The notes beneath the pieces were generated by a model. It searched no databases. It worked only from the letters and a program-made list of their open reading frames with translations, and was not told the DNA's origin. This document shows, one piece after another, positions 1 through 64,000 of a stretch of DNA of 64,000 nt. The DNA comes from Acorus gramineus (Eukaryota > Streptophyta > Magnoliopsida > Acorales > Acoraceae). The position numbers and the translations under genes are program-made. The stretch's first letter is position 1; each line of letters begins with the position of its first letter. The stretch spans positions 18,488,378 through 18,552,377 of the forward strand of contig CM060855.1 of assembly GCA_030737835.1 (NCBI GenBank). Direction: 5' to 3'.

Positions 1-801
1 ACAAGTTCAAGTGTGGCTCCAATGTTTTCTGGAAATGGTGAAGGAGAGAGAGAAATATATGTTGTTCTTTAAATTCTATGCTTCCATATTGTAATTCATC
101 ACTCAATGCAAGAACCCTTTTAAATTTGTGTGAAAGCTCCAAATACTTATATGAAAATGAAAAATATTTGATATTCGAGTATCCAAAATGCATATATATA
201 TGGGTATGACGAAAGTTTATGCTCCAAAAAATATTCGTGTAAAATTATATATGTTTGTGTTATATTATGTTTAAATTTAACTATTTTCCTTGTTAACATA
301 ATCTTTAAAATTTTAAAGCATCATAGCAACAAACAACCCTAAAATCAATCATCTTTTAATAAATTATGAGAATTGTTACACGTAGTTCGTGGAGAGATAG
401 TGTCATGTAGCAAGGTATTACCTCTCAATATGAGATACATACTCTGTTAATAATTTTTCTGTTCATGAAACAGTCACGAGAGGATTGTCCCCAACATTGC
501 TCAGGATTTGAATATTAATATCATGTATTTGTTCATTAATATTTCAGATTCATATACTAAGGTATTTGATCAGCATTCATTGACAACAAGCTTAATTAAA
601 CCCATCCAAAGTCATCCACAAAACATGTGATTCTGAAGCTCCACATGAAAAACTGGTCTATAAACAGCTACTGCTACATATAAATGTGTCACAACCACTA
701 AAGTTGAGAATTACAACTCCCATCTGTGTCAAGAAAACACAACACCTGGGAAAATTAGCCCCCCCATATGAAACCCAAATTCAACCAAATCCAAACCCTC
801 C
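1..801. other. Intergenic, no gene seen
   Basis: AT-rich sequence downstream of the polygalacturonase-like gene. No coding segment with conserved residues or splice structure was recognised. The last few hundred bases are probably that gene's 3' UTR and terminator. Confidence 0.6.
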
Positions 802-3800
802 TCACCCAGGCGTCCCTCCGCCTCGCGCGCACCCCGATCCCCCCCTCCGTAGCGCCTCGCAAGGTGTAGGAAACACATCCACCGCCTCGCCCGCCACGTA
901 CTCGCACCGCCACTCCGCGGGCGGCGATATGCCTCGCAAGCTCACATTGCGCATACAAACGCCTTCGAAGCGCGCGCCTTCTAGGCCTTCCAGCACGGGC
1001 GCCTTCTCGACGCCCACCCCTACGACGTCGCTGATCTCGATGCGCGAAACCCTCGGGAGAGCGCTCCGGTCGTATGCCCCGTCCGGGTGGTCGTTCGCGC
1101 CCCGGCTGAACCGGATCGGAACCCTAACGCGCTCCATCGCCACGCCGCGTATCGTTATGTTCAAGATGTACCCGCCCCGGCCACGGTCAGTCTTGATGCG
1201 GACCGCCGTGGCCGAGTCGCGCACGTGCAAGTCCTCGACTAGGACATCGGAGACGCCGCCGGACATCTCGCTCCCGATGCCAACACCCGAGCACGTCGGG
1301 GTCGTGCCCGAGAGGCGGCGGATGACTATGTTCGAGCTCGGGCGGGCCACCGACGTGCCGAATTGGTCCCAACCGCTCTTGACCGCCACGAGATCGTCGC
1401 CGCTCTCGATGTAGCAGTCTTCGATGCAAACGTTGGTGCTTGAATCTGTGGAGCAGACAGAAACAAAAATTTCATACTAACACGTGTGTCTTAAAGAATT
1501 AAAAAAATTTATCATTTGAAAAAAAGTACATATGAAAATACCGTAAATATTATTTAATAGACATATGTTATTCATCCAAATATGTGGAGATGAGATTCAT
1601 TTCTTCTATATGAAAAAATTTTCAAAAGTGGAATTGATTATTCACCTGGGTCAATTCCATCTGTGTTTGGGGAGTGAAGAGGGGCTAGTATTGTCACTCC
1701 TTTGATCACCACATCACTGAGGAAAAAAAACAAGTCCAATGTAACCATCTTTGAATTATTTTCATGTCACAATATAAAATAATTCTGGGATGAAGATTCA
1801 AGTTCACTGTGATCATTTTCATTTGATCTTTTTTTTTTCCGTTATGTGCATCTGATGAAAAATGTTGGGAAATGATAATAGGCCCGCTTGGATGTGCAGT
1901 AAAATTGTTAGCTTTTTAAAAATTAAGTCTATTTTAAAAAAAAAAAACATAAATTTTGTTAAAGAAGATTTGTAAAATGGAGAATCTGCGACATTTACAG
2001 AAAATCATTTGGATCCACGTTTTGTGTTTCCACTACAGAATCCACACAAAAGTAAACGAAATAATTATTTTTCTTCGGACATTACTTTCACTTATTTTCC
2101 TTCAATCAAAGCAGTGAAAGAAGCAAATCACTTTCATTTGATCAATTTTTGTTGTTGTCGTACATGTAATGTGATGAAAAATGATAGAAAATTATTGTCA
2201 TTATTAATTGTATTCACTAAAATAGAAAAAAAATAGAAATGGAAAAAAAAATTTCAAAAATTAATTTTCCCATATTTTCCTGAGTATACAACCACAAATT
2301 AAGGGCTCCAATTTCATAAGTTACTATGTTTTAACATTTAATTTTTCAATTTAGGCAAACAAAAGAGAATCCAACTCCAATTTCAAGCATGAATTAATTG
2401 AGGTGAGGTGCCAGCAATGAAAACTATGAGAATTGATACATCAAAGTAATGATTAATAATAATGTAGCGATATCACACGAACCTGCAATAGACAGGATGT
2501 ACGGTCCAGAAAGGAGAATTGAGCAGCGTAACATTCGAGATGAGGATGTTACGGGAGTTGATGAACTCGATCAGATGACCTCTCGTGTGCTCGAGGGTTC
2601 TGTTCCACCAGAGCTCCCACCACATCCCTCCCCGCCCGTCAATGCTTCCGTTCTGTCCTGTAAAAATAATATCCAGTCATTCTTATAATCCTAACCAAAT
2701 GTATGATATGTATACTGTATTAGATAATTAAATTCATTTGTTTAAATTCATAACATGTTAGGATTGTGAAAGTGACTACGGGAATATAATTGTCCCTAAC
2801 ATGTTACAGAATAATTCCTTGTAAAAAAACATCCATTTTCATCAATTGAAAAATGTATCAAGTTAATCCTCATGTACAAGGAAAAAGCTAGATGAGTGTT
2901 AATTTGTGACATCATTACAACTTTCAAGAAATGAGTGGGAGTTTTATCCAGAAAGAGCATGTTTGATCCTTTGTAAAAAAACTCTGTTTAGCATAAATAA
3001 ATAGTAATTTTTTTTTTTTTGTATGAATATGAATTTATTAAAAAAAAAATTCTATATAACTATTATTATATATAAGTATTTATAATTTTTTCTAATTTAT
3101 CAAAATATTTTTTATGTGCACAAACGTGATTGACTCTAAATTTATACTAATGCAACCAATGGGTTAACTTTTAAATTTCTTTATCCTAGAAATGATGTGC
3201 ATCGCCCTAAAAATCACCTAAACATGTCATATACTATTTGTTTAATGTCATATACTATTTGTGCAGAAAATTTGAAGAGAAAATGAAAGAAAGTAAAGAA
3301 ATTTGGGTTAAAAAGAAAGTGATGAAAAGTAAAAGATTTTTCTTTTAACCAACTTTCATGGTATTTGTGCATGTGATGGAAAAATTTTTCATCATTTTCT
3401 CTCAAATTTTCACTTATGGTAAAGGGAAATTTTTTTTCACTTTTATTAATAAGACAAAATAGGAGAGAAAAAGGGATTGAACATTTTTTATTTTCATTGT
3501 TTAGCACAAACAGTAGATTTTTAGATGATCAAAGAGAAAATTTTCACTTTCCATCACTTTTCCTCACTTTTTCTGTGACACAAATACACCCAAAGTGTCT
3601 TAAAGTTTCATCCCAGCTATTGCGTGGTCCATATGGTTGGAATGCAACAATGTGGTGTTCAAAGGAAGTAGTCCATGCAATGAGAACATTCGGGAGGCAA
3701 CCTTTAGATATATATTCATGACTGGGGAAGATATTGCATGGGTGCCAAGTGGTCGAGTTGGTTAAGGGGCGACTGGTTATTTAGGGGTGAAGCGTAGAGG

Positions 3801-6365
3801 GGTGCCGAGGTGTCCTGTCCGATAGATTTCTCTTCTACGGCGGAACATCTCACATGTATCTTTATTTTGCTTTTTTTTTTTTTTTTTTTCATATTTGTAA
3901 TTTGGGTATAGTTTTTCAGATACAAGGGCAAGTGCCTACCATTTAAATCTAAAAAAAAATGCCTTCAAAGTATATATTTTTGAGACTGAGTGTATCAAAG
4001 CTCCTGGAAAAAATATGTACAATAGGCAAGGAAGCACACAATCAAATATGCCTCCCATGTTTTCCTAGACAAAACTAGAGAGAAACTCTCAAACACAGCT
4101 CAAAGAGTCAAGGAGACAAAACATGCATGATCCATGATGCCAAGCTTTTGTAGCGTGATTGTAGTGAATAAAAGGTAACATGTGCTAACAATCTTTCTAA
4201 ATTCTAATAGAGGGTGTTGTTATACCCAGTCTTTACATATAGTCTCATGTGTAATCTCATTTCGTTACTGAAATATAGAATTTGTTAAATAAAATGTGTT
4301 TTTATGTTTTTTTTGTGTACATCTATGTGGAAAAATATTAGACTCAACCATGTTCCTTTCACCAATGTAGTCTATAGTCTTTTTGGTTTTCCTAAAAATA
4401 GTATACCCCTATTGAGGTATTTTATAATCATAAAAAATGAAAAATATATTTCAATAAATTGTATAGACTCAATCATAGCATGTGAAAAAAATTTGTAACG
4501 AGTTCTATACCTTGTTACGAGAGTGCAGGTGATCAAAAAGGTATATAAAGTTGTAAATGGAGATATAGAATGAGCTGAATGTAACAACTACAATTATTGA
4601 AGTACATACTATATTTTTATGAAAAATATATTTCAATTCATTAATTGTATAAAACAAAATTAAAACATATGAACACTAAATGTGAGAATGTAAAGAGGGT
4701 GGTCCCTAAAATTAATCTTCCATATGATTTCTAGAATGGTGGACTTGATACGTGGACAAGTTTTACACAAGTGTAAGTCATGATAGAAATACCTAATTCA
4801 AATTAATCTTAGAATAATAATTGAGGTATACCAGTGATGACAACATTCTCAACTCCATTAGCATGCAATAGGCTGATGTGGCGCCCACCAGGCCTCTCTC
4901 TTCCTCTCCCATATGAAGGCAATGGTTTAATCAGTGGCCACTCCTTTGGGTCCTGATTTTTTTTTTGGTTCCATCACTTCAATTCAATAAACACATCAAT
5001 AAATAAATAAATATATAAAACAAATGCATTTGTTAAATCAAATCACTATCAAATGAAAGATCAACATGTTGGACTCTTTCTTTGTCCTAATCTTAATGTG
5101 TGTCACATATCCTCATGTGGATGGAATAATGGTTGGTAGTCCCAATTTTGTTCTGGAATATATATCTTTCTTTATATAAAAATGATACATTCATGTGGCT
5201 TTATTTTGAGTCTCTTTCTCTCTTGATAAATCTGTTATTCAAAGACTAAAAAAATTGAAAGATATAGCAACCATTTTCCCTACCATCTTGTAGAGCTTCT
5301 TTTTTTTTTATGGCATGGGGAAATTTTTTTATTCTCTGTAGAAAAGTTGAGCCATCCATTGATTTCTCAAAACCACACATGTTCTCATTTGCCCATTTGG
5401 TAAAAAAATCAATCATGAGAAAATCAAAATCAATTTTTAATCAATTCCAAATAAAACCCAAAGTCTCACCAACCAATTCCAACAACAAATTCAAAACTAA
5501 ACAAAATAATATAAAACAAAACAAATAAAATAAATAATCTTCTGATTAATTTTCATCAAAAGAACAAAAAAAACAACCAAGGAACAAATTATAATCATCA
5601 GGTTCAATAATTTCAAAACCAAACCCACATTGTCATCAACCAAAGCTCAATAACAAATTCAAACCTAAACAAGAAAAAAAAAACATAAAAAAACCAACAC
5701 AAACAAATCTTCATCTAATTAACTTTCATCAAAAAACCAAAAACAAACAACTATAATCATTATATTCAATAATTTACAACCAATCCCCAAAAATCTCATC
5801 AACCAATAACAACACCATACTCAAAAAATAAACAAAAAAAAATCAATTCCCAATTAAATTTCATCAAAAAAATCCAAAAAAAAATCATTCATAATAAATA
5901 ATTAAAACTCTCACATACCTGTGATCCCAATATAACAGCCCCCTCCTCCAAATACAAAGTGAAGTTACTAGTCAAGTTGAAGCTCCCTGTGACCCACCTC
6001 CCCTTAGGCACCACAAGCCTTCCCCCGCCGCCCCTCGCGATCGTCTCCACCGCCCTCCGAAACGCCTCCGTATTCGACGTAATTCCGTCTCCCACCCCTC
6101 CAAATTCCTCCACCGTCGCCACCACCGTCGCCCTATCCAACTCTCTCACCCTATAAAACCCTTCACAAGTCTTTCCCGTGGCGACCCTTGTCGATCGCAA
6201 CGGAGGAAGAGAAGGAGAAGGAGGAAGAGGAGGAGGAGATGAATTGGACGAAAATTGAAGAAACCATGTGAACCCTAATAGGGTTGTGAGTGAGAGGAGG
6301 AGTGCCCATGATGGCCTTGTTAGGGTTCCCCACAAGGTGTTGAAGCATGGGTTATTGACATCCAT
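802..6365 (-). CDS. GH28 polygalacturonase-like protein, membrane-anchored (5 exons)
   Basis: Exons on the minus strand are 6365-5919, 4952-4832, 2657-2483, 1716-1646 and 1445-802. The phases close to 485 codons plus stop. Residues 1-19 are followed by a hydrophobic segment at about 20-38, which looks like a type II signal anchor. The rest is a GH28 right-handed beta-helix domain. Visible motifs are NTDG (265-268), GDD (287-289) and RIK (354-356), which contain the catalytic aspartates and the substrate-binding arginine/lysine. The usual GHG motif reads GVG (325-327), so the conserved histidine is missing. To my knowledge this occurs in one plant clade of 'probable polygalacturonases'. Family role: hydrolysis or remodelling of pectin homogalacturonan at the cell wall; activity here is uncertain. 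The start is the first ATG of exon 1, just before the anchor. The last exon is strikingly GC-rich compared with its surroundings. Intron 2 (4831-2658) holds repeat insertions. Confidence 0.94.
3737..3960 (+). mobile_element. tRNA-derived SINE-like unit in GH28 intron 2
   Basis: A 12-base stretch at 3750-3761 (TGGTCGAGTTGG) fits the pol III box A consensus TRGYNNARNNGG. About 60 bases downstream, CTGTCCGATAG (near 3815-3825) is a weak box B match. The unit continues through a T-rich stretch to an A-rich end near 3960. It does not fold into an intact tRNA that I can support, so a degenerate SINE head or a tRNA pseudogene is the better reading. It lies antisense to the host gene. Confidence 0.45.
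4212..4591. repeat. Foldback repeat with GTTGTTA-type ends
   Basis: The left end reads GGGTGTTGTTATACCCAG. The right end, read on the opposite strand, is TAGTTGTTACATTCAG, so the termini are imperfect inverted repeats around an AT-rich core. Related 5' ends occur at 6775, 10111 and 62578, and in reverse at about 41032. This is a dispersed, probably non-autonomous family lying within GH28 intron 2. Confidence 0.45.
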
Positions 6366-6933
6366 GCTTGTTTTATTTGACTGATGAAACTATGGCTTTC
6401 AATGTTTTTGATGGAATAATATGTATTGATTGATTTTGGTTTTTGTTTTTTTTTTTTTTTTTTCATTGGGCGGAGAAAACGTGATCCGTTATGAACGGTG
6501 TTGACATTTAATTTTTGTATTTGATTTTATTTATTTATTTATTATTTGATTATTGGATGGTATTTCTTGGCTTCACCGCCAATAACGGCAATCGTTGACT
6601 CGGCATTAAATATGTATATATATATATATATATATATCTTATATTATACAGAGGATTTTAAAAAAAAAAAAATTGAAAATCTGTGAGAGATTTTTAGTCC
6701 GATTTGGGCAACTATGCAAGTTATCCGGAGAAAGAAAGACATTTATGTATAAGGAATAAATAAGTTTCTTTTATGGGCGTTGTTACACTCAGTTATATTT
6801 TTATAGTCTAAAATATAATCTTTTATATCTCTTTAAAAATTCAGTTAAGTATACTTGAATAGAACGATATACACTTTTTATCAAAACTTAAACCTTATTA
6901 AAAAAGTGAAAATCTATGAGATATTTAGGCTTA
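6366..6933. other. Upstream region of GH28 gene with (TA)n and repeat
   Basis: This is the likely promoter side of the minus-strand polygalacturonase-like gene. It holds a T-run near 6446-6463, a (TA)n microsatellite near 6610-6637, and, from 6775, a member of the GGGCGTTGTTACACT dispersed family. No gene was seen. Confidence 0.5.
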
Positions 6934-7164
6934 GGGTGCGTTTGGATGTGAGGTTAAAACACTGAGATTCTTAAAATCTTATGTTTCAAACTCAACTTTT
7001 TGAAAAGCTATATTTTATTAGATTTTCAACCGCAAGATTTTTTGGTCTAAAAAGGAAGATTGTGATTTGAAAAACTAAATGCTGAAAATGTTTTTGGATC
7101 TGAGTTTGAGAATTTTTAATTTTTCAAACGTAGAATCTACCTAAACTCGTATCCAAACAGACCC
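6934..7164. mobile_element. Tourist-like (PIF/Harbinger) MITE, 231 bp
   Basis: The left terminus GGGTGCGTTTGGAT and the right terminus, read in reverse, GGGTCTGTTTGGAT form the classic Tourist-type TIR. TTA stands immediately outside both ends (6931-6933 and 7165-7167), which is the expected 3-bp target-site duplication. There is no coding capacity, so this is a non-autonomous element. Confidence 0.85.
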
Positions 7165-7318
7165 TTAGTTTGAATTAGATGTACAATGGTCTGCGTATGG
7201 AAAAAACAGCTATTCGAATGGTTAATCAACAGCAGACAGCGTTCTGTGTGTTTTCATTAAACTCGCGTTGCTGGGAATCATTCTTTTGGGGTGATGGAGA
7301 AACATAATATTTTACACT

Positions 7319-7445
7319 ATCAACGCAAACACTTATGGGATGAATGTTTGATGCACATAGCTGTTTGGATAGAGCCCCTCGGTATGCAAACACGGAAGGG
7401 ATGAATGCTCGACGCTGAAACCTATTTGGATAGCACCCTTCGTTC
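7319..7445. repeat. Degenerate direct repeat, two units of ~62 bp
   Basis: Two diverged units follow one another. Each begins GCAAACAC, continues through GGGATGAATG, and ends with TTTGGATAGA/C and CCCTYCG-like sequence (starts near 7324 and 7387). No protein-coding interpretation is supported. Confidence 0.5.
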
Positions 7446-8599
7446 GATGGCATCCAGGTCACCAACACGGATAGGACGTCAATCCAAACATTGTCTTAGT
7501 TCATTTAGACAAAAAAAAATTTCATATCAATACGTATTAATTGATGAGAATTCAATGCGTATATTTTTTGTTTTTAACAAGACGATAGGTATTCGCCTTA
7601 ATTTTATTCAAGAAAAGATTACAAGAGAGCCCATTAGCGCAAACAGTATATGTTTTGATAGATGACACATGTCCATCAAAGATTTAAAAATCATTCTTTA
7701 ATTAAACATCATTAATAGAATTTTCATTAATGCACCTTGATAGACATGTTTGATAAATTTTTTTCCAATAAGACAATATAAAATTCATCAAAGATTTAAA
7801 AATCACATAAATAAATAAAAATTATTAATAGAATTCTCATTAATGCACTTTGATAGACATGTGTCCATCCAGACGGGTACTGATACAAACTTTTTCGATA
7901 CAACGACATAAATTATTTTAGAATGGATAATTATTTCTACAGATATATATATATATATATAGAATAATCATTGTTTGTATATATAACAATTTGACATGTA
8001 TTCCTTTTTCTAGTGAAATAGATTGATCAATGGCACAATTTCAGAAACCTCAAATACCAATATTAACATATCTCAACTTCTTGATTTTTGTAAAACTATG
8101 ACAGAATGGTAAAAGGGCATGTCTATTTCCACCAACCAATTAACTAATATTACCAACAAAAAAAATAAAAAATCATAATTTAAACAACACTAATCCCACC
8201 AACCATTCGACCGTCTCTTTGTCGACCATTATTTAAATCATTGAACAAACTCTCTGTCAACCTTCTTTTAAAACCGTCGACAGTTGGTATATATACTTTA
8301 TGGGGACCTCTCAGGATTTTTGAATTTATTAAATCATTTATTATTCTAAACAATTATTTCTTCTCCTAATTTTATCTTAAGATTTAAATAGATAATATAT
8401 TTAATAAATTTTATATAAAATCAAATTTTCTAACAAATTAATTAAATAATCTATATTACATATTCACCAAATCACATACATTTAAATTTTTTTATAGTTT
8501 TAATGCACTTATAAATAATTTTTTAGATAGTATTTCAAAATCTATTTTTATAATGAAAATACACAATTGTTTAAAATAATACATTTTTCAAGTCAAACT
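7446..8599. other. Intergenic AT-rich sequence
   Basis: No gene recognised. There is a short diverged direct repeat (around 7670-7750 and 7790-7860, sharing AAAGATTTAAAAATCA and TGATAGACATGT) and a (TA)n run near 7941-7960. Confidence 0.5.
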
Positions 8600-8742
8600 T
8601 GAACCCAACCCGAACCTAACTCAACTTGAACTCAACCCGAACCCGAACAACGCCTAACGGGTTAGGTTCAGGTTAAACTTCTCAAATCCGAGGGACGGGT
8701 TGGGTTGGGTTTGGGTTGAAATCCAATCTGCCCGAGTTGCAT
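8600..8742. mobile_element. Truncated copy of the GGGTTCGGGTT TIR element
   Basis: Degenerate arrays of AACCCGAACC and GGGTTGGGTT end in CCCGAGTTGCATGCC. This resembles the right end of the complete elements at 39009-39440 and 41333-41730. The left terminus and target-site duplication are missing, so it is a remnant. It abuts the MITE-like block that starts near 8743. Confidence 0.55.
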
Positions 8743-9123
8743 GCCGTTTGGATAGAGAATTAAGTTATTATGAGGTTTATCACTATTCAACTATAAATAA
8801 GGATAAAGTAATTTTTTGTTTGGTTGTGTTTTGAATTATTTTCGTTGAAAATTGAAACGTAATAATAAATATTTTATTGTTTGGATGAAATATAAATAAG
8901 GTTTGAATAATGATTTATAAAATAACAATTGATTTATAAGAGGTGATGACATGATTTGACGGTGGTTCCATATATTCTTTTGGATTGAATAACTTGAAAT
9001 AATTCAATTTCAAGGATTGGCTACCACTTTATATCAATTAATTCTGACATACAAATTCTCATTTATTCAATCTTTTCTAACACCTATTTGAAAGTTATTC
9101 CAGTTTATTCCTCTGAACATGGG
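8743..9123. mobile_element. MITE-like element, copy A
   Basis: It begins CCGTTTGGATAG and carries internal hallmarks shared with the copies at 11665, 14271, 41293 and 41974: ATAAATAAGGATAAAGT, TTTGGTTGTGTTTTGAATTA, TTGATTTATAAGAGGTG, and a segment resembling TTTGACAGTGG. It ends around CCAGTTTATTCCTCTGAACATGGG. The family has GTTTGGA-type termini. No protein is encoded. Confidence 0.65.
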
Positions 9124-9610
9124 CTAACGGGTTATGCCGTGGCAGATAATATATTGAAAGAGGGGTATTATGGTAAAATCCCCATTTTTTAATGTTGACT
9201 TTTTTTTTATTTTTTATCACACACGTCGACGATAACTCCAAAGAAAACTTCGCGTTGGCCGCCCAAACGAGAAAATCCAAAAACCCAAAAACATCCCCCA
9301 TCGATTGATCTATTTACGAGATTGCCATTTTTGGTATTATTTCTTGTCTTGCATTGGTTAACTGATTTTACATGAATCTGGATTTTAAAACTGATTCCGC
9401 AGGAAGCTTTCCTCCCTCAAACTTTTTGAAATCTCAGTTTTGACTGAAATTTGTGTACAAGAAGCTGCTATAATAAAACTGTTTGGTTGCACGATTGCAA
9501 ATGCAGCTTTCTGCAATCGCAAACACTGCACAATCACGCAACCAAACGCACCCGAATCATCTCGCATTTTCAAGTCCATCGTCATATAATTCACCCACTT
9601 TACACACAGT
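9124..9610. repeat. Duplicated upstream block, copy A
   Basis: This block aligns with 14023-14290. Shared landmarks are GAGGGGTATTATGGTAAAAT, CTATTTACGAGATTGCCAT and CATTTTCAAGTCCATCG. Relative to the partner, copy A carries about 200 extra bases (roughly 9352-9557) that contain the inverted pair TTTGGTTGC..GCAACCAAA. It is part of the tandem duplication that also produced the two membrane-protein genes. Confidence 0.75.
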
Positions 9611-10344
9611 GAGGGGGTTTCATTAAAAACACGTGTTTATACATATTCATATTTAGAGTTTTGAAAAATTTATCTTTTAAAGGAATAAAAAATCCATCAA
9701 TTTTATTCATATTTATAATTATCAAAATTAAGATAAAAAAATAGAAATAAATGCTATTTCAATCTTTTAGTAAAACAAATATTTTTATTTTTATTTTAAA
9801 ATCAAAACAACTGTTCGCAGCAAAGCGGAGGAAAGAGTCGGCTAGAACGGGTTATAACCTGTCCCAGGTTTTACAAAATGTTTTCCATGTACTGATAACC
9901 GTTCTATTTCACATTTTTTTTATTTCCAACAGATAAACACGTTTTCCAATAAAGGCAATTCATAGTATTACAATGTCTCACAATATTTGGAATATAAATT
10001 CTTTTGAGTGATAGTGCCTGAGTAGTTTTGAAAAAGAAAAATTAGTGGAGAGTAGCATTGTCTGAGTCAATATTTGTTTCTTGTTTTAAAAAATAATATA
10101 ATTTTTATAAGAGCGTTGTTATACACAGTCCTCTTTACAATCTCAAATGCAGTGTTATATACATTTTTTTAACCATCCAATAGTCATTCAACGAGATATT
10201 TACCTTCTTAGATGAAGTGTATATTAAATTTTTTTTTTTGACATTTGCTAATTAAAAATTTCAAAATATAACAAAATATATTTTTTGTTAAATCATATAC
10301 GTCATTAGATGATATTTACTATATTTAAAAAATTAAAACATAAG
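9611..10344. other. Spacer upstream of membrane-protein gene copy 1
   Basis: AT-rich, no gene seen. From 10111 to about 10345 lies a member of the dispersed family beginning GAGCGTTGTTATACACAG and ending in an A-rich stretch after CATTAGATGATATTTA. The same order of motifs occurs at 62578-62773. Confidence 0.5.
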
Positions 10345-10478
10345 AGAACGACATGAGCCAACACCAGGGACTAAAGCCCATCACACCACCTTCTGCTATA
10401 AGCAAAGTTAGAACCTGCGCTTCCTCGATGAAAGGGGAGGATGTCCTTATCCAATAGGCCAAAGGCCTTGGGACAAAA
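10345..10478 (-). mobile_element. tRNA-derived SINE-like unit upstream of copy 1
   Basis: On the minus strand it has a box A-like TGGCCTATTGGATAAGG and, about 45 bases later, a box B-like CAGGTTCTAACTT. These are the two internal pol III promoter elements of tRNA-derived SINEs. Homology between the upstream regions of the two paralogous genes starts immediately beyond its head, at the sequence following GGGAC. The unit therefore marks the upstream edge of similarity between the copies. Confidence 0.55.
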
Positions 10479-10632
10479 ACATAGTCCAATTTGACAAACA
10501 CAAAGTCCCCATTCACCAAAATTAATTCCCATATCCCCTTACTTCAACCACTTCTCAGACATCAAAAAAGGCCTCCCTTCCCCCCCATCTCCAAACTCCA
10601 AAAACCACCACCACCATCACCGCAATCAAAAT

Positions 10633-11604
10633 ATGGATAGAGAGCCAGAAGAGCTCCAATTCCTAGGCTTCTTTGGCATATGCAAAGAAGCCACAACCAT
10701 CATAACATCCCTAAGGAGACTCTTCACCCAACTCACTCTCTCCTTCATCCTCCCCCTCTCCCTCATCTTCCTCATCCACAGCCAAATCTCGAACCTGATC
10801 TTCTCCAAGATCGACAAGAATGAGACCGCCCTCGAGACAGCCCTAGACGGCAGCCCTACCCAGGACCGCCGCCTCTCCCGCCTCTCGTCCGAATGGACCG
10901 CCTTCCTCCTCTTCAAACTCGCCTACCTCATATGCCTCCTCATCCTCTCCCTCCTCTCCACCTCCGCCGTCGTCTACACCGTCGCTTGCGCCTACACCTC
11001 CAAGGACACCACCTTCAAGAAGGTCATGAGTGTGGCCCCTAAAGTTTGGAAAAGGCTCATGGTCACCTTCCTATGGAACTCCGTCGTGGTCTTCGCCTAT
11101 AATTCAACCGTATTCTTCATTCTCGTTGTCATTCTCATTCTATTCATCAATGGCCCTTACACGGCTGGACAAACAATCCTGATCGTTGTCGGGGTCCTGT
11201 ACCTCGTCGGACTAGTCTACATAACCGTCATATGGCGTCTCGCATGCGTTGTTTCGGTGTTGGAGGACTCGTACGGCCTCCGCGCCATGAAAAAGAGCAA
11301 GGAATTGATCAAGGGGAAGATGCCCGTCGCAGCGCTCGTGTTCTTCCTCCTCATAGTCTCGTATTTCGGGGTACTCGTGTTGTTCGAGGGCGGGGGAGTG
11401 GTGGGGAAGGCGGTGGCGGTGGTGCTGCTTTCGGTGGTGGTGCTGATGGGGCTGGTGGTGGAGACTGTGATATATTTTGTGTGTAAGTCTTACCACCATG
11501 AGAGCATAGACAGTTCTGCTTTAGCTGATCATTTGGAAGTGTATCTTGTGGGGTATGTACCCCTCACAGCCAAGGATGTGCAGCTTGAGCAGTTCCATGT
11601 CTGA
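10633..11604 (+). CDS. Multi-pass membrane protein, tandem copy 1 (At1g31130/At4g19950-like)
   Basis: Single exon, 323 aa. The protein starts MDREPEELQFLGFFGICKEA and has about six hydrophobic spans (near 35-55, 95-125, 145-175, 180-205, 230-250 and 255-280). The conserved soluble element EDSYGLRAMKKSKELIKGK lies before the fifth span. This matches the plant family annotated around Arabidopsis At1g31130/At4g19950/At5g44860 (sometimes called 'polyadenylate-binding protein 1-B-binding protein'), whose biochemical function is not established. I assign no activity. The ATG at 10633 is the only one compatible with the conserved start and is shared with the paralogue. The coding sequence is GC-rich with few A/T-ending codons, unlike its surroundings. 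The 3' flank matches copy 2 for only about 50 bases, then runs into MITE sequence at about 11665. Confidence 0.9.
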   Translation: MDREPEELQFLGFFGICKEATTIITSLRRLFTQLTLSFILPLSLIFLIHSQISNLIFSKIDKNETALETALDGSPTQDRRLSRLSSEWTAFLLFKLAYLICLLILSLLSTSAVVYTVACAYTSKDTTFKKVMSVAPKVWKRLMVTFLWNSVVVFAYNSTVFFILVVILILFINGPYTAGQTILIVVGVLYLVGLVYITVIWRLACVVSVLEDSYGLRAMKKSKELIKGKMPVAALVFFLLIVSYFGVLVLFEGGGVVGKAVAVVLLSVVVLMGLVVETVIYFVCKSYHHESIDSSALADHLEVYLVGYVPLTAKDVQLEQFHV

Positions 11605-12351
11605 TGATGGAATTTGATGGTTGAAGTAGAATTGGAGATGTGGTTTTGTGTTTGTGATACTTTAATATAAAATGTGAGAAAATAATGGCAGTTGATTTAT
11701 AAGAGGTGATGACATGATTTGACAGTGAGTCCATATATTCTTTTGGGTTGAATAACCAGGATTTTATATTAGGGGGGCTGACATGAACTCGAAATGTAAT
11801 AAAAAATTTTAAATTTCATATAAACCAATCGAGTTTATAATTCATTTCTAGTAAATTTTGTCATAGATATGCAAAAAAACAAAAATAGACAAAACATTTT
11901 TTTTTTTTCTTCAGAAAATACATTTTTGAATCTGTATTTACTATTTTTTAGAGAGTATAAATCATCTATTATCGAATCTGAGTCGATATTTTCAGCAAAA
12001 AATATTTCAATCTAAACAATCATAGAATTCACAAGAAAAAAGTGTTGTTTTGACAAGTTTCTTAATTGAAAAAAAATATATAATTGATGCCAATATATCA
12101 AGGCTGGTGAAGATACAATAAATAAGTCATTTTACCAAATATTTGAAAATTTTAAAACCATATTTTTTTACAAGAAATCTGAAACCCATGACAAAATTGG
12201 TAGCAAGGGAGAATTCTTTTCTCATCTTGTGTCTATTGTATATTTGTATAAGAAATGTGTATCTCACCATATGATCAATAGAAATTGAGTTACGTCTCTT
12301 CAATGCAAGGTAAGTGATGGCTATGTATAATGGGCAAATAATGGTTGGATT

Positions 12352-13658
12352 CAGTGGCGGAGTCAGGATTTAGTTAAAGGGGGGGCTCGAGCATAAATGA
12401 AGAATGTGAAATCATCAATTTTTTTTTTACTTCAGATATTTCAAAACAACTGAATAAAAAAAAAAAAAAACAAATATAGATATACATTGTCCAAAAAGAT
12501 GATTAGAAAATGTCATTCATGAGTAGTTTCAAAGAAATGTTTCTACAACAGTACCCCTCGACGACTTTTCATATTATGGAAACGTTGCATGATATTTTCG
12601 GTATCAATGCTATCAAAAATATCATTTTCGATGTATGTTATCAAACAACCATTCATCTTCCATCCGATTGCTCATCCTATTCTTCATGATATGCATAGCA
12701 GAAAATGCTCTCTCAACTGTAGCCGTAGCAACTGGTAGTGTAAGTACCAATGTAATGAGTAAATAAACATGTGGATACACAATATTCTTTTTCATCTCAA
12801 CCATCTTCATAGCTAGATCACTAATCCCATTCACATGTGAAAATTCATTACTAGAGCGCATATAAGTTTTAAGTTGATTATCAAGAATCAATAGATTTTT
12901 TTCAGAAAATTCAATGGGACAAAATTCTGTAAGATGGATTAATTTTTGCCTATCGAAAGATGAGAAAGAATAATTGGGGCACAAAGATGATCACGTTTTT
13001 CTTTTAACAAATGAGGATCTATCTCAATAAAAGATCATTAGAGCTTTAACTAACCCATATGGATTCTAAAAAAAAATGACTGTTGCATCATCTTGAAACT
13101 TAAAAAAAAAAACCCTTTCAAGAAAATTAGCACAAATATACTCACCAAGCAATCCTCATACAATAACAACAAAACAAGCAAAAATAATAGATACCCAAAT
13201 AATATTTCAACCCCAAAAATAAAGAAAACACAAAACAAAATAAACATTAATGGAATCACAACTTTCAACATCAAAGAACCCAAAAAAAATTTCATCTTTG
13301 TCAACCCCCAATCACCCATGCCTCACTTAGAAGCAAACAACTGTGACATGCAAAGGAACGAGAAAATAAAGAGTTAAAAAAGAATAAATGGGGTCTCCTC
13401 TAAATGGGTTGAGTTGTGGTTTTGTGGGACCTCTGTTTAAATATGAACAGCGGAGGATTTAGGACATGGGACCCCTCCCTCTCTTTTTTATAACATATTC
13501 CTATATTGCCCCCACTAAAATATATATAGTATTGTTTTGTTCCAGATTTTTTCATTTTCCCAAACACACACATTATTACATTAGTACCTTAAGTTTTTTT
13601 TTTTAAAATTTAAGCAGGGGCTTGAGCCCCCCCTTGCCCCTTAACGCCACCGCTCTTG
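12352..13658. mobile_element. Inner hAT element, internally deleted (1.3 kb)
   Basis: The left terminus is CAGTGGCGGAGTCAGG. The right terminus in reverse is CAAGAGCGGTGGCGTTAAGG. Subterminally both ends carry GGGGGGGCTC. The flanks GTTGGATT (12344-12351) and GCTGGATT (13659-13666) match at 7 of 8 positions, as expected for an aged hAT 8-bp target-site duplication. A transposase C-terminal fragment lies inside. The rest of the transposase is missing, so the element is not autonomous. Confidence 0.75.
12622..12984 (-). pseudogene. hAT transposase C-terminal fragment
   Basis: About 120 residues without a proper start. They end in a hAT-family dimerisation region with the hallmark ATVERAFSAMHIMKNRMSNR (typical pattern: ERxFSxxxxIKxxxRxxM). 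This corresponds to the C-terminal dimerisation domain of the TTF-type zinc-finger/hAT transposases common in plants. The BED/TTF zinc finger and the DDE catalytic core are absent, so it is a relic within the 1.3-kb hAT element. Confidence 0.8.
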
Positions 13659-14022
13659 GCTGGATTAATTACCCTATACAAGGCAATAATCAACCATGTA
13701 GTCATGTACAAGTTGGTGTGATAGAGGATAATCAGTAATCATTAGAGGTAGTAATTAGGAGTAATTATGGATGAATAATGGTGAGAATAATCACAACTGT
13801 TACCTAAGTTTTTTTAAAAAAATTTGGGGGGGGGGGGGCGCTATGCTAAGCCGAGCTGTGTAGCTCCGCCCTTTATTCCAGCGGTTGGCTAGAATCATAT
13901 ACTATTTTAAATCAATTAATTCTAACATACAGATTCTCATTTATTTGATCCTTCCTAACACCCATTATGAGGCTATTCCATCTTATCCTCATTTATTTCA
14001 GCCCCTATTATGTATCAGAACA

Positions 14023-14270
14023 TGAGGTTAATTGGCAGAGAATATATGGAGAGAGGGGTATTATGGTAAAATCCCCGAACACCTCCCGCACGAAACGCGT
14101 GTTGACTTTGATTTTTTTATTACACGCGTCGACGACGACTCCAAACAAAACTTCGCTTTGGCCGCCTCGATTGACCTATTTACGAGATTGCCATCGTTTA
14201 GTACTCCTTCGTGTCTTCATCTCACATTTTCAAGTCCATCGCCATATAATTCAACTACTTTACACACACT
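14023..14270. repeat. Duplicated upstream block, copy B
   Basis: This is the partner of 9124-9610 and carries the same landmarks (GAGGGGTATTATGGTAAAAT, CTATTTACGAGATTGCCAT, CATTTTCAAGTCCATCG). It lacks the roughly 200-base segment present in copy A. Its continuation is interrupted by the MITE at 14271-14710, beyond which the shared CATTAAA..ACACG sequence resumes. Confidence 0.75.
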
Positions 14271-14710
14271 CAATCTCGTTTGGATACAAAATATGACTTA
14301 TTCTTGGGTATACAGTTATTCCGACATAAGTAAGTATAAATAAGGATAAATTAATTTTGTGTTTGGTTGTGTTTTAAATTATTCTCATTGGTTAACGTAA
14401 GAATAGATGTTTTGTTGTTTAGATAAAATGTGAATAAAGAATGGATAAGGATTTATAAAAGGTAAAAAAATGATGATAATTGATTTGACAGGTGATTTAT
14501 AAGAGGTGGTGACAGTTGATTTGACAGTGGACCCATATATTCTTTGGGTGGAATAACCTAGGATAACTTTTATTCTAGGGGTTGATTGGAATCCATATAA
14601 CACTTTATAACAGTTTATTCTAACATACTTTATCTGTGGTTATCTGGACTTTTCAAACACAACAAAATTTCTATCCGGAGTTATCCAGGGGTTTATTCTC
14701 ATTCCAAACA
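14271..14710. mobile_element. MITE, copy C (~440 bp), with empty-site support
   Basis: Left end ATCTCGTTTGGATAC; right end in reverse GTCTATGTTTGGAATG. It is flanked by ACTCA on both sides. The paralogous block at 9601-9630 lacks the insertion (ACACACAGTGAGGGGGTTTC against ACACACACTCA[element]ACTCAGGGCG), which acts as an empty site. The internal sequence matches the other copies. It is non-coding, and its termini resemble Tourist/PIF types although the flanking repeat is not a TWA triplet. Confidence 0.75.
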
Positions 14711-14741
14711 TAGACTCAGGGCGTATCATTAAATACACGAG

Positions 14742-14774
<33 letters not shown>

Positions 14775-16921
14775 AAGCTTTTCTATATTGATTAGTTTAA
14801 CCAGGTATTAAGATTTTAAGGATAACTTATTCTAATTTTAAGATATTAAAAATTTATTAATTATAATTCCCCAGGACCCTCAATCAGACAATTAAAAAAT
14901 TGAACAGTGAGATATATATCTTTTTCTAATTTTAAATCCCCGAAATCAACATTCGAATTCCGACTCTTGTTATTTCCAGCATCTCTCTCTCCCTCACTCC
15001 CTTAAAAAAAAGTTTATTTGTGTTTCTCTCATATACATCTTTCTATCTCCTTGTATAATATTGTGAGCAACTCCTCTTTTAAATTTTTTTTATAATTTTC
15101 TCATTCCATTAAAATTTAATTTTTTAGTTATTTATTGAGCGTATATAATAATGTAGAAGATTTTTAATTTAAATTATTATATAATATTGTGTATTCATTT
15201 TGAAATATTTATAATTTAAAATAAAATATTCAAATAATCTAAATTTTTTTATAAAATATATAAGGCCCCCATTTTAAAAATTTACCTAGTGTCAGCCATA
15301 GATTCAATTATTAGGGTTGGTCTTGAAAGTGGGCATAAATGCTATCACATGGGGATAATTGTCCGCGGTTTATCTTCATTATTTTTTTATACCAATGGAA
15401 ATAATTTGTCATTCCACTCACTATCCTCGTAATTACTCTTTATCCAACCATTTATCCCCTTGTCAAACCAGTCCTATAGAATTATTACAAAGGCTCCGCC
15501 TGAAATCGGGTTTGAGAGTCAATTTTTCTTTAAAAGCTGGGTTTAAAATTGAGTTTGCAGGAAGCTGTCTCTCTATAGATAATGAAAAGCTAGATTTTGA
15601 ACATTTTTCTTACAAAATTGTGTCTGTAACTTTTAATTAAGCTTCATTGGAAACTAGTTTGGAAAACTCAATTTCTTGCAAACCCAAAAGCTTCACAAAC
15701 CCGTTTTTAAATTAGACCTAAAAAAGTTGATTTAAAGCGTTTGGAAATACATTTGAGTGGACTACTTTTTTAGAAAACAAAAAAGTGTAAACGTCATTTC
15801 AAATGACTCCAAAAAAAGCAAGTTTAATTAAAGAATTTGTTTCAATTTTTAGTAGAAAAATATGCTTTTTAAAATGCAAAGAAAATGAGCTCCTTGAAAT
15901 TATAGTTTGATTAAATTATTTTATAAAAATCATAATTTTCCAACGTGTTTCCAAACCTAGCCTATTAAAAAATTATCTTTTTTTTTTGTAATTTAAATAA
16001 ATTTTTATAAATCTATATGATTTGTTGTGTGGAATTTGTCAGATGACAGTATATATAATTTATTTTATGGGGAGCAAATCATGTTAGGAAATGCTAAAGA
16101 TTTTCAATGCGGATTCAAACATATTTTTACGTTCGGTTTTTCAAATTCCCCACCTCATTTTTTGGAGGATTCTATGTTGAAAGCGGATGATTTTCAAACT
16201 CACACAAATCCAAACATGTTTTCACGTTCAACTTTTCAAACTCTCCACCTTTTTTTGGAATAGTAAAAAAAAGGAAGATTTTCAAACACAGATCTAAACA
16301 CACTTTTACATTTAGCTTTTTAAACTCTCCACCTTTCCTTTATGATGTAAAAAAAAAATCTGACTAATAAAAGAACTACTAAAAACACATTTATCAATGG
16401 GGGAATTTAAAACTCTATATTTTAAAATCTCAACATCTCAATCCAGTATCCAACGTAATGTCTGTGAAGTAATCTTCTATTTCAATGCATGAACCACAAG
16501 ACAATTTTCATCTGACTTTAATTTGGTTCTGGTTTTTAATTCCAAGAATGCATAATCACTTTAAAGAGTATTATATATGTATATAAGAGTATTATATATA
16601 TGCTTGGAAAGACCAACATGCATTGGTTTTGTTAAAAACTTTTTAATGACTTATTTAATTTACAAATAGTATATCCCACATGTGATCCCTGTTTATCTAT
16701 GTATCAATATAAATATTCATGAAAAAAATTAATCCCTGTGAAATAAGAATTTAATAGAAAAGAAAAGATGTTCTAAGAAACCATTATGTGACACACAAAT
16801 CCCACTCTCACCGAGGGGTAATCATATCATACACATGAAATTTCTGGGAATCTAATTCTACCTTTCCTTTCATGACCAAGTCAATGCTTCTTTTTCTAGA
16901 AAAAAAAAATCATAGCCCAAC
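14711..16921. other. Spacer upstream of membrane-protein gene copy 2
   Basis: AT-rich, no gene recognised. It contains an (AT)n microsatellite near 14741-14771 and a diverged tandem repeat at 16100-16370. Confidence 0.5.
16100..16370. repeat. Diverged tandem repeat, three units of ~90 bp
   Basis: Three consecutive units each contain a GATTTTCAAACNCA-like start, AAACA(C/T)(A/G)TTTTYAC(G/A)TT and TTTTCAAACTCTCCACCTTT-like ends (around 16110, 16190 and 16276). The units differ at many positions, so the expansion is old. Confidence 0.5.
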
Positions 16922-17044
16922 TTGACCAACACAGAGTCCCCATTCACCAAAATTAATTCCCATATCCCCATACTTCAACCAGTTCTCAGACATCTAAAAA
17001 GGCCTCCCTTCCCCCCCATCTCCAAACTCCACAGCCAACAAAAT

Positions 17045-18010
17045 ATGGATAGAGAGCCAGAAGAGCTCCAATTCCTAGGCTTCTTTGGCATATGCAAAGA
17101 AGCCACAACCATCATAACATCCCTAAGGAGACTCTTCACCCAACTCACCCTCTCCCTCATCCTCCCCCTCTCCCTCATCTTCCTCATCCACATCCAAATC
17201 TCGAATCTGATCTTCTCGAAGATCGACAAAAACGAGACCGCTCTCGAGACAGCCCCAGACGGCAGCCCTGCCCAGGACCACCTCCTCTCTCGCCTCTCGT
17301 CCGAGTGGACCGCCTTCCTCCTCTTCAAACTCGCATACTTCATATGCCTCCTCATCCTCTCCCTCCTCTCCACCTCCGCTGTCGTCTACACCGTCGCTTG
17401 CGTCTACACCACCAAGGACACCACCTTCAAGAAGGTCATGAGTGTGGTCCCTAAAGTTTGGAAGAGGCTCATGGTCACCTTCCTATGGAACGCTGTCGTG
17501 GTCTTCGCCTATAATTCAATCGTATTCTTCCTTCTCATTCTCATTCTGTTCATCACTGGCCCTGGCACGCCAGGAGTTATAGTCCTGGTCGTCGTCGGGA
17601 TCCTGTACTTCTCCGGACTAATCTACATAACCGTCATATGGCGCCTCGCGGGCGTGGTTTCGGTGTTGGAGGACTCCTACGGCCTCCGCGCCATGAAAAA
17701 GAGCAAGGAATTGATCAAGGGGAAGACGCCAGTCGCGGCGCTCGTGTTCTTCCTCCTCAACGTCTCGTATTTCGGGGTACTCGTGTTGTTTGAGGGCGGG
17801 GGAGTGGTGGGGAAGGCGGCGGCGGTGGCGCTGCTTTCGGTGGTGATACTGATGTGGCTGGTGGTGGAGACTGTGATATATTTTGTGTGTAAGTCTTACC
17901 ACCATGAGAGCATAGACAGGTCTGCTTTGGCTGATCATTTGGAAGTGTATCTTGGGGAGTATGTGCCCCTCACAGCCAAGGATGTGCAGCTTGAGCAGTT
18001 CCATGTCTGA
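17045..18010 (+). CDS. Multi-pass membrane protein, tandem copy 2
   Basis: Single exon, 321 aa, about 90% identical by eye to copy 1 at 10633-11604. It has the same start, MDREPEELQFLGFFGICKEA, the same hydrophobic spans and the same EDSYGLRAMKKSKELIKGK element. It is two residues shorter in the loop after the third/fourth hydrophobic span (VFFLLILILFITGPGTPG against copy 1's longer version). The reading frame is open upstream to 16922, but that stretch is not conserved as coding in copy 1, so I start at 17045. Both copies keep open frames and conserved residues, which suggests that both are functional. Function: unknown plant membrane-protein family, as for copy 1. Upstream sequence is shared with copy 1 back to about 16905. 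Confidence 0.9.
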   Translation: MDREPEELQFLGFFGICKEATTIITSLRRLFTQLTLSLILPLSLIFLIHIQISNLIFSKIDKNETALETAPDGSPAQDHLLSRLSSEWTAFLLFKLAYFICLLILSLLSTSAVVYTVACVYTTKDTTFKKVMSVVPKVWKRLMVTFLWNAVVVFAYNSIVFFLLILILFITGPGTPGVIVLVVVGILYFSGLIYITVIWRLAGVVSVLEDSYGLRAMKKSKELIKGKTPVAALVFFLLNVSYFGVLVLFEGGGVVGKAAAVALLSVVILMWLVVETVIYFVCKSYHHESIDRSALADHLEVYLGEYVPLTAKDVQLEQFHV

Positions 18011-20942
18011 TGATGGAATTTGATGGTTTGGAGAGGTGGTTCTGTGTTTGTGATACTTGAATACATGTTTACTTTGTTGATACTTCGTTGGATATATTTT
18101 TTTTTGTTTTGAATATCATGTAATGGATTTCAATAGAGATGAGGATTGGGTTTGATTTTGGTTTTCACATGACACACCTCCAGACTTGCCATTTGAGTTT
18201 TTCTGTGACAGATAATATACAATCTTAACCTGACTAGATCTCATTATGTGTGATTAGTCTTTTATTGAAAATTGATTTATATGTTGAACATGTGAGATTC
18301 AGCACTAATTAGAGCTCATCTACTTCGAAACATATTTGGTAGAGGATTGTATATATTGGGCAGAGGATTGTATTGCAACATTTTTTTTTTTTTTTTTTTG
18401 GGGGGGGTAAGAAGATGTTTGTTAGGATTTTGCTCTCATTGAAAGTCATGTCAACCAGAAATAAACAATGCAACCAATGCAGATGTTGACATTTAGAAAT
18501 TGTGGACTGGAATAAGATAGAGAAATGTTGAATTCTTCAAAGATTGAATTGGAAAAGTTGGGTGGAGCAGGTAATAATAAGTATCACTCTTTAATTGGAT
18601 GGGTTTGGTGGGTATTTAAAGTGTTCTTAGACATTAGTAAACTCAAGTTTCACATATGTGGCTAATAAAATAGTCCTGTGTGTGCAAGTTTTGGTGGTCT
18701 TATATTGGAATAGCAATGCCGTATGTAAATCAGAATTGGACTGGATTCCAAGTCATCCAAAACCAACTCCCGGAATTGCAATTCCAATGGGTTCCAATTT
18801 CATCAGAGATCAAATTGATGATTTCCTAATTCAACAATAAGGGTCAAAATGTTGATTTTCTATTTGGGTTGTAATTTTTTTTTTTATAATTCAAGAGAGC
18901 ATTGATGAATATTTTATCTCCTACAAGGTGTGACATAGGGTTATTCACCCATCGTAACTATACCGGGATAGATAACAATCCATACTGAATAAACAAATTT
19001 TTGTTTGGTTGTCTTTTTTTATATTCGCCACTGTGTCAAAGTTAAGCAATTCTAAGCCCCTTGAAATTGTCACAAGGTATTTCAAACGAAATCAACCTAG
19101 ACACTAAGCCTGTCAATTATCAAAAAAAAAAAAAATCCAAATCCGATCCGTATCCAATAAATCATAAATATCCAATATTCGAAGATCTGGAGTACGGATA
19201 TAGATACCATTATATCCGATCTGAAAAACATCCGTATATATTGTTCATATTTGATATATATATTTGTATTATATATTGTTCATATTTGTTATCTTGTATG
19301 ATTAATCACAATCATGATATTATATATTACTATTAAATTTTCAATGTATGAAATTTAAAAGAGAAAATAAACCTTAAAATCTCAATTTTAATTTCACTTC
19401 TCTCTAATATATCATTTAATTATTCAATTTAATTTTAATATTTAACCATATCAATTAATATCCATATCTGATCCGTATCCGAAGAAATCCGAATCCAAAA
19501 ATCAATATTCGTATCCAAATTTGAAAATTAGGATATGAATATTAACATATCCATCAATCCAACCCACATCCATCCGATTGGCCAAGACACTTTTTCTTTT
19601 TCTTCTCTTACTTATCTAACCCTATCAGGGTGTGGAATAACTCAAGAATAAAGAAGAATAAGGAGGAATAAGTAAAAATGGATAGAGAACCAAAGAGGCT
19701 ATAAAATTTTGGTGTGTACATTGTGATTGTCAATCAGGCTTTGTTTTCTAAGACAATTTCCAGAGGTATCTACCATACAATAATAAATAAATCAACCTAG
19801 AAGTTTATTTTTATAATCACATGGGCTCTTTAGTTAGAGTCATGGATTTGCTCCCATAGATCTAAAGTTCAAATTTGCATGTCTTACTTTTTGGTGATTC
19901 TGTATCTTTTTTTGAACAAACCATAGACAATTGCCCTCAAATTTTATAAATCAAAGAAAATACCCAAAGGAAAATACAAGGTAAGACAATTCTGTGTGCA
20001 TTCTGGATTTCCCTTACTAAAATTGAGGTTTATTGTCACTAAAAAAAATTAAAGAGCATTCATTAGCCATCTACACTCATTGTAATAAGCTACATATATC
20101 TCTTTAAAAAAATTTACACATCTTATAAATAAATTCATATAATTCATAGGAGTATATACTTTGTTTTCACAAAATAAAATTACATACAGATGTACTATTT
20201 TTAAAAAAAAAATAAAGAAAGGGGGCCACCTGCATTTGAAACTGAAAACAGAGCTTGAGTAACATTTACATGCATACCCATTTTTATTTATATTTTTTTG
20301 GAGTTCAATGTATAACCTCTTCTTTTTTCTTTTTCTTTTTTTCCCTGTCACGGGTCTTAAGCAACCATGTTATTATCCTAAAAATAAAATCTTTCAAACT
20401 CTTCATCTAATTTTTCATTTTTAAAAAAAAATTTCTACAACCAAATATGGCCTGTGTTCTAATTTTTTCAAGTCCACCTGAAAGACCAAATTTAAATGCT
20501 CTCTGAGATATTCAATTTTATTTTTCCCATTTTGAAACCAATTTTTAGAAACAACTTTTTCATAAAACTGCTCTCAAACAACCTTTTTAGTAAAAACCAC
20601 TCTCTAACATATTTTATTAATTTTTTAACACGAAAAAAATGAAAATCTGAAATCAAAAGCTAAAACTTAAACCATTGGGAACCAATTATCAAACTGATTC
20701 TTGTTTCAGACAATGGATTTCGAATGGGGAAATGTAGATCAAGAAATTTCCATTGAAAACACACTTTCAGGGAGCCAGTGAATGACAGGATTGCAACATG
20801 TTCTCTGTAAACAAAATGTTTTCATACATCACTCATAGTTTAGGGAACAGTATTTACTTGGAACATAGAGTAACCAAGGTATATGTGTTCTGCATGATCT
20901 TATGGTGAAAGCTTAAAAGTCTATCTGTCATGGGAAATCTCA
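18011..20942. other. Intergenic region with simple repeats and a SINE-like unit
   Basis: No gene supported. It holds a T19-G8 run (18381-18407) and an array of ATCCGATCCGTATCC-like motifs on both strands (19135-19580) that looks like an old short-motif transposon remnant. A SINE-like unit lies at 19820-19900. The end near 20900 is probably the PEN-2 3' UTR. Confidence 0.5.
19820..19900 (+). mobile_element. tRNA-derived SINE-like head
   Basis: GGGCTCTTTAGTTAGAGT stands in for box A and AAGTTCAAATTTG for box B (consensus RGTTCRANNCY). They are followed by GTCTTACTTTTTGG. A similar tail (GTCATACTTTTTG) follows the box B-like motif of the minus-strand unit at 42590-42690, so both may belong to one SINE family. 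Degenerate. Confidence 0.45.
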
Positions 20943-23900
20943 TCAGATAAAACCTGTCAAACCTAATTTATCTGCGACATTGTACATAAGAAGATCACCC
21001 CAAAAATGTCCAAATAAATGCTCACCTCCGATCGCGAAAGTCAGGGCCCATAATAATAATACGGCTGTGAACACTACAAAACCAACTGCGGATCCAACAA
21101 CATCTGCAAAAAAAGGAACATTGCCAAGTGTGACTTTTTTTTTTTAACATTACCAGAAGATCAGAATATAGTTAAACAAGAGGCATTAACACGATTGATA
21201 TGAACAATAAAGTTGAAACCCATTTGAAGTGAAGAAAGGAATTTGAACAATGAACAAGTTCAAATCACTGATATGGATTATATTAGCATTGGAATTTAAT
21301 CTAATGTACAATGGAATGGTAAAAGACAAAGAAATTTGTAATGTACAGTGCAGGGAAGAACAGAGGTTGCTCAATAATAAAATGGAGCTATTTTGAAAAG
21401 ACATTAATGTGTGTTGTGTACTTGTGCATGCTGCACGCTATGCATATTCCCCCAAGTAGTAAGAAGGCCCTGTGATCAAATGTGGAGGTGGTTCAAATCT
21501 AGAAGAAAGATGGGAGATTGGAGTAAACACACTAAGTTCATCATGTGTTCCCCAAGCAGTGTGTTGCGGCATTTGTCTCACATGCAATGTAGTGATTTTT
21601 CCCAAGTAGGAGAGCGCATTAGGAGAATATGGGATGATGTATTATATATCTCCCTATGGTTGGAGTAAACACACTAAGTTCATCATGTGTTCCCCAAGCA
21701 GTGTGTTGCGGCATTTGTCTCACATGCAATGTAGTGATTTTTCCCAAGTAGGAGAGCGCATTAGGAGAATATGGGATGATGTATTATATATCTCCCTATG
21801 GACGAGGAAAATATATACAGGAAGCTGTAGATATTGTTTATGTGGTAGAGGGAGGATGGTTGGTTGAATAAATATAAGCGATGCCTAGGCCAATATCTAA
21901 TGGAGCATTTATTGATTAATTATTCATTTATTATTGATATAATGCCTTATCTTTTTTTCAAAAAAAAAAAGTACCCGTGTCATATGTAGACAAACTCAAT
22001 GCTTTTACAACTAGTATAAAAGGTATGTATAGTGTCCTTTGGGGGGGGGGGGGGGGGTGTCCCTTACTCTCCCATTTTTTGCAGTGCATCAATGGATTCA
22101 ATTTATGGGGGAGACTCATAAATTGGATATATGCAATTTCACTTGCTTAGTGTGTGTGCGTGCAGGAGAGAAATCGTAAATCGTGTCATGTTGCTTTAGG
22201 ATGTGTTTGGAAGGATTGAGTCAACTGGAATTGGAATTATGATTCCAGATCCTTTGTTCGGATTTGGTTGTGTAATTCATTAGAGTGGTAATGCATTCAC
22301 TATAAAAATTAGCTATATCATTAAAACATAAAAGGAAGACATATGAGTTTACAATTTTCCTTGCAAAGAAAAAAGATAAATGTAAAAAATTAAATTATAC
22401 AGTGTAAAACAGTTAATTTTTTATAGTGCGAAAATTAAAAACAGTTAATTTTTTATAGTGCGAAAATTAAATCGTGAAAGCTTCTTAAAGATTTTAAGTT
22501 TTCTCACAGATCATAATGAAGATATTGGTTATCTAGGATTGCAAAATGCTCTACAGAATCCGAAACCAACGATACCAAAGCTCAAAAAAACTAGTGCAAC
22601 TTCCACAGGGACCAATAATGCCATTACTAGGAATTTTAGAGATGTACTGTTTGTTACTGTAGTTGATGAATGACGCAAATATAAATTAACAAAAAAAAAA
22701 GTAATTAACAGTTGTTTTAAATTATGTAAACCAAAAAGTCCTAGCATAAAAATAGTTAGCAATACAAGTAAAATCGTGCTCACAAAAGTGTTTTCAATAT
22801 TATAGAATCATAAAGCATAGATAAAATTGTGAGTAAAAGGTTATCACTTATGGTGGAGCTAGCAGTTTGAGAGGAGAGGGGTAACAAAAGAAAATCTGGT
22901 GTGTATTTTTTTTTTATCATCAGCTTCATTAAGTATTACAAGCACTGCAAAAAACCACTTGCAAGTTTCTATTTGTATCTAATATACCTAATGTTGTTTA
23001 TGCAATTACGCATCTTGCAATACTGTCATTCCTGGAGAAAATGACTACTAAAGTGAATAAACACTTGAGAATGATGAATACAATTGTGGGAAGGGGGGGG
23101 GGGGTTCTAAATCAGGAAAACGGACTTAAATGGCCCAAATGCACCTTAGGATTCTCATGATTTTAATGTTCTCTTATGTGATCGAGGATATTCAAGTGGT
23201 TGTGGAAGATAATGCACTTCCGAGAGTTATTAAGTTCAATGCAAGTTCTGATTCACATTTTACCTACAATTTAAAGAAGAATATGTTAAATAATGGGTAT
23301 TATCAATGAATTGTTTCAAGCACTATAATACAAAGAAAAAAAAAAAGTTAATGCTATGTGAGAGGTGTGGATGGGATTCTCTCCGCAATACATTTCATTT
23401 TGTGAAAAAAACATTAATTGCAGTACCCAGAATGAGTGATGTCTTCCAAGCAAATAATGTCGAAACGTAGAGCTAAAGGAATTACAAATTACACCATTAT
23501 GGTGTAGAGTAATTTTACAATATCATATATATGCAACCTTGTGAGATCAAAAGTCATTCGGCTGAGGTAAAGGGTGTAGAGTGAAACTATTGTTAAAAAA
23601 CCGACTTGGATAATCAATTAAAGTAGAAGTTTTTTAAAATGCAGCTTTCTATTAATCCATTAATCTTGCTTCAATGTAGGGTTTTCAAAAATTAATTTTT
23701 CAAGACTTGTTTCCATGTAAGATTTGAAAGCTCAACCTCTTTAAAAAAAATTTGATCATCGCGATGATCGATCTTTAAATCATCCCAGACTTGAGATTGT
23801 TGAAATGGTTGTGACACTTCCGTGAGATTTGTTCCAAAAACACCAGCCTTTTGTGCAAGCAGTGACCCATGTGCAACAAAAGGAAATTCCATTGGCATAT

Positions 23901-26421
23901 AGGTCCAAGACGGATCTGCCGGGGCTGAGGAAGGAGGAGCGAAGAATGGGAGTGTCTTATATAAAGGTGAATATGGAAAATGGTTGAAGGAACTTAAAGA
24001 AGAAAAATTTGTTGCCTAAAACATACAAGGAATCGGTTTGCATGTTTTTTTGGCTAAACATCTGTTAGGAAACAACTAATACAAAAACTACTTTTTCAAA
24101 CCGCAGTAAGGATTTTAATTGTTTCCAAGCATGGGTTCTCGAGAGAACAATCAAAGGCACTTGATAATGTTCTCTTCTGTGATCGAGGATATTCAAGTGG
24201 TTGTGGAAGATAATGCACTTCCGAGAGTTATTAAGTTCAATGCAAGTTCTGATTCACATTTTACCTACAATTTAAAGAAGAATATGTTAAGTAATGGGTA
24301 TTATCAATGAATTGTTTCAAGCACTATAATACAAAGAAAAAAAAAAAGTTAATGCTATGTGAGAGGCGTGGATGGGATTCTCTCCGCAATACATTTCATT
24401 TTGTGAAAAAAACATTAATTGCAGTACCCAGAATGAGTGATGTCTTCCAAGCAAATAATGTCGAAACGTAGAGCTAAAGGAATTACAAATTACACCATTA
24501 TGGTGTAGAGTAATTTTACAATATCATATATATGCAACCTTGTGAGATCAAAAGTCATTCGGCTGAGGTAAAGGGTGTAGAGTGAAACTATTGTTAAAAA
24601 ACCGACTTGGATAATCAATTAAAGTAGAAGTTTTTTAAAATGCAGCTTTCTATTAATCCATTAATCTTGCTTCAATGTAGGGTTTTCAAAAATTAATTTT
24701 TCAAGACTTGTTTCCATGTAAGATTTGAAAGCTCAACCTCTGTAAAAAAAATTTGATCATCGCGATGATCGATCTTTAAATCATCCCAGACTTGAGATTG
24801 TTGAAATGGTTGTGACACTTCCGTGAGATTTGTTCCAAAAACACCAGCCTTTTGTGCAAGCAGTGACCCATGTGCAACAAAAGGAAATTCCATTGGCATA
24901 TAGGTCCAAGACGGATCTGCCGGGGCTGAGGAAGGAGGAGCGAAGAATGGGAGTGTCTTATATAAAGGTGAATATGGAAAATGGTTGAAGGAACTTAAAG
25001 AAGAAAAAATTTGTTGCCTAAAACATACAAGGAATCGGTTTGCATGTTTTTTTGGCTAAACATCTGTTAGGAAACAACTAATACAAAAACTACTTTTTCA
25101 AACCGCAGTAAGGATTTTAATTGTTTCCAAGCATGGGTTCTCGAGAGAACAATCAAAGGCACTTGATAATCAACTTTAGATATGCGTCCTTTTTATGCAC
25201 TCCGGTAGAGATTTTTCAAAGTTAATAGAATAGCTGTCTTGCTAAGAAATTGGCTGGGAAAACATTATATTTTCATGAGTTTACTTTATGTCAAACACTT
25301 CAAAAACGTTGATTTGATTACCATTGAAAGTTGGAAGAACCTTTTTCTACAATGAAAATGATGAAAATCAAACCACATAACTGAACATAATATCAGTGGA
25401 ATAATGGAAATTTGGTCACACCTATTTATTTAAAAAAAAAAAGATATCTTTGCTTCCCAAAACATGAAGACTCATCAATGAAGGCCTGATACTAACAGAG
25501 GCTTTCCTGAAAACTGCAAATTGAATGCAACCCCTCCTCACATTTCACCCAAATATGATCTACATCACCATTTCAATTCGGGAATTCAAAACAGAAAAAG
25601 CTAACCCAGATTCAGCCCAACAAAGATAACTGATCATACACCTTTATAAATCAACAAAATGAACCCCAAAACCAAATCCAAATTAAAAAAAAAATCATTG
25701 AAAGAGATGCAAATCCAAACCAAAATATAACAATATAGGCAAAATTAAACCAATCCCACAAAAGAACCCTAACAAAAGAAAATCAAGGTCAGCATCAAAT
25801 TCAAGCAAATGTAGATACTAGATTACACCTTTCTAGACAAAAATAAGGCAATCTGAACAAAAATCATATGCGTCAATTAAAATACACCCCAAAATCAAAT
25901 CCAAAACAAATCGATCTAAAAAAAAACACTCCTTTGGAAAAAAAAAAAAAAACCTAACAATTCTACAAAACGAGCCCCAAATCAAGGTCGGCATCAAATT
26001 CAAGCAAATGTAGATAAAGATTACACCTTTCTAACAAAAGAAGACAATTTGAACAAAAACCCTAAAACAGATCGATCAATAGAGAGAGGTAGGGCTTACA
26101 TGGGCGCACGCGAGGGAAAGAAGAGTAGGAGCTCTTCAAGACGGGCCAGAAGTAGAAGGCGTTGATCGCCCATAGCCAAGGAAGGCAGAGGAACCCGTAC
26201 CTGAAGAAGGCCCGAGCCCGGGACGCCGACTCCTCCTCCGTCGCCGGCCCGAGCGGTCCGTCCACGGTCGGCCATGTCGGGGGTGGCGGGGGTCGGTGGT
26301 TCCGCCTGGTCGGACGCGGCGGAGACGGAGGCGACAGAGGAGGAGGAGGAGGGGTTTGTGTTTGGCGGGGGTGGAGGCCGGTCTCTTCGTCGGCTTCTTC
26401 GTCGACGACGACGACCTCCAT
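20943..26421 (-). CDS. PEN2: Gamma-secretase subunit PEN-2 (2 exons)
   Basis: Exons are 26421-26100 and 21103-20943, giving 160 aa. The N-terminal half is acidic and proline-rich (1-55). It is followed by the plant PEN-2 signature WPTVDGPLG (50-58), then PWLWAINAFYFWPVL (81-95) as the first membrane segment, and VVGSAVGFVVFTAVLLLWAL (109-128) as the second. The C-terminus reads GGEHLFG ... LLMYNVADKLGLTG. PEN-2 is the small subunit that activates presenilin in the gamma-secretase intramembrane protease, located in endomembranes. The start is the first ATG; the frame upstream opens only at non-ATG codons. A GTGAGC at 21025 could mimic a donor, but reading through it gives the conserved C-terminus. 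The 5.0-kb intron carries several tandem duplications. A 28-T run (A-run on the coding strand) lies 76-103 bases upstream of the ATG. Confidence 0.95.
21520..21801. repeat. Tandem duplication, 2 x ~142 bp, in PEN-2 intron
   Basis: Two nearly perfect adjacent copies, 21520-21661 and 21662-21801, both start GGAGTAAACACACTAAG and end TATATCTCCCTATGG. High identity implies a recent event. No known motif was recognised in the unit. Confidence 0.9.
22408..22471. repeat. Tandem duplication, 2 x 32 bp, in PEN-2 intron
   Basis: The unit begins AACAGTTAATTTTTTATAG and ends GTGCGAAAATTAAA. It is repeated exactly once (22408-22439 and 22440-22471). Confidence 0.9.
23165..25169. repeat. Tandem duplication, 2 x ~1001 bp, in PEN-2 intron
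   Basis: Copy 1 is about 23165-24165 and copy 2 about 24166-25169. By eye only a handful of substitutions and a one-base A-run difference separate them. The junction shows AAT microhomology (...TTGATAAT|GTTCTC). Each copy carries the perfect palindrome GATCATCGCGATGATC (23754-23769 and 24755-24770). Each also carries a 68-codon minus-strand open frame beginning MPMEFPFVAHGSLL (23898-23692 and 24899-24693) that I do not recognise. It is preserved between the copies simply because they are nearly identical. Confidence 0.92.
25786..26065. repeat. Direct repeat pair (~85 bp) near PEN-2 exon 1
   Basis: CAAGGTCAGCATCAAATTC..GTAGATA..GATTACACCTTTCTA (25786-25870) recurs in diverged form at 25984-26065, about 198 bp away. 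It lies at the 5' end of the PEN-2 intron, so it is a local, older duplication. Confidence 0.6.
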
Positions 26422-27479
26422 TGAAGGGGATCGAAAGGAGTTTCTGATCGGCTTTTTGGGCTTCTTCACTGCATTTATAGATGTCTTGATTACACGTTTT
26501 TTTTTTTTTTTTTTTTTTTTTTTTAGTTAATAAAACGTTTCATAGTGTTGTAAAAATTATGTTATGTCATCTCATGCCCTTACACATCACTAGGTACTTG
26601 TTCATAAATTTTTATTTGATATGGTATCATTTTATGTTTCACTCAAATGTTATAAAAATGTAGAGTTGAAAAAAAAAAATATTTAAAATTTGGGTAAAGA
26701 TTTGAGTTTTTTTTAATTTTAGTAAAAATTTGAAGAGCCCTAATACGCTCAGAGTCCGTTTGAAAACACGTTTGAAAAATAAGATTTTAAATAAAGTTAC
26801 TTAAATATCCATAGATAACCATTAAAGTCACTTAAATATCCATGTATGAATAAATTGTACTTACCTCCCCCCAAGTTTTGTTAGCAAAGTTTTATTCTAA
26901 TATCCATGCATAACTATTATAGCTTATTCACACTAAACGAACATGTTTTTTTAAAGAATAATCTTATTCTCACCTTATCCACTCTCTTATTCCTGAAACA
27001 AGTAGATTTCAGAGAGTATCATACACAATGGATGGGATTGCCTGATTTTGTGAAACCTGCACAATTCTATAATGGAATGCTAAGTTCTAAAATGAAAACT
27101 CTTGTACAGAATGAACAAATAGCAACTCTTCTTCCTTCCCCTCTCAAAGAGATACTATGATATTTCATACAGGCTATAGCCATCATGTTATTACAAACAT
27201 CATCAATGTTGTAATATGGTCACTGATGCTCCTCCTGAGAGGCATCTAACATAATTTTTGGCTCCAAAAAATGAACTGTTACACATACTATTACACAGTG
27301 GGCAAAAAGGGGAAAAAAATGCTGAAACATCGGGCGCACGCAGCAAATCATCAAGAACAAAACTTCTTCTATATATCAAATCCATGTTCCAAACGTATCA
27401 TTATTTTCCTTCAACGTATTCTTCTTAAATTTGAAGCTGCTATTCTTTCTTGTATTGTAAGAGCGATGAATTCCCAACA
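26422..27479. other. Spacer between GONST-like gene 3' end and PEN-2 start
   Basis: No gene of its own. The part near 26422-26530 should be the PEN-2 leader/promoter and includes a 28-base T run (26497-26524). The part near 27000-27479 is probably the 3' UTR of the transporter gene. Confidence 0.5.
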
Positions 27480-30400
27480 TCATGACTGAGATCTCTCGCG
27501 CATTTTGGCTTTGGCGAAGAAAACGCCGGCTAGAAGACCTGTGACAAGAAGTATGAATGCACATTATTATGACCATGAAGAACTCACTATATGTGTATCA
27601 TTTGAGGATAACCTACCAAAGAGGATGCTCAAGAAGTTCTCCAGGCTAGTTGGAACTTTGAACAACAGAATGCCGGCGATGGAGAGGGGAATCTTGTTCA
27701 GCGATCCCACGAGGCTGTAGACATCATTAACATATATTTCGTCAACAATCGTTGAGGATTGTGGACCACAGCATAGACTGTTTTTGATACATTTATAGTT
27801 TTATGTAGTTATAAAATTTTTAATAACAGAATAAGAAAAACAATAGTAATAACAATAATATAAGTTAATTATTTATTCTTATTACTATTATTGTTATAAT
27901 AACATTAAGAATTAAAATTAACAAGTATTAATAATAGAAGGTAAATGTATTTGGAATCCTCCATTCATGTGAACTTTCATGGGGATGCCAAGCCTATGAT
28001 TCTTGGGGAATAAGGAATACTCCTCCTACACCTGAATTACCAAATTACCCTAAATACAGTTTTGTCGTCTCTCTTGTACTTGGCTCCCATATAAAAAATA
28101 TGCACGTCCCATGCATCTAAATTATACATGGATTGATGGATTATGGATAGTTCAATGCAATATGTTTGGTAGCTAAGTTGAGATGAGTATTTAAAAACCA
28201 ATGATTCTTAAGTGCGACACAAATAAGGAGATTACATGCATAAACTGATAGTGTAGGTTACCTGTATGTAGTGGCGCCCGTCTGATGAAGAAACCACATT
28301 GAAGTGAAGCTGATGGCAAGACCTAAAAATCCACTGAACGTTATAACCACCCAGAACATGGGCATCTTCAGAAGTGGCCTGCCAATTCACTTCACACATA
28401 AATGAGCTTATAAGAAAATATTGAAAATACAGTAATGAAAATCCTGTGAGAAAAGAATCTGGAGGAGTAATGGGTCATGGGAAGAGGAAAGGAAACCACA
28501 GTAACAGATATAGTTGGTCATTCAATTTCTCTATTTACATGTGAATAACAAATAATGATAAGTTAACTTGCTGGCATGTATGTGAGGTACAAGGAGTGCA
28601 AGTAAACATCAATTTTGCCACCTTCAAATAAATAAAAAAAAAAACATCAATTTTGCCAATTAATGATTACATGTTCAACCACACATAAAACTTTACAAGG
28701 AGCTTATAATGTATATAGTGCACATTATAACTTCCACATCGTGCAAACAAATGCCACGAGATGGTATTAATCATTTACTAATAGTGAATTACAAATTTTG
28801 AAATGTTTAAGCATATTAATATGAATTTTATGGAAACTTTGACATTTCATGCAATAGTGGTTACACAAATACCATATGTTAATTATCATCCTAAATTGCA
28901 AAAGGAAGCTATCCTACATTCAAGAATCAATGGTATGGCTTCCTTATTACCTCTTTTTAAACAATGTTGTACATTTTCACTTAGTGATTGCATTTTATAT
29001 TTCAAATCTAACTCTTAAAGCAACTGTTAGAACAAAAAATTAATTCGTACCTTCCCTGCATGATTCAAAACACAACTCATGAATAGAAAAGCTGCACAAC
29101 TTGCCAGAGGTTGCAATTACAATCTTGATCATGACCGATGATTTTAAAATTTTCACTTCAATAAGTTCACATGGTAAAAAAAATTTTAAAAATTTCTCAA
29201 ATTTCAAGGGCCTCTTAATTTTTTTTTTAATATAATTATTCGGGGAGTATGAACATCTGATGGAATTTCATATTAACTTCATTAAGAACTCCATTATTGT
29301 TAGTGCATTCATACTCCAAAATCATGAAGAGCATTAGATAAGATGGAGAACTCAAACCCAAACTTTTAGCACTCCTAGTTGTCCCAAATACATTTGAAAT
29401 CTTAGGGGGAAAATAAAATTACGTTATCCATATAAATGATAATATCCTATCTTTTAACAAAAAGATGATAATCCTTGAAACCACAATATCTATTGATAAT
29501 TGTGAAAAGTAAAAGCAAATTAAAAGACAAGACCGAAAAATACTCACGTTTCTGAAAGATAGTCCACCTCATTAAATACAAATATCAGAATGATTCCCAA
29601 TGGCAACGAAAGTACGTTATTGAGCAAGACCATTGTAAATTCATTCAAGTTTCCGGATTTTGTCACTTGCTTTGCTGTATCCATCACTCTTCGTAAAGTT
29701 AACTGGAGACATTACATTTGTAAATGAAGTCAGACGGTGGTACACACATTATGCAATTCAACAATGACAGATGATGAGGTATGCCATATACTTCACAGGT
29801 ATTTTATAGTTCCTACATGGCATCTAAAAAAACTTTCTGACATTCAACTAGGAAAAAAAACTCTTAACATACACGCTGTTCTATTTTGTGATTCCCAAGG
29901 AAACAAATCTAACATACACGCTGTTCTATTTTGTGATTCCCAAGGAAACAAATCTTAATGTCAATACGAATGTGGATGGAAATGCTTAATATCATGAAAA
30001 CATCTATTATCATGTTTATTCATAAGAAAATAAAAAAAATATGATTTGATAATAGAGAGGTCAAGACAAACAAGAAATACAAATTAACCTAATGGCTAGC
30101 AGTGAAAAGTAATATAATTCACAAATTTTGGCATTTGGGAATAAAAAAAATAGCAAATCACAGATAATTATCTATTCATCAGCTGAATTCACTAATTACA
30201 AATCATGCATAGATATATATATATATATTAAACAAACAATTGTCAGCTTTTAATTAAATCTAGAACTTAATATATAAATGTATAATGTAAGAATCTAACA
30301 TGGATTTTGTGCAAGAACATCAATTTTTTTTTATTACTTTCAACACCATGCCCTTCCATAACCTTTCCCTTTCCTGATACACCAGGACACATATATTTAA

Positions 30401-33400
30401 AACCCTATTATTATATCCTTCCTGCTAAAACAAAATACAGCTAACGCTTATGAAAAGGAAGAGGGTTCACAATACATTAAAATTTGTGGAACGGGAACTA
30501 GCCTAAGAAATATATAAAGGAAACCATCTGTCTTCCCTCTCCATGTTCCTGCCACTCCATACATGAATCACACGATCCATGTTTCCATCGATGGGAACTA
30601 ATTTTCTTTTCTCTAAGATGAGATAAAATTTCACTATGGTACCTCTTATGATTCATCAGAAAAAAAATAAAATAAAATAAAATAAATGAGGATATGAACA
30701 ACCATAATTTAGTACAAAATCATTCATTGGAACCAATGAATGAATTTTTTAAATACTCAAATAAAATTTCCCAGGTGCTTCAATGGTGTTTCTCTGTAAT
30801 AATATGCCATAAATACCCAAATACATACGACATGAATATACATCCATACAACTGCATGTGCACGCGAACATGGGAGTTTGAGTGGGGCTTAAAATATTGA
30901 GCTGTTTTTAGTTTATAAACAGACAAAATCACATCATTAACATTTTCCATTCTGTAAGCTGAACTGTTTAATATGGTCCATGTAACAAAATCTCCATTTG
31001 CAACAGTAGATGTAAATCATAGACTGCCATAAATGCTCTAATTCAACCAACTTTTGGATGTTTTGCTTTCCATACACTCCAAGAGTTTGAATCAAATCTA
31101 CAACCTCCCAAATGGACTCATACTGGAACTCAGAGTGATTGAAGACAAGTAAAACTAATTTGCAGAGTTTCACAATAAGTGGTAAAGCTTCATAAACAGT
31201 AAATCAATAACTGAATCTCATGAAAATTCATTACCAAAAGAACTAAAGGACCAACTTCAGAAATCAAGAAAGCCATGAAACTTGGAACACCCAGATCATC
31301 AGATAGTGATATATTTATGGTTTTAAATTTAAAGAATCTTTTGAAAAGATGACTTTCAACCAAAAAAGCACCAATCAGAGAAGAACTACAAAGTTCACCA
31401 GATTATATAAAAATGTGTTACATGAATTTTTTGTGAAAGTGATGAGTTCATCAATAAATAAGAATTACCGAATATGACGCTGTTAGGAAGCAATTTAAGA
31501 TTTGCCATCCATAGCCTACTGCATGGAAGCTGAGATCTGTTATTCCTCCAGACACTGCTGAAATGATCTGCATAAACAAAAAATTTCATACATAAATTGC
31601 AATTGTAAAATACTGGTAATGTACAGCTGTATTGAATTATCAGTAAATAATAAAGCTCTTTCAAGGTAACATATTTATCCCATTATGTCAACATATATGA
31701 GAGAATGCACCAAAGCAAAATCGCACTTAAAAAGGTTTTACTTATGTGGATTTGCAAAGCTCTTTTAAGGAATTGTATTGTATTGTTGAACAGGGACGGG
31801 CGTTTTTTATAATTTTATGCGGACAAATTTTGAGGTTTATAGAAGCAAGTGGGACATGTACTCTGATTTTCTATAAGAAACATTTTCTCCCTCACTATAT
31901 GGGTGTTTTCAGTGGTTGCCGAGACTTTTCCTTCAAAAAAGTAGCTCTCTTTAGGACACGATTCTGAGTACAGTTATACTTGTTGGCAAGTTTTGGAGAA
32001 AACTACGGAGTGGAGCATAATTTAGACATAATAATATAGTGCTAGCCATAGGTTTCTTCTCTTTACACAATGACTAGTCATAGACTTCACTGGCTTTATA
32101 CAATGGACAAATAATCACGTTTATGGCATCAACCATTTTAGATTAGTCTGATCAGTCATAAATTGGGCCTACTCTGTTATTTCACACTGATTCTCAACTG
32201 TTTCAGAGATGTGTGAAAAATGATAAGCTCAAGTAGCAACATGAGGCAAGAAAACGTATGTCAAATATATGAAGTTAAACAGGATAATACCATAAGAAAA
32301 AGGGCAGCCCAGACTTTTCTCTCGTGTTGTTTGCTGAAAAGATACATTTCTCCAATAGCGGTTATGACATTAGTAACATTCTTCAAAACTGTCACCATAG
32401 CAACATTAATGTACTTCAGACTGCAATAGAGAAGGAAACCAGCGTATGAGACAATGAAACATATAATATCCACCGAGAAACATGATAGAGCCTTTAATTT
32501 TTACAAATGTCAGTTCTTTTGCATTCCTGAATTATGTATACACCAAATACGCATTCCATACATGACATTAGTGAAAATATTGACTTTGCATAACGGACAC
32601 AGTTCAATCCGACTCCAGAGTTAAGGTATAGACAAATACAGAAACTTAAGGATTCATGTGTAAACACTGACAATAGTCACACATAGGTATGATTATAGGT
32701 TCATTGTGTATATATCATTATATGTGCGGTCTTGTGAATTATAGCTCCCCAGGTCAGATTTATATTAATAACAGCTAGTTCATTCTGAAGTTATATCAGT
32801 TAATATACATTTTAGACAAATCTATAGGAAAATGCAGCGATTTAAGCATATTAGGATCAGTCCCACATGCTTGAAATTTTTTAATTAAAAACAAGAAAAT
32901 TAGCCAAAATTAGAAGAAGATATTCACACCACAACTAGATTTATAGAATTAAATCGAATCACATACAGAGGCAAGCGAACGACTTTGCTCAAATTCTATA
33001 CTACACAAATAAAACTGCCCTGAAAAATACATTACAACATAAATGCTAACCAAGATGCAATTATACAAGGCCTATGAATCGAACTGTACAACTCTTTAAT
33101 CGACCTACATAGCCTATGAATCGAACTGCATAGCCTATGAATCAAACTGCACAGTCAATTGTTTGGTACATATATCACTCTCTTATTGGATCCAGTTAAC
33201 TATTGGATAAAACATGGCTTCCTAATTATCATTAGTATTCAATAGGAGAGTGAACATGTACCCAACAATAGGATGTGCAATTCGATCCATAGGCTATGTA
33301 ATTTGATTAAAGGGTTGTACAGTTTGGTACTAACAGGACTGACCGAAGCCAGTCCTGGATCCAAACTCCTATTCAGAGTTCTAAGACCTCGAAGATTTCT

Positions 33401-36400
33401 CCTGCAAATCCATGTCCATGGTCTTAAAAAAGGCAAACGTTGGGCAACCATGACATGGGATGTCCCTTCTTACATCCAATGATCTCTAGTATTAAACAAT
33501 TGGTACATCTATCATCCATCAATAAATTTATCAATACATGTGCATTTTCTATGAGTTACTTATTCAGCAATTAGATCCCATCACACATAACAAGTAGAAA
33601 AGGTAAGCATTATGGCTTCTAGACTCTAGCACTTCATATAGGCAATCTAATTATATCCAAACACAATTTCTATTAAGAAAGTAGGAACATAAAAGATTTG
33701 CAGTACTAGTGAAGCACAATTTTTCTGAAGTGTATAAATTCTTTGTGCCAATAGATTCACTTCAAATAGCATAATGGTGTCACCCCTCATGTAACATATA
33801 TATATTCATAGAGAAGTTCCACCTGTATCAATTTTTCATCTTTAAAAACCTCAAACTCGGGCCATTATCAAAAGCATCCATTTCCTTAAACAAACAGACG
33901 ACATGAGAAAAAAGTAGCAGTCATTTCAGAGACCAAAACTTTACATCTCGATATATTGACACACGATAGGTTCTAACTAAATATTGTTAATGTCAGCATT
34001 CTTCATATAAATATAGCCTTCTGATAATCAAATCCAGAAAGGTCTAAAGACAGCTTCTAGCTTGCATCTCTTGTAAATTTTATGTCAGCTAGTGGTAAGA
34101 ATATTTTCTGTCAAATCCTAATCTAATCACAGAACCATGTCATAAAATGGATAAACAACGATGCATATATAATAAGTTTGTATTACCTACCCTCCAAAAA
34201 AATAGATACATGGTTACCAAGAAACTAGTAAGCAAACCTCAGATTTTTCATACAAAATTATAAAAAAAAATGGTCAAAATATATAATAATGAAAAGAAAA
34301 TCCTACCTAAACATGCTTGTAATAAGCATTCCAACAAATATAACATTCACAGGCAACCAGACCTTGATCAACCTCCATGTAAGCGGTTCTGTCGAGATTA
34401 TGCTAAAGGAACTTAATATGGAAACTATAATCACTGATACAAAATTCTGCAACAACAAAACATGTAGAAAGAATTTGTTATTCCAGAAAGAGATTGCAAG
34501 TATTCCTGATAAAAGAATAATAAGAGCACAAAATCAATGTCATTGCCACAGAAAATTTGTCAGCTATGAACCAGTCTATATAATAATAAATGACACAGGT
34601 GCCATTGTTTTCCTTTTGCACCTGATATAACATCAGAGTAATCCCTGCATTAAAATTGTAGCTGGAAAGCACGAATTTGTTGACTAGTATCATGCTGCAG
34701 GATGACAGGCAATACGCAAGACCAGATAATAGTGCCTGGTTGTGGATCTTTATCTTGTGGCTGCGTGTGATTTTTTCCCGGTCTTTTGCCTCCTCACCAT
34801 CTTCTAGATCAACATCATCAATAGGAGATTTCGCTCCAGAAAATGATCTGTTAAATTAATTAATTAATTAACAGGCTATCATTTTAAGAAGCCAAAACAA
34901 TTAAAACGAAAGAGCCTTGCAAAACAACAGAATGTGTATATATTTTTTCATGGTTTAAACAAATATAAAGAGATGGCTATGGCTCACACAAAAGCCAAGG
35001 AATTATTTCAAGACCATGGCAAAGGTTCAGAATAGATATTGAGCATCTCCAGCTAAATTGGAACATGATACCAATGATTGTTTAATTACTCTATTCTTAA
35101 ATAAGAATTTGGATACATTTTTTATGCCTTAGCAAAGAAAAAGCTTGGCAGTAGTATATGGGTCAAATTTTCATGCGTGAACATTGATTAATGAAATGTA
35201 ATATGGGTGGCAAAAATCCCAAAGGGTCAATTTCCTCTTTTTTTCCCTTAAAGAGTCATGGGCCTCATGGCTTATACTTCATATTTTTCGTATTATCACA
35301 ATCACGAATAACCTCCCAACCAAGTAAAAAACCCATGATTAACAATACTCATTGAAGAACTAAGTAAAACCAACAAAGTAACATGCCACTATTTAACATC
35401 ATTTTGACCTACCAATAAAAAAAATCATTTTGACTACCAGATGGTTACAGTGCGATGAATAGGTGGCAACAAAAGAATACCAGATGAATTGCATGCACTA
35501 ACCAAATCAAATATCTTTTATATTAGCAATTTAAGAAAAAAAAATTAAAAGCATATACAGTATTCAAAAAGAGATTTAAAATAATTAACTAATCATATTG
35601 GACCAGAAAACAATAAGGTTTTCATTTAACAATCATGTCCTACTAGCTAAAGGTACATTTAATGGGTACATAACCCTCTGTAAGTGTTCAAAATTACCAA
35701 CAATGTTCAAGGAGCTGGTGCAGCTTTGAGTGAAGCAGGGAATAAGGGACTGACACTTTCTTTTCTTTTATTTTCTTTATTTCTGTTTTTTTGTTTGAAT
35801 TTTCTGTTTTTGTTGTATTCCAATGGTCCAATGATCCAAAATGAAATTAAGCCTAGTTAAAGATTGACAAAAGAAAAATACCCAGAGGAAGACAAATTGC
35901 TGTGTGTTAAAAGGAAAACACAGTAGTTTAAGGGAAATGCTAAAAGGATTTTAAAAATTTTTACTTACCTGCTAAACATATCTCTTCTTCCACTACTTGT
36001 GGGACTTGAAACCTGTCCCAGCACTCCATTCTGATCACGATTTGTCAAGCTACTTTTGTCCCCACTTGTAGCTTTTTTACTGGTGTCAACCAAAAGATGT
36101 CTCTCAAGGACGGTATCCGCAGTATCCAGAGGAATGCCCGAAGAAAGATTTCTAAAATACGAAAAAGAACCAGTTATATTATCAAGTTTAACTTCACAAA
36201 TACATCACTTCTAACCTTATTAATTCCACTCTTTGACTCTGCAAAGAATGACTAATATATGTGACACATTCATAACAATGTCACAACAAGGTATGAAGAC
36301 AAAATTTAGGAGGGAAGGTACTGCATCCACTTCCACAAATAAAGAATGAAATGTGTGCATAATCTTCCAAAAGGCGCATGATGACAACATGGTCATCAAC

Positions 36401-36505
36401 AACCATGCACTGATGCACAAGAAATGATTTGAAAAACTACAAGAGAGTATTCACTTCATTATGAAAATCAAGCCAATTCTGAACCAATTTATGCAGTCCA
36501 CTATC

Positions 36506-36537
<32 letters not shown>

Positions 36538-38320
36538 TTGAATCTTTGCATACTCAACTATATATACACTTTTGCACAGTAAAACCCTAGCTCCAAGGAA
36601 TTGTCTTCTATAGAATCATCCAACTTTTTGCCTCTGTACCCCAAGCTTGTTCATATTTTCAACAACAAAAAAATAACAATGTCTATGCGTGGCATAGAAA
36701 AAACAATCCTTTAAAAAAGTATGGCTTACAATCACTGAAATCAGACAAAAAATTTCAAAACTTGATTTTGTGGATGATCAAGTAAGAATGCCTGACATAA
36801 TAAGCAATTTCAGATTCAATCACTTGCAAAGCTTTAAAAACCAGATTAAATGTTTTCCATTTTGTTGATCAGAAATTCCCGCAATGATTAACCCAAAGTG
36901 GTCCTCCCAGAATGCATCACTTATTGCAAAATGGGAGGTCCTGAGCCGACATGTTTTTCCCATCTCATTTTAGCTCCAAAGCCAAATTCAACCAAGAAAA
37001 CATTTAAAAAGGGGTTTATCCAAACAAAGACTTGCTCAAATACCAGGTAAGTGGATAATATACCTACATCTACCAATATCGTTTGTTCTCCATCTCACTT
37101 TAGTTCCAATGCCAAATTTACCACAACAACCCTTTTTTTAAAATAAAAAAAAATATGTAGACACGCTTTCTAGGTGTCATTTCTTGGGGTAATTGTAAAG
37201 TGCCTGGTATGGGTTTTACTCATGAGAGTGGCCACTTGGTACCAAAAAGATGCCAAAGTTTATGATTGTATCTAGATGTTCTCCTCCCATCACCCTGCTA
37301 TATGTAGAACTGCTCTGGGTGATGGCAAAAAAAATTTTACTACAAGCACACAAAAAATTGTTCAATATCACCTAAGAACTAAGCATATAAACAATCCAAC
37401 CAACATAAGAAAAAAAACAGCATATTCACAAGGACCTCAAAAACAACCACTTGAGCAACTAATATTGCCCTACATTCTTTATTTCCAAATCCCAAATCAC
37501 TAAAAAAAAATGCATGTTTTAGAAAGAGGGGTTTCTTGAAGTCACTATGACTTGCAAATAACACCTGCGTATATAATAAACTCAGTTCAACAAACATAAT
37601 ATATATTTTCTATTCCATCCCATTTTATTTCCAACGCCAAATTCCCCCCCAAATTTTTTTTTTCTTCAAAAGGGTATCTGTAAAGACATAATTGCACGAT
37701 ATCACCCAAGTACCGAAAAGCCAATCCATTCAGCACAACAAAGATGATAGCATATTCACAAACACCATGAATACAATTACTTGAGATACTAATACCTAAA
37801 CATCCACTGTTCTTTCTTCATTTCTACAAATGAGAACTGAAAAATCTCAAAATTTTCACCACACAATCACATCCGACCAAAACCCAGTAGCCAAATTGAA
37901 ACAAAAACATAAAATAAAAAAAATAAAAAACCCAAAACCCAATTCAATCAACACAATAACATTTCACAAAAACCACAATACAACTACTTGAGCCACTCAT
38001 ACCAAAACATCAAACTTGTTTCTTCATTTCCATTGATGGGAAATTAAAAAATCTCAAACTTTTCAAAAAAGAATCACATCCAAACAAAACCCACTAGCCA
38101 AATTGAACCAACAACAGAGCAACATATTCACAAACACCACAAACGCAACTTCTTAAGACACTAATCCCCAAAACACCCATTGTTCAATAATCTCTTCTAT
38201 TGCTTCGCAAACCAAAAAAATCACAACTTTTACACAACAGAATCACATCCAAACAAAACAAAACAAAAAAAAAAAAACCCAACAACATCAAGAACCACAA
38301 AAACCTCACCTTGAACCCAT
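27480..38320 (-). CDS. Golgi GDP-sugar (GDP-mannose) transporter, GONST1/2 type (10 exons)
   Basis: Exons are 38320-38310, 36151-35969, 34847-34622, 34446-34307, 32420-32291, 31567-31469, 29702-29548, 28378-28262, 27714-27617 and 27538-27480. All phases close, giving 405 aa. The first coding exon is only 11 nt (MGS plus two bases). Residues 1-90 are a hydrophilic cytosolic arm, followed by about ten membrane spans of the drug/metabolite transporter fold. Diagnostic stretches are SGLAYCLSSCSMILVNKFVL, LKYINVAMVTVLKNVTNVIT, and GSLNK (357-361), which is the GDP-mannose binding motif (G-X-L/V-N-K) of this family. Family role: exchange of GDP-mannose and related GDP-sugars into the Golgi lumen, for example for sphingolipid glycosylation (GONST1). 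Whether it equals GONST1 or GONST2 cannot be settled by eye; the long N-terminal arm favours GONST2. The introns hold several repeats. Confidence 0.94.
29866..29955. repeat. Tandem duplication, 2 x 45 bp, in transporter intron
   Basis: The unit starts AACATACACGCTGTTCTAT and ends CAAGGAAACAAATCT. It is exactly duplicated at 29866 and 29911. It lies in the intron just upstream of the ninth-to-eighth exon region, clear of splice sites. Confidence 0.9.
33060..33345. repeat. Foldback repeat element in transporter intron
   Basis: The left half repeats AGCCTATGAATCGAACTGCA with variants (33070, 33110, 33130). The right half carries the complementary order, GTGCAATTCGATCCATAGGC (33282 onward). The ends can therefore pair around a core with ATCACTCTCTTATTGGATCC. 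A related copy is at 40010-40215. Probably a non-autonomous dispersed element. Confidence 0.6.
36506..36530. repeat. (CT)n microsatellite in transporter intron 2
   Basis: About twelve CT units, in the intron between coding exons 2 and 3 counted from the minus-strand start region. Simple repeat. Confidence 0.8.
37421..38220. repeat. Diverged long tandem repeats in transporter intron 1
   Basis: Four diverged units, starting near 37421, 37751, 37963 and 38125, share the order TATTCACAAACACCA, ACAACTACTTGAGCCACTAAT-like sequence, then CCATTGTTC..TTTC. Unit lengths vary from about 160 to 330 bp. They occupy most of the first intron, next to the 11-nt first coding exon. Confidence 0.55.
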
Positions 38321-38999
38321 CTTTCACTCCCCCAAACGAGAAGCAACAAATCGTCCGCCCCCAAAAAACACAATTTCAACGAAAACCCATCATATTCAAA
38401 GTGGGTTTGGCGAGAGACCCCTTTTGAAGGGACCCGATAACACAAAGTACAAAAAAATAATTAAAAAAAATTTAAAGATTTATTAAAATAAACGGTATTT
38501 TAAACTGTCAAAAGGTCAAAGACATTTAGAGGGTACAATCGTAAATTTGGCGTAAGCTTCCGACGCGGAAAGCATGCGGGGTTCCGGTGCTCCGCCTTAT
38601 GAGAGTTCTGCTTTTTGCGGGAGGTGATCGTTTGATCAGAGCCGTTGGAACTCGATTGTTTGATGACGTGGACGGTCGAGGGCGCAGTGCTTTGAATTTT
38701 CACCCACGTTAAATTCTAGTTCAATTAACCTCCAAAAACGAATGTAAATAAAAATCAACAAAATCAATATAACTCATCTAGTTCAATTAATCCCCAAAAT
38801 AGTATTTTTCATCGCTCAATCTCATACTAAACATATTTTTATTTTTTAAAAAATAATAAATATCATCTAATTTTGTATACGTTTTAATAAAAAGTATAGA
38901 TCTCTTTATTTTGAATTGAATTAATCATTTTTTAATAAGTATAAAAAAATATTTAATAAGATATATAGAACATTTAACGAGATTCACTGAAATTATAAC
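38321..38999. other. Promoter side of the GDP-sugar transporter gene
   Basis: The 5' leader of the minus-strand transporter runs into a moderately GC-rich stretch (38520-38700). No other gene was seen. Confidence 0.45.
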
Positions 39000-39008
39000 A
39001 CTGAGACT

Positions 39009-39440
39009 AGGGCTGCAACTTGGGTCTGGTTAAACCCAATTTTTACATGGATTGGGTTGGTCAAATTGGGTTCGGATTGGTTCACTCACAACCTGACCCA
39101 ACCTGAACCCGTAAATTAATAGTTAAAAAAAAAAATTATGACCGTTCATTGTATAGTTTCTAATTTGGGCAGTCCAAATTTTAAGTAAACTTAATTAATC
39201 TTACGGATTGGGTCGGGTTGATTTATTTAATTTGCATATCATGTTAGAAAATCGGGTTAGATCGGGTTAGTTTACTTAATTACGGGTTGGGTTCTGGTTA
39301 GTTCAATCCGAATTAAAAATCAGGTTGGATCTGATTAGGATTGAATAGTTTAGAATTCGAATTGGATTCAGGTTGAGGTCAATCCAAACCCAACCCGTCC
39401 GACCTCAACCCGAATCCAATCCGTCTGAGTTGCAGTCCTA
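39009..39440. mobile_element. Small TIR element of GGGTTCGGGTT type with 9-bp TSD
   Basis: Left end AGGGCTGCAACTTGGGT; right end in reverse TAGGACTGCAACTCAGACGG. The flanks ACTGAGACT (39000-39008) and ACTGAGACT (39441-39449) are identical 9-bp target-site duplications, the length typical of Mutator-like transposition. The interior is a degenerate array of GGGTTGGGTC/AACCCGACCC motifs. Non-coding. Confidence 0.85.
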
Positions 39441-39449
39441 ACTGAGACT

Positions 39450-41292
39450 CCTTATACAATGTTATCCATTTCATCATTGACCTTCCTAACTTCAGTCATG
39501 CACCCCCCAACACGTCATGATGGACGCAACTACGGACGTTTCAGTTGGACCCGCACAAATTTATTGCTCCTGCTGACGTGTTAAGGTCACTCTCCCTTAA
39601 CGTAATCCGCGAAAGCACCGGACCAGGATCTGGCATTAATGTTCGGAACCTTTTGCAAGATTCGAAGGAACATGTAATGCGAAACTTTCATTTTAAGGTT
39701 ACGCGCGGAGAATGTTAAAGTTTTAAAATCTCACAAATCGAATGGTCATAAAGTGATCTCGAGAAACAGATAGTGCGTTTCATTGGGAGGAGCAGAGTGG
39801 TTGGAACAAAAAACTGGTGTCGCTTGCCATTAAGAAAGCCTTGACTTTTGTTTTCCCTTTTATTTAAAAAATAAAAATAAAATAAAACTTTGATGAAATT
39901 GGCCAAACCCACCACCACTTGAGGAGGATCACCAAACAAATTTGGTAAAAGAGTGTTCATACAATTAAGTCGGATTCAATCATATATGACTTTGATGAGT
40001 ATTATTAGTTTCACACTGTACATCTTTTGAATCGAACTACTCATTATATTAATCGAATTGCACAACTAATTGTTAGTTACATATGTCACTCTCATATTCT
40101 ATTCAAGCCTATCTAATAAAAAAATGTTACATGTATCCAATAATCAGCTGTGCAATTCGATTCATAGACCGTATAGTTCGATTGATAGGCTGTACAGTTC
40201 GATATTGATGATATAGACAAAATCCAAGGCTGACTAGATCCAGACACGCATTCACAATCTTGTTTGTAGTTCAAAATGATACATCAGTTGATTGTACACT
40301 TCACTAATAGAGTATGTATTGTTCTAGTATAGTGTATATATATATATATTTCACTGTATATGTTAAATTAAAATTTGGTGTTTTTTTTATCAATTAAAAA
40401 TGTATTGATTTATCTAGATATATACTTTATTTTTATAATAGTTACTAAATAAGTATATACTTTTAAAAAGTCAAAATGATCAGAACTGTAGGCATGCCTG
40501 TAAACCAGATTGGACCTCTTATTTTCTATAAGTAAAAAAAAGAGGTGGGGACCTGCACATGAAATTTGGTCTTGAGTTTTTAAGAATTTGGACTTTTGAA
40601 TTATAATTTAGAGATGAGAATTAATTCAACGAACAGGTCGGCAGGGTCATAGGCATCTGGTCAAAGAATATTAAAAGGAGTGCAGGTGTTTAATGAGGTG
40701 GATAGATGTTGCAAATTAAAAGATAGGGTTGTTTTGATTTTATTATTATTTTATTTTGGTGAGTATTATTATTAGTTCCATATTTTTTTTTAATGAGTCA
40801 TAGTAGTTTTTTTCAGATTCACATATCTAGTTAACGTCATATACTCACATTAACGAGATATATATATCTTGTTATTTTCACATATTTTATAAAATAAATG
40901 TATATGCAATTCGTTTAAGTATATAAAAACATATAATTAGATGGGGGTATACTATTTGTAAAAATAAATCAAAATATATGTGGACTGAAATTGAGTTAAG
41001 ACTAAAAAAAGATTGTGTGTAACATTACCCTATTTAAAAATAACTTTGTTAAGATTTTTTGTATTTAAAATTATTCAGATTACAACGATAATGAGTTATT
41101 AGTTGGTTATAGTGTACTTGGTTGTTGAGAGTTATTGAAGAATTGGATTAGGGGTTATCCATTCTCAATAAACTTTGAGGCTGTTAGCCTTTGTTGATAG
41201 GAGGGTCATTCAATTTTATATAATTATTTATCTGAGTTTGAAAGAGTTTTGTGTCTAAAATTTGTATATTATTGTAATAAGGTTCCTTTTCT
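39450..41292. other. Intergenic, repeat remnants
   Basis: No gene. It holds a second copy of the CGAATTGCAC/AATCGAACT foldback repeat (40010-40215), a (TA)n run near 40326-40350, and, from about 40785 to 41032, an inverted member of the GGGTAATGTTACACAC family. Sequence at 41100-41290 resembles the end of an LTR but is too short to assign. Confidence 0.45.
40010..40215. repeat. Second copy of the foldback repeat
   Basis: It shares with 33060-33345 the motifs GAATCGAACTACTCAT, ATCGAATTGCACAA, ATATGTCACTCTCATATTC and GTGCAATTCGATTCATAGAC in the same order. Termini were not defined. Confidence 0.55.
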
Positions 41293-41968
41293 TTTTGGAT
41301 TGATTTATAAAAGGTGAAAAAATATGATAATTAGGGCTGTAATTTGGGTCCGGTTGAACCCGATTTTTATATGGGTTGGGTTGGTTAAATCGGATTCAGG
41401 TTCGGGTTGGACAATTCGGGTTGACTCATAAATTGGGTTGGGTTCGGGGTGGCCTTACTCACAACCCGACCCAAAACCCGTAAACTAATAGTTAAAAAAA
41501 AAATCATGGTCATTCATTTTGTAGCTAACTAATTTTACGGGTTGGGTCGGATTGGTTTATTTAATTTGCACATCATGTTTTAAAATTGGGTTAAGTCGGG
41601 TTGATTTATTTAATTACGAGTTGGGTTCGGGTTAGTCCAATCCGGGTTGAAAATCGGGTTGGGTCAGGTTAGGGTTGAGTAGTTTGGAATTTGGGTTATC
41701 CGAACCCAACCCGCCCGAGTTGTAGCCCTAATGATAATTGATTTGACAGTTGATTTATAATAGATGGTGACAGTTGATTTGACAGTAGACTCATATATTC
41801 TTTTGAGTTGAATAACTTGAAATAACTTAATTCTAGGGGTTGGTTGGAATCCATATATCATTTTATACCAGTTTATTCTAATAGACAAATCTCATTTATT
41901 ACAGACATCCATCCCCTTATTTCACATTACACCCAGTTATTCCACCTTCTATTCCCAATCCAAACATG
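41293..41968 (+). mobile_element. MITE, copy D, interrupted by a TIR element
   Basis: The left part (41293-41332) and right part (41740-41968) together match the MITE family seen at 14271-14710: TTATAAAAGGTGAAAAAAT, then TTGATTTGACAGTTGATTTA, GGGGTTGGTTGGAATCCATA, ending in CCCAATCCAAACATGGG. The extreme left end is missing. The break coincides exactly with the 9-bp duplication of the inserted element at 41333-41730. Confidence 0.75.
41333..41730. mobile_element. Small TIR element of GGGTTCGGGTT type nested in a MITE, 9-bp TSD
   Basis: Left end AGGGCTGTAATTTGGGT; right end in reverse TAGGGCTACAACTCGGGCGG. Perfect flanking duplications ATGATAATT lie at 41324-41332 and 41731-41739. The MITE at 14450-14480 shows the uninterrupted ATGATAATTGATTTGACAG, a paralogous empty site. 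Same family as 39009-39440. Confidence 0.9.
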
Positions 41969-41973
41969 GGTTT

Positions 41974-42418
41974 AATGCCCCGTTTGGAACAGGAATAAAC
42001 ATAACCTGGATTGACTGGAATAGGGGTTTTAACCCATTTGTTTGCCTGGTATATCTTAGAATATCTTATGCAGAATAAACTGGTATAAAATGGTCTATGG
42101 ACTCTAACCAACCCCTGAAATTAAAGTTATCATAGGTTATTCCACCAAAAGAATATGTGGGTCCACTGTCAAATCAACTGTTATCACTTCTTATAAATCA
42201 AATCAACTATCATTATTTTTTTTACCTTTTATAAATCATTATCTATACTTTATTCACATTTTACCCAAACAAGAAAACATTTATTCTTACATTTACCAAC
42301 GAGAATAATTCAAAACACAACCAAACACAAATCACTTTATTCTTATTTATACTCACTTATATCAGAATAAATGTATACCCAAAAATAAATCGTATCCCCA
42401 TTCCAAATGGGGGCTAAG
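41974..42418 (-). mobile_element. MITE, copy E, opposite orientation to copy D
   Basis: It starts GCCCCGTTTGGAAC and ends, in reverse, GCCCCCATTTGGAAT, with TAA flanking both sides (41970-41972 region and 42419). This agrees with a Tourist/PIF-type 3-bp duplication. Internal motifs (GTGGGTCCACTGTCAAATCA, TTATAAATCATTATC, AACCAAACACAAAT) are the reverse complement of copies A-D. It stands tail to tail with copy D, so the two form a long imperfect inverted repeat. Confidence 0.8.
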
Positions 42419-43477
42419 TAGCACATTAATAGCATAAATCTAGTTCCTCACATCTTTATGAATACCATGATGATGAGCTCTAGAAAGGGAATCATGGAAA
42501 CAAAGAAATAAACGTTCATAAAGATAAGAATGAAAGATGGAAAGTTTCGTGATAAAGTCTCATTTTCACCTAACAAACAAAAAGTATGACACGACGTCAA
42601 GACTCGAATCCAAGACCTACCCTTAACATAGATAAGCTCTGAATCGTTGTGTTATGACCACTGCGGACTGAATGCTAGTTAGTTGTTACTCCATCAACTT
42701 AAGTTCTGATCATTGTATTCAATAAGATTTGTTGGGAAGACATTGAAATAGGTGTATGACATTGATACAATTATTGAACCTTCTCTTGGTAGGATCTCTT
42801 TATAGTGAGTGTAGATAAGTGGATAACTAATAAGTTATATAAGAATGAAAATGGTGTTAAAAGGGATTGCGTGTAACTGAGCACTTAATATGTAATATAT
42901 ATTCTCAATATGTTTAATGAGTCCAACGATAGGTATTACCTCACATATGTTCACATTCAATAAAGTTTAGCATTTGAAAACATGTTTATGTGATTCTCTC
43001 GGATGGTCCCCATTTTTTGAGAAATCGAAAATCAGTTTTCAATCAAATTTATATTTTCCAAAAAACTTTTTTTTTTTTTTGAAAAGAAAAAAAAACTTAT
43101 TTTCATATTTGTTTACAAATGATATTTAAGTTGATCATCATCATCATTCCATTCAGTGTAATTCAAAGATGAATTACGTCATTTTTGAAAAAGTGAAAAA
43201 TTAATTGTTTTGTTTAACATAATATCTAGACATATACGAACTACACGCGAGCCTGAAAATGGGGCTGTGTAAGAGCGCTCATGTGCTTTCGAAAACTCCA
43301 TTCTTCCTACAATTGTATGTACTCCATTAGAGAATATCAAATATATATGCATTCAATTCATTCAATTATATGCTTATGTTTTGTCAACTATGAACTTTAT
43401 TATACAAAGTATATTATCTTCCCAAAAAAAAATAGATATGTTTATTTTTGGTAAAAAAAATCAAAATGTGTGGGACA
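42419..43477. other. Intergenic with a minus-strand SINE-like unit
   Basis: No gene. At 42590-42690 (minus) a SINE-like head is present. The rest is AT-rich sequence, including an A/T homopolymer stretch near 43065-43095. Confidence 0.45.
42590..42690 (-). mobile_element. tRNA-derived SINE-like head
   Basis: On the minus strand AGTGGTCATAACACAACG is a weak box A. About 45 bases later, CTTGGATTCGAGTCTTG contains a good box B-like core (GATTCGAGTC). The tail GTCATACTTTTTG resembles that of the unit at 19820-19900. Confidence 0.5.
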
Positions 43478-43486
43478 ATAGAAATT

Positions 43487-44486
43487 GGGTTCAGAGACTC
43501 TGTGAAGTCTCCACAGAGAGACCCTGTGTAACTTGGGTGGATGGACGACGCGTGTAAAATGGATCACGTGATCTCACGTGAACGACTAACCAAACGACTA
43601 CCAAAAAAAGTGACCGTTGTTGATGCCGTTAGCACTTATTCGAATTCATTTTCACAGAGAGTCAGATCATCTCTCCCATCTGTACCCCCATCTCTCTGTG
43701 GCTCCCCCCTCCTATCGTCACAGAGTCTCCCTCACCGAAGTCCCGCCGCACCCTTGCCGATCTCCCGTGGTCCTACAGCCACCTCGTGAGTTTCACTTCT
43801 TGTTACAGTTTCTCTTTTTTTTTTTATTTTTTGTAATTTGAATGTAGTTCTCTCTGGATTGTTTAGGGTTCTGACATGGATTTTAGTGGTTTTCATTTGA
43901 TTATTTGAATGGGTTTGTTTCAGATATGGATTTCAGTGGTTTTCATTTGATTATTTGAATGGGTTGAGTGGATTTGATTCTGTTATCTGAATGGGTTAGT
44001 TTCAGATATGGGTTTGAGTGGATTTCATTTCCAACACTTCAAAATCCTACTTTTTTTTTTTTTTTGCGATAAAGCCCCTGTATGACTTTTCTTTCTTTTT
44101 TTTCTTTTTTTTTTTTTGCATCAAACCCATATTTGAAGTCTTGTTAATTCAATGAGAATGTATATATATAATGTATAATAAAAAGAAATTTACTACTGAT
44201 GATGACTTCTACCTTTAACTCAACACGATAATGAAATTAAGCTCCCAAGTATCTAGCAACTCAGGAAATTTTTTAAATCCCATACTGACCTACTACAAAC
44301 TCTACTGTGGTGGGGGAAGTGATATAATGGATTGTATATATTCAGAATAAAATATACTGCTTTTGTGGGAAATTTTTAAGGGAAATATGCATATGTGCAC
44401 AAATTTTTAAAGCCATGATAAGTTGCTTGTGATCCATACATGTTTAGTCATCTTGTGTTGTTGCTTTTTGAATCCTTTCAGTATTT
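43487..44486 (+). repeat. MULE left terminal inverted repeat
   Basis: It matches the reverse complement of 49774-50773 along almost its full length. It includes a GC-rich outer 300 bp with the donor-like CCACCTC|GTGAGT (43785/43786), ~50-bp subrepeats containing TTTCATTTGATTATTTGAAT (43876-44030), and T-runs. Similarity stops abruptly after CTTTCAGTATTT. Confidence 0.9.
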
Positions 44487-44532
44487 TCAATTGTCTTGTT
44501 AAATGTTCTAAATTATGTTTTTTTTCTTATAG
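43786..44532 (+). other. Inferred 5'UTR intron of the MULE transposase
   Basis: The donor CTC|GTGAGT lies in the TIR and the acceptor TTCTTATAG| at 44532 lies just outside the TIR. The transposase ATG at 44550 follows 17 bases later. The same donor occurs in the right TIR upstream of the GRF gene. Inference from splice-site sequences only. Confidence 0.5.
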
Positions 44533-44549
44533 GTGAACATTGAGTTGTT

Positions 44550-46908
44550 ATGGAAGGAGACAACGTGATTGTGGGTGAATGTAGCTTTAATGGTATACCT
44601 GAAGTTGGTATGGCATTTGATTCTGAAGATAGTGCCTATCAATTTTGCAACACATATGCAAGATCAATTGGATTTAGTATCTGAAAAAGTGATGCATTCA
44701 AATCCAATGGCATAGTGAGAAAGAGAAAATTTTATTGTTCTAAAGGAGGGAGGAAAGGGGTTGATAAGCGAAAAGTCTTACACCCACAGCGCGATACAAG
44801 AACAGGATGTGAGGCACATATGGTTATCACTTATCGGTCTTCTGGTGCTTATTAGGTCACTAAATTTGAACAAAACCATAATCATGATCTTGTATCAACC
44901 CCCTTGCGCCATAATTTGAGGTCACATAGAAAAATAGAAAATGGTCAAGCTGCTAGGTTGATATCATAGATGGTTTAGGATTAGCATAAAAAACAGTTAT
45001 GGATTTGATGAGTGGACAAGTTGGAGGGAGAAGAAATATTGGTTTTATTTTGAATGATGTGAAGTCAAACAGTTATGGATTTGATGAGTGGATAAGTTGG
45101 AGGGAGAAGAAATATTGGTTTTATTTTGAATGATGTGAAGTCTTACCTGCGCACCAAAAGGGAAACAAGAATGAAGAATGGAATTGCGGGTGCTCTTATT
45201 CAGTATTTCAACAAGAAGAAAAAGTAAAATCCATCATTCTTTCACTCAATGCAACTTGATGCCGATGAACAAATAACCAATATGTTTTGGGCCGATGCAA
45301 GGTCTATTGTCAATTATGCACATTATGGTGATGTAATTTGCTTCGACATGACCCATCGGACAAATAATCATGGAAGACCATTTGCACCATTCGTTGGGGT
45401 GAATAAATCATAGGCAAAAAATTATTTTTGGTGGCGCATTACTTTATGATGAGAAAGCTAACTCATTTATTTGGTTGTTTGAAACTTTTCTTCAAGCAAT
45501 GTCTGGGAGACATCCTAAGACTATTCTAACAGATCAGTCAGCGGGGATAACCAAAGCTATTTCAGTTGTTCTATCAGAGACTCGTCATCGGCTACGTGTG
45601 TGGCACTTGACCCAAAATGCAACAAAACATCTTGGACATCTTTATGCTATTGAAGTTTCAGAAGTTCCTTCTATGCTTGTATTTTTTGGTACGAGACGGA
45701 GGAGGAGTTCCTAGCTGCTTGGAATAACATGCTTCAAAATTAAAATCTTTAGGACAATAAATGGCTCCAACAAACTTTTGCTAAAAGGAGAAATTGGCTC
45801 TAGTGTAATGGAGAGACACATTTTGCGCGGACATGAAGAGTGCACAACGTAGTTAAAGCTTCAATGCTCTTCTGAGACGCTACTTGATCTCAAAGTATGA
45901 TCCGTTACGTTTCTTTCAGCATTTTGATAGGGTTATGGATGACCGGCGTGAAAGTGAATTGAGCGCTGATTTCAAGATGATGAATACTGTACCGGTAATT
46001 CCATATCACACTTTGATGGTGCCATGTGTTGCAAATGTTTACACGCCAGAGATCCTTCAGTTGTTTCAAGCAGAATATGAAAAATCTCTTAATTGTTCTA
46101 TCTAGATTCATGGGGAGGTGGGGCATATGATAGAGTACAAAGTTCACAGAGACCGTGGCAATGAAAGAACCATTTTATTTGATTCAGCTACCAAAATGGT
46201 TACCTGTAGCTGCATAAAATTTGAATTTATGGGTATCCAGTGTTGCCATATTCTAAAAGTTCTTAATCACAGAAACATCAAATTTCTTCCACCACAATAT
46301 ATCTTGAAGAGGTGGACAAGAGATGTAACATCTGGTGTGGTGCATGATATTTGTTCCTCTTCAATACAGGTTGATGTGTGTTTATTATATTAATTGAAAA
46401 TGTCATGAGTTGATTGTATGGTTTTATTGTAAAGTAATGTGTTTTTCTTCATTACAAATTGACCCTATTTCTGAATTGGGAAGGCGTTTTCAAGAATTAA
46501 GTCATGGTCTCATTCAAGTAGCATCCAAGGGAGCTGAAACACCCCATTCAACGGACCTACTTAAACGCCGCACAAATGAGATCATGAAGGAGGTTGAGGA
46601 AGATTTGAGGAAATCATCTCAAAATTGTCAAGATGATAATGTGCAAGATGAGGTGGATAGCATTTCGAATATTGAGGCTGCTAAAGGCTTCAAATGAAGA
46701 GGAAAGAAAACTGTGGGAGGGAAGCCTAAAAAAAGATGGATCGGCGTGTTGGGGAAGAAAGAGTTCACGAGGTCAAAGCTCTCAAACTCAACGTGCGTCC
46801 CATAATGCCATTGAGAGCCCTCAACCCTTTGGGCCAATGGTTGGGAACTATGATAGTAGTCAAGGAACGACTTCAATGACTCAATTGCTTCAGGTATTGC
46901 GAATATAA
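44550..46908 (+). pseudogene. FAR1-like MULE transposase, multiply disrupted
   Basis: The start is intact (MEGDNVIVGECS). A FAR1 N-terminal DNA-binding region follows, with GMAFDSEDSAYQFCNTYARS and FEQNHNHDL. The MULE DDE region shows FDMTHRTNNHGRPF, FETFLQ and ILTDQSAGI. A SWIM zinc finger carries CSC...CCH (about 46205-46250), and a C-terminal tail follows. Lesions are in-frame stops at 44682-44684, 44853-44855, 45225-45227 and 45411-45413, a 76-bp internal tandem duplication (44991-45142), and several frame changes around 44970, 45415 and 45750-45880. The first two stops fit CGA-to-TGA and TGG-to-TAG transitions. It would have catalysed cut-and-paste transposition of the element and cannot do so now. 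Exon borders towards the C-terminus are uncertain. Confidence 0.88.
44991..45142 (+). repeat. 76-bp tandem duplication inside the transposase pseudogene
   Basis: AAACAGTTATGGATTTGATG begins at 44991 and again at 45067. The two 76-bp copies differ at one base (GGACAAG/GGATAAG). It disrupts the frame upstream of the DDE domain. Confidence 0.9.
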
Positions 46909-46914
46909 AATACA

Positions 46915-49080
46915 TTTTAAATATTTTTTACTTTTCCAAATGGTCAATAATATATGCATTAATATATGTAGGCACAAGAATCCCTTTTTTTTATCCTACT
47001 CAAATGAGTCAAGCGTCAATTTTTTCTGAAGAATGGAGGAGCACAGATTAACAATACTGGTACTCACTCAGGGTAGTAAAAACTAAAGCAAATGTAAGTA
47101 TATACTAGTCTACTTGATTTCATATAAATGAGTTCTTTACAAGTATTAACATATATCAATTTATATCACAGGTGCTAGATGGAGTTTGAAGTTTTAAACA
47201 ATTCAGGGTTGTCTGGGCCCATTTTGTCTCTTGAAGTTGCATCCATTTCCATATTCAGTGGAGTAGAGTTGGTGTTGTGGAGTTTTTAATCAAACATCAT
47301 ATTGTGTGTGTTCAATACTTTCAAGTTCTACTTGATATTTAAGTGTTCAAAACTGAATGATGCACTTGTTATGTTATGTTTGAAAAAAATGCATTTCTAC
47401 TAGTAGTTTGGTATTTGAAGTGTGCATTTCTATTGATATTTTGATGCCAGGTCATAAGGATTGCATTCTGTTCATTGAGTAAAACCAGCTATATCTATTT
47501 CTATTTTTTGTAGGATCTTAGTTGAGCACCATGAGCTGGATACATAGATGGCACTCTTCTATTCCACTTTCCTTGATGCCAGCTAAACAACAACTACTCA
47601 ATTTAGCATTACCAAATTTACAAAATTGTTATACCTAAAAAAATTTGTGTACATACCTAAAAAAAAGTCTTTTGCATTGGCTAACTATTTTGATAATGTT
47701 ATATAAGAATAGTAATTGTGTTTTTGTGTTTTCTTCATCTCAGAATGGTCATATGTGTATGTTCAGCTTTGTTTGCTGATTTATATGAAAGAAATGGTTA
47801 AGAAGTGTTTTAGATCTTTGTAAAATCTCTAGTAGATCCAAACAATAAAAGAAATCGCATTACATCTTCACAAATGATCCTTATTCATTCAAACCATGTA
47901 TAGAAGAAAAACAGAAGGACAAACCACTCCATGTCTATGACATTTGGTTGTTTGTCTTCCCATGTATGCTGTATATGGCATTTCAGTTAACAAAAATTAC
48001 ATTTGGTTCCATGTCTGCTGTTGGTTACATAGTTATGGTCTGTGAGAATGTTGTATATGCTTTTTCTTCCAAAGGTGTCTCCTTTATCTTTGATGAGTGC
48101 AAATTGAAGCATGGGGGAGGTAGATGAGGAAAGATAAAGAAAAAATTGAATTCATGTGATGCAGGAAAGCTATGAATAAATCTGCTTTGATTCACACGGG
48201 AGAAATAGAGGTAGTTTGATATGAAAAAAATGATTTATCTTTTCCAAACTTAGAATCCACAGCATTTAAGAATCAAATATATCTCATTGCAAAAAGCTTT
48301 CTTTATAAATTGTTACTTTCTAGTTGTCAAATGTTTTTTCACACGGACCTTTCCTTTCCAGCACCTCATTCTTCCATACAAACATACTCTGCTTCACATG
48401 GAACAGCCATAAGAGCTACCATAGCATAGCTACCATAAGAATCACATATTGTTGGATCAAAGTGAAGTTCACTTTATTGGGATGGTCAGTAGTCTTTCCC
48501 TACTTGGAAGCCTTGTAACAAGGATGGGGAATACTCTATTTTATGACAATGACAAGGCTTATGGGATCACAAGTATGCTCCAAGACATGAATCATATTAA
48601 GGCTGGAGTCATTTCTTAAGTGCAAAAACAGTCCAGTCTCCCCAGTCCACACCGGTCTATTTTATGACAATGAGAAGGCTCCCCAGTCCAATCTAATCCA
48701 GTCTAGTCCAAGCAATTCAAACCAAGCAGCCAAAGTCCACTTCTTCAAGCTCCCCAGTCCAATCTATGCATTCCAAACCAATGCAGTGTAGTCCCAATCC
48801 AGGTCTGACAATGAACCAAGTTCAGTCTGCCATTCCAAACCAATAAGCTTAGTAACACATTCACCACAACTAATACCCAGTTCCTGTCACCAATTCACCA
48901 AATAACAATAATTTCCATTCATCTCAAAATTTTTATTGGTTAAACATAGCTAATTGAACATCCAACAAAAATTTTCACCAAATAACAACAATTCACCAAA
49001 TAACGATAATTTTCATTGATTAAACATAGCTATTTGAACATCCAACAACAACATAAACATCATTGAAGATGCATTAGTCT
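46915..49080. other. Non-coding interior of the MULE
   Basis: No gene recognised between the transposase and the GRF gene. It contains an irregular array of CCAGTCCAATCTA/CCAGTCTAGTCC motifs (48630-48850) and a ~60-bp diverged direct repeat containing CACCAAATAACRA and TTAAACATAGCTA (48890-48990 and 48985-49050). Confidence 0.6.
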
Positions 49081-49610
49081 CTAATATATTGCTTTGATAC
49101 ATTGAATAACCAAAAGACCAATTAAGCACCACATAATCATTGTCAGCCTATTGTTCATCGTCTTCAAATACTTTTTCATAGTCTCTTCATGGTTTTCTAG
49201 TTGAAACTTCAATTCAACAATTGGATCATCCGCGTCATCGATCCATTCAAAAAATCGACAGTCTTGAGGAGTCTACATTGGAAATAATGACAAACAAAAA
49301 AAGAATGCTTATTAGATCTCACTCATTAGTAATGAAACACTTGAAAATCATTGAATTCAATTAACTCACCTTGTTAAAAGGACACAATAAAATCTCTGAC
49401 CTTTACTATGTTCTTGACGAAAAGTATAAATCGGATATTCGCCTTTCTTACAACGACATTCACGTGGCCGAATATGCGTGGGAAGTGGCCTAACATTTGA
49501 ATTACGTAGGCTATTGACCTGTTGTGAAAAATTAGCTAAGAAAATTCATTCATTCATACATTCCATCAAAACTTGGAATACAAAAGGTAAACACTTACGC
49601 TTTTTGACAT
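49081..49610 (-). pseudogene. GRF-type zinc finger protein of the MULE, frameshifted (At4g04775-like)
   Basis: Exons are 49610-49599 (MSKS), 49518-49370 and 49272-49081. The zinc-finger halves are CRCKKGEYPIYTFR...GQRFYC and CRFFEWIDD, matching the GRF finger (CxC...GRxFxxC...CxFFxW). A coiled region with LENHEETMKKYLKTMNN follows, then a C-terminal hydrophobic tail (MIMWCLIGLLVI), typical of plant At4g04775-like proteins. Exon 2 ends two bases out of phase with exon 3. The sequence TTATTGTGTCC suggests a GT duplication just after the FYC codons, so the gene is probably broken by that one event. Function in the family is unknown; zinc and nucleic-acid binding is inferred for the GRF finger. 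It faces the transposase convergently within the same element. Confidence 0.75.
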
Positions 49611-49725
49611 AGTTGCTTGGAAGCCTCAAAAGAGAAAATGGAAGTCTTTGATTGCAAGTGATAGAGCACAATGCTTTCAATTCAGCTTGGAACAGTACGA
49701 TTATAACATGAAGAAGAAGATGGTG

Positions 49726-50475
49726 CTGTTAGGAAAAAAAAAAAAAGAAACAAACCTATGTGATGAAGATTGGAAATACTGAAAGGATTCAAAAAGCAAC
49801 AACACAAGATGACTAAACATGTATGGATCACAAGCAACTTATCATGGCTTTAAAAATTTGTGCACATATGCATATTTCCCTTAAAAATTTCCCACAAAAG
49901 CAGTATATTTTATTCTGAATATATACAATCCATTATATCACTTCCCCCACCACAGTAGAGTTTGTAGTAGGTCAGTATGGGATTTAAAAAATTTCCTGAG
50001 TTGCTAGATACTTGGGAGCTTAATTTCATTATCGTGTTGAGTTAAAGGTAGAAGTCATCATCAGTAGTAATTTTTTTTATTATACATTATATATACATTC
50101 TCATTGAATTAACAAGACTTCAAATATGGGTTTGATGCAAAAAAGAAAAAAAAAGTCATACAGGGGCTTTATCGCAAAAAAAAAAAAAAACAGTAGGATT
50201 TTGAAGTGTTGGAAATGAAATTCACTCAAACCCATATCTGAAACTAACCCATTCAGATAACATAATCAAATCCACTCAAACCCCATATCTGAAACAAACC
50301 CATTCAAATAACAAAATCAAATCCACTCAAATCCATATCTGAAACAAACCCATTCAAATAATCAAATGAAAACCACTGAAATCCATATCAGAACCCTAAA
50401 CAATCCAGAGAGAACTACATTCAAATTACAAAAAATAAAAAAAAAAGAGAAACTGTAACAAGAAGTGAAACTCAC
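49726..50475 (-). other. Inferred 5'UTR intron of the GRF gene
   Basis: The donor CTC|GTGAGT at 50475 (minus) in the right TIR is identical to the donor in the left TIR. The acceptor CTAACAG| lies at 49726, outside the TIR. Inference from splice-site sequence. Confidence 0.45.
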
Positions 50476-50773
50476 GAGGTGGCTGTAGGACCACGAGAGA
50501 TCGATGAGGGTGCGGCGAGGCTTTAGTGAGGGAGACTCTGTGACGATGGGAGGGGGGAACCACAGAGAGATGGGGTACAGATGGGAGAGATGATATGACT
50601 ATATGTGAAAATGAATTCGAATAGGTGCTAGCAGCGTCAACAACGGTCACTGTTTTGGCTAGTCGTTTGGTTAGTCGTTCACGTGAGATCACATGATCCA
50701 TTTTACACGCGTCGTCCATCCACCCGAGTTACACAGGATCTCTCTGTGAAGACTTCACAGAGTCTCCGAACCC
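49774..50773 (-). repeat. MULE right terminal inverted repeat
   Basis: Inverted counterpart of 43487-44486. The outer 300 bp is highly similar. The ~50-bp subrepeat region (50215-50400) carries about two more units than the left arm. Confidence 0.9.
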
Positions 50774-50782
50774 ATAAAAATT

Positions 50783-51334
50783 CACTGCAACATTGGTTTG
50801 AGGGATCATTCGAAAACATGTTTGGACACTTTTGTAGAAATTGAAAAGTCAAACATGTTTCTAAACGGTTCTAAAAAATCTACTTAATTAAAAAGTTTAA
50901 TATTTAAGTACAAAAAATAGTACATATCATCTATTGAGGTATGTACTTCACTACTTTATAAAAAAATGAAGTATATACCCAATGAATAATACATGGACTC
51001 ATTTATAAAATATGTCAAAAAATTTCTAAAAATGTATATACTTCATTACAATGGCTACAGATAACTATCGAGAAATATAAGACTGTACTTTTGAATGTGA
51101 ATGGTCTGAGTGTAGAAATGATATGTTCAACCATGTATGCAACTCCGTCTGCAACCTCGCTATTTTTTAAAGAAAATATATAATCGTCGATTGAAGTACA
51201 TAATTTTATAAAAAAAAGATAAAGTAATACGCTTAGATACACAATTGTATTTTAAAAAAGATAAAAAAAAACATTGTGATAGTATAGTCTGCTGTTATAA
51301 TATAGTGTAATATCACAGTGTATGTGCGATTAAG
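50783..51334. other. Intergenic repeat remnant
   Basis: No gene. On the minus strand, 51010-51170 contains GTTGCAGACGGAGTTGCATA and GAACATATCATTT. The plus strand at 57125-57180 has related sequence (GTTACGGATGGGATTGCACA and GGACATATCATTT), so this is another dispersed family. Confidence 0.45.
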
Positions 51335-51851
51335 GGATCACCTCTGGATTGCATATAGGGCTAAAAAAATATTGAGACTCCGATGTATGTGGATTTTCCT
51401 CTCTTGATGATCTATGGAGGATGAGGAAAGAGCTGTGGCCTTGGTCCCAAGGAGACAGGGGAGTAAATGTCAAGGTTTCGCAATTGTTGATTCCAGCGGT
51501 TGCTTGGGCTTTATGGATTAATCGCAACCACTTTGTCTTTAAAGGGACTCCAGTAGTGTATGTGGAGAATCTCTGGGAGATAGTCACACACTAGATAAGG
51601 AATTGGAGTGTTCGTTGTGCGGGTGCAAGAGGTGTGTCTTTTCCTAAGGGTATGCTTCACATTGAGGAGTAAGGGGCTGTTTTGTGGCTTTACAATTGAT
51701 GCAATTAAGGAAAGGAGTAGATACATCTTCTACTTTTTTTTTTCTCAAATGAGTTTTTACTTTTGTGGGCATCTCTTGTAATCTTTTCTTTATTTGGGCA
51801 TTCCCTCATTTTGAATAAAATTAAGGCCAGATTTAAAAAAAAAAAAAAAAC
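51335..51851 (+). mobile_element. 5'-truncated LINE with poly(A) tail
   Basis: A translated stretch (roughly 51378-51595) contains AVAWALWINRNHFVFKG and ELWPWSQGD. This is the zf-RVT-type C-terminal region found after the reverse transcriptase in plant L1-type LINEs. It is followed by stops, a non-coding 3' region with GAATAAAATT, and an A-run ending near 51851. The RT and endonuclease are missing (5' truncation). Flanking target-site duplications were not identified. Confidence 0.75.
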
Positions 51852-52216
51852 TAAGACTGAGTATATCACGACTACTTTTTTTACAAGCATAGTAATAAGG
51901 TATTCCATATTTTTTTGAATATTCATTAAAATACTCTGATTAAAATATACCGTATTGAAGATAATTTCTATGTAATTCATTAATATATACTAATATTTAA
52001 ATTATCTAAAAAATAACATAATTATCTCTACATTTTTTAATATTTATCTGATATGATTTATGAATATACTGTACACATATTGAATTGAAACATAACACTC
52101 GTCCAATATTTACTGAAAAGTCAATTTGTCACTGTGTTTGACAAGATGACCCACCATTACCCGCCAATCCCAAAACGCCCAAACCTCCACCACACCTCAA
52201 ACTCTCTCCCTCTCCA
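51852..52216. promoter_or_regulatory. Upstream region of NdhO
   Basis: AT-rich up to about 52130, then a C-rich leader before the ATG at 52217. No defined promoter element can be asserted. Confidence 0.35.
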
Positions 52217-55200
52217 ATGGCCTCTCTCTCCTTCCCCCTCCTCCTCCCCACTCCTCACACTCACCCCTCCAAAACCCAAATCCCAAAGAGACCCCTCTCT
52301 GTCTCCTGCGCCGCAGGCGCCGCCCCACCTGAGCCGGCGAAGGACAACAAGCCGCCGCCGGCGTCGCAGATCGTCGCCCAGGCGGAGGAGCCGAACCAGC
52401 CCTCCTCGCCTCCGTCGCCGCCGCCCAAGCCGAAGAAACCCATCTATTCTTGTACACTTTTTGGCCTTCTGTAATGGGTTCCTTTCAATTTCAGCTCTTT
52501 CAATCAAATTTGTGCTTGATTGTCTCTTGATGAAAGTTTAAAAGCAAACTCTATAGAGAAATTGTGATCTGGACCTTTTATGCGTAAATAGAGATTAAAA
52601 AGGTCTTCTTGTTCATGTGTTGGATTGATTTCTCAATTGGGTGTCTATTGAATTTCAAATCTTTTATTGTAATTATGCGAGTCCAAGACTGTTCATGTTT
52701 AAAGAGTAGCAATTGCCAATGTGTGTAAGTAAATATTTCTATGAATTTAAAATGATTCTTTTCATATATTGATGTATACTAATAGTTCAAGATGGAGAAA
52801 ATGTGATTGCTCGTTTTGGCCTTTTTTTTGCTTAAAAATCTTCTTGATCATGTTATGGATTGATGTCTAATGTGGGTTTCCATTGAATTTCAAATCTTTT
52901 AATTAAAACTATACTAGTTCAACATGATGTGATGAGGTTTTTCAAATTTTCTTCCTGGTTTAGTCTCATTGTTCTTGTCTAGAGACTAGCATTTCCCAGT
53001 GTCCTGGTTTGTTAAGGGGATAAGATTTTGAGTATAAGTTATTTCCTTTATCAATTTTGTCCTTATTCACCTTTATCAAAACCCATGCTCTCAATGATTT
53101 ACTGCTCATTATTTTCTCCAGTGAAGAAAGGACAGATTGTGAGAGTTGACAAGGAGAAATACCTTAACAGCATCAATGTGAGAGCTCAATTCCCTCATAT
53201 CAAATTTATGTATCCGAGTTGCATTATGTATGTGTTTTTATTTTCAAAGGTTCATGCTCTCATTCTAAGGTCCTTCCAGTAAATATGTAAATTGCATAAA
53301 AGTTTGATCATTCATTGGTACTTGGAACTCAAATATTAAACACTAAACACATCAATTCAGGAACAAGGACAGAGCATCGATGAACAGTCTCTTTTATGAA
53401 CAAAGAATTGTGTCTTGTAAGTAAAAGGGACTGACCATGCAGCTGGCATGGTGATTTCTTGGGCGAGTTCTTGCTGCTTTTGTTTTGAGCAAATTCATTG
53501 ATAAAGGTTGATGCACTTGCTATTTTTATTCTTATTCATCGCAAAACTATTTCTGTTGTTTCTGAAACTCACCACCGGTAGTGATTTTTATTACGCAGTC
53601 CTTATTTTCCGGTCCGCTCCATGACCCATAGTTTATGAACTATGTGAGATAAACTCTGCTACTCAATGCGAAGGACAATCTCAAACATCTTTACTTTAAG
53701 AATAAATATAACAATGAATTTCTCTACATGTTAGGCATTATTCTTCTCTTGCAATGTCGTTTAACAAACTAGGTGATCAATTAATGTGTTTTCTTTCAAA
53801 GAACTTCGTTATTTTGTTCCTTTGTTTTTTGTGATGTTACCATATTTTAATGCAGCACCATGTTCCCCAATAGCTTAGGGTCAGCTTTATGTCGTGCATT
53901 TGTGAATTCATTGTTAGAATGCATAGCTTCTGCAAATAGTCATGATATAATTAAATTCTTGATATGGAGTTATACCCTGTCAACCTATTGACACACTCAA
54001 TTACCTGGGAATTGGACCAGAAATGCCATAAAGTCATAGGTAAAGATTCTATAAAAGGTGGAGCAATCCTCTACTGAATTTTCCAAAGTTGACATTCATG
54101 GTGAATTTTCATCAATCATTCTGAGTTATAAAATATACATAACCAAACCAAATTATCTCTGTTACAATTGTAAATAAGTGCAGTATCTCCACTGACTTCT
54201 GTATTTTGATTTTAGTATTTATCTGTTGGACATCCACCTTTTTATAAAGGGTTAGACTACATATATGAAGACCGTGGTGAGGTATATTTTGCTTTCATTT
54301 TTATATTTATGTACATATTTCGTTTGATGGACCACTTATGTACTTTTTGTTTCTTAGCTGTTTGCTTACTCTTGTTAGGTCTTGGATGTACGTATATTTG
54401 AGACTGGGGAGTATGCTCTGGTAAGTTGCAAATTTTCTTCTTCTAATTTGAATCACTATTTAAATTACACCCAAATATAGCTCCAGAAGCAATTGTTTCA
54501 CTTGAATGATGGTAAATTTCTTGGGTAAAACTATTTCCCAATGATGTGAATCAAATCAAATCACAGCTCACTCCACTTCAGTAAAAAGCAGGGAATTACC
54601 TTTGATATGTACCATCTACAGACTGATTACACTGAATCACTTAATTATGTAGACTTTGTTCAAATGTGCATACGAGTACAATTATGCATGAATTAGCCAG
54701 CACTTATCAATTTTTGACAAGAAATTTACTTATAAGCTTAAGTAGAATGACATCTCAGCTGATGTTGGGTCCTATTGTTTTTGTCAAAGCACTTCTGTTT
54801 TGCGGTTTTTATTATCACTATCACTCAATAGATGATCAGCCTATTAGTTCTAATCTTAAGAATCATAAGCTGCAGAAAATATATACATTGTCACTCTTTT
54901 CAATGGATGCTCACTAACTTCAATGATTATTGTGCTTTTCAGCTATGTTGGGAAATCCACCTTTTGTTCAGGGAACTTCCCCATTGTTAAAGATAACTTG
55001 GTATCAATAGTTGTTCCTCATGAAACAGTAGGGTTCTAGTTCCACACTTGCACACTGTAGATTTGAAAAAAAAAAAAAACAGCTTTGACATCTTGGGTTG
55101 TTGATATGCTAATGTAGAAGTAGCATTTGCCACATTTGATTGCATCAACAATAAGTGAACTTTCTAACTCCCATTGATTCTTAGCAGGAAGGTGGTAGTG

Positions 55201-56264
55201 ATTGTAAATTCATCCAGTATGAAAAATATATATGATCCTTATCTGCAGATCAGATAATTTGGATAACAAACATTTCAGGATTTACTAATGAATTGGTCCT
55301 ACAATTTATTTTAATCTTACTGTTTGTTACCTGCAATTTATTTTGGAAGCTGTGACATCTTTAAACCAAGCGCTTCTTTCTTAAATTCGTCAGGCTTAAT
55401 TGTCGGTCTAGATGGAGGAGCTGATTTGTTCCAAGTTTATTTGACTATGGGAGTTTATCTTGCAGATTGCCTGGGTAGGGATCCCAACTGCACCTGCATG
55501 GCTTCCAACAGAAATGCTTATCAAGGTATTTCATGGTTGCATAAATTTAAGGCAACTGGTATTCTTCTTTGTACTGGAAGCATGAGAATGATCATTCTTT
55601 GATCCATTATCTGTTTGATCAATTAGTGTCTAGAAGCAGTGCTTCAACTATTAGTTGCTATAGAGTGTGGATACAGACATACGATACGGATACAGAGATT
55701 CAAAATCTTGAAAGACAGAGATAGTAAAGGCACAACTATGAAAAAATAAATAAATAAAATATATATGTTAAATTATGATTATTTTAAAATTAAATGAGCG
55801 CACATTCAGGAATTATAAAATGTTGTTATAACTACAATGGTATATCAGTTATCATCTCCATTAAGATTTTAATGTCGTTTGGCTTCTTGTAGGCATAAAC
55901 CATACATTAGTATAAAGAAAAAGTTATAATATGTCGTATGTCCTTGCCTTGTCCATCCCATGTTCGATGTGTGTCTGAAATTTTGAAAATTATTTGTGAA
56001 CTTTGGATACATGTGAGACGTGTGTGTCCTGTCATATCCTTTGTCTAATACGTATGGAACACTGATACAACATGTTCATTGAAGTGTCCGTGCATCCTAG
56101 ACCAGTTGCTTGTTAAAGTTCCATGGCACATCTTTTCCAGAATCCCAATGAAGTTCTCTTTTCCTATACATATTTTGTTGATAAATTTGCAATATATGAT
56201 GCTAATATTATCTCTCTTCCCCATTCCTTTTCAGTCAGAAAAGCTCGATTATGAGAGAATCTGA
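52217..56264 (+). CDS. ndhO: NAD(P)H-quinone oxidoreductase subunit O, chloroplast NDH complex (6 exons)
   Basis: Exons are 52217-52451, 53122-53177, 54216-54281, 54379-54420, 55466-55525 and 56235-56264. The phases close to 162 aa. Residues 1 to about 45 are Ser/Thr/Pro-rich and free of acidic residues early on, consistent with a chloroplast transit peptide. A proline-rich linker (about 55-75) leads into the conserved core: KKGQIVRVDKEKYLNS, YLSVGHPPFYKGLDYIYEDR, VLDVRIFETGEYAL and IAWVGIPTAPAWLPTEMLIK. It ends SEKLDYERI. NdhO is a nuclear-encoded subunit of the stromal arm (subcomplex A) of thylakoid NDH-1, which supports cyclic electron flow around photosystem I. The length matches the family (about 158 aa in Arabidopsis). 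It is convergent with the downstream nuclease gene. Exon 1 is GC-rich. Intron 5 holds a dispersed repeat. Confidence 0.96.
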
Positions 56265-58838
56265 GAGGCCTTTGAAAAGCCTACTGAACCATTGATACTG
56301 AACATCTTCTGCACCCCCATTCAAACAGGTGAAATTCTGAATTCTTGGTGTATCTTTTATAATATCTGCATAAATGCATAAAACATCTTATGTGCACAAT
56401 CTGTCATTTCGCCTCGAACATATGTTTATTGCAGGCAGAAAATGTTGTGTTCAAGTTTATATCAGCCAGAACAAGCATAGTGGCTACGTGCAGCTTACAC
56501 TGAATTGGATAATATAGAGTAGAACCGATTGTCTGGTACACTCCCAAAGCTTTACACTCTTTCACCTCTTGTTCTATCAAGTTCAATGGAACCTTGTAAG
56601 CTAAGATTATAGTTTCACTTGGAATCTTATTCGATAACATATATTCATCTAAAGGAATTTTTTGTTAGATGAGTGTTTTTTTTTTAATTTTATTTTTCCT
56701 GGTTATATCTAATCTTATAGCAAGAGTAAGAGTCGAATCTAGGATTGAGATAATCTTGCCAACTTGTCAAGCGAATGATTTGATTTATGTCTAATGGTAT
56801 TGTTCATCATGGTTCAAAAAGAACAGATCATCATGATAACAGAGAAGGAAGTGCTAGAATTCAGGCAAAATGAATGTATATACACTCAGACCATTTTGCA
56901 GCTTCGTTTGCAGCCCAAAAGAGGTCGTCCCCCAGCCGCCTATATGCTCCGTCATTAGTGTATATATTATGATAATACAGTATATACTCCACTAGGTAAT
57001 ATATACATTTTTTTTTCATTTTTTCAAAAAGAAAGAAAACATGTTAGTTTTATCTAAGTATATACATCGTTTTTTATAACAGCACGTACTTCATGGGTGA
57101 ATATATTTTTTTTAAAAATAAATACGGTGAAGGTTACGGATGGGATTGCACATAAAGCTGGACATATCATTTTGTATACACATATATATTTTGGGTTACA
57201 AAATGAAATGAAATGTGAACCTATGTCTGAGGTGAGTAGTGGCCTAGTAAACAGAGTTTTTCAAGAAATATTTCAAATTACAGCATTAGTGTCATTACAC
57301 AGGTGAAACCTAAATTTTTCCAATTTCAACTCATCCATTCAATGAAATATGTGATTTTGTTATTGTGTAACTGAAGCATTTGTTTTTTAAAAAACATATT
57401 TTTTTAAAAAAATTAAAATAAATTTTATAATGAAACAAATTTTTATATAACATTTTAGAAACATGTTGATTATTTTTTATATCTAAAAAGTAAAAGTCGA
57501 CCTAAATATGTTTTCAAATGACTCTTACAGTTTAATAGTGAATAATTTTATGAGTTACAACTTAAATAAAAATGTGATAATATGAAAGAGAAGAGAATGG
57601 TGATTGATACACTTTTTATTAATACATTATGTTGGTATTCCCAACATTTTTATTACAAAGTGGTATTAGAATACCATTTCGACTTTTACCATAATTATAT
57701 CAATTACTGCACCACCTTGGAAAAACAAGGTGAGGCAACTCTGTCAACAAATATCATGTAATGAATTTATGTCTGAAAGCTTTCCACTTGCACTAATTCA
57801 GCTTTAATCAAAAGCAACTGAAGGAATTGATCCATTTGGCTTGAATTACCAAAAAGTGAAAAATACTTGATCCATTAGTACCCCAAAAACCAAAAAAAAA
57901 AAAAAAAAAAAAAGTTAAAACTTGGTGGCGTTTGGAATTTAAAAACATTGTTTCCACAGCTTTTCAAACTTAAAAAAAAAATAACATTGTAAATACAGGA
58001 AACGTAAAAAATGTCACGTTTAAGTGACACGCAACCACCACTGTAACCCTAATTACAGTCCATTCTATTTTTCTTTTTTTAAAAAAAACATGCACTCATC
58101 ATTTGAAGTACATGCTCTTATATGAAATACAGTATATATTGAGATACATTAATATTTTTATTATTATTATGAAAAAATGAAAAAAAAAAATTGAATCATA
58201 CATTATGATATAATCTCAAAATAGTGTAGTATATACTATATTATCATAGTGTATGAGACTGCAAAACAAGCTGCAAAATAAACTACATATATCAACGCTC
58301 TTAAGAAAAATAGTTTGGATCCATGTTAGACATTGGAACCATAGAATCCGCCTAAATGCGAATTTAAACGGTGCCTTAATCATTCTTGCAACAACTTCTA
58401 TAGAACACATCTAAATTTGTATACTTATATAATAAATAAAAAATACATTGAAAAAAAAAAAAAAAGTATATACTCAAAAGAATACTTTCTTACATTTTCC
58501 TAGCGATGTATATACTTATACTCTGTTAGATATTTTATAGACTAGTTTAGGATGACTCCAAAAGTGCATCAGCACCCAAATAAATCCATATTTGAATTCT
58601 AATCTGTGGCCTGTGGGTATTGCTTTCAAAGTACACATTCTTCAGAAATAGCAATCTCCACTGTTTGAATCAACCTCTCAATTCTCTCTCTCTCTCTCTC
58701 TATATATATTAATCAACAACCCATCTGCTCCAAGGACAGTATTATCAGTGCCCTCTGGAACATGAACAATGATATATTCACCATGAATTGTAAGAATGGA
58801 AAAGAAAAAAGAAAAACTGTACTTGTACAAAACAAAGA
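56265..58838. other. Convergent intergenic region between ndhO and the SNM1/Apollo-like gene
   Basis: Both genes end here and no further gene was found. It contains dispersed-repeat fragments (56880-57200 and 58190-58300, with GTGTATATATTATGATAATA-like and TGCAGC..GTTTGCAGCC motifs), an A-run at 57893-57914, and (CT)n followed by (TA)n at 58685-58711. Confidence 0.5.
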
Positions 58839-61800
58839 CTATTGCGGATCGAAACAATAAGAGTGAGTATAACCTGATGCCGAGCTGGCCTTAACTCGTT
58901 TACAGGAACTCGCAAGACTGACCAGAGAGGGAAGAGGCTGTGGCACAGGAACATTCATCGATCGATACCACCTCCTCAAACTCGAATTATAACTCTTTGA
59001 AGATCCCATGAACGTACTATCATCCTTCTCCGTTTCATATTCCTTACATTCGCTTGATTCTTTAGGTTGCAACTGAGCAACCTCATCCTCTCGCAGTGAG
59101 GATAATGGTTCTTTTTCATATGTTGCCCCTGGCAAAGGATTAACTTTGACAGCCACTTCTCTCTTCTCTTCATTCAATATACTAAAAGCTTGAACACCAA
59201 GTCTTGCCTTTCCAAATAAAGTGATTGAGCCTTTCTTGGATGGAGGAGATAGGTTCAAGCGCGCTTCTGAAATGTTCACAGACACATCTCTTACTTCCAA
59301 TTCTCTGCATTCGGAAGGGGTATCAAAACGAGTCTCCAAAACAGCTGAGATTGCAGATGTTCGTGGTGAAGTAGATCTTTCGATATCGATGTCGAGTAGC
59401 TTCCAAACACAAGCATCCGCACTCAGTTTAGACAGGGAGCAATGTTTCCTCACATAATCAAGGTCCATGGCTCTACAGGGTGGAGTCGTTGAAACAACCC
59501 ATTTTGGCTGGAGAAGCTGCAACGCCCACTCCAACTCTTCTCTTGATGAATGCATGGAATAACAGACATGCCAAACACCAAACTGGTCTCGTTGTGCTTC
59601 TGTGTATTTCAGCTTTTTTGGTCTCTCGGCTTGCACTTGTTCTTCCAAGGCGTACCACTGTGAGGAAGGGCGAATGAAGAGGGGCTCTGGTTCGATATTT
59701 AAACGTGCCTCTGCAAGTTTTATACTCGCTTTCTCATATAGCTTCGGAAAACCTTCAAAGAGCTGCACCAAGGAAAACAAAAGCTTAAGTTATCTCTGGT
59801 TTATGACACAAATGTCATCATATAATACATTATCTTTAACTCCTACCTGGAAACGAGAGGCTGGATCCTGCGTTATAATATTTGGAGCGATGAGCGTGAG
59901 AGCTTGAAAGAACCCTGCGTGCTTCATCTGATCAATGTATATTTTGGATCCAAATGTTTTTGACACTTCAACAAGAATCTCTTCCTGGCCAAGAAGATCG
60001 CATGCTAGATAAATGACAGGGGCATTTGGATGCTTCCATATGCAATTGATAACCTGCATCTCACATTTCATAAAAAAAAAAAGATTTGCATTGCCAAAGT
60101 TAGCAACACGTATAGCTACATATATATTATATATTTGCATGCATATATCTCTGTGTGTGTGTGTGTGTAACTTTTGACATAGTGATGCATAAGACAGTGA
60201 TTTTGAATGCTCTACTGCACCTGTTCGATGGCTGAATGTTTGCTTGGGATCTTAAGAGAGTGTCTGCCAAATGTGCAATCAAGGAAAACATAATCAAGAC
60301 AACTATTGGTTTCTCTTCCTTTCTTGGGTATGTACTTGGGGGGCAGTTTTTGCAGACATTCTGGGGTGAGCCTACAATCTCCGGTGTGCAATATATTTCC
60401 AAAATCCCCTTCAAACAAGAACATGACAGCTCCTGGATAACAGAAAATAAAAAAAAATGACCCAACTATTAACTCTAATGATTGCACAACCAGATAAGCA
60501 ATCACATGTTCACTCAAAATTAAACAAGACATTTCTCAACCACTAAAGCCTTAAAAACTTGACTATATTGCCATCAAGTTTATCTAACTACTGATATACA
60601 GTGGGAGCTAACAACCTAATCAATCATGTAAATATTCACTCAAAATCAAACATGACAAGGTTTCCCAACCACTAAGGCATGAACAGCTTGCCCATGGCTT
60701 GTCATCATGTTGACCCAACCATTCATATGTTGTTATGCTTTAAAGCATGAATCAGTTGATTATAGGGTACATAATGAATTTTTATTTCTAATCCATCAGC
60801 TTGGTAGACTGTAATCCAATATACATGACAAGCCTTTCTATTTCTTTGAATAAGATTATGTACAATTCAACAAGACGGTGGTAGCCCAAATGAACAAATA
60901 TGATATTAAAAATCTCATTATAGATATCTGAATGACAAGCACTTCCAGACTTCCATCCAAATAACTCTCTTTCAAGTAGATTCATTTTTTAAATGTTATG
61001 TCTACAATGTTTTTATGACCTCTGAAGGCAACCCGTGCTTAGCCAGTCAGAGACACATTTTTTCTCCACCAACTGAATGAATCTCTAAATTCTGAATGAA
61101 AATGTTAAAAGTAAAGTGTGGTGTGATATGGAAGCCTATGAATAACTATGTGACCACTTTCAGTAATCCGGTGAAAGCATTATTCCCAATATTGCTCGAG
61201 GACTCTAAAAGTGGAAGGACCCAGCTGAAATCAATTTAAATTTCTGAAGTTATTATTTTTTAGTCTGCCTTGTGGGACATAAATCATAAACTGTTTGATT
61301 CTATATTATTATGATACCATTATTTATGGTACTCCAACATAAGACCTATTATAAACTATTTAGTGGAAAGGGGAAGTCTCAAACTTTGGGAAAAAATAGC
61401 AACTTACTTCATGACATCACTATGGAGCTCACCCAGTTAGATAAAATAGGATGTTCTAATTCTTTGAGTAGCATATTAGTATGGTTATTTAGTTTGTCTA
61501 GCTTTTGGGCAAAAAATGTACCGAAGCTGCAGAAATTATCATAATGAAACGTCAAGTAACAGAGGCATCTACATCCTCTACAATTTATCATAATGATACA
61601 TCTGTTTCCTTCATCCAGGTGGTCATTTTAAGAGTTTGTTCATCCCTACATCCTCTATAATTTATTTTAATAATATCAATCAACTGTGTTACCTTTTGCA
61701 AAAGCAAGAGTACCGCCAATGTCCACTGACTTTGATGGTACAACAAAAGCACCTCGACCATAAAAAAAATTGATCGAAATATATGATTGATATGACCAAC

Positions 61801-63264
61801 TTGGTCAGCAGTAGATAAACGTCGCATAAAATGCAGCACTTAATCTAGTCAACCCAAATCACAGCATCAGATGGGTCGCACAAAATGTAGCACTTAATCT
61901 AGTCAACCCGAATCACAGTATCAGATGGCTGTTCATAACCAGACTGATGAATGACTTGACACAGTGGGCCATGGAACATGCTTTCATTTTGCCTGTATTT
62001 TATGACACATACAGCCCCTCTTACCAAGCATTTTCACTGATTTAAAACACTATAACTAGATAATGCTCCAGTGCGAGGAAGCCTGAATGAAAAAAGGCAT
62101 AAAACATAAAATTTATTACAAAGTGAACCTATAAAACCCAAAAATCAATTAAATAGCTTCACACACATTCAACAACAAATAAAAAACCAATTCAATTCAC
62201 AATACCAACTTAAAAAAATAATGAGGAACACAAAACCATCAGTGGTTTGCATCAAAAGCAGAGAAGGACCCAAAAATTATCACACAAAGAGCCTAATAAA
62301 CATTCCCAAAATCAAAAAAATCAAGTCCATGCATCCAAAAAAATACAGAACAACCCAATTCACTCAATACCAACTTAATTTTTTTTTTCTATAAAGCACA
62401 AAATCTGCCCCAAAAAATCCAAATTCATATAAAAGAGCCTATCAACAAACATTCCAAAAAATCAAACAAAAATGTCACACATTCTATTAAAATTCAAAAC
62501 AACAAATCACAAAAGAAACTAAACCCCAACACAAGTACCTCTCAATTCATACAATACCACCTAAAACAAATTAAAAAGGGGCATTGTTACACTAAGTCCT
62601 CATTATAGTCCAAAATACAATCTTATATGCATCGTTGAAAACCCAATAAAACATTGTTAATTTTTTTTTACATTTATAAAAAATGATCCATTAAATTCGA
62701 AATGGAGTGATATAAACTTTTTATCAAAGCATATACATCATTAGATGATATTTAATATTAAAAAAAAAAAAAATGTGGTCTGCGTTTTGAACTGTAAAAA
62801 TAACCGAGTCTAACATTTTCCATTAAAAAACAACAAAAATCACAAAAAAAAAAACCCTCACCTGGGCAGTGATTCGCATCGAAAGCCAAGACCGAAAAAT
62901 CCCCATCTGGGTCATCCACAATGATCCTCTCCCCCACTTCAATCTCCACAAAAACCAATCTTTCAACCTAAAATCATAATAAAAAAACAGATACCCAATC
63001 AAAAAGCAAGCCCAACCACCCGAAAAAGGGGGAGGAATCAAATCAAGAGATTCGGAGACCCACATGGTGGTGGTGGTGGTGGTGGTGGAGGAGGAGGAGG
63101 TTCTTGGTGAGGTTGGTGCAGTAGATGGGGTTGGTGGGTCCGATGGAGAGGTTGTGTGTGTGGTCTCTGTGGGCGTGCGTGAGGAAGTGGTGGCGCTTCG
63201 ACTGTGAAGATGGGGTCCATGTGTCCACCGAGAATGGCAACCCTCTTGGCATCTCTATCGGCAT
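58839..63264 (-). CDS. DNA-repair metallo-beta-lactamase nuclease, SNM1B/Apollo-like (5 exons)
   Basis: Exons are 63264-63064, 62967-62862, 60432-60221, 60053-59847 and 59762-58839. The phases close to 549 aa. The MBL core has H30-A-H32-R-D34-H35 (THAHRDH), DANHCPG (97-103) and HTGDCR (118-123). The beta-CASP/DRMBL part has FLDCTFG (D154), ACDLLGQEE, and YSMHSSREEL (H313), followed by PKWVVSTTP. The start MPIEMPRGLPF and overall order match Arabidopsis At1g27410-type proteins. These are 5'-to-3' exonuclease-family enzymes for interstrand-crosslink and end repair in the nucleus. The C-terminal ~200 residues are poorly conserved. Unusual: a run of eight histidines (60-67), encoded by a CAC repeat, sits exactly at the exon 1 donor where homologues have ordinary sequence. 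The 5' leader carries two (CT)n tracts. Confidence 0.95.
62578..62773 (+). repeat. Dispersed repeat in nuclease intron 2
   Basis: It begins GGGCATTGTTACACTAAGTC and ends in an A-run after ATCATTAGATGATATTTAAT. The element at 10111-10345 has the same order, with matching head and tail. It lies at the 5' end of the 2.4-kb intron 60433-62861. Confidence 0.55.
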
Positions 63265-63484
63265 CTTTTGAGAGAGAGAGAGAGAGAGAGAGATTTTGTT
63301 TTCCAAAAAAAGTTAAAAAGGGAGAGTTTTGGTTCGATTTTTGAGAGAGAGAGAGAGAGAGATTTGATTTGATTTTGAAAAAGAGGGAGGGTTTAATTTG
63401 GATTCGATTTTTCCCTCCGCATTTTCTTTTAGTTATTCTGAATAAATAACTCTTTACAGCCAATTTTTTTCAGTTTTAATTTTA
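63265..63484 (-). promoter_or_regulatory. 5' leader/promoter of SNM1/Apollo-like gene with two (CT)n tracts
   Basis: Reading on the coding (minus) strand, two CT dinucleotide tracts lie upstream of the ATG (63270-63292 and 63342-63361 as GA on plus). CT/GA tracts in plant leaders are known binding sites for BPC/GAGA-type factors. The functional role here is inferred. Confidence 0.45.
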
Positions 63485-63754
63485 GGTCCGGTTTGAATCT
63501 TTGTTTTCGTTCTCAAACACATGTTTAAACACATTTTCAGCGTTTAACTTTTTAAAATACTATGTTATTTTTTTAAACTCCTCTGCATTTAGATAGATTC
63601 TGCGTTTGAAAAGTAAAAACATTTTCAAAACTTTTAAACCACCATTTTTTCTTTTTATGTCAAAAAATTTTACAGTTGAAAATCTAAAAATATAATGTTA
63701 TTCAAAAGCGGAGTTTGAAACACAAGATTCTAAGAATCTTATTCAAACAAGCCT
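63485..63754. mobile_element. Tourist-like MITE remnant
   Basis: Left end GGTCCGGTTTGAATC; right end in reverse AAGGCTTGTTTGAATAAG. TTA precedes the left end and TCA-like sequence follows the right, so the duplication is imperfect. Internal ends carry TTCAAAC and GAATCTTA, similar to the MITE at 6934-7164. Confidence 0.6.
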
Positions 63755-64000
63755 TCAGTGCCAATATGATTCAATTATTTTTTTTAACACTTGAATTAAC
63801 CAATTCAACAATAAAATGAACTAAACATCCTGATATCTCCAACAACTAAACACACACACACTCACAAAACACCCAGAAATCTGTACAGAAACATTGATAA
63901 AACTGTTATCACATCCTTTACAATGATCTAAAGAAGAAAAAAAAAAAAAACACTGTTATACAAAAACAGGCCACCCCCAGATCCAAAGTAAACACACTAT
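63755..64000. other. Intergenic end of window
   Basis: AT-rich sequence with a 14-base A run near 63938-63951. No gene seen. Confidence 0.4.

Follow-up and report, generated by a model that had tools for sequence, protein, structure and literature searches.

A GRF-zinc-finger gene as a probable exchangeable accessory gene of DNA transposons in one plant genome

The window analysed here, a 64-kb stretch of plant DNA, contains a degraded copy of a FAR1-type MULE whose features are collected in the table below. An earlier note on this DNA had claimed both ends of the element, TIRs of about 1 kb and a target-site duplication equal at 8/9 positions, and all of these were borne out. Compared up to position 44522, the two TIR arms are 94.8% identical (962 matches and 53 mismatches, gaps left out), and the terminal 30 bases of the element pair at 28/30 positions. 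The element thus has the long TIRs of a MULE (~1.04 kb) and, at 9 bp, a duplication within the 8-11 bp range of MULEs. The two convergent genes described in the same note, one for a FAR1/MULE/SWIM transposase on the forward strand and one for a GRF-zinc-finger protein on the reverse strand, were likewise located inside the element. Their start codons, at 44550 and 49610, lie inward of the TIRs, ~25 and ~125 bp from their inner ends, a position which suggests that the promoters of both genes are probably within the TIRs.

Table. Positions of the MULE, its target-site duplication and its two genes in the 64-kb window.
Feature	Position	Strand	Basis or remark
FAR1-type MULE, degraded copy	43487-50773		64-kb window
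Left target-site duplication ATAGAAATT	43478..43486	.	equals 50774-50782 at 8/9
Right target-site duplication ATAAAAATT	50774..50782	.	9 bp
Left TIR, ~1.04 kb	43487..44525	+	inverted-repeat pairs
Right TIR	49735..50773	-	partner of left arm
FAR1/MULE/SWIM transposase gene, broken	44550..46697	+	Pfam matches to fragments, match to L040
FAR1 region	~44550-44940	+	match to L040; FAR1 scored on L040 only
MULE domain	~45333-45620	+	Pfam
SWIM	within 46106-46393	+	Pfam
Transposase C-terminal part	ends 46697	+	
GRF-zinc-finger gene, C-terminal hydrophobic tail, three exons	49081..49610	-	splice borders, translation
GRF ATG exon	49610-49599	-	GT/AG borders
GRF finger exon	49518-49370	-	GT/AG borders; shifted frame
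GRF tail exon	49272-49081	-	GT/AG borders

In-frame stops and shifted frames mark the transposase gene of the window element as a damaged copy, and the open transposase frame of an autonomous MULE is not present in it. Fragments of the gene match the MULE domain (PF10551; 54.4 bits, E 1.8e-14, cut-off 27.6) and the SWIM domain (E 8.7e-8, above the Pfam cut-off). In the intact relative L040, FAR1 (E 3.2e-23), MULE (PF10551 at 104.8 bits) and SWIM all score above their Pfam cut-offs, and the first part of the transposase is open over 591 aa in L040, L041 and L042. This is the FAR1 + MULE + SWIM combination of a FAR1-type MULE, with FAR1 scored on L040 and MULE and SWIM also on the window copy. 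The same three domains are reported for Jittery-like elements of grape in the part of the source available (PMC2528002), and it is in this domain content that the window family resembles Jittery.

The GRF gene of the window is also broken, its reading frame being shifted within the finger exon. With PF06839, the finger exon of L040 taken alone scored 19.4 bits (E 0.0012) and the GRF protein of the Harbinger-type L049 scored 24.3 bits, both below the cut-off of 25.9, and the one-exon relatives L051 (42.8 bits) and L046 (33.9 bits) scored above it. All 7/7 GRF proteins examined have one strong hydrophobic segment, which ends 0-5 residues before the C-terminus. The solved sequence closest to the L051 GRF protein is NEIL3 (7omk), and the Zf-GRF of APE2 binds ssDNA according to the available part of a published study (PMC6122073). 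The finger is the shared feature; in APE2 and NEIL3, however, it is part of a repair enzyme, whereas the GRF protein here is small, stands by itself and carries a hydrophobic segment in its C-terminal part.

Our genome counts cover one plant genome. Among copies whose transposase is at least 94% identical to that of the window, a GRF gene lay within 8 kb in 11/11, a check that the earlier note had proposed for intact copies, and both genes were open in 3/3 close copies retrieved. We rejected a one-off capture of the gene on the strength of this recurrence and of its presence beside at least three transposase types. Below 94% transposase identity, 28/29 copies had no GRF gene among the matches listed. 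The related elements L045, L053, L054 and L055 are without GRF, so that an obligatory GRF gene was rejected as well, and GRF-less elements are known at 98-99% transposase-side identity. GRF was also absent, among the matches listed, from 10/24 L046-like copies (picked by hand from the transposase list at an identity of at least 89%), 84/133 Harbinger-type rows, 65/93 MuDR-type rows and 48/63 L051-type rows; since presence was counted among the matches listed, part of these absences is under-detection.

Perfect target-site duplications were found for L043 (9 bp), L040 (10 bp, C-rich) and the GRF-less L055 (9 bp). At the settings used, the search returned none for L045, L046, L047, L053 and L054, only palindrome-like inner rows for L041 and L042, and simple AT repeats as the best rows for L051. 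In L040, L052 and the window element, the GRF gene is enclosed by TIRs and flanking duplications.

Genome-wide, 100/147 GRF loci among the matches listed have a listed transposase no more than 8 kb away, a count that follows copy number and is not made up of independent cases because 4/5 transposase lists were built from queries adjoining GRF genes. Rotation of the same 147 loci gave a mean of 5.2 and a maximum of 12, with the rotation span on some contigs set to the largest listed coordinate + 5 kb. As a control, 2/150 F-box loci were near a listed transposase, against a rotated mean of 2.2. For these counts, GRF matches at most 1.5 kb apart were merged (150 to 147), and the transposase rows kept were 78/113 in the source list of the L046-like copies, 63/64 for the L051 type, 93/112 for the MuDR type and 133 of at least 157 for the Harbinger type, the dropped rows being extra pieces of kept loci or of loci in the window-transposase list. 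From one list of 84 rows 19 were kept; loci already present in other lists, second pieces of kept loci and matches to the C-terminal part only were dropped. Five GRF loci were also chosen by hand for their repeated subfamilies, with their neighbours then unseen, and a transposase was found at 5/5.

The carriers of GRF genes are FAR1-type MULEs, MuDR-type MULEs and PIF/Harbinger-type elements. The last of these account for 49/100 of the GRF loci near a transposase, so the carriers extend past MULEs and a MULE-only link was rejected. The suggestion that GRF genes are routine MULE cargo thus held for the link to transposons and failed in its restriction to MULEs. The arrangement of the genes is nearly fixed within each class: MULE-GRF pairs are convergent in 50/51 cases, and in 48/49 Harbinger-type pairs the GRF gene lies immediately downstream on the same strand. 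The other 47/147 listed GRF loci are without a listed transposase nearby, and some of these may be host genes.

Nearness could in principle reflect a shared habitat, that is, the enrichment of GRF genes and transposons in the same repeat-rich regions. Both are multi-copy and scattered over contigs, and rotated GRF positions do meet transposases somewhat more often than rotated F-box positions. However, the observed association far exceeds the rotation maximum, the orientation of the paired genes is fixed, and the GRF gene sits within TIRs and duplications in the three elements named above, so that we rejected this explanation of the nearness and consider it extremely improbable.

The GRF genes of L040 and L052 encode proteins with 86% aa identity, whereas their transposases share 23% identity over 161 aa. 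The transposases of L052 and L047 are of the MuDR type and that of the window is of the FAR1 type. With the GRF type of the window found at 86% aa beside an almost unrelated transposase, the cassette has moved between MULE lineages, and the GRF tree (99/97 and 100/99) is in line with such an exchange. Four GRF pairs, of which three came from a single sequence trio, had a dN/dS of 0.28-0.30 and one saturated GRF pair had 0.16, compared to 0.18-0.27 for three transposase pairs; one young GRF pair gave 0.83. Constraint on GRF between older lineages (~0.3, few pairs) is therefore near that on the transposase.

These data bear on whether a host GRF gene was picked up by MULEs, as Pack-MULEs do, and is merely riding along. 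MULEs do take up host fragments, as stated in the portion of the literature source available (PMC6446971), and both the young pair and the closely related GRF-less elements count in favour of a passenger. Yet elements with an open transposase carry the GRF gene complete, its orientation is fixed next to each of at least three types of transposase, and the older lineages show constraint, although in few pairs. A Pack-MULE reading failed on the presence of a transposase, the whole GRF gene in L040-L042 and the dN/dS of ~0.3, and we consider a passenger origin of this kind quite unlikely. Rather, the GRF gene is very likely a real transposon gene that is under selection, common to MULE lineages and PIF/Harbinger-type elements, and exchanged as a cassette.

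Second genes have precedents among plant transposons. In MuDR, the genes mudrA and mudrB converge from promoters in the TIRs. The window element is likewise a two-gene MULE with a transposase and a second protein, but its second gene encodes a GRF-finger protein that has a hydrophobic tail and its transposase is of the FAR1 type. The VANDAL element Hiun is similar in being a MULE with genes besides the transposase. The maize MuDR is described as joining the mudrA transposase and the mudrB protein gene in one MULE, and Hiun as having the extra genes vanB and vanC, one of them anti-silencing, in the available part of a paper in which the term 'grf' has 0 occurrences (PMC6446971). An accessory domain in more than one DNA-transposon superfamily is also known from ULP1, which is carried by KI-MULE and CACTA-ULP elements and lies reverse to mudrA in KI-MULE, as given in the portion of the source at hand (PMC2528002). 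The domain there is a protease, whereas here it is a zinc finger, followed by a hydrophobic tail, in MULE and PIF/Harbinger-type elements.

The GRF gene seems to be kept functional by transposons and traded among them, and so has the look of a transposon helper rather than of an ordinary plant gene. We consider it probable that DNA transposons of plants, as judged in this one genome, have in GRF an accessory gene that can be exchanged, with selection and architecture pointing to an accessory role in transposition. The transposase and GRF genes of the MULEs, which begin just within opposite TIRs and run toward each other, would be co-expressed from TIR promoters. The GRF finger would then bind single-stranded nucleic acid, and a C-terminal helix would anchor the protein in the ER or the nuclear envelope, where it may aid a late step of transposition or shield the element against repair or silencing by the host. 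We offer this mode of action, from co-expression through ssDNA binding and membrane tethering to late-step help or protection, as a plausible but tentative one. More speculatively, a tail-anchored GRF protein could be a general helper of MULE and PIF/Harbinger-type elements that can be exchanged and that tethers single-stranded intermediates of transposition or repair at the nuclear envelope, a role that might extend to most plant GRF genes.

Alternatively, the GRF protein could counter RNA-directed methylation or sequester small RNAs in the manner of VANC, giving no direct help in cutting or joining. Such a function has a precedent in vanC of Hiun, a known anti-silencing accessory gene of a MULE (PMC6446971, available in part), and the loss of GRF from some copies is compatible with a trans-acting factor. 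The hydrophobic tail, however, indicates a membrane rather than chromatin, and we think an anti-silencing role rather unlikely.

Our literature search for GRF together with Mutator, MULE, transposon or transposase, whose scope excluded most subscription journals and preprints, found no paper that ties GRF-finger genes to a transposon, and a loose search that included At4g04775, the gene to which the earlier note likened the GRF protein, did not return that gene name among the matches listed. In one match for GRF with transposon terms, GRF was, in the part of the text available, a repeat-finding program. GRF zinc-finger genes have also been named as QTL candidates for zinc traits, according to the accessible portion of one report (PMC7729826). 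If an accessory role of GRF in transposons is correct, a plant gene family of unexplained role would be re-assigned to transposons, which would bear on gene annotation and on lists of QTL candidates for zinc traits. GRF would then join ULP1 as a second accessory domain common to unrelated DNA-transposon superfamilies, and the two genes of the GRF MULE family offer a concrete system for direct tests of a helper role.

The earlier note described a complete two-gene MULE in the window, and that observation stands: TIRs, flanking repeats, transposase pieces and a convergent GRF gene were all recovered. The TIR arms have 962 matches against 53 mismatches (compared up to 44522, gaps left out), the ends pair at 28 of 30 terminal positions and the flanks are ATAGAAATT and ATAAAAATT. 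The plus-strand transposase pieces carry MULE (54.4 bits, cut-off 27.6) and SWIM (32 bits, cut-off 19.6) domains, and the small minus-strand gene encodes a protein with a finger of GRF type and a hydrophobic C-terminal end. Neither gene is intact in this copy. The start codons are at 44550 and 49610, some 25 and 125 bp inward of the inner TIR ends, so promoters within the TIRs likely drive both genes. Elsewhere in the window, long open frames at 10495-11601 (+) and 16916-18007 (+), about 5.3 kb apart, have MDREPEELQFLGFFGICKEATTIITSLRRLFTQLTL and nearby residues in common and are probably a tandem gene duplicate. Two long adjoining frames on one strand at 58842-60251 (-) may be a single host gene, and an open frame at 805-1476 (-) resembles a pectin-degrading glycosyl hydrolase.

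Element features and transposase types at GRF-bearing loci of the Acorus gramineus genome (L-numbers)
Locus	Feature	Coordinates	Strand	Basis
Window	Inverted arms (TIRs) bounding the element 43487-50773	43487-44525 and 49735-50773		Inverted-repeat comparison
Window	GRF gene, three exons, GT/AG borders	49610-49599, 49518-49370, 49272-49081	-	Splice borders and translation
L052	TIRs	142-241 and 6348-6450 (locus coordinates)		
L051	FAR1-type MULE			FAR1, MULE and SWIM all above cut-off
L048	FAR1-type			Assigned from 76% identity to L051
L047	MuDR-type MULE			PF03108 and MULE above cut-off; FAR1 absent among matches listed
L049	PIF/Harbinger-type			DDE_Tnp_4 (PF13359), E 8.6e-22
L050	PIF/Harbinger-type, like L049			Assigned from 72% identity to L049

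Searches of the genome (398.6 Mb, 137 contigs) returned 91 matches to the TIR, 40 to the GRF region (best 40 of 63 candidates) and 40 to the transposase region (best 40 of 138 candidates). The earlier note had proposed checking whether further copies of the TIR family keep both genes, and close copies do: every one of the 11 copies (the window copy among them) whose transposase is at least 94% identical has a GRF gene within 8 kb. Both genes are present and convergent in three of five fetched TIR-family copies (L040, L041 and L042), each with the 591-aa transposase part and the finger and tail exons open; the L040 termini pair at 30 of 30 bases inside a C-rich 10-bp duplication. L039 retains a GRF gene with stops and a transposase reduced to one piece, and in L043 neither gene was seen between TIRs with a perfect 9-bp duplication. 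At G000:C4:25897043-25947456, TIR matches of the window family lie 50 kb apart in facing orientation, and a GRF of window type is at 25898269; the arrangement may reflect an unusually large single element, one insertion nested in another, or two element halves.

GRF genes also adjoin other transposase types. The Pfam GRF profile was run on the whole genome (best 150 of 304 first-look candidates scored), and five loci were hand-picked from its matches as examples of repeated subfamilies, their neighbours not yet being known. A transposase adjoins the GRF gene at all five (L047 to L051), a non-random sample in that choosing repeated subfamilies favours mobile elements. L046, selected for having both GRF and transposase matches at one place, pairs a different GRF gene with a transposase that matches the window's pieces at 77-90% identity. 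Long open frames at L049 6883-9198 and L051 1-1587, adjoining the GRF-bearing elements, resemble retrotransposon polyproteins.

Among the GRF-profile matches listed, a transposase lies within 8 kb of at least 100 of 147 merged GRF loci (49 Harbinger-type, 31 FAR1, 20 MuDR), with copies within one family not independent because all transposase queries but the window-region one were themselves found beside GRF genes. Rotating the GRF positions within contigs 500 times put 5.2 loci near a transposase on average and never more than 12, and an F-box control family (150 loci of 367 candidates) had 2 of 150 near a transposase (rotation mean 2.2). Adding loci from the GRF-region and further GRF searches raised the set to 205 loci, at least 121 of them near a transposase, against 5.9 on average and at most 17 after rotation. 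These counts are lower bounds because they rest on matches listed; C2:8774146 (L009) and C2:25172603 (L017), counted as lacking a transposase, have transposase pieces within 1.5 kb. Orientation in the 147-locus set is regular, with 50 of 51 MULE-GRF pairs convergent and 48 of 49 Harbinger-type pairs sharing one strand, the GRF following immediately downstream of the transposase. The sole non-convergent MULE-GRF pair (G000:C43:2024440 and 2028227) has the GRF on the same strand, 5' of the transposase.

The GRF gene has also been exchanged, as a cassette, between MULE lineages. L052, assigned to the MuDR type from 53% transposase identity to L047 over 259 aa, has an A/T-only duplication equal at 8 of 9 positions and a GRF of window type: its protein is 86% identical to that of L040 (104 codons) and its GRF DNA, introns included, is 83% identical to the window element's over 871 aligned columns. 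The L040 and L052 transposases share only 23% identity over 161 aa. In a midpoint-rooted GRF DNA tree of 17 loci, eight rows of which have no assigned transposase, the window, L040, L041 and L039 (assigned to the window family by TIR) form one group (99/97), and the L052 group is its sister (100/99); the same surroundings hold L062, L065, L066 and, on a long branch, L069, all near MuDR-type transposases. Transfer from MuDR to FAR1 would be the simpler reading rather than a proof.

Many relatives lack a listed GRF. Scored against the GRF matches listed, it was found in at least 1 of 29 copies below 94% transposase identity in the window-region search, 14 of 24 L046-like copies, 15 of 63 L051-type rows, 28 of 93 MuDR-type rows and 49 of 133 Harbinger-type rows (within 2.5 kb). 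No GRF was seen in the fetched loci L044, L045 and L053; L045 and L053 are TIR-bounded, and no TIR was found within the stretch examined at L044. Ten L046-like copies have no GRF listed, and three of these show a match to the GRF C-terminal part only, about 2 kb or less away. L054 and L055 are 98% and 99% identical to L046 across the transposase side and lack the GRF side. Given such copies, including L055 with its perfect 9-bp duplication, the GRF is either dispensable in cis or was lost in some copies after their last move. Identity of L054 and L055 to L046 breaks off within an array of ~50-bp tandem repeats (L046 5608-5837), which may be where recombination added or removed the GRF side.

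Nei-Gojobori dN/dS was 0.30 for the L040/L052 GRF pair, 0.28, 0.29 and 0.28 for the three pairs from three GRF sequences of the 112-aa type, 0.16 for L048/L051 (saturated, dS 2.1) and 0.83, from 20 changes, for the young pair L026/L024; transposase pairs gave 0.24, 0.18 and 0.27. From these few pairs, the GRF gene looks constrained over the longer span, as the transposase is. Each of the 7 GRF proteins examined has its most hydrophobic segment (Kyte-Doolittle mean over 19 residues, 2.4 to 3.6) terminating 0-5 residues short of the C-terminus; a second, weaker segment in L049 is probably read-through of an intron. They are shaped like tail-anchored membrane proteins, and we infer a membrane location from sequence. 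Among solved sequences, the GRF repeat of NEIL3 (7omk, E 6.2e-7) comes nearest to the L051 GRF, and ssDNA binding has been reported for the APE2 Zf-GRF (PMC6122073). The Harbinger GRF type scores 24.3 bits, just below the Pfam cut-off, and its alignment seemingly lacks the fourth cysteine in the usual place, so its metal site may differ.

The nearest parallel, a single accessory domain in two superfamilies, is ULP1, present in both MULEs and CACTA elements (PMC2528002). Extra MULE genes named in PMC6446971 are mudrB, mutB, vanB and vanC, and the term 'grf' is absent from that paper and from PMC8599713; in the literature searched, no paper connected GRF-finger genes with transposons. The earlier note's bolder guess, that GRF genes are MULE cargo or an accessory factor, holds for the most part in this genome and extends wider, to Harbinger-type and MuDR-type carriers, with the helper role a prediction. 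That the GRF genes of these elements are transposon genes is well supported, and, because of their constraint, orientation and exchange, the likeliest reading is that they would help transposition.
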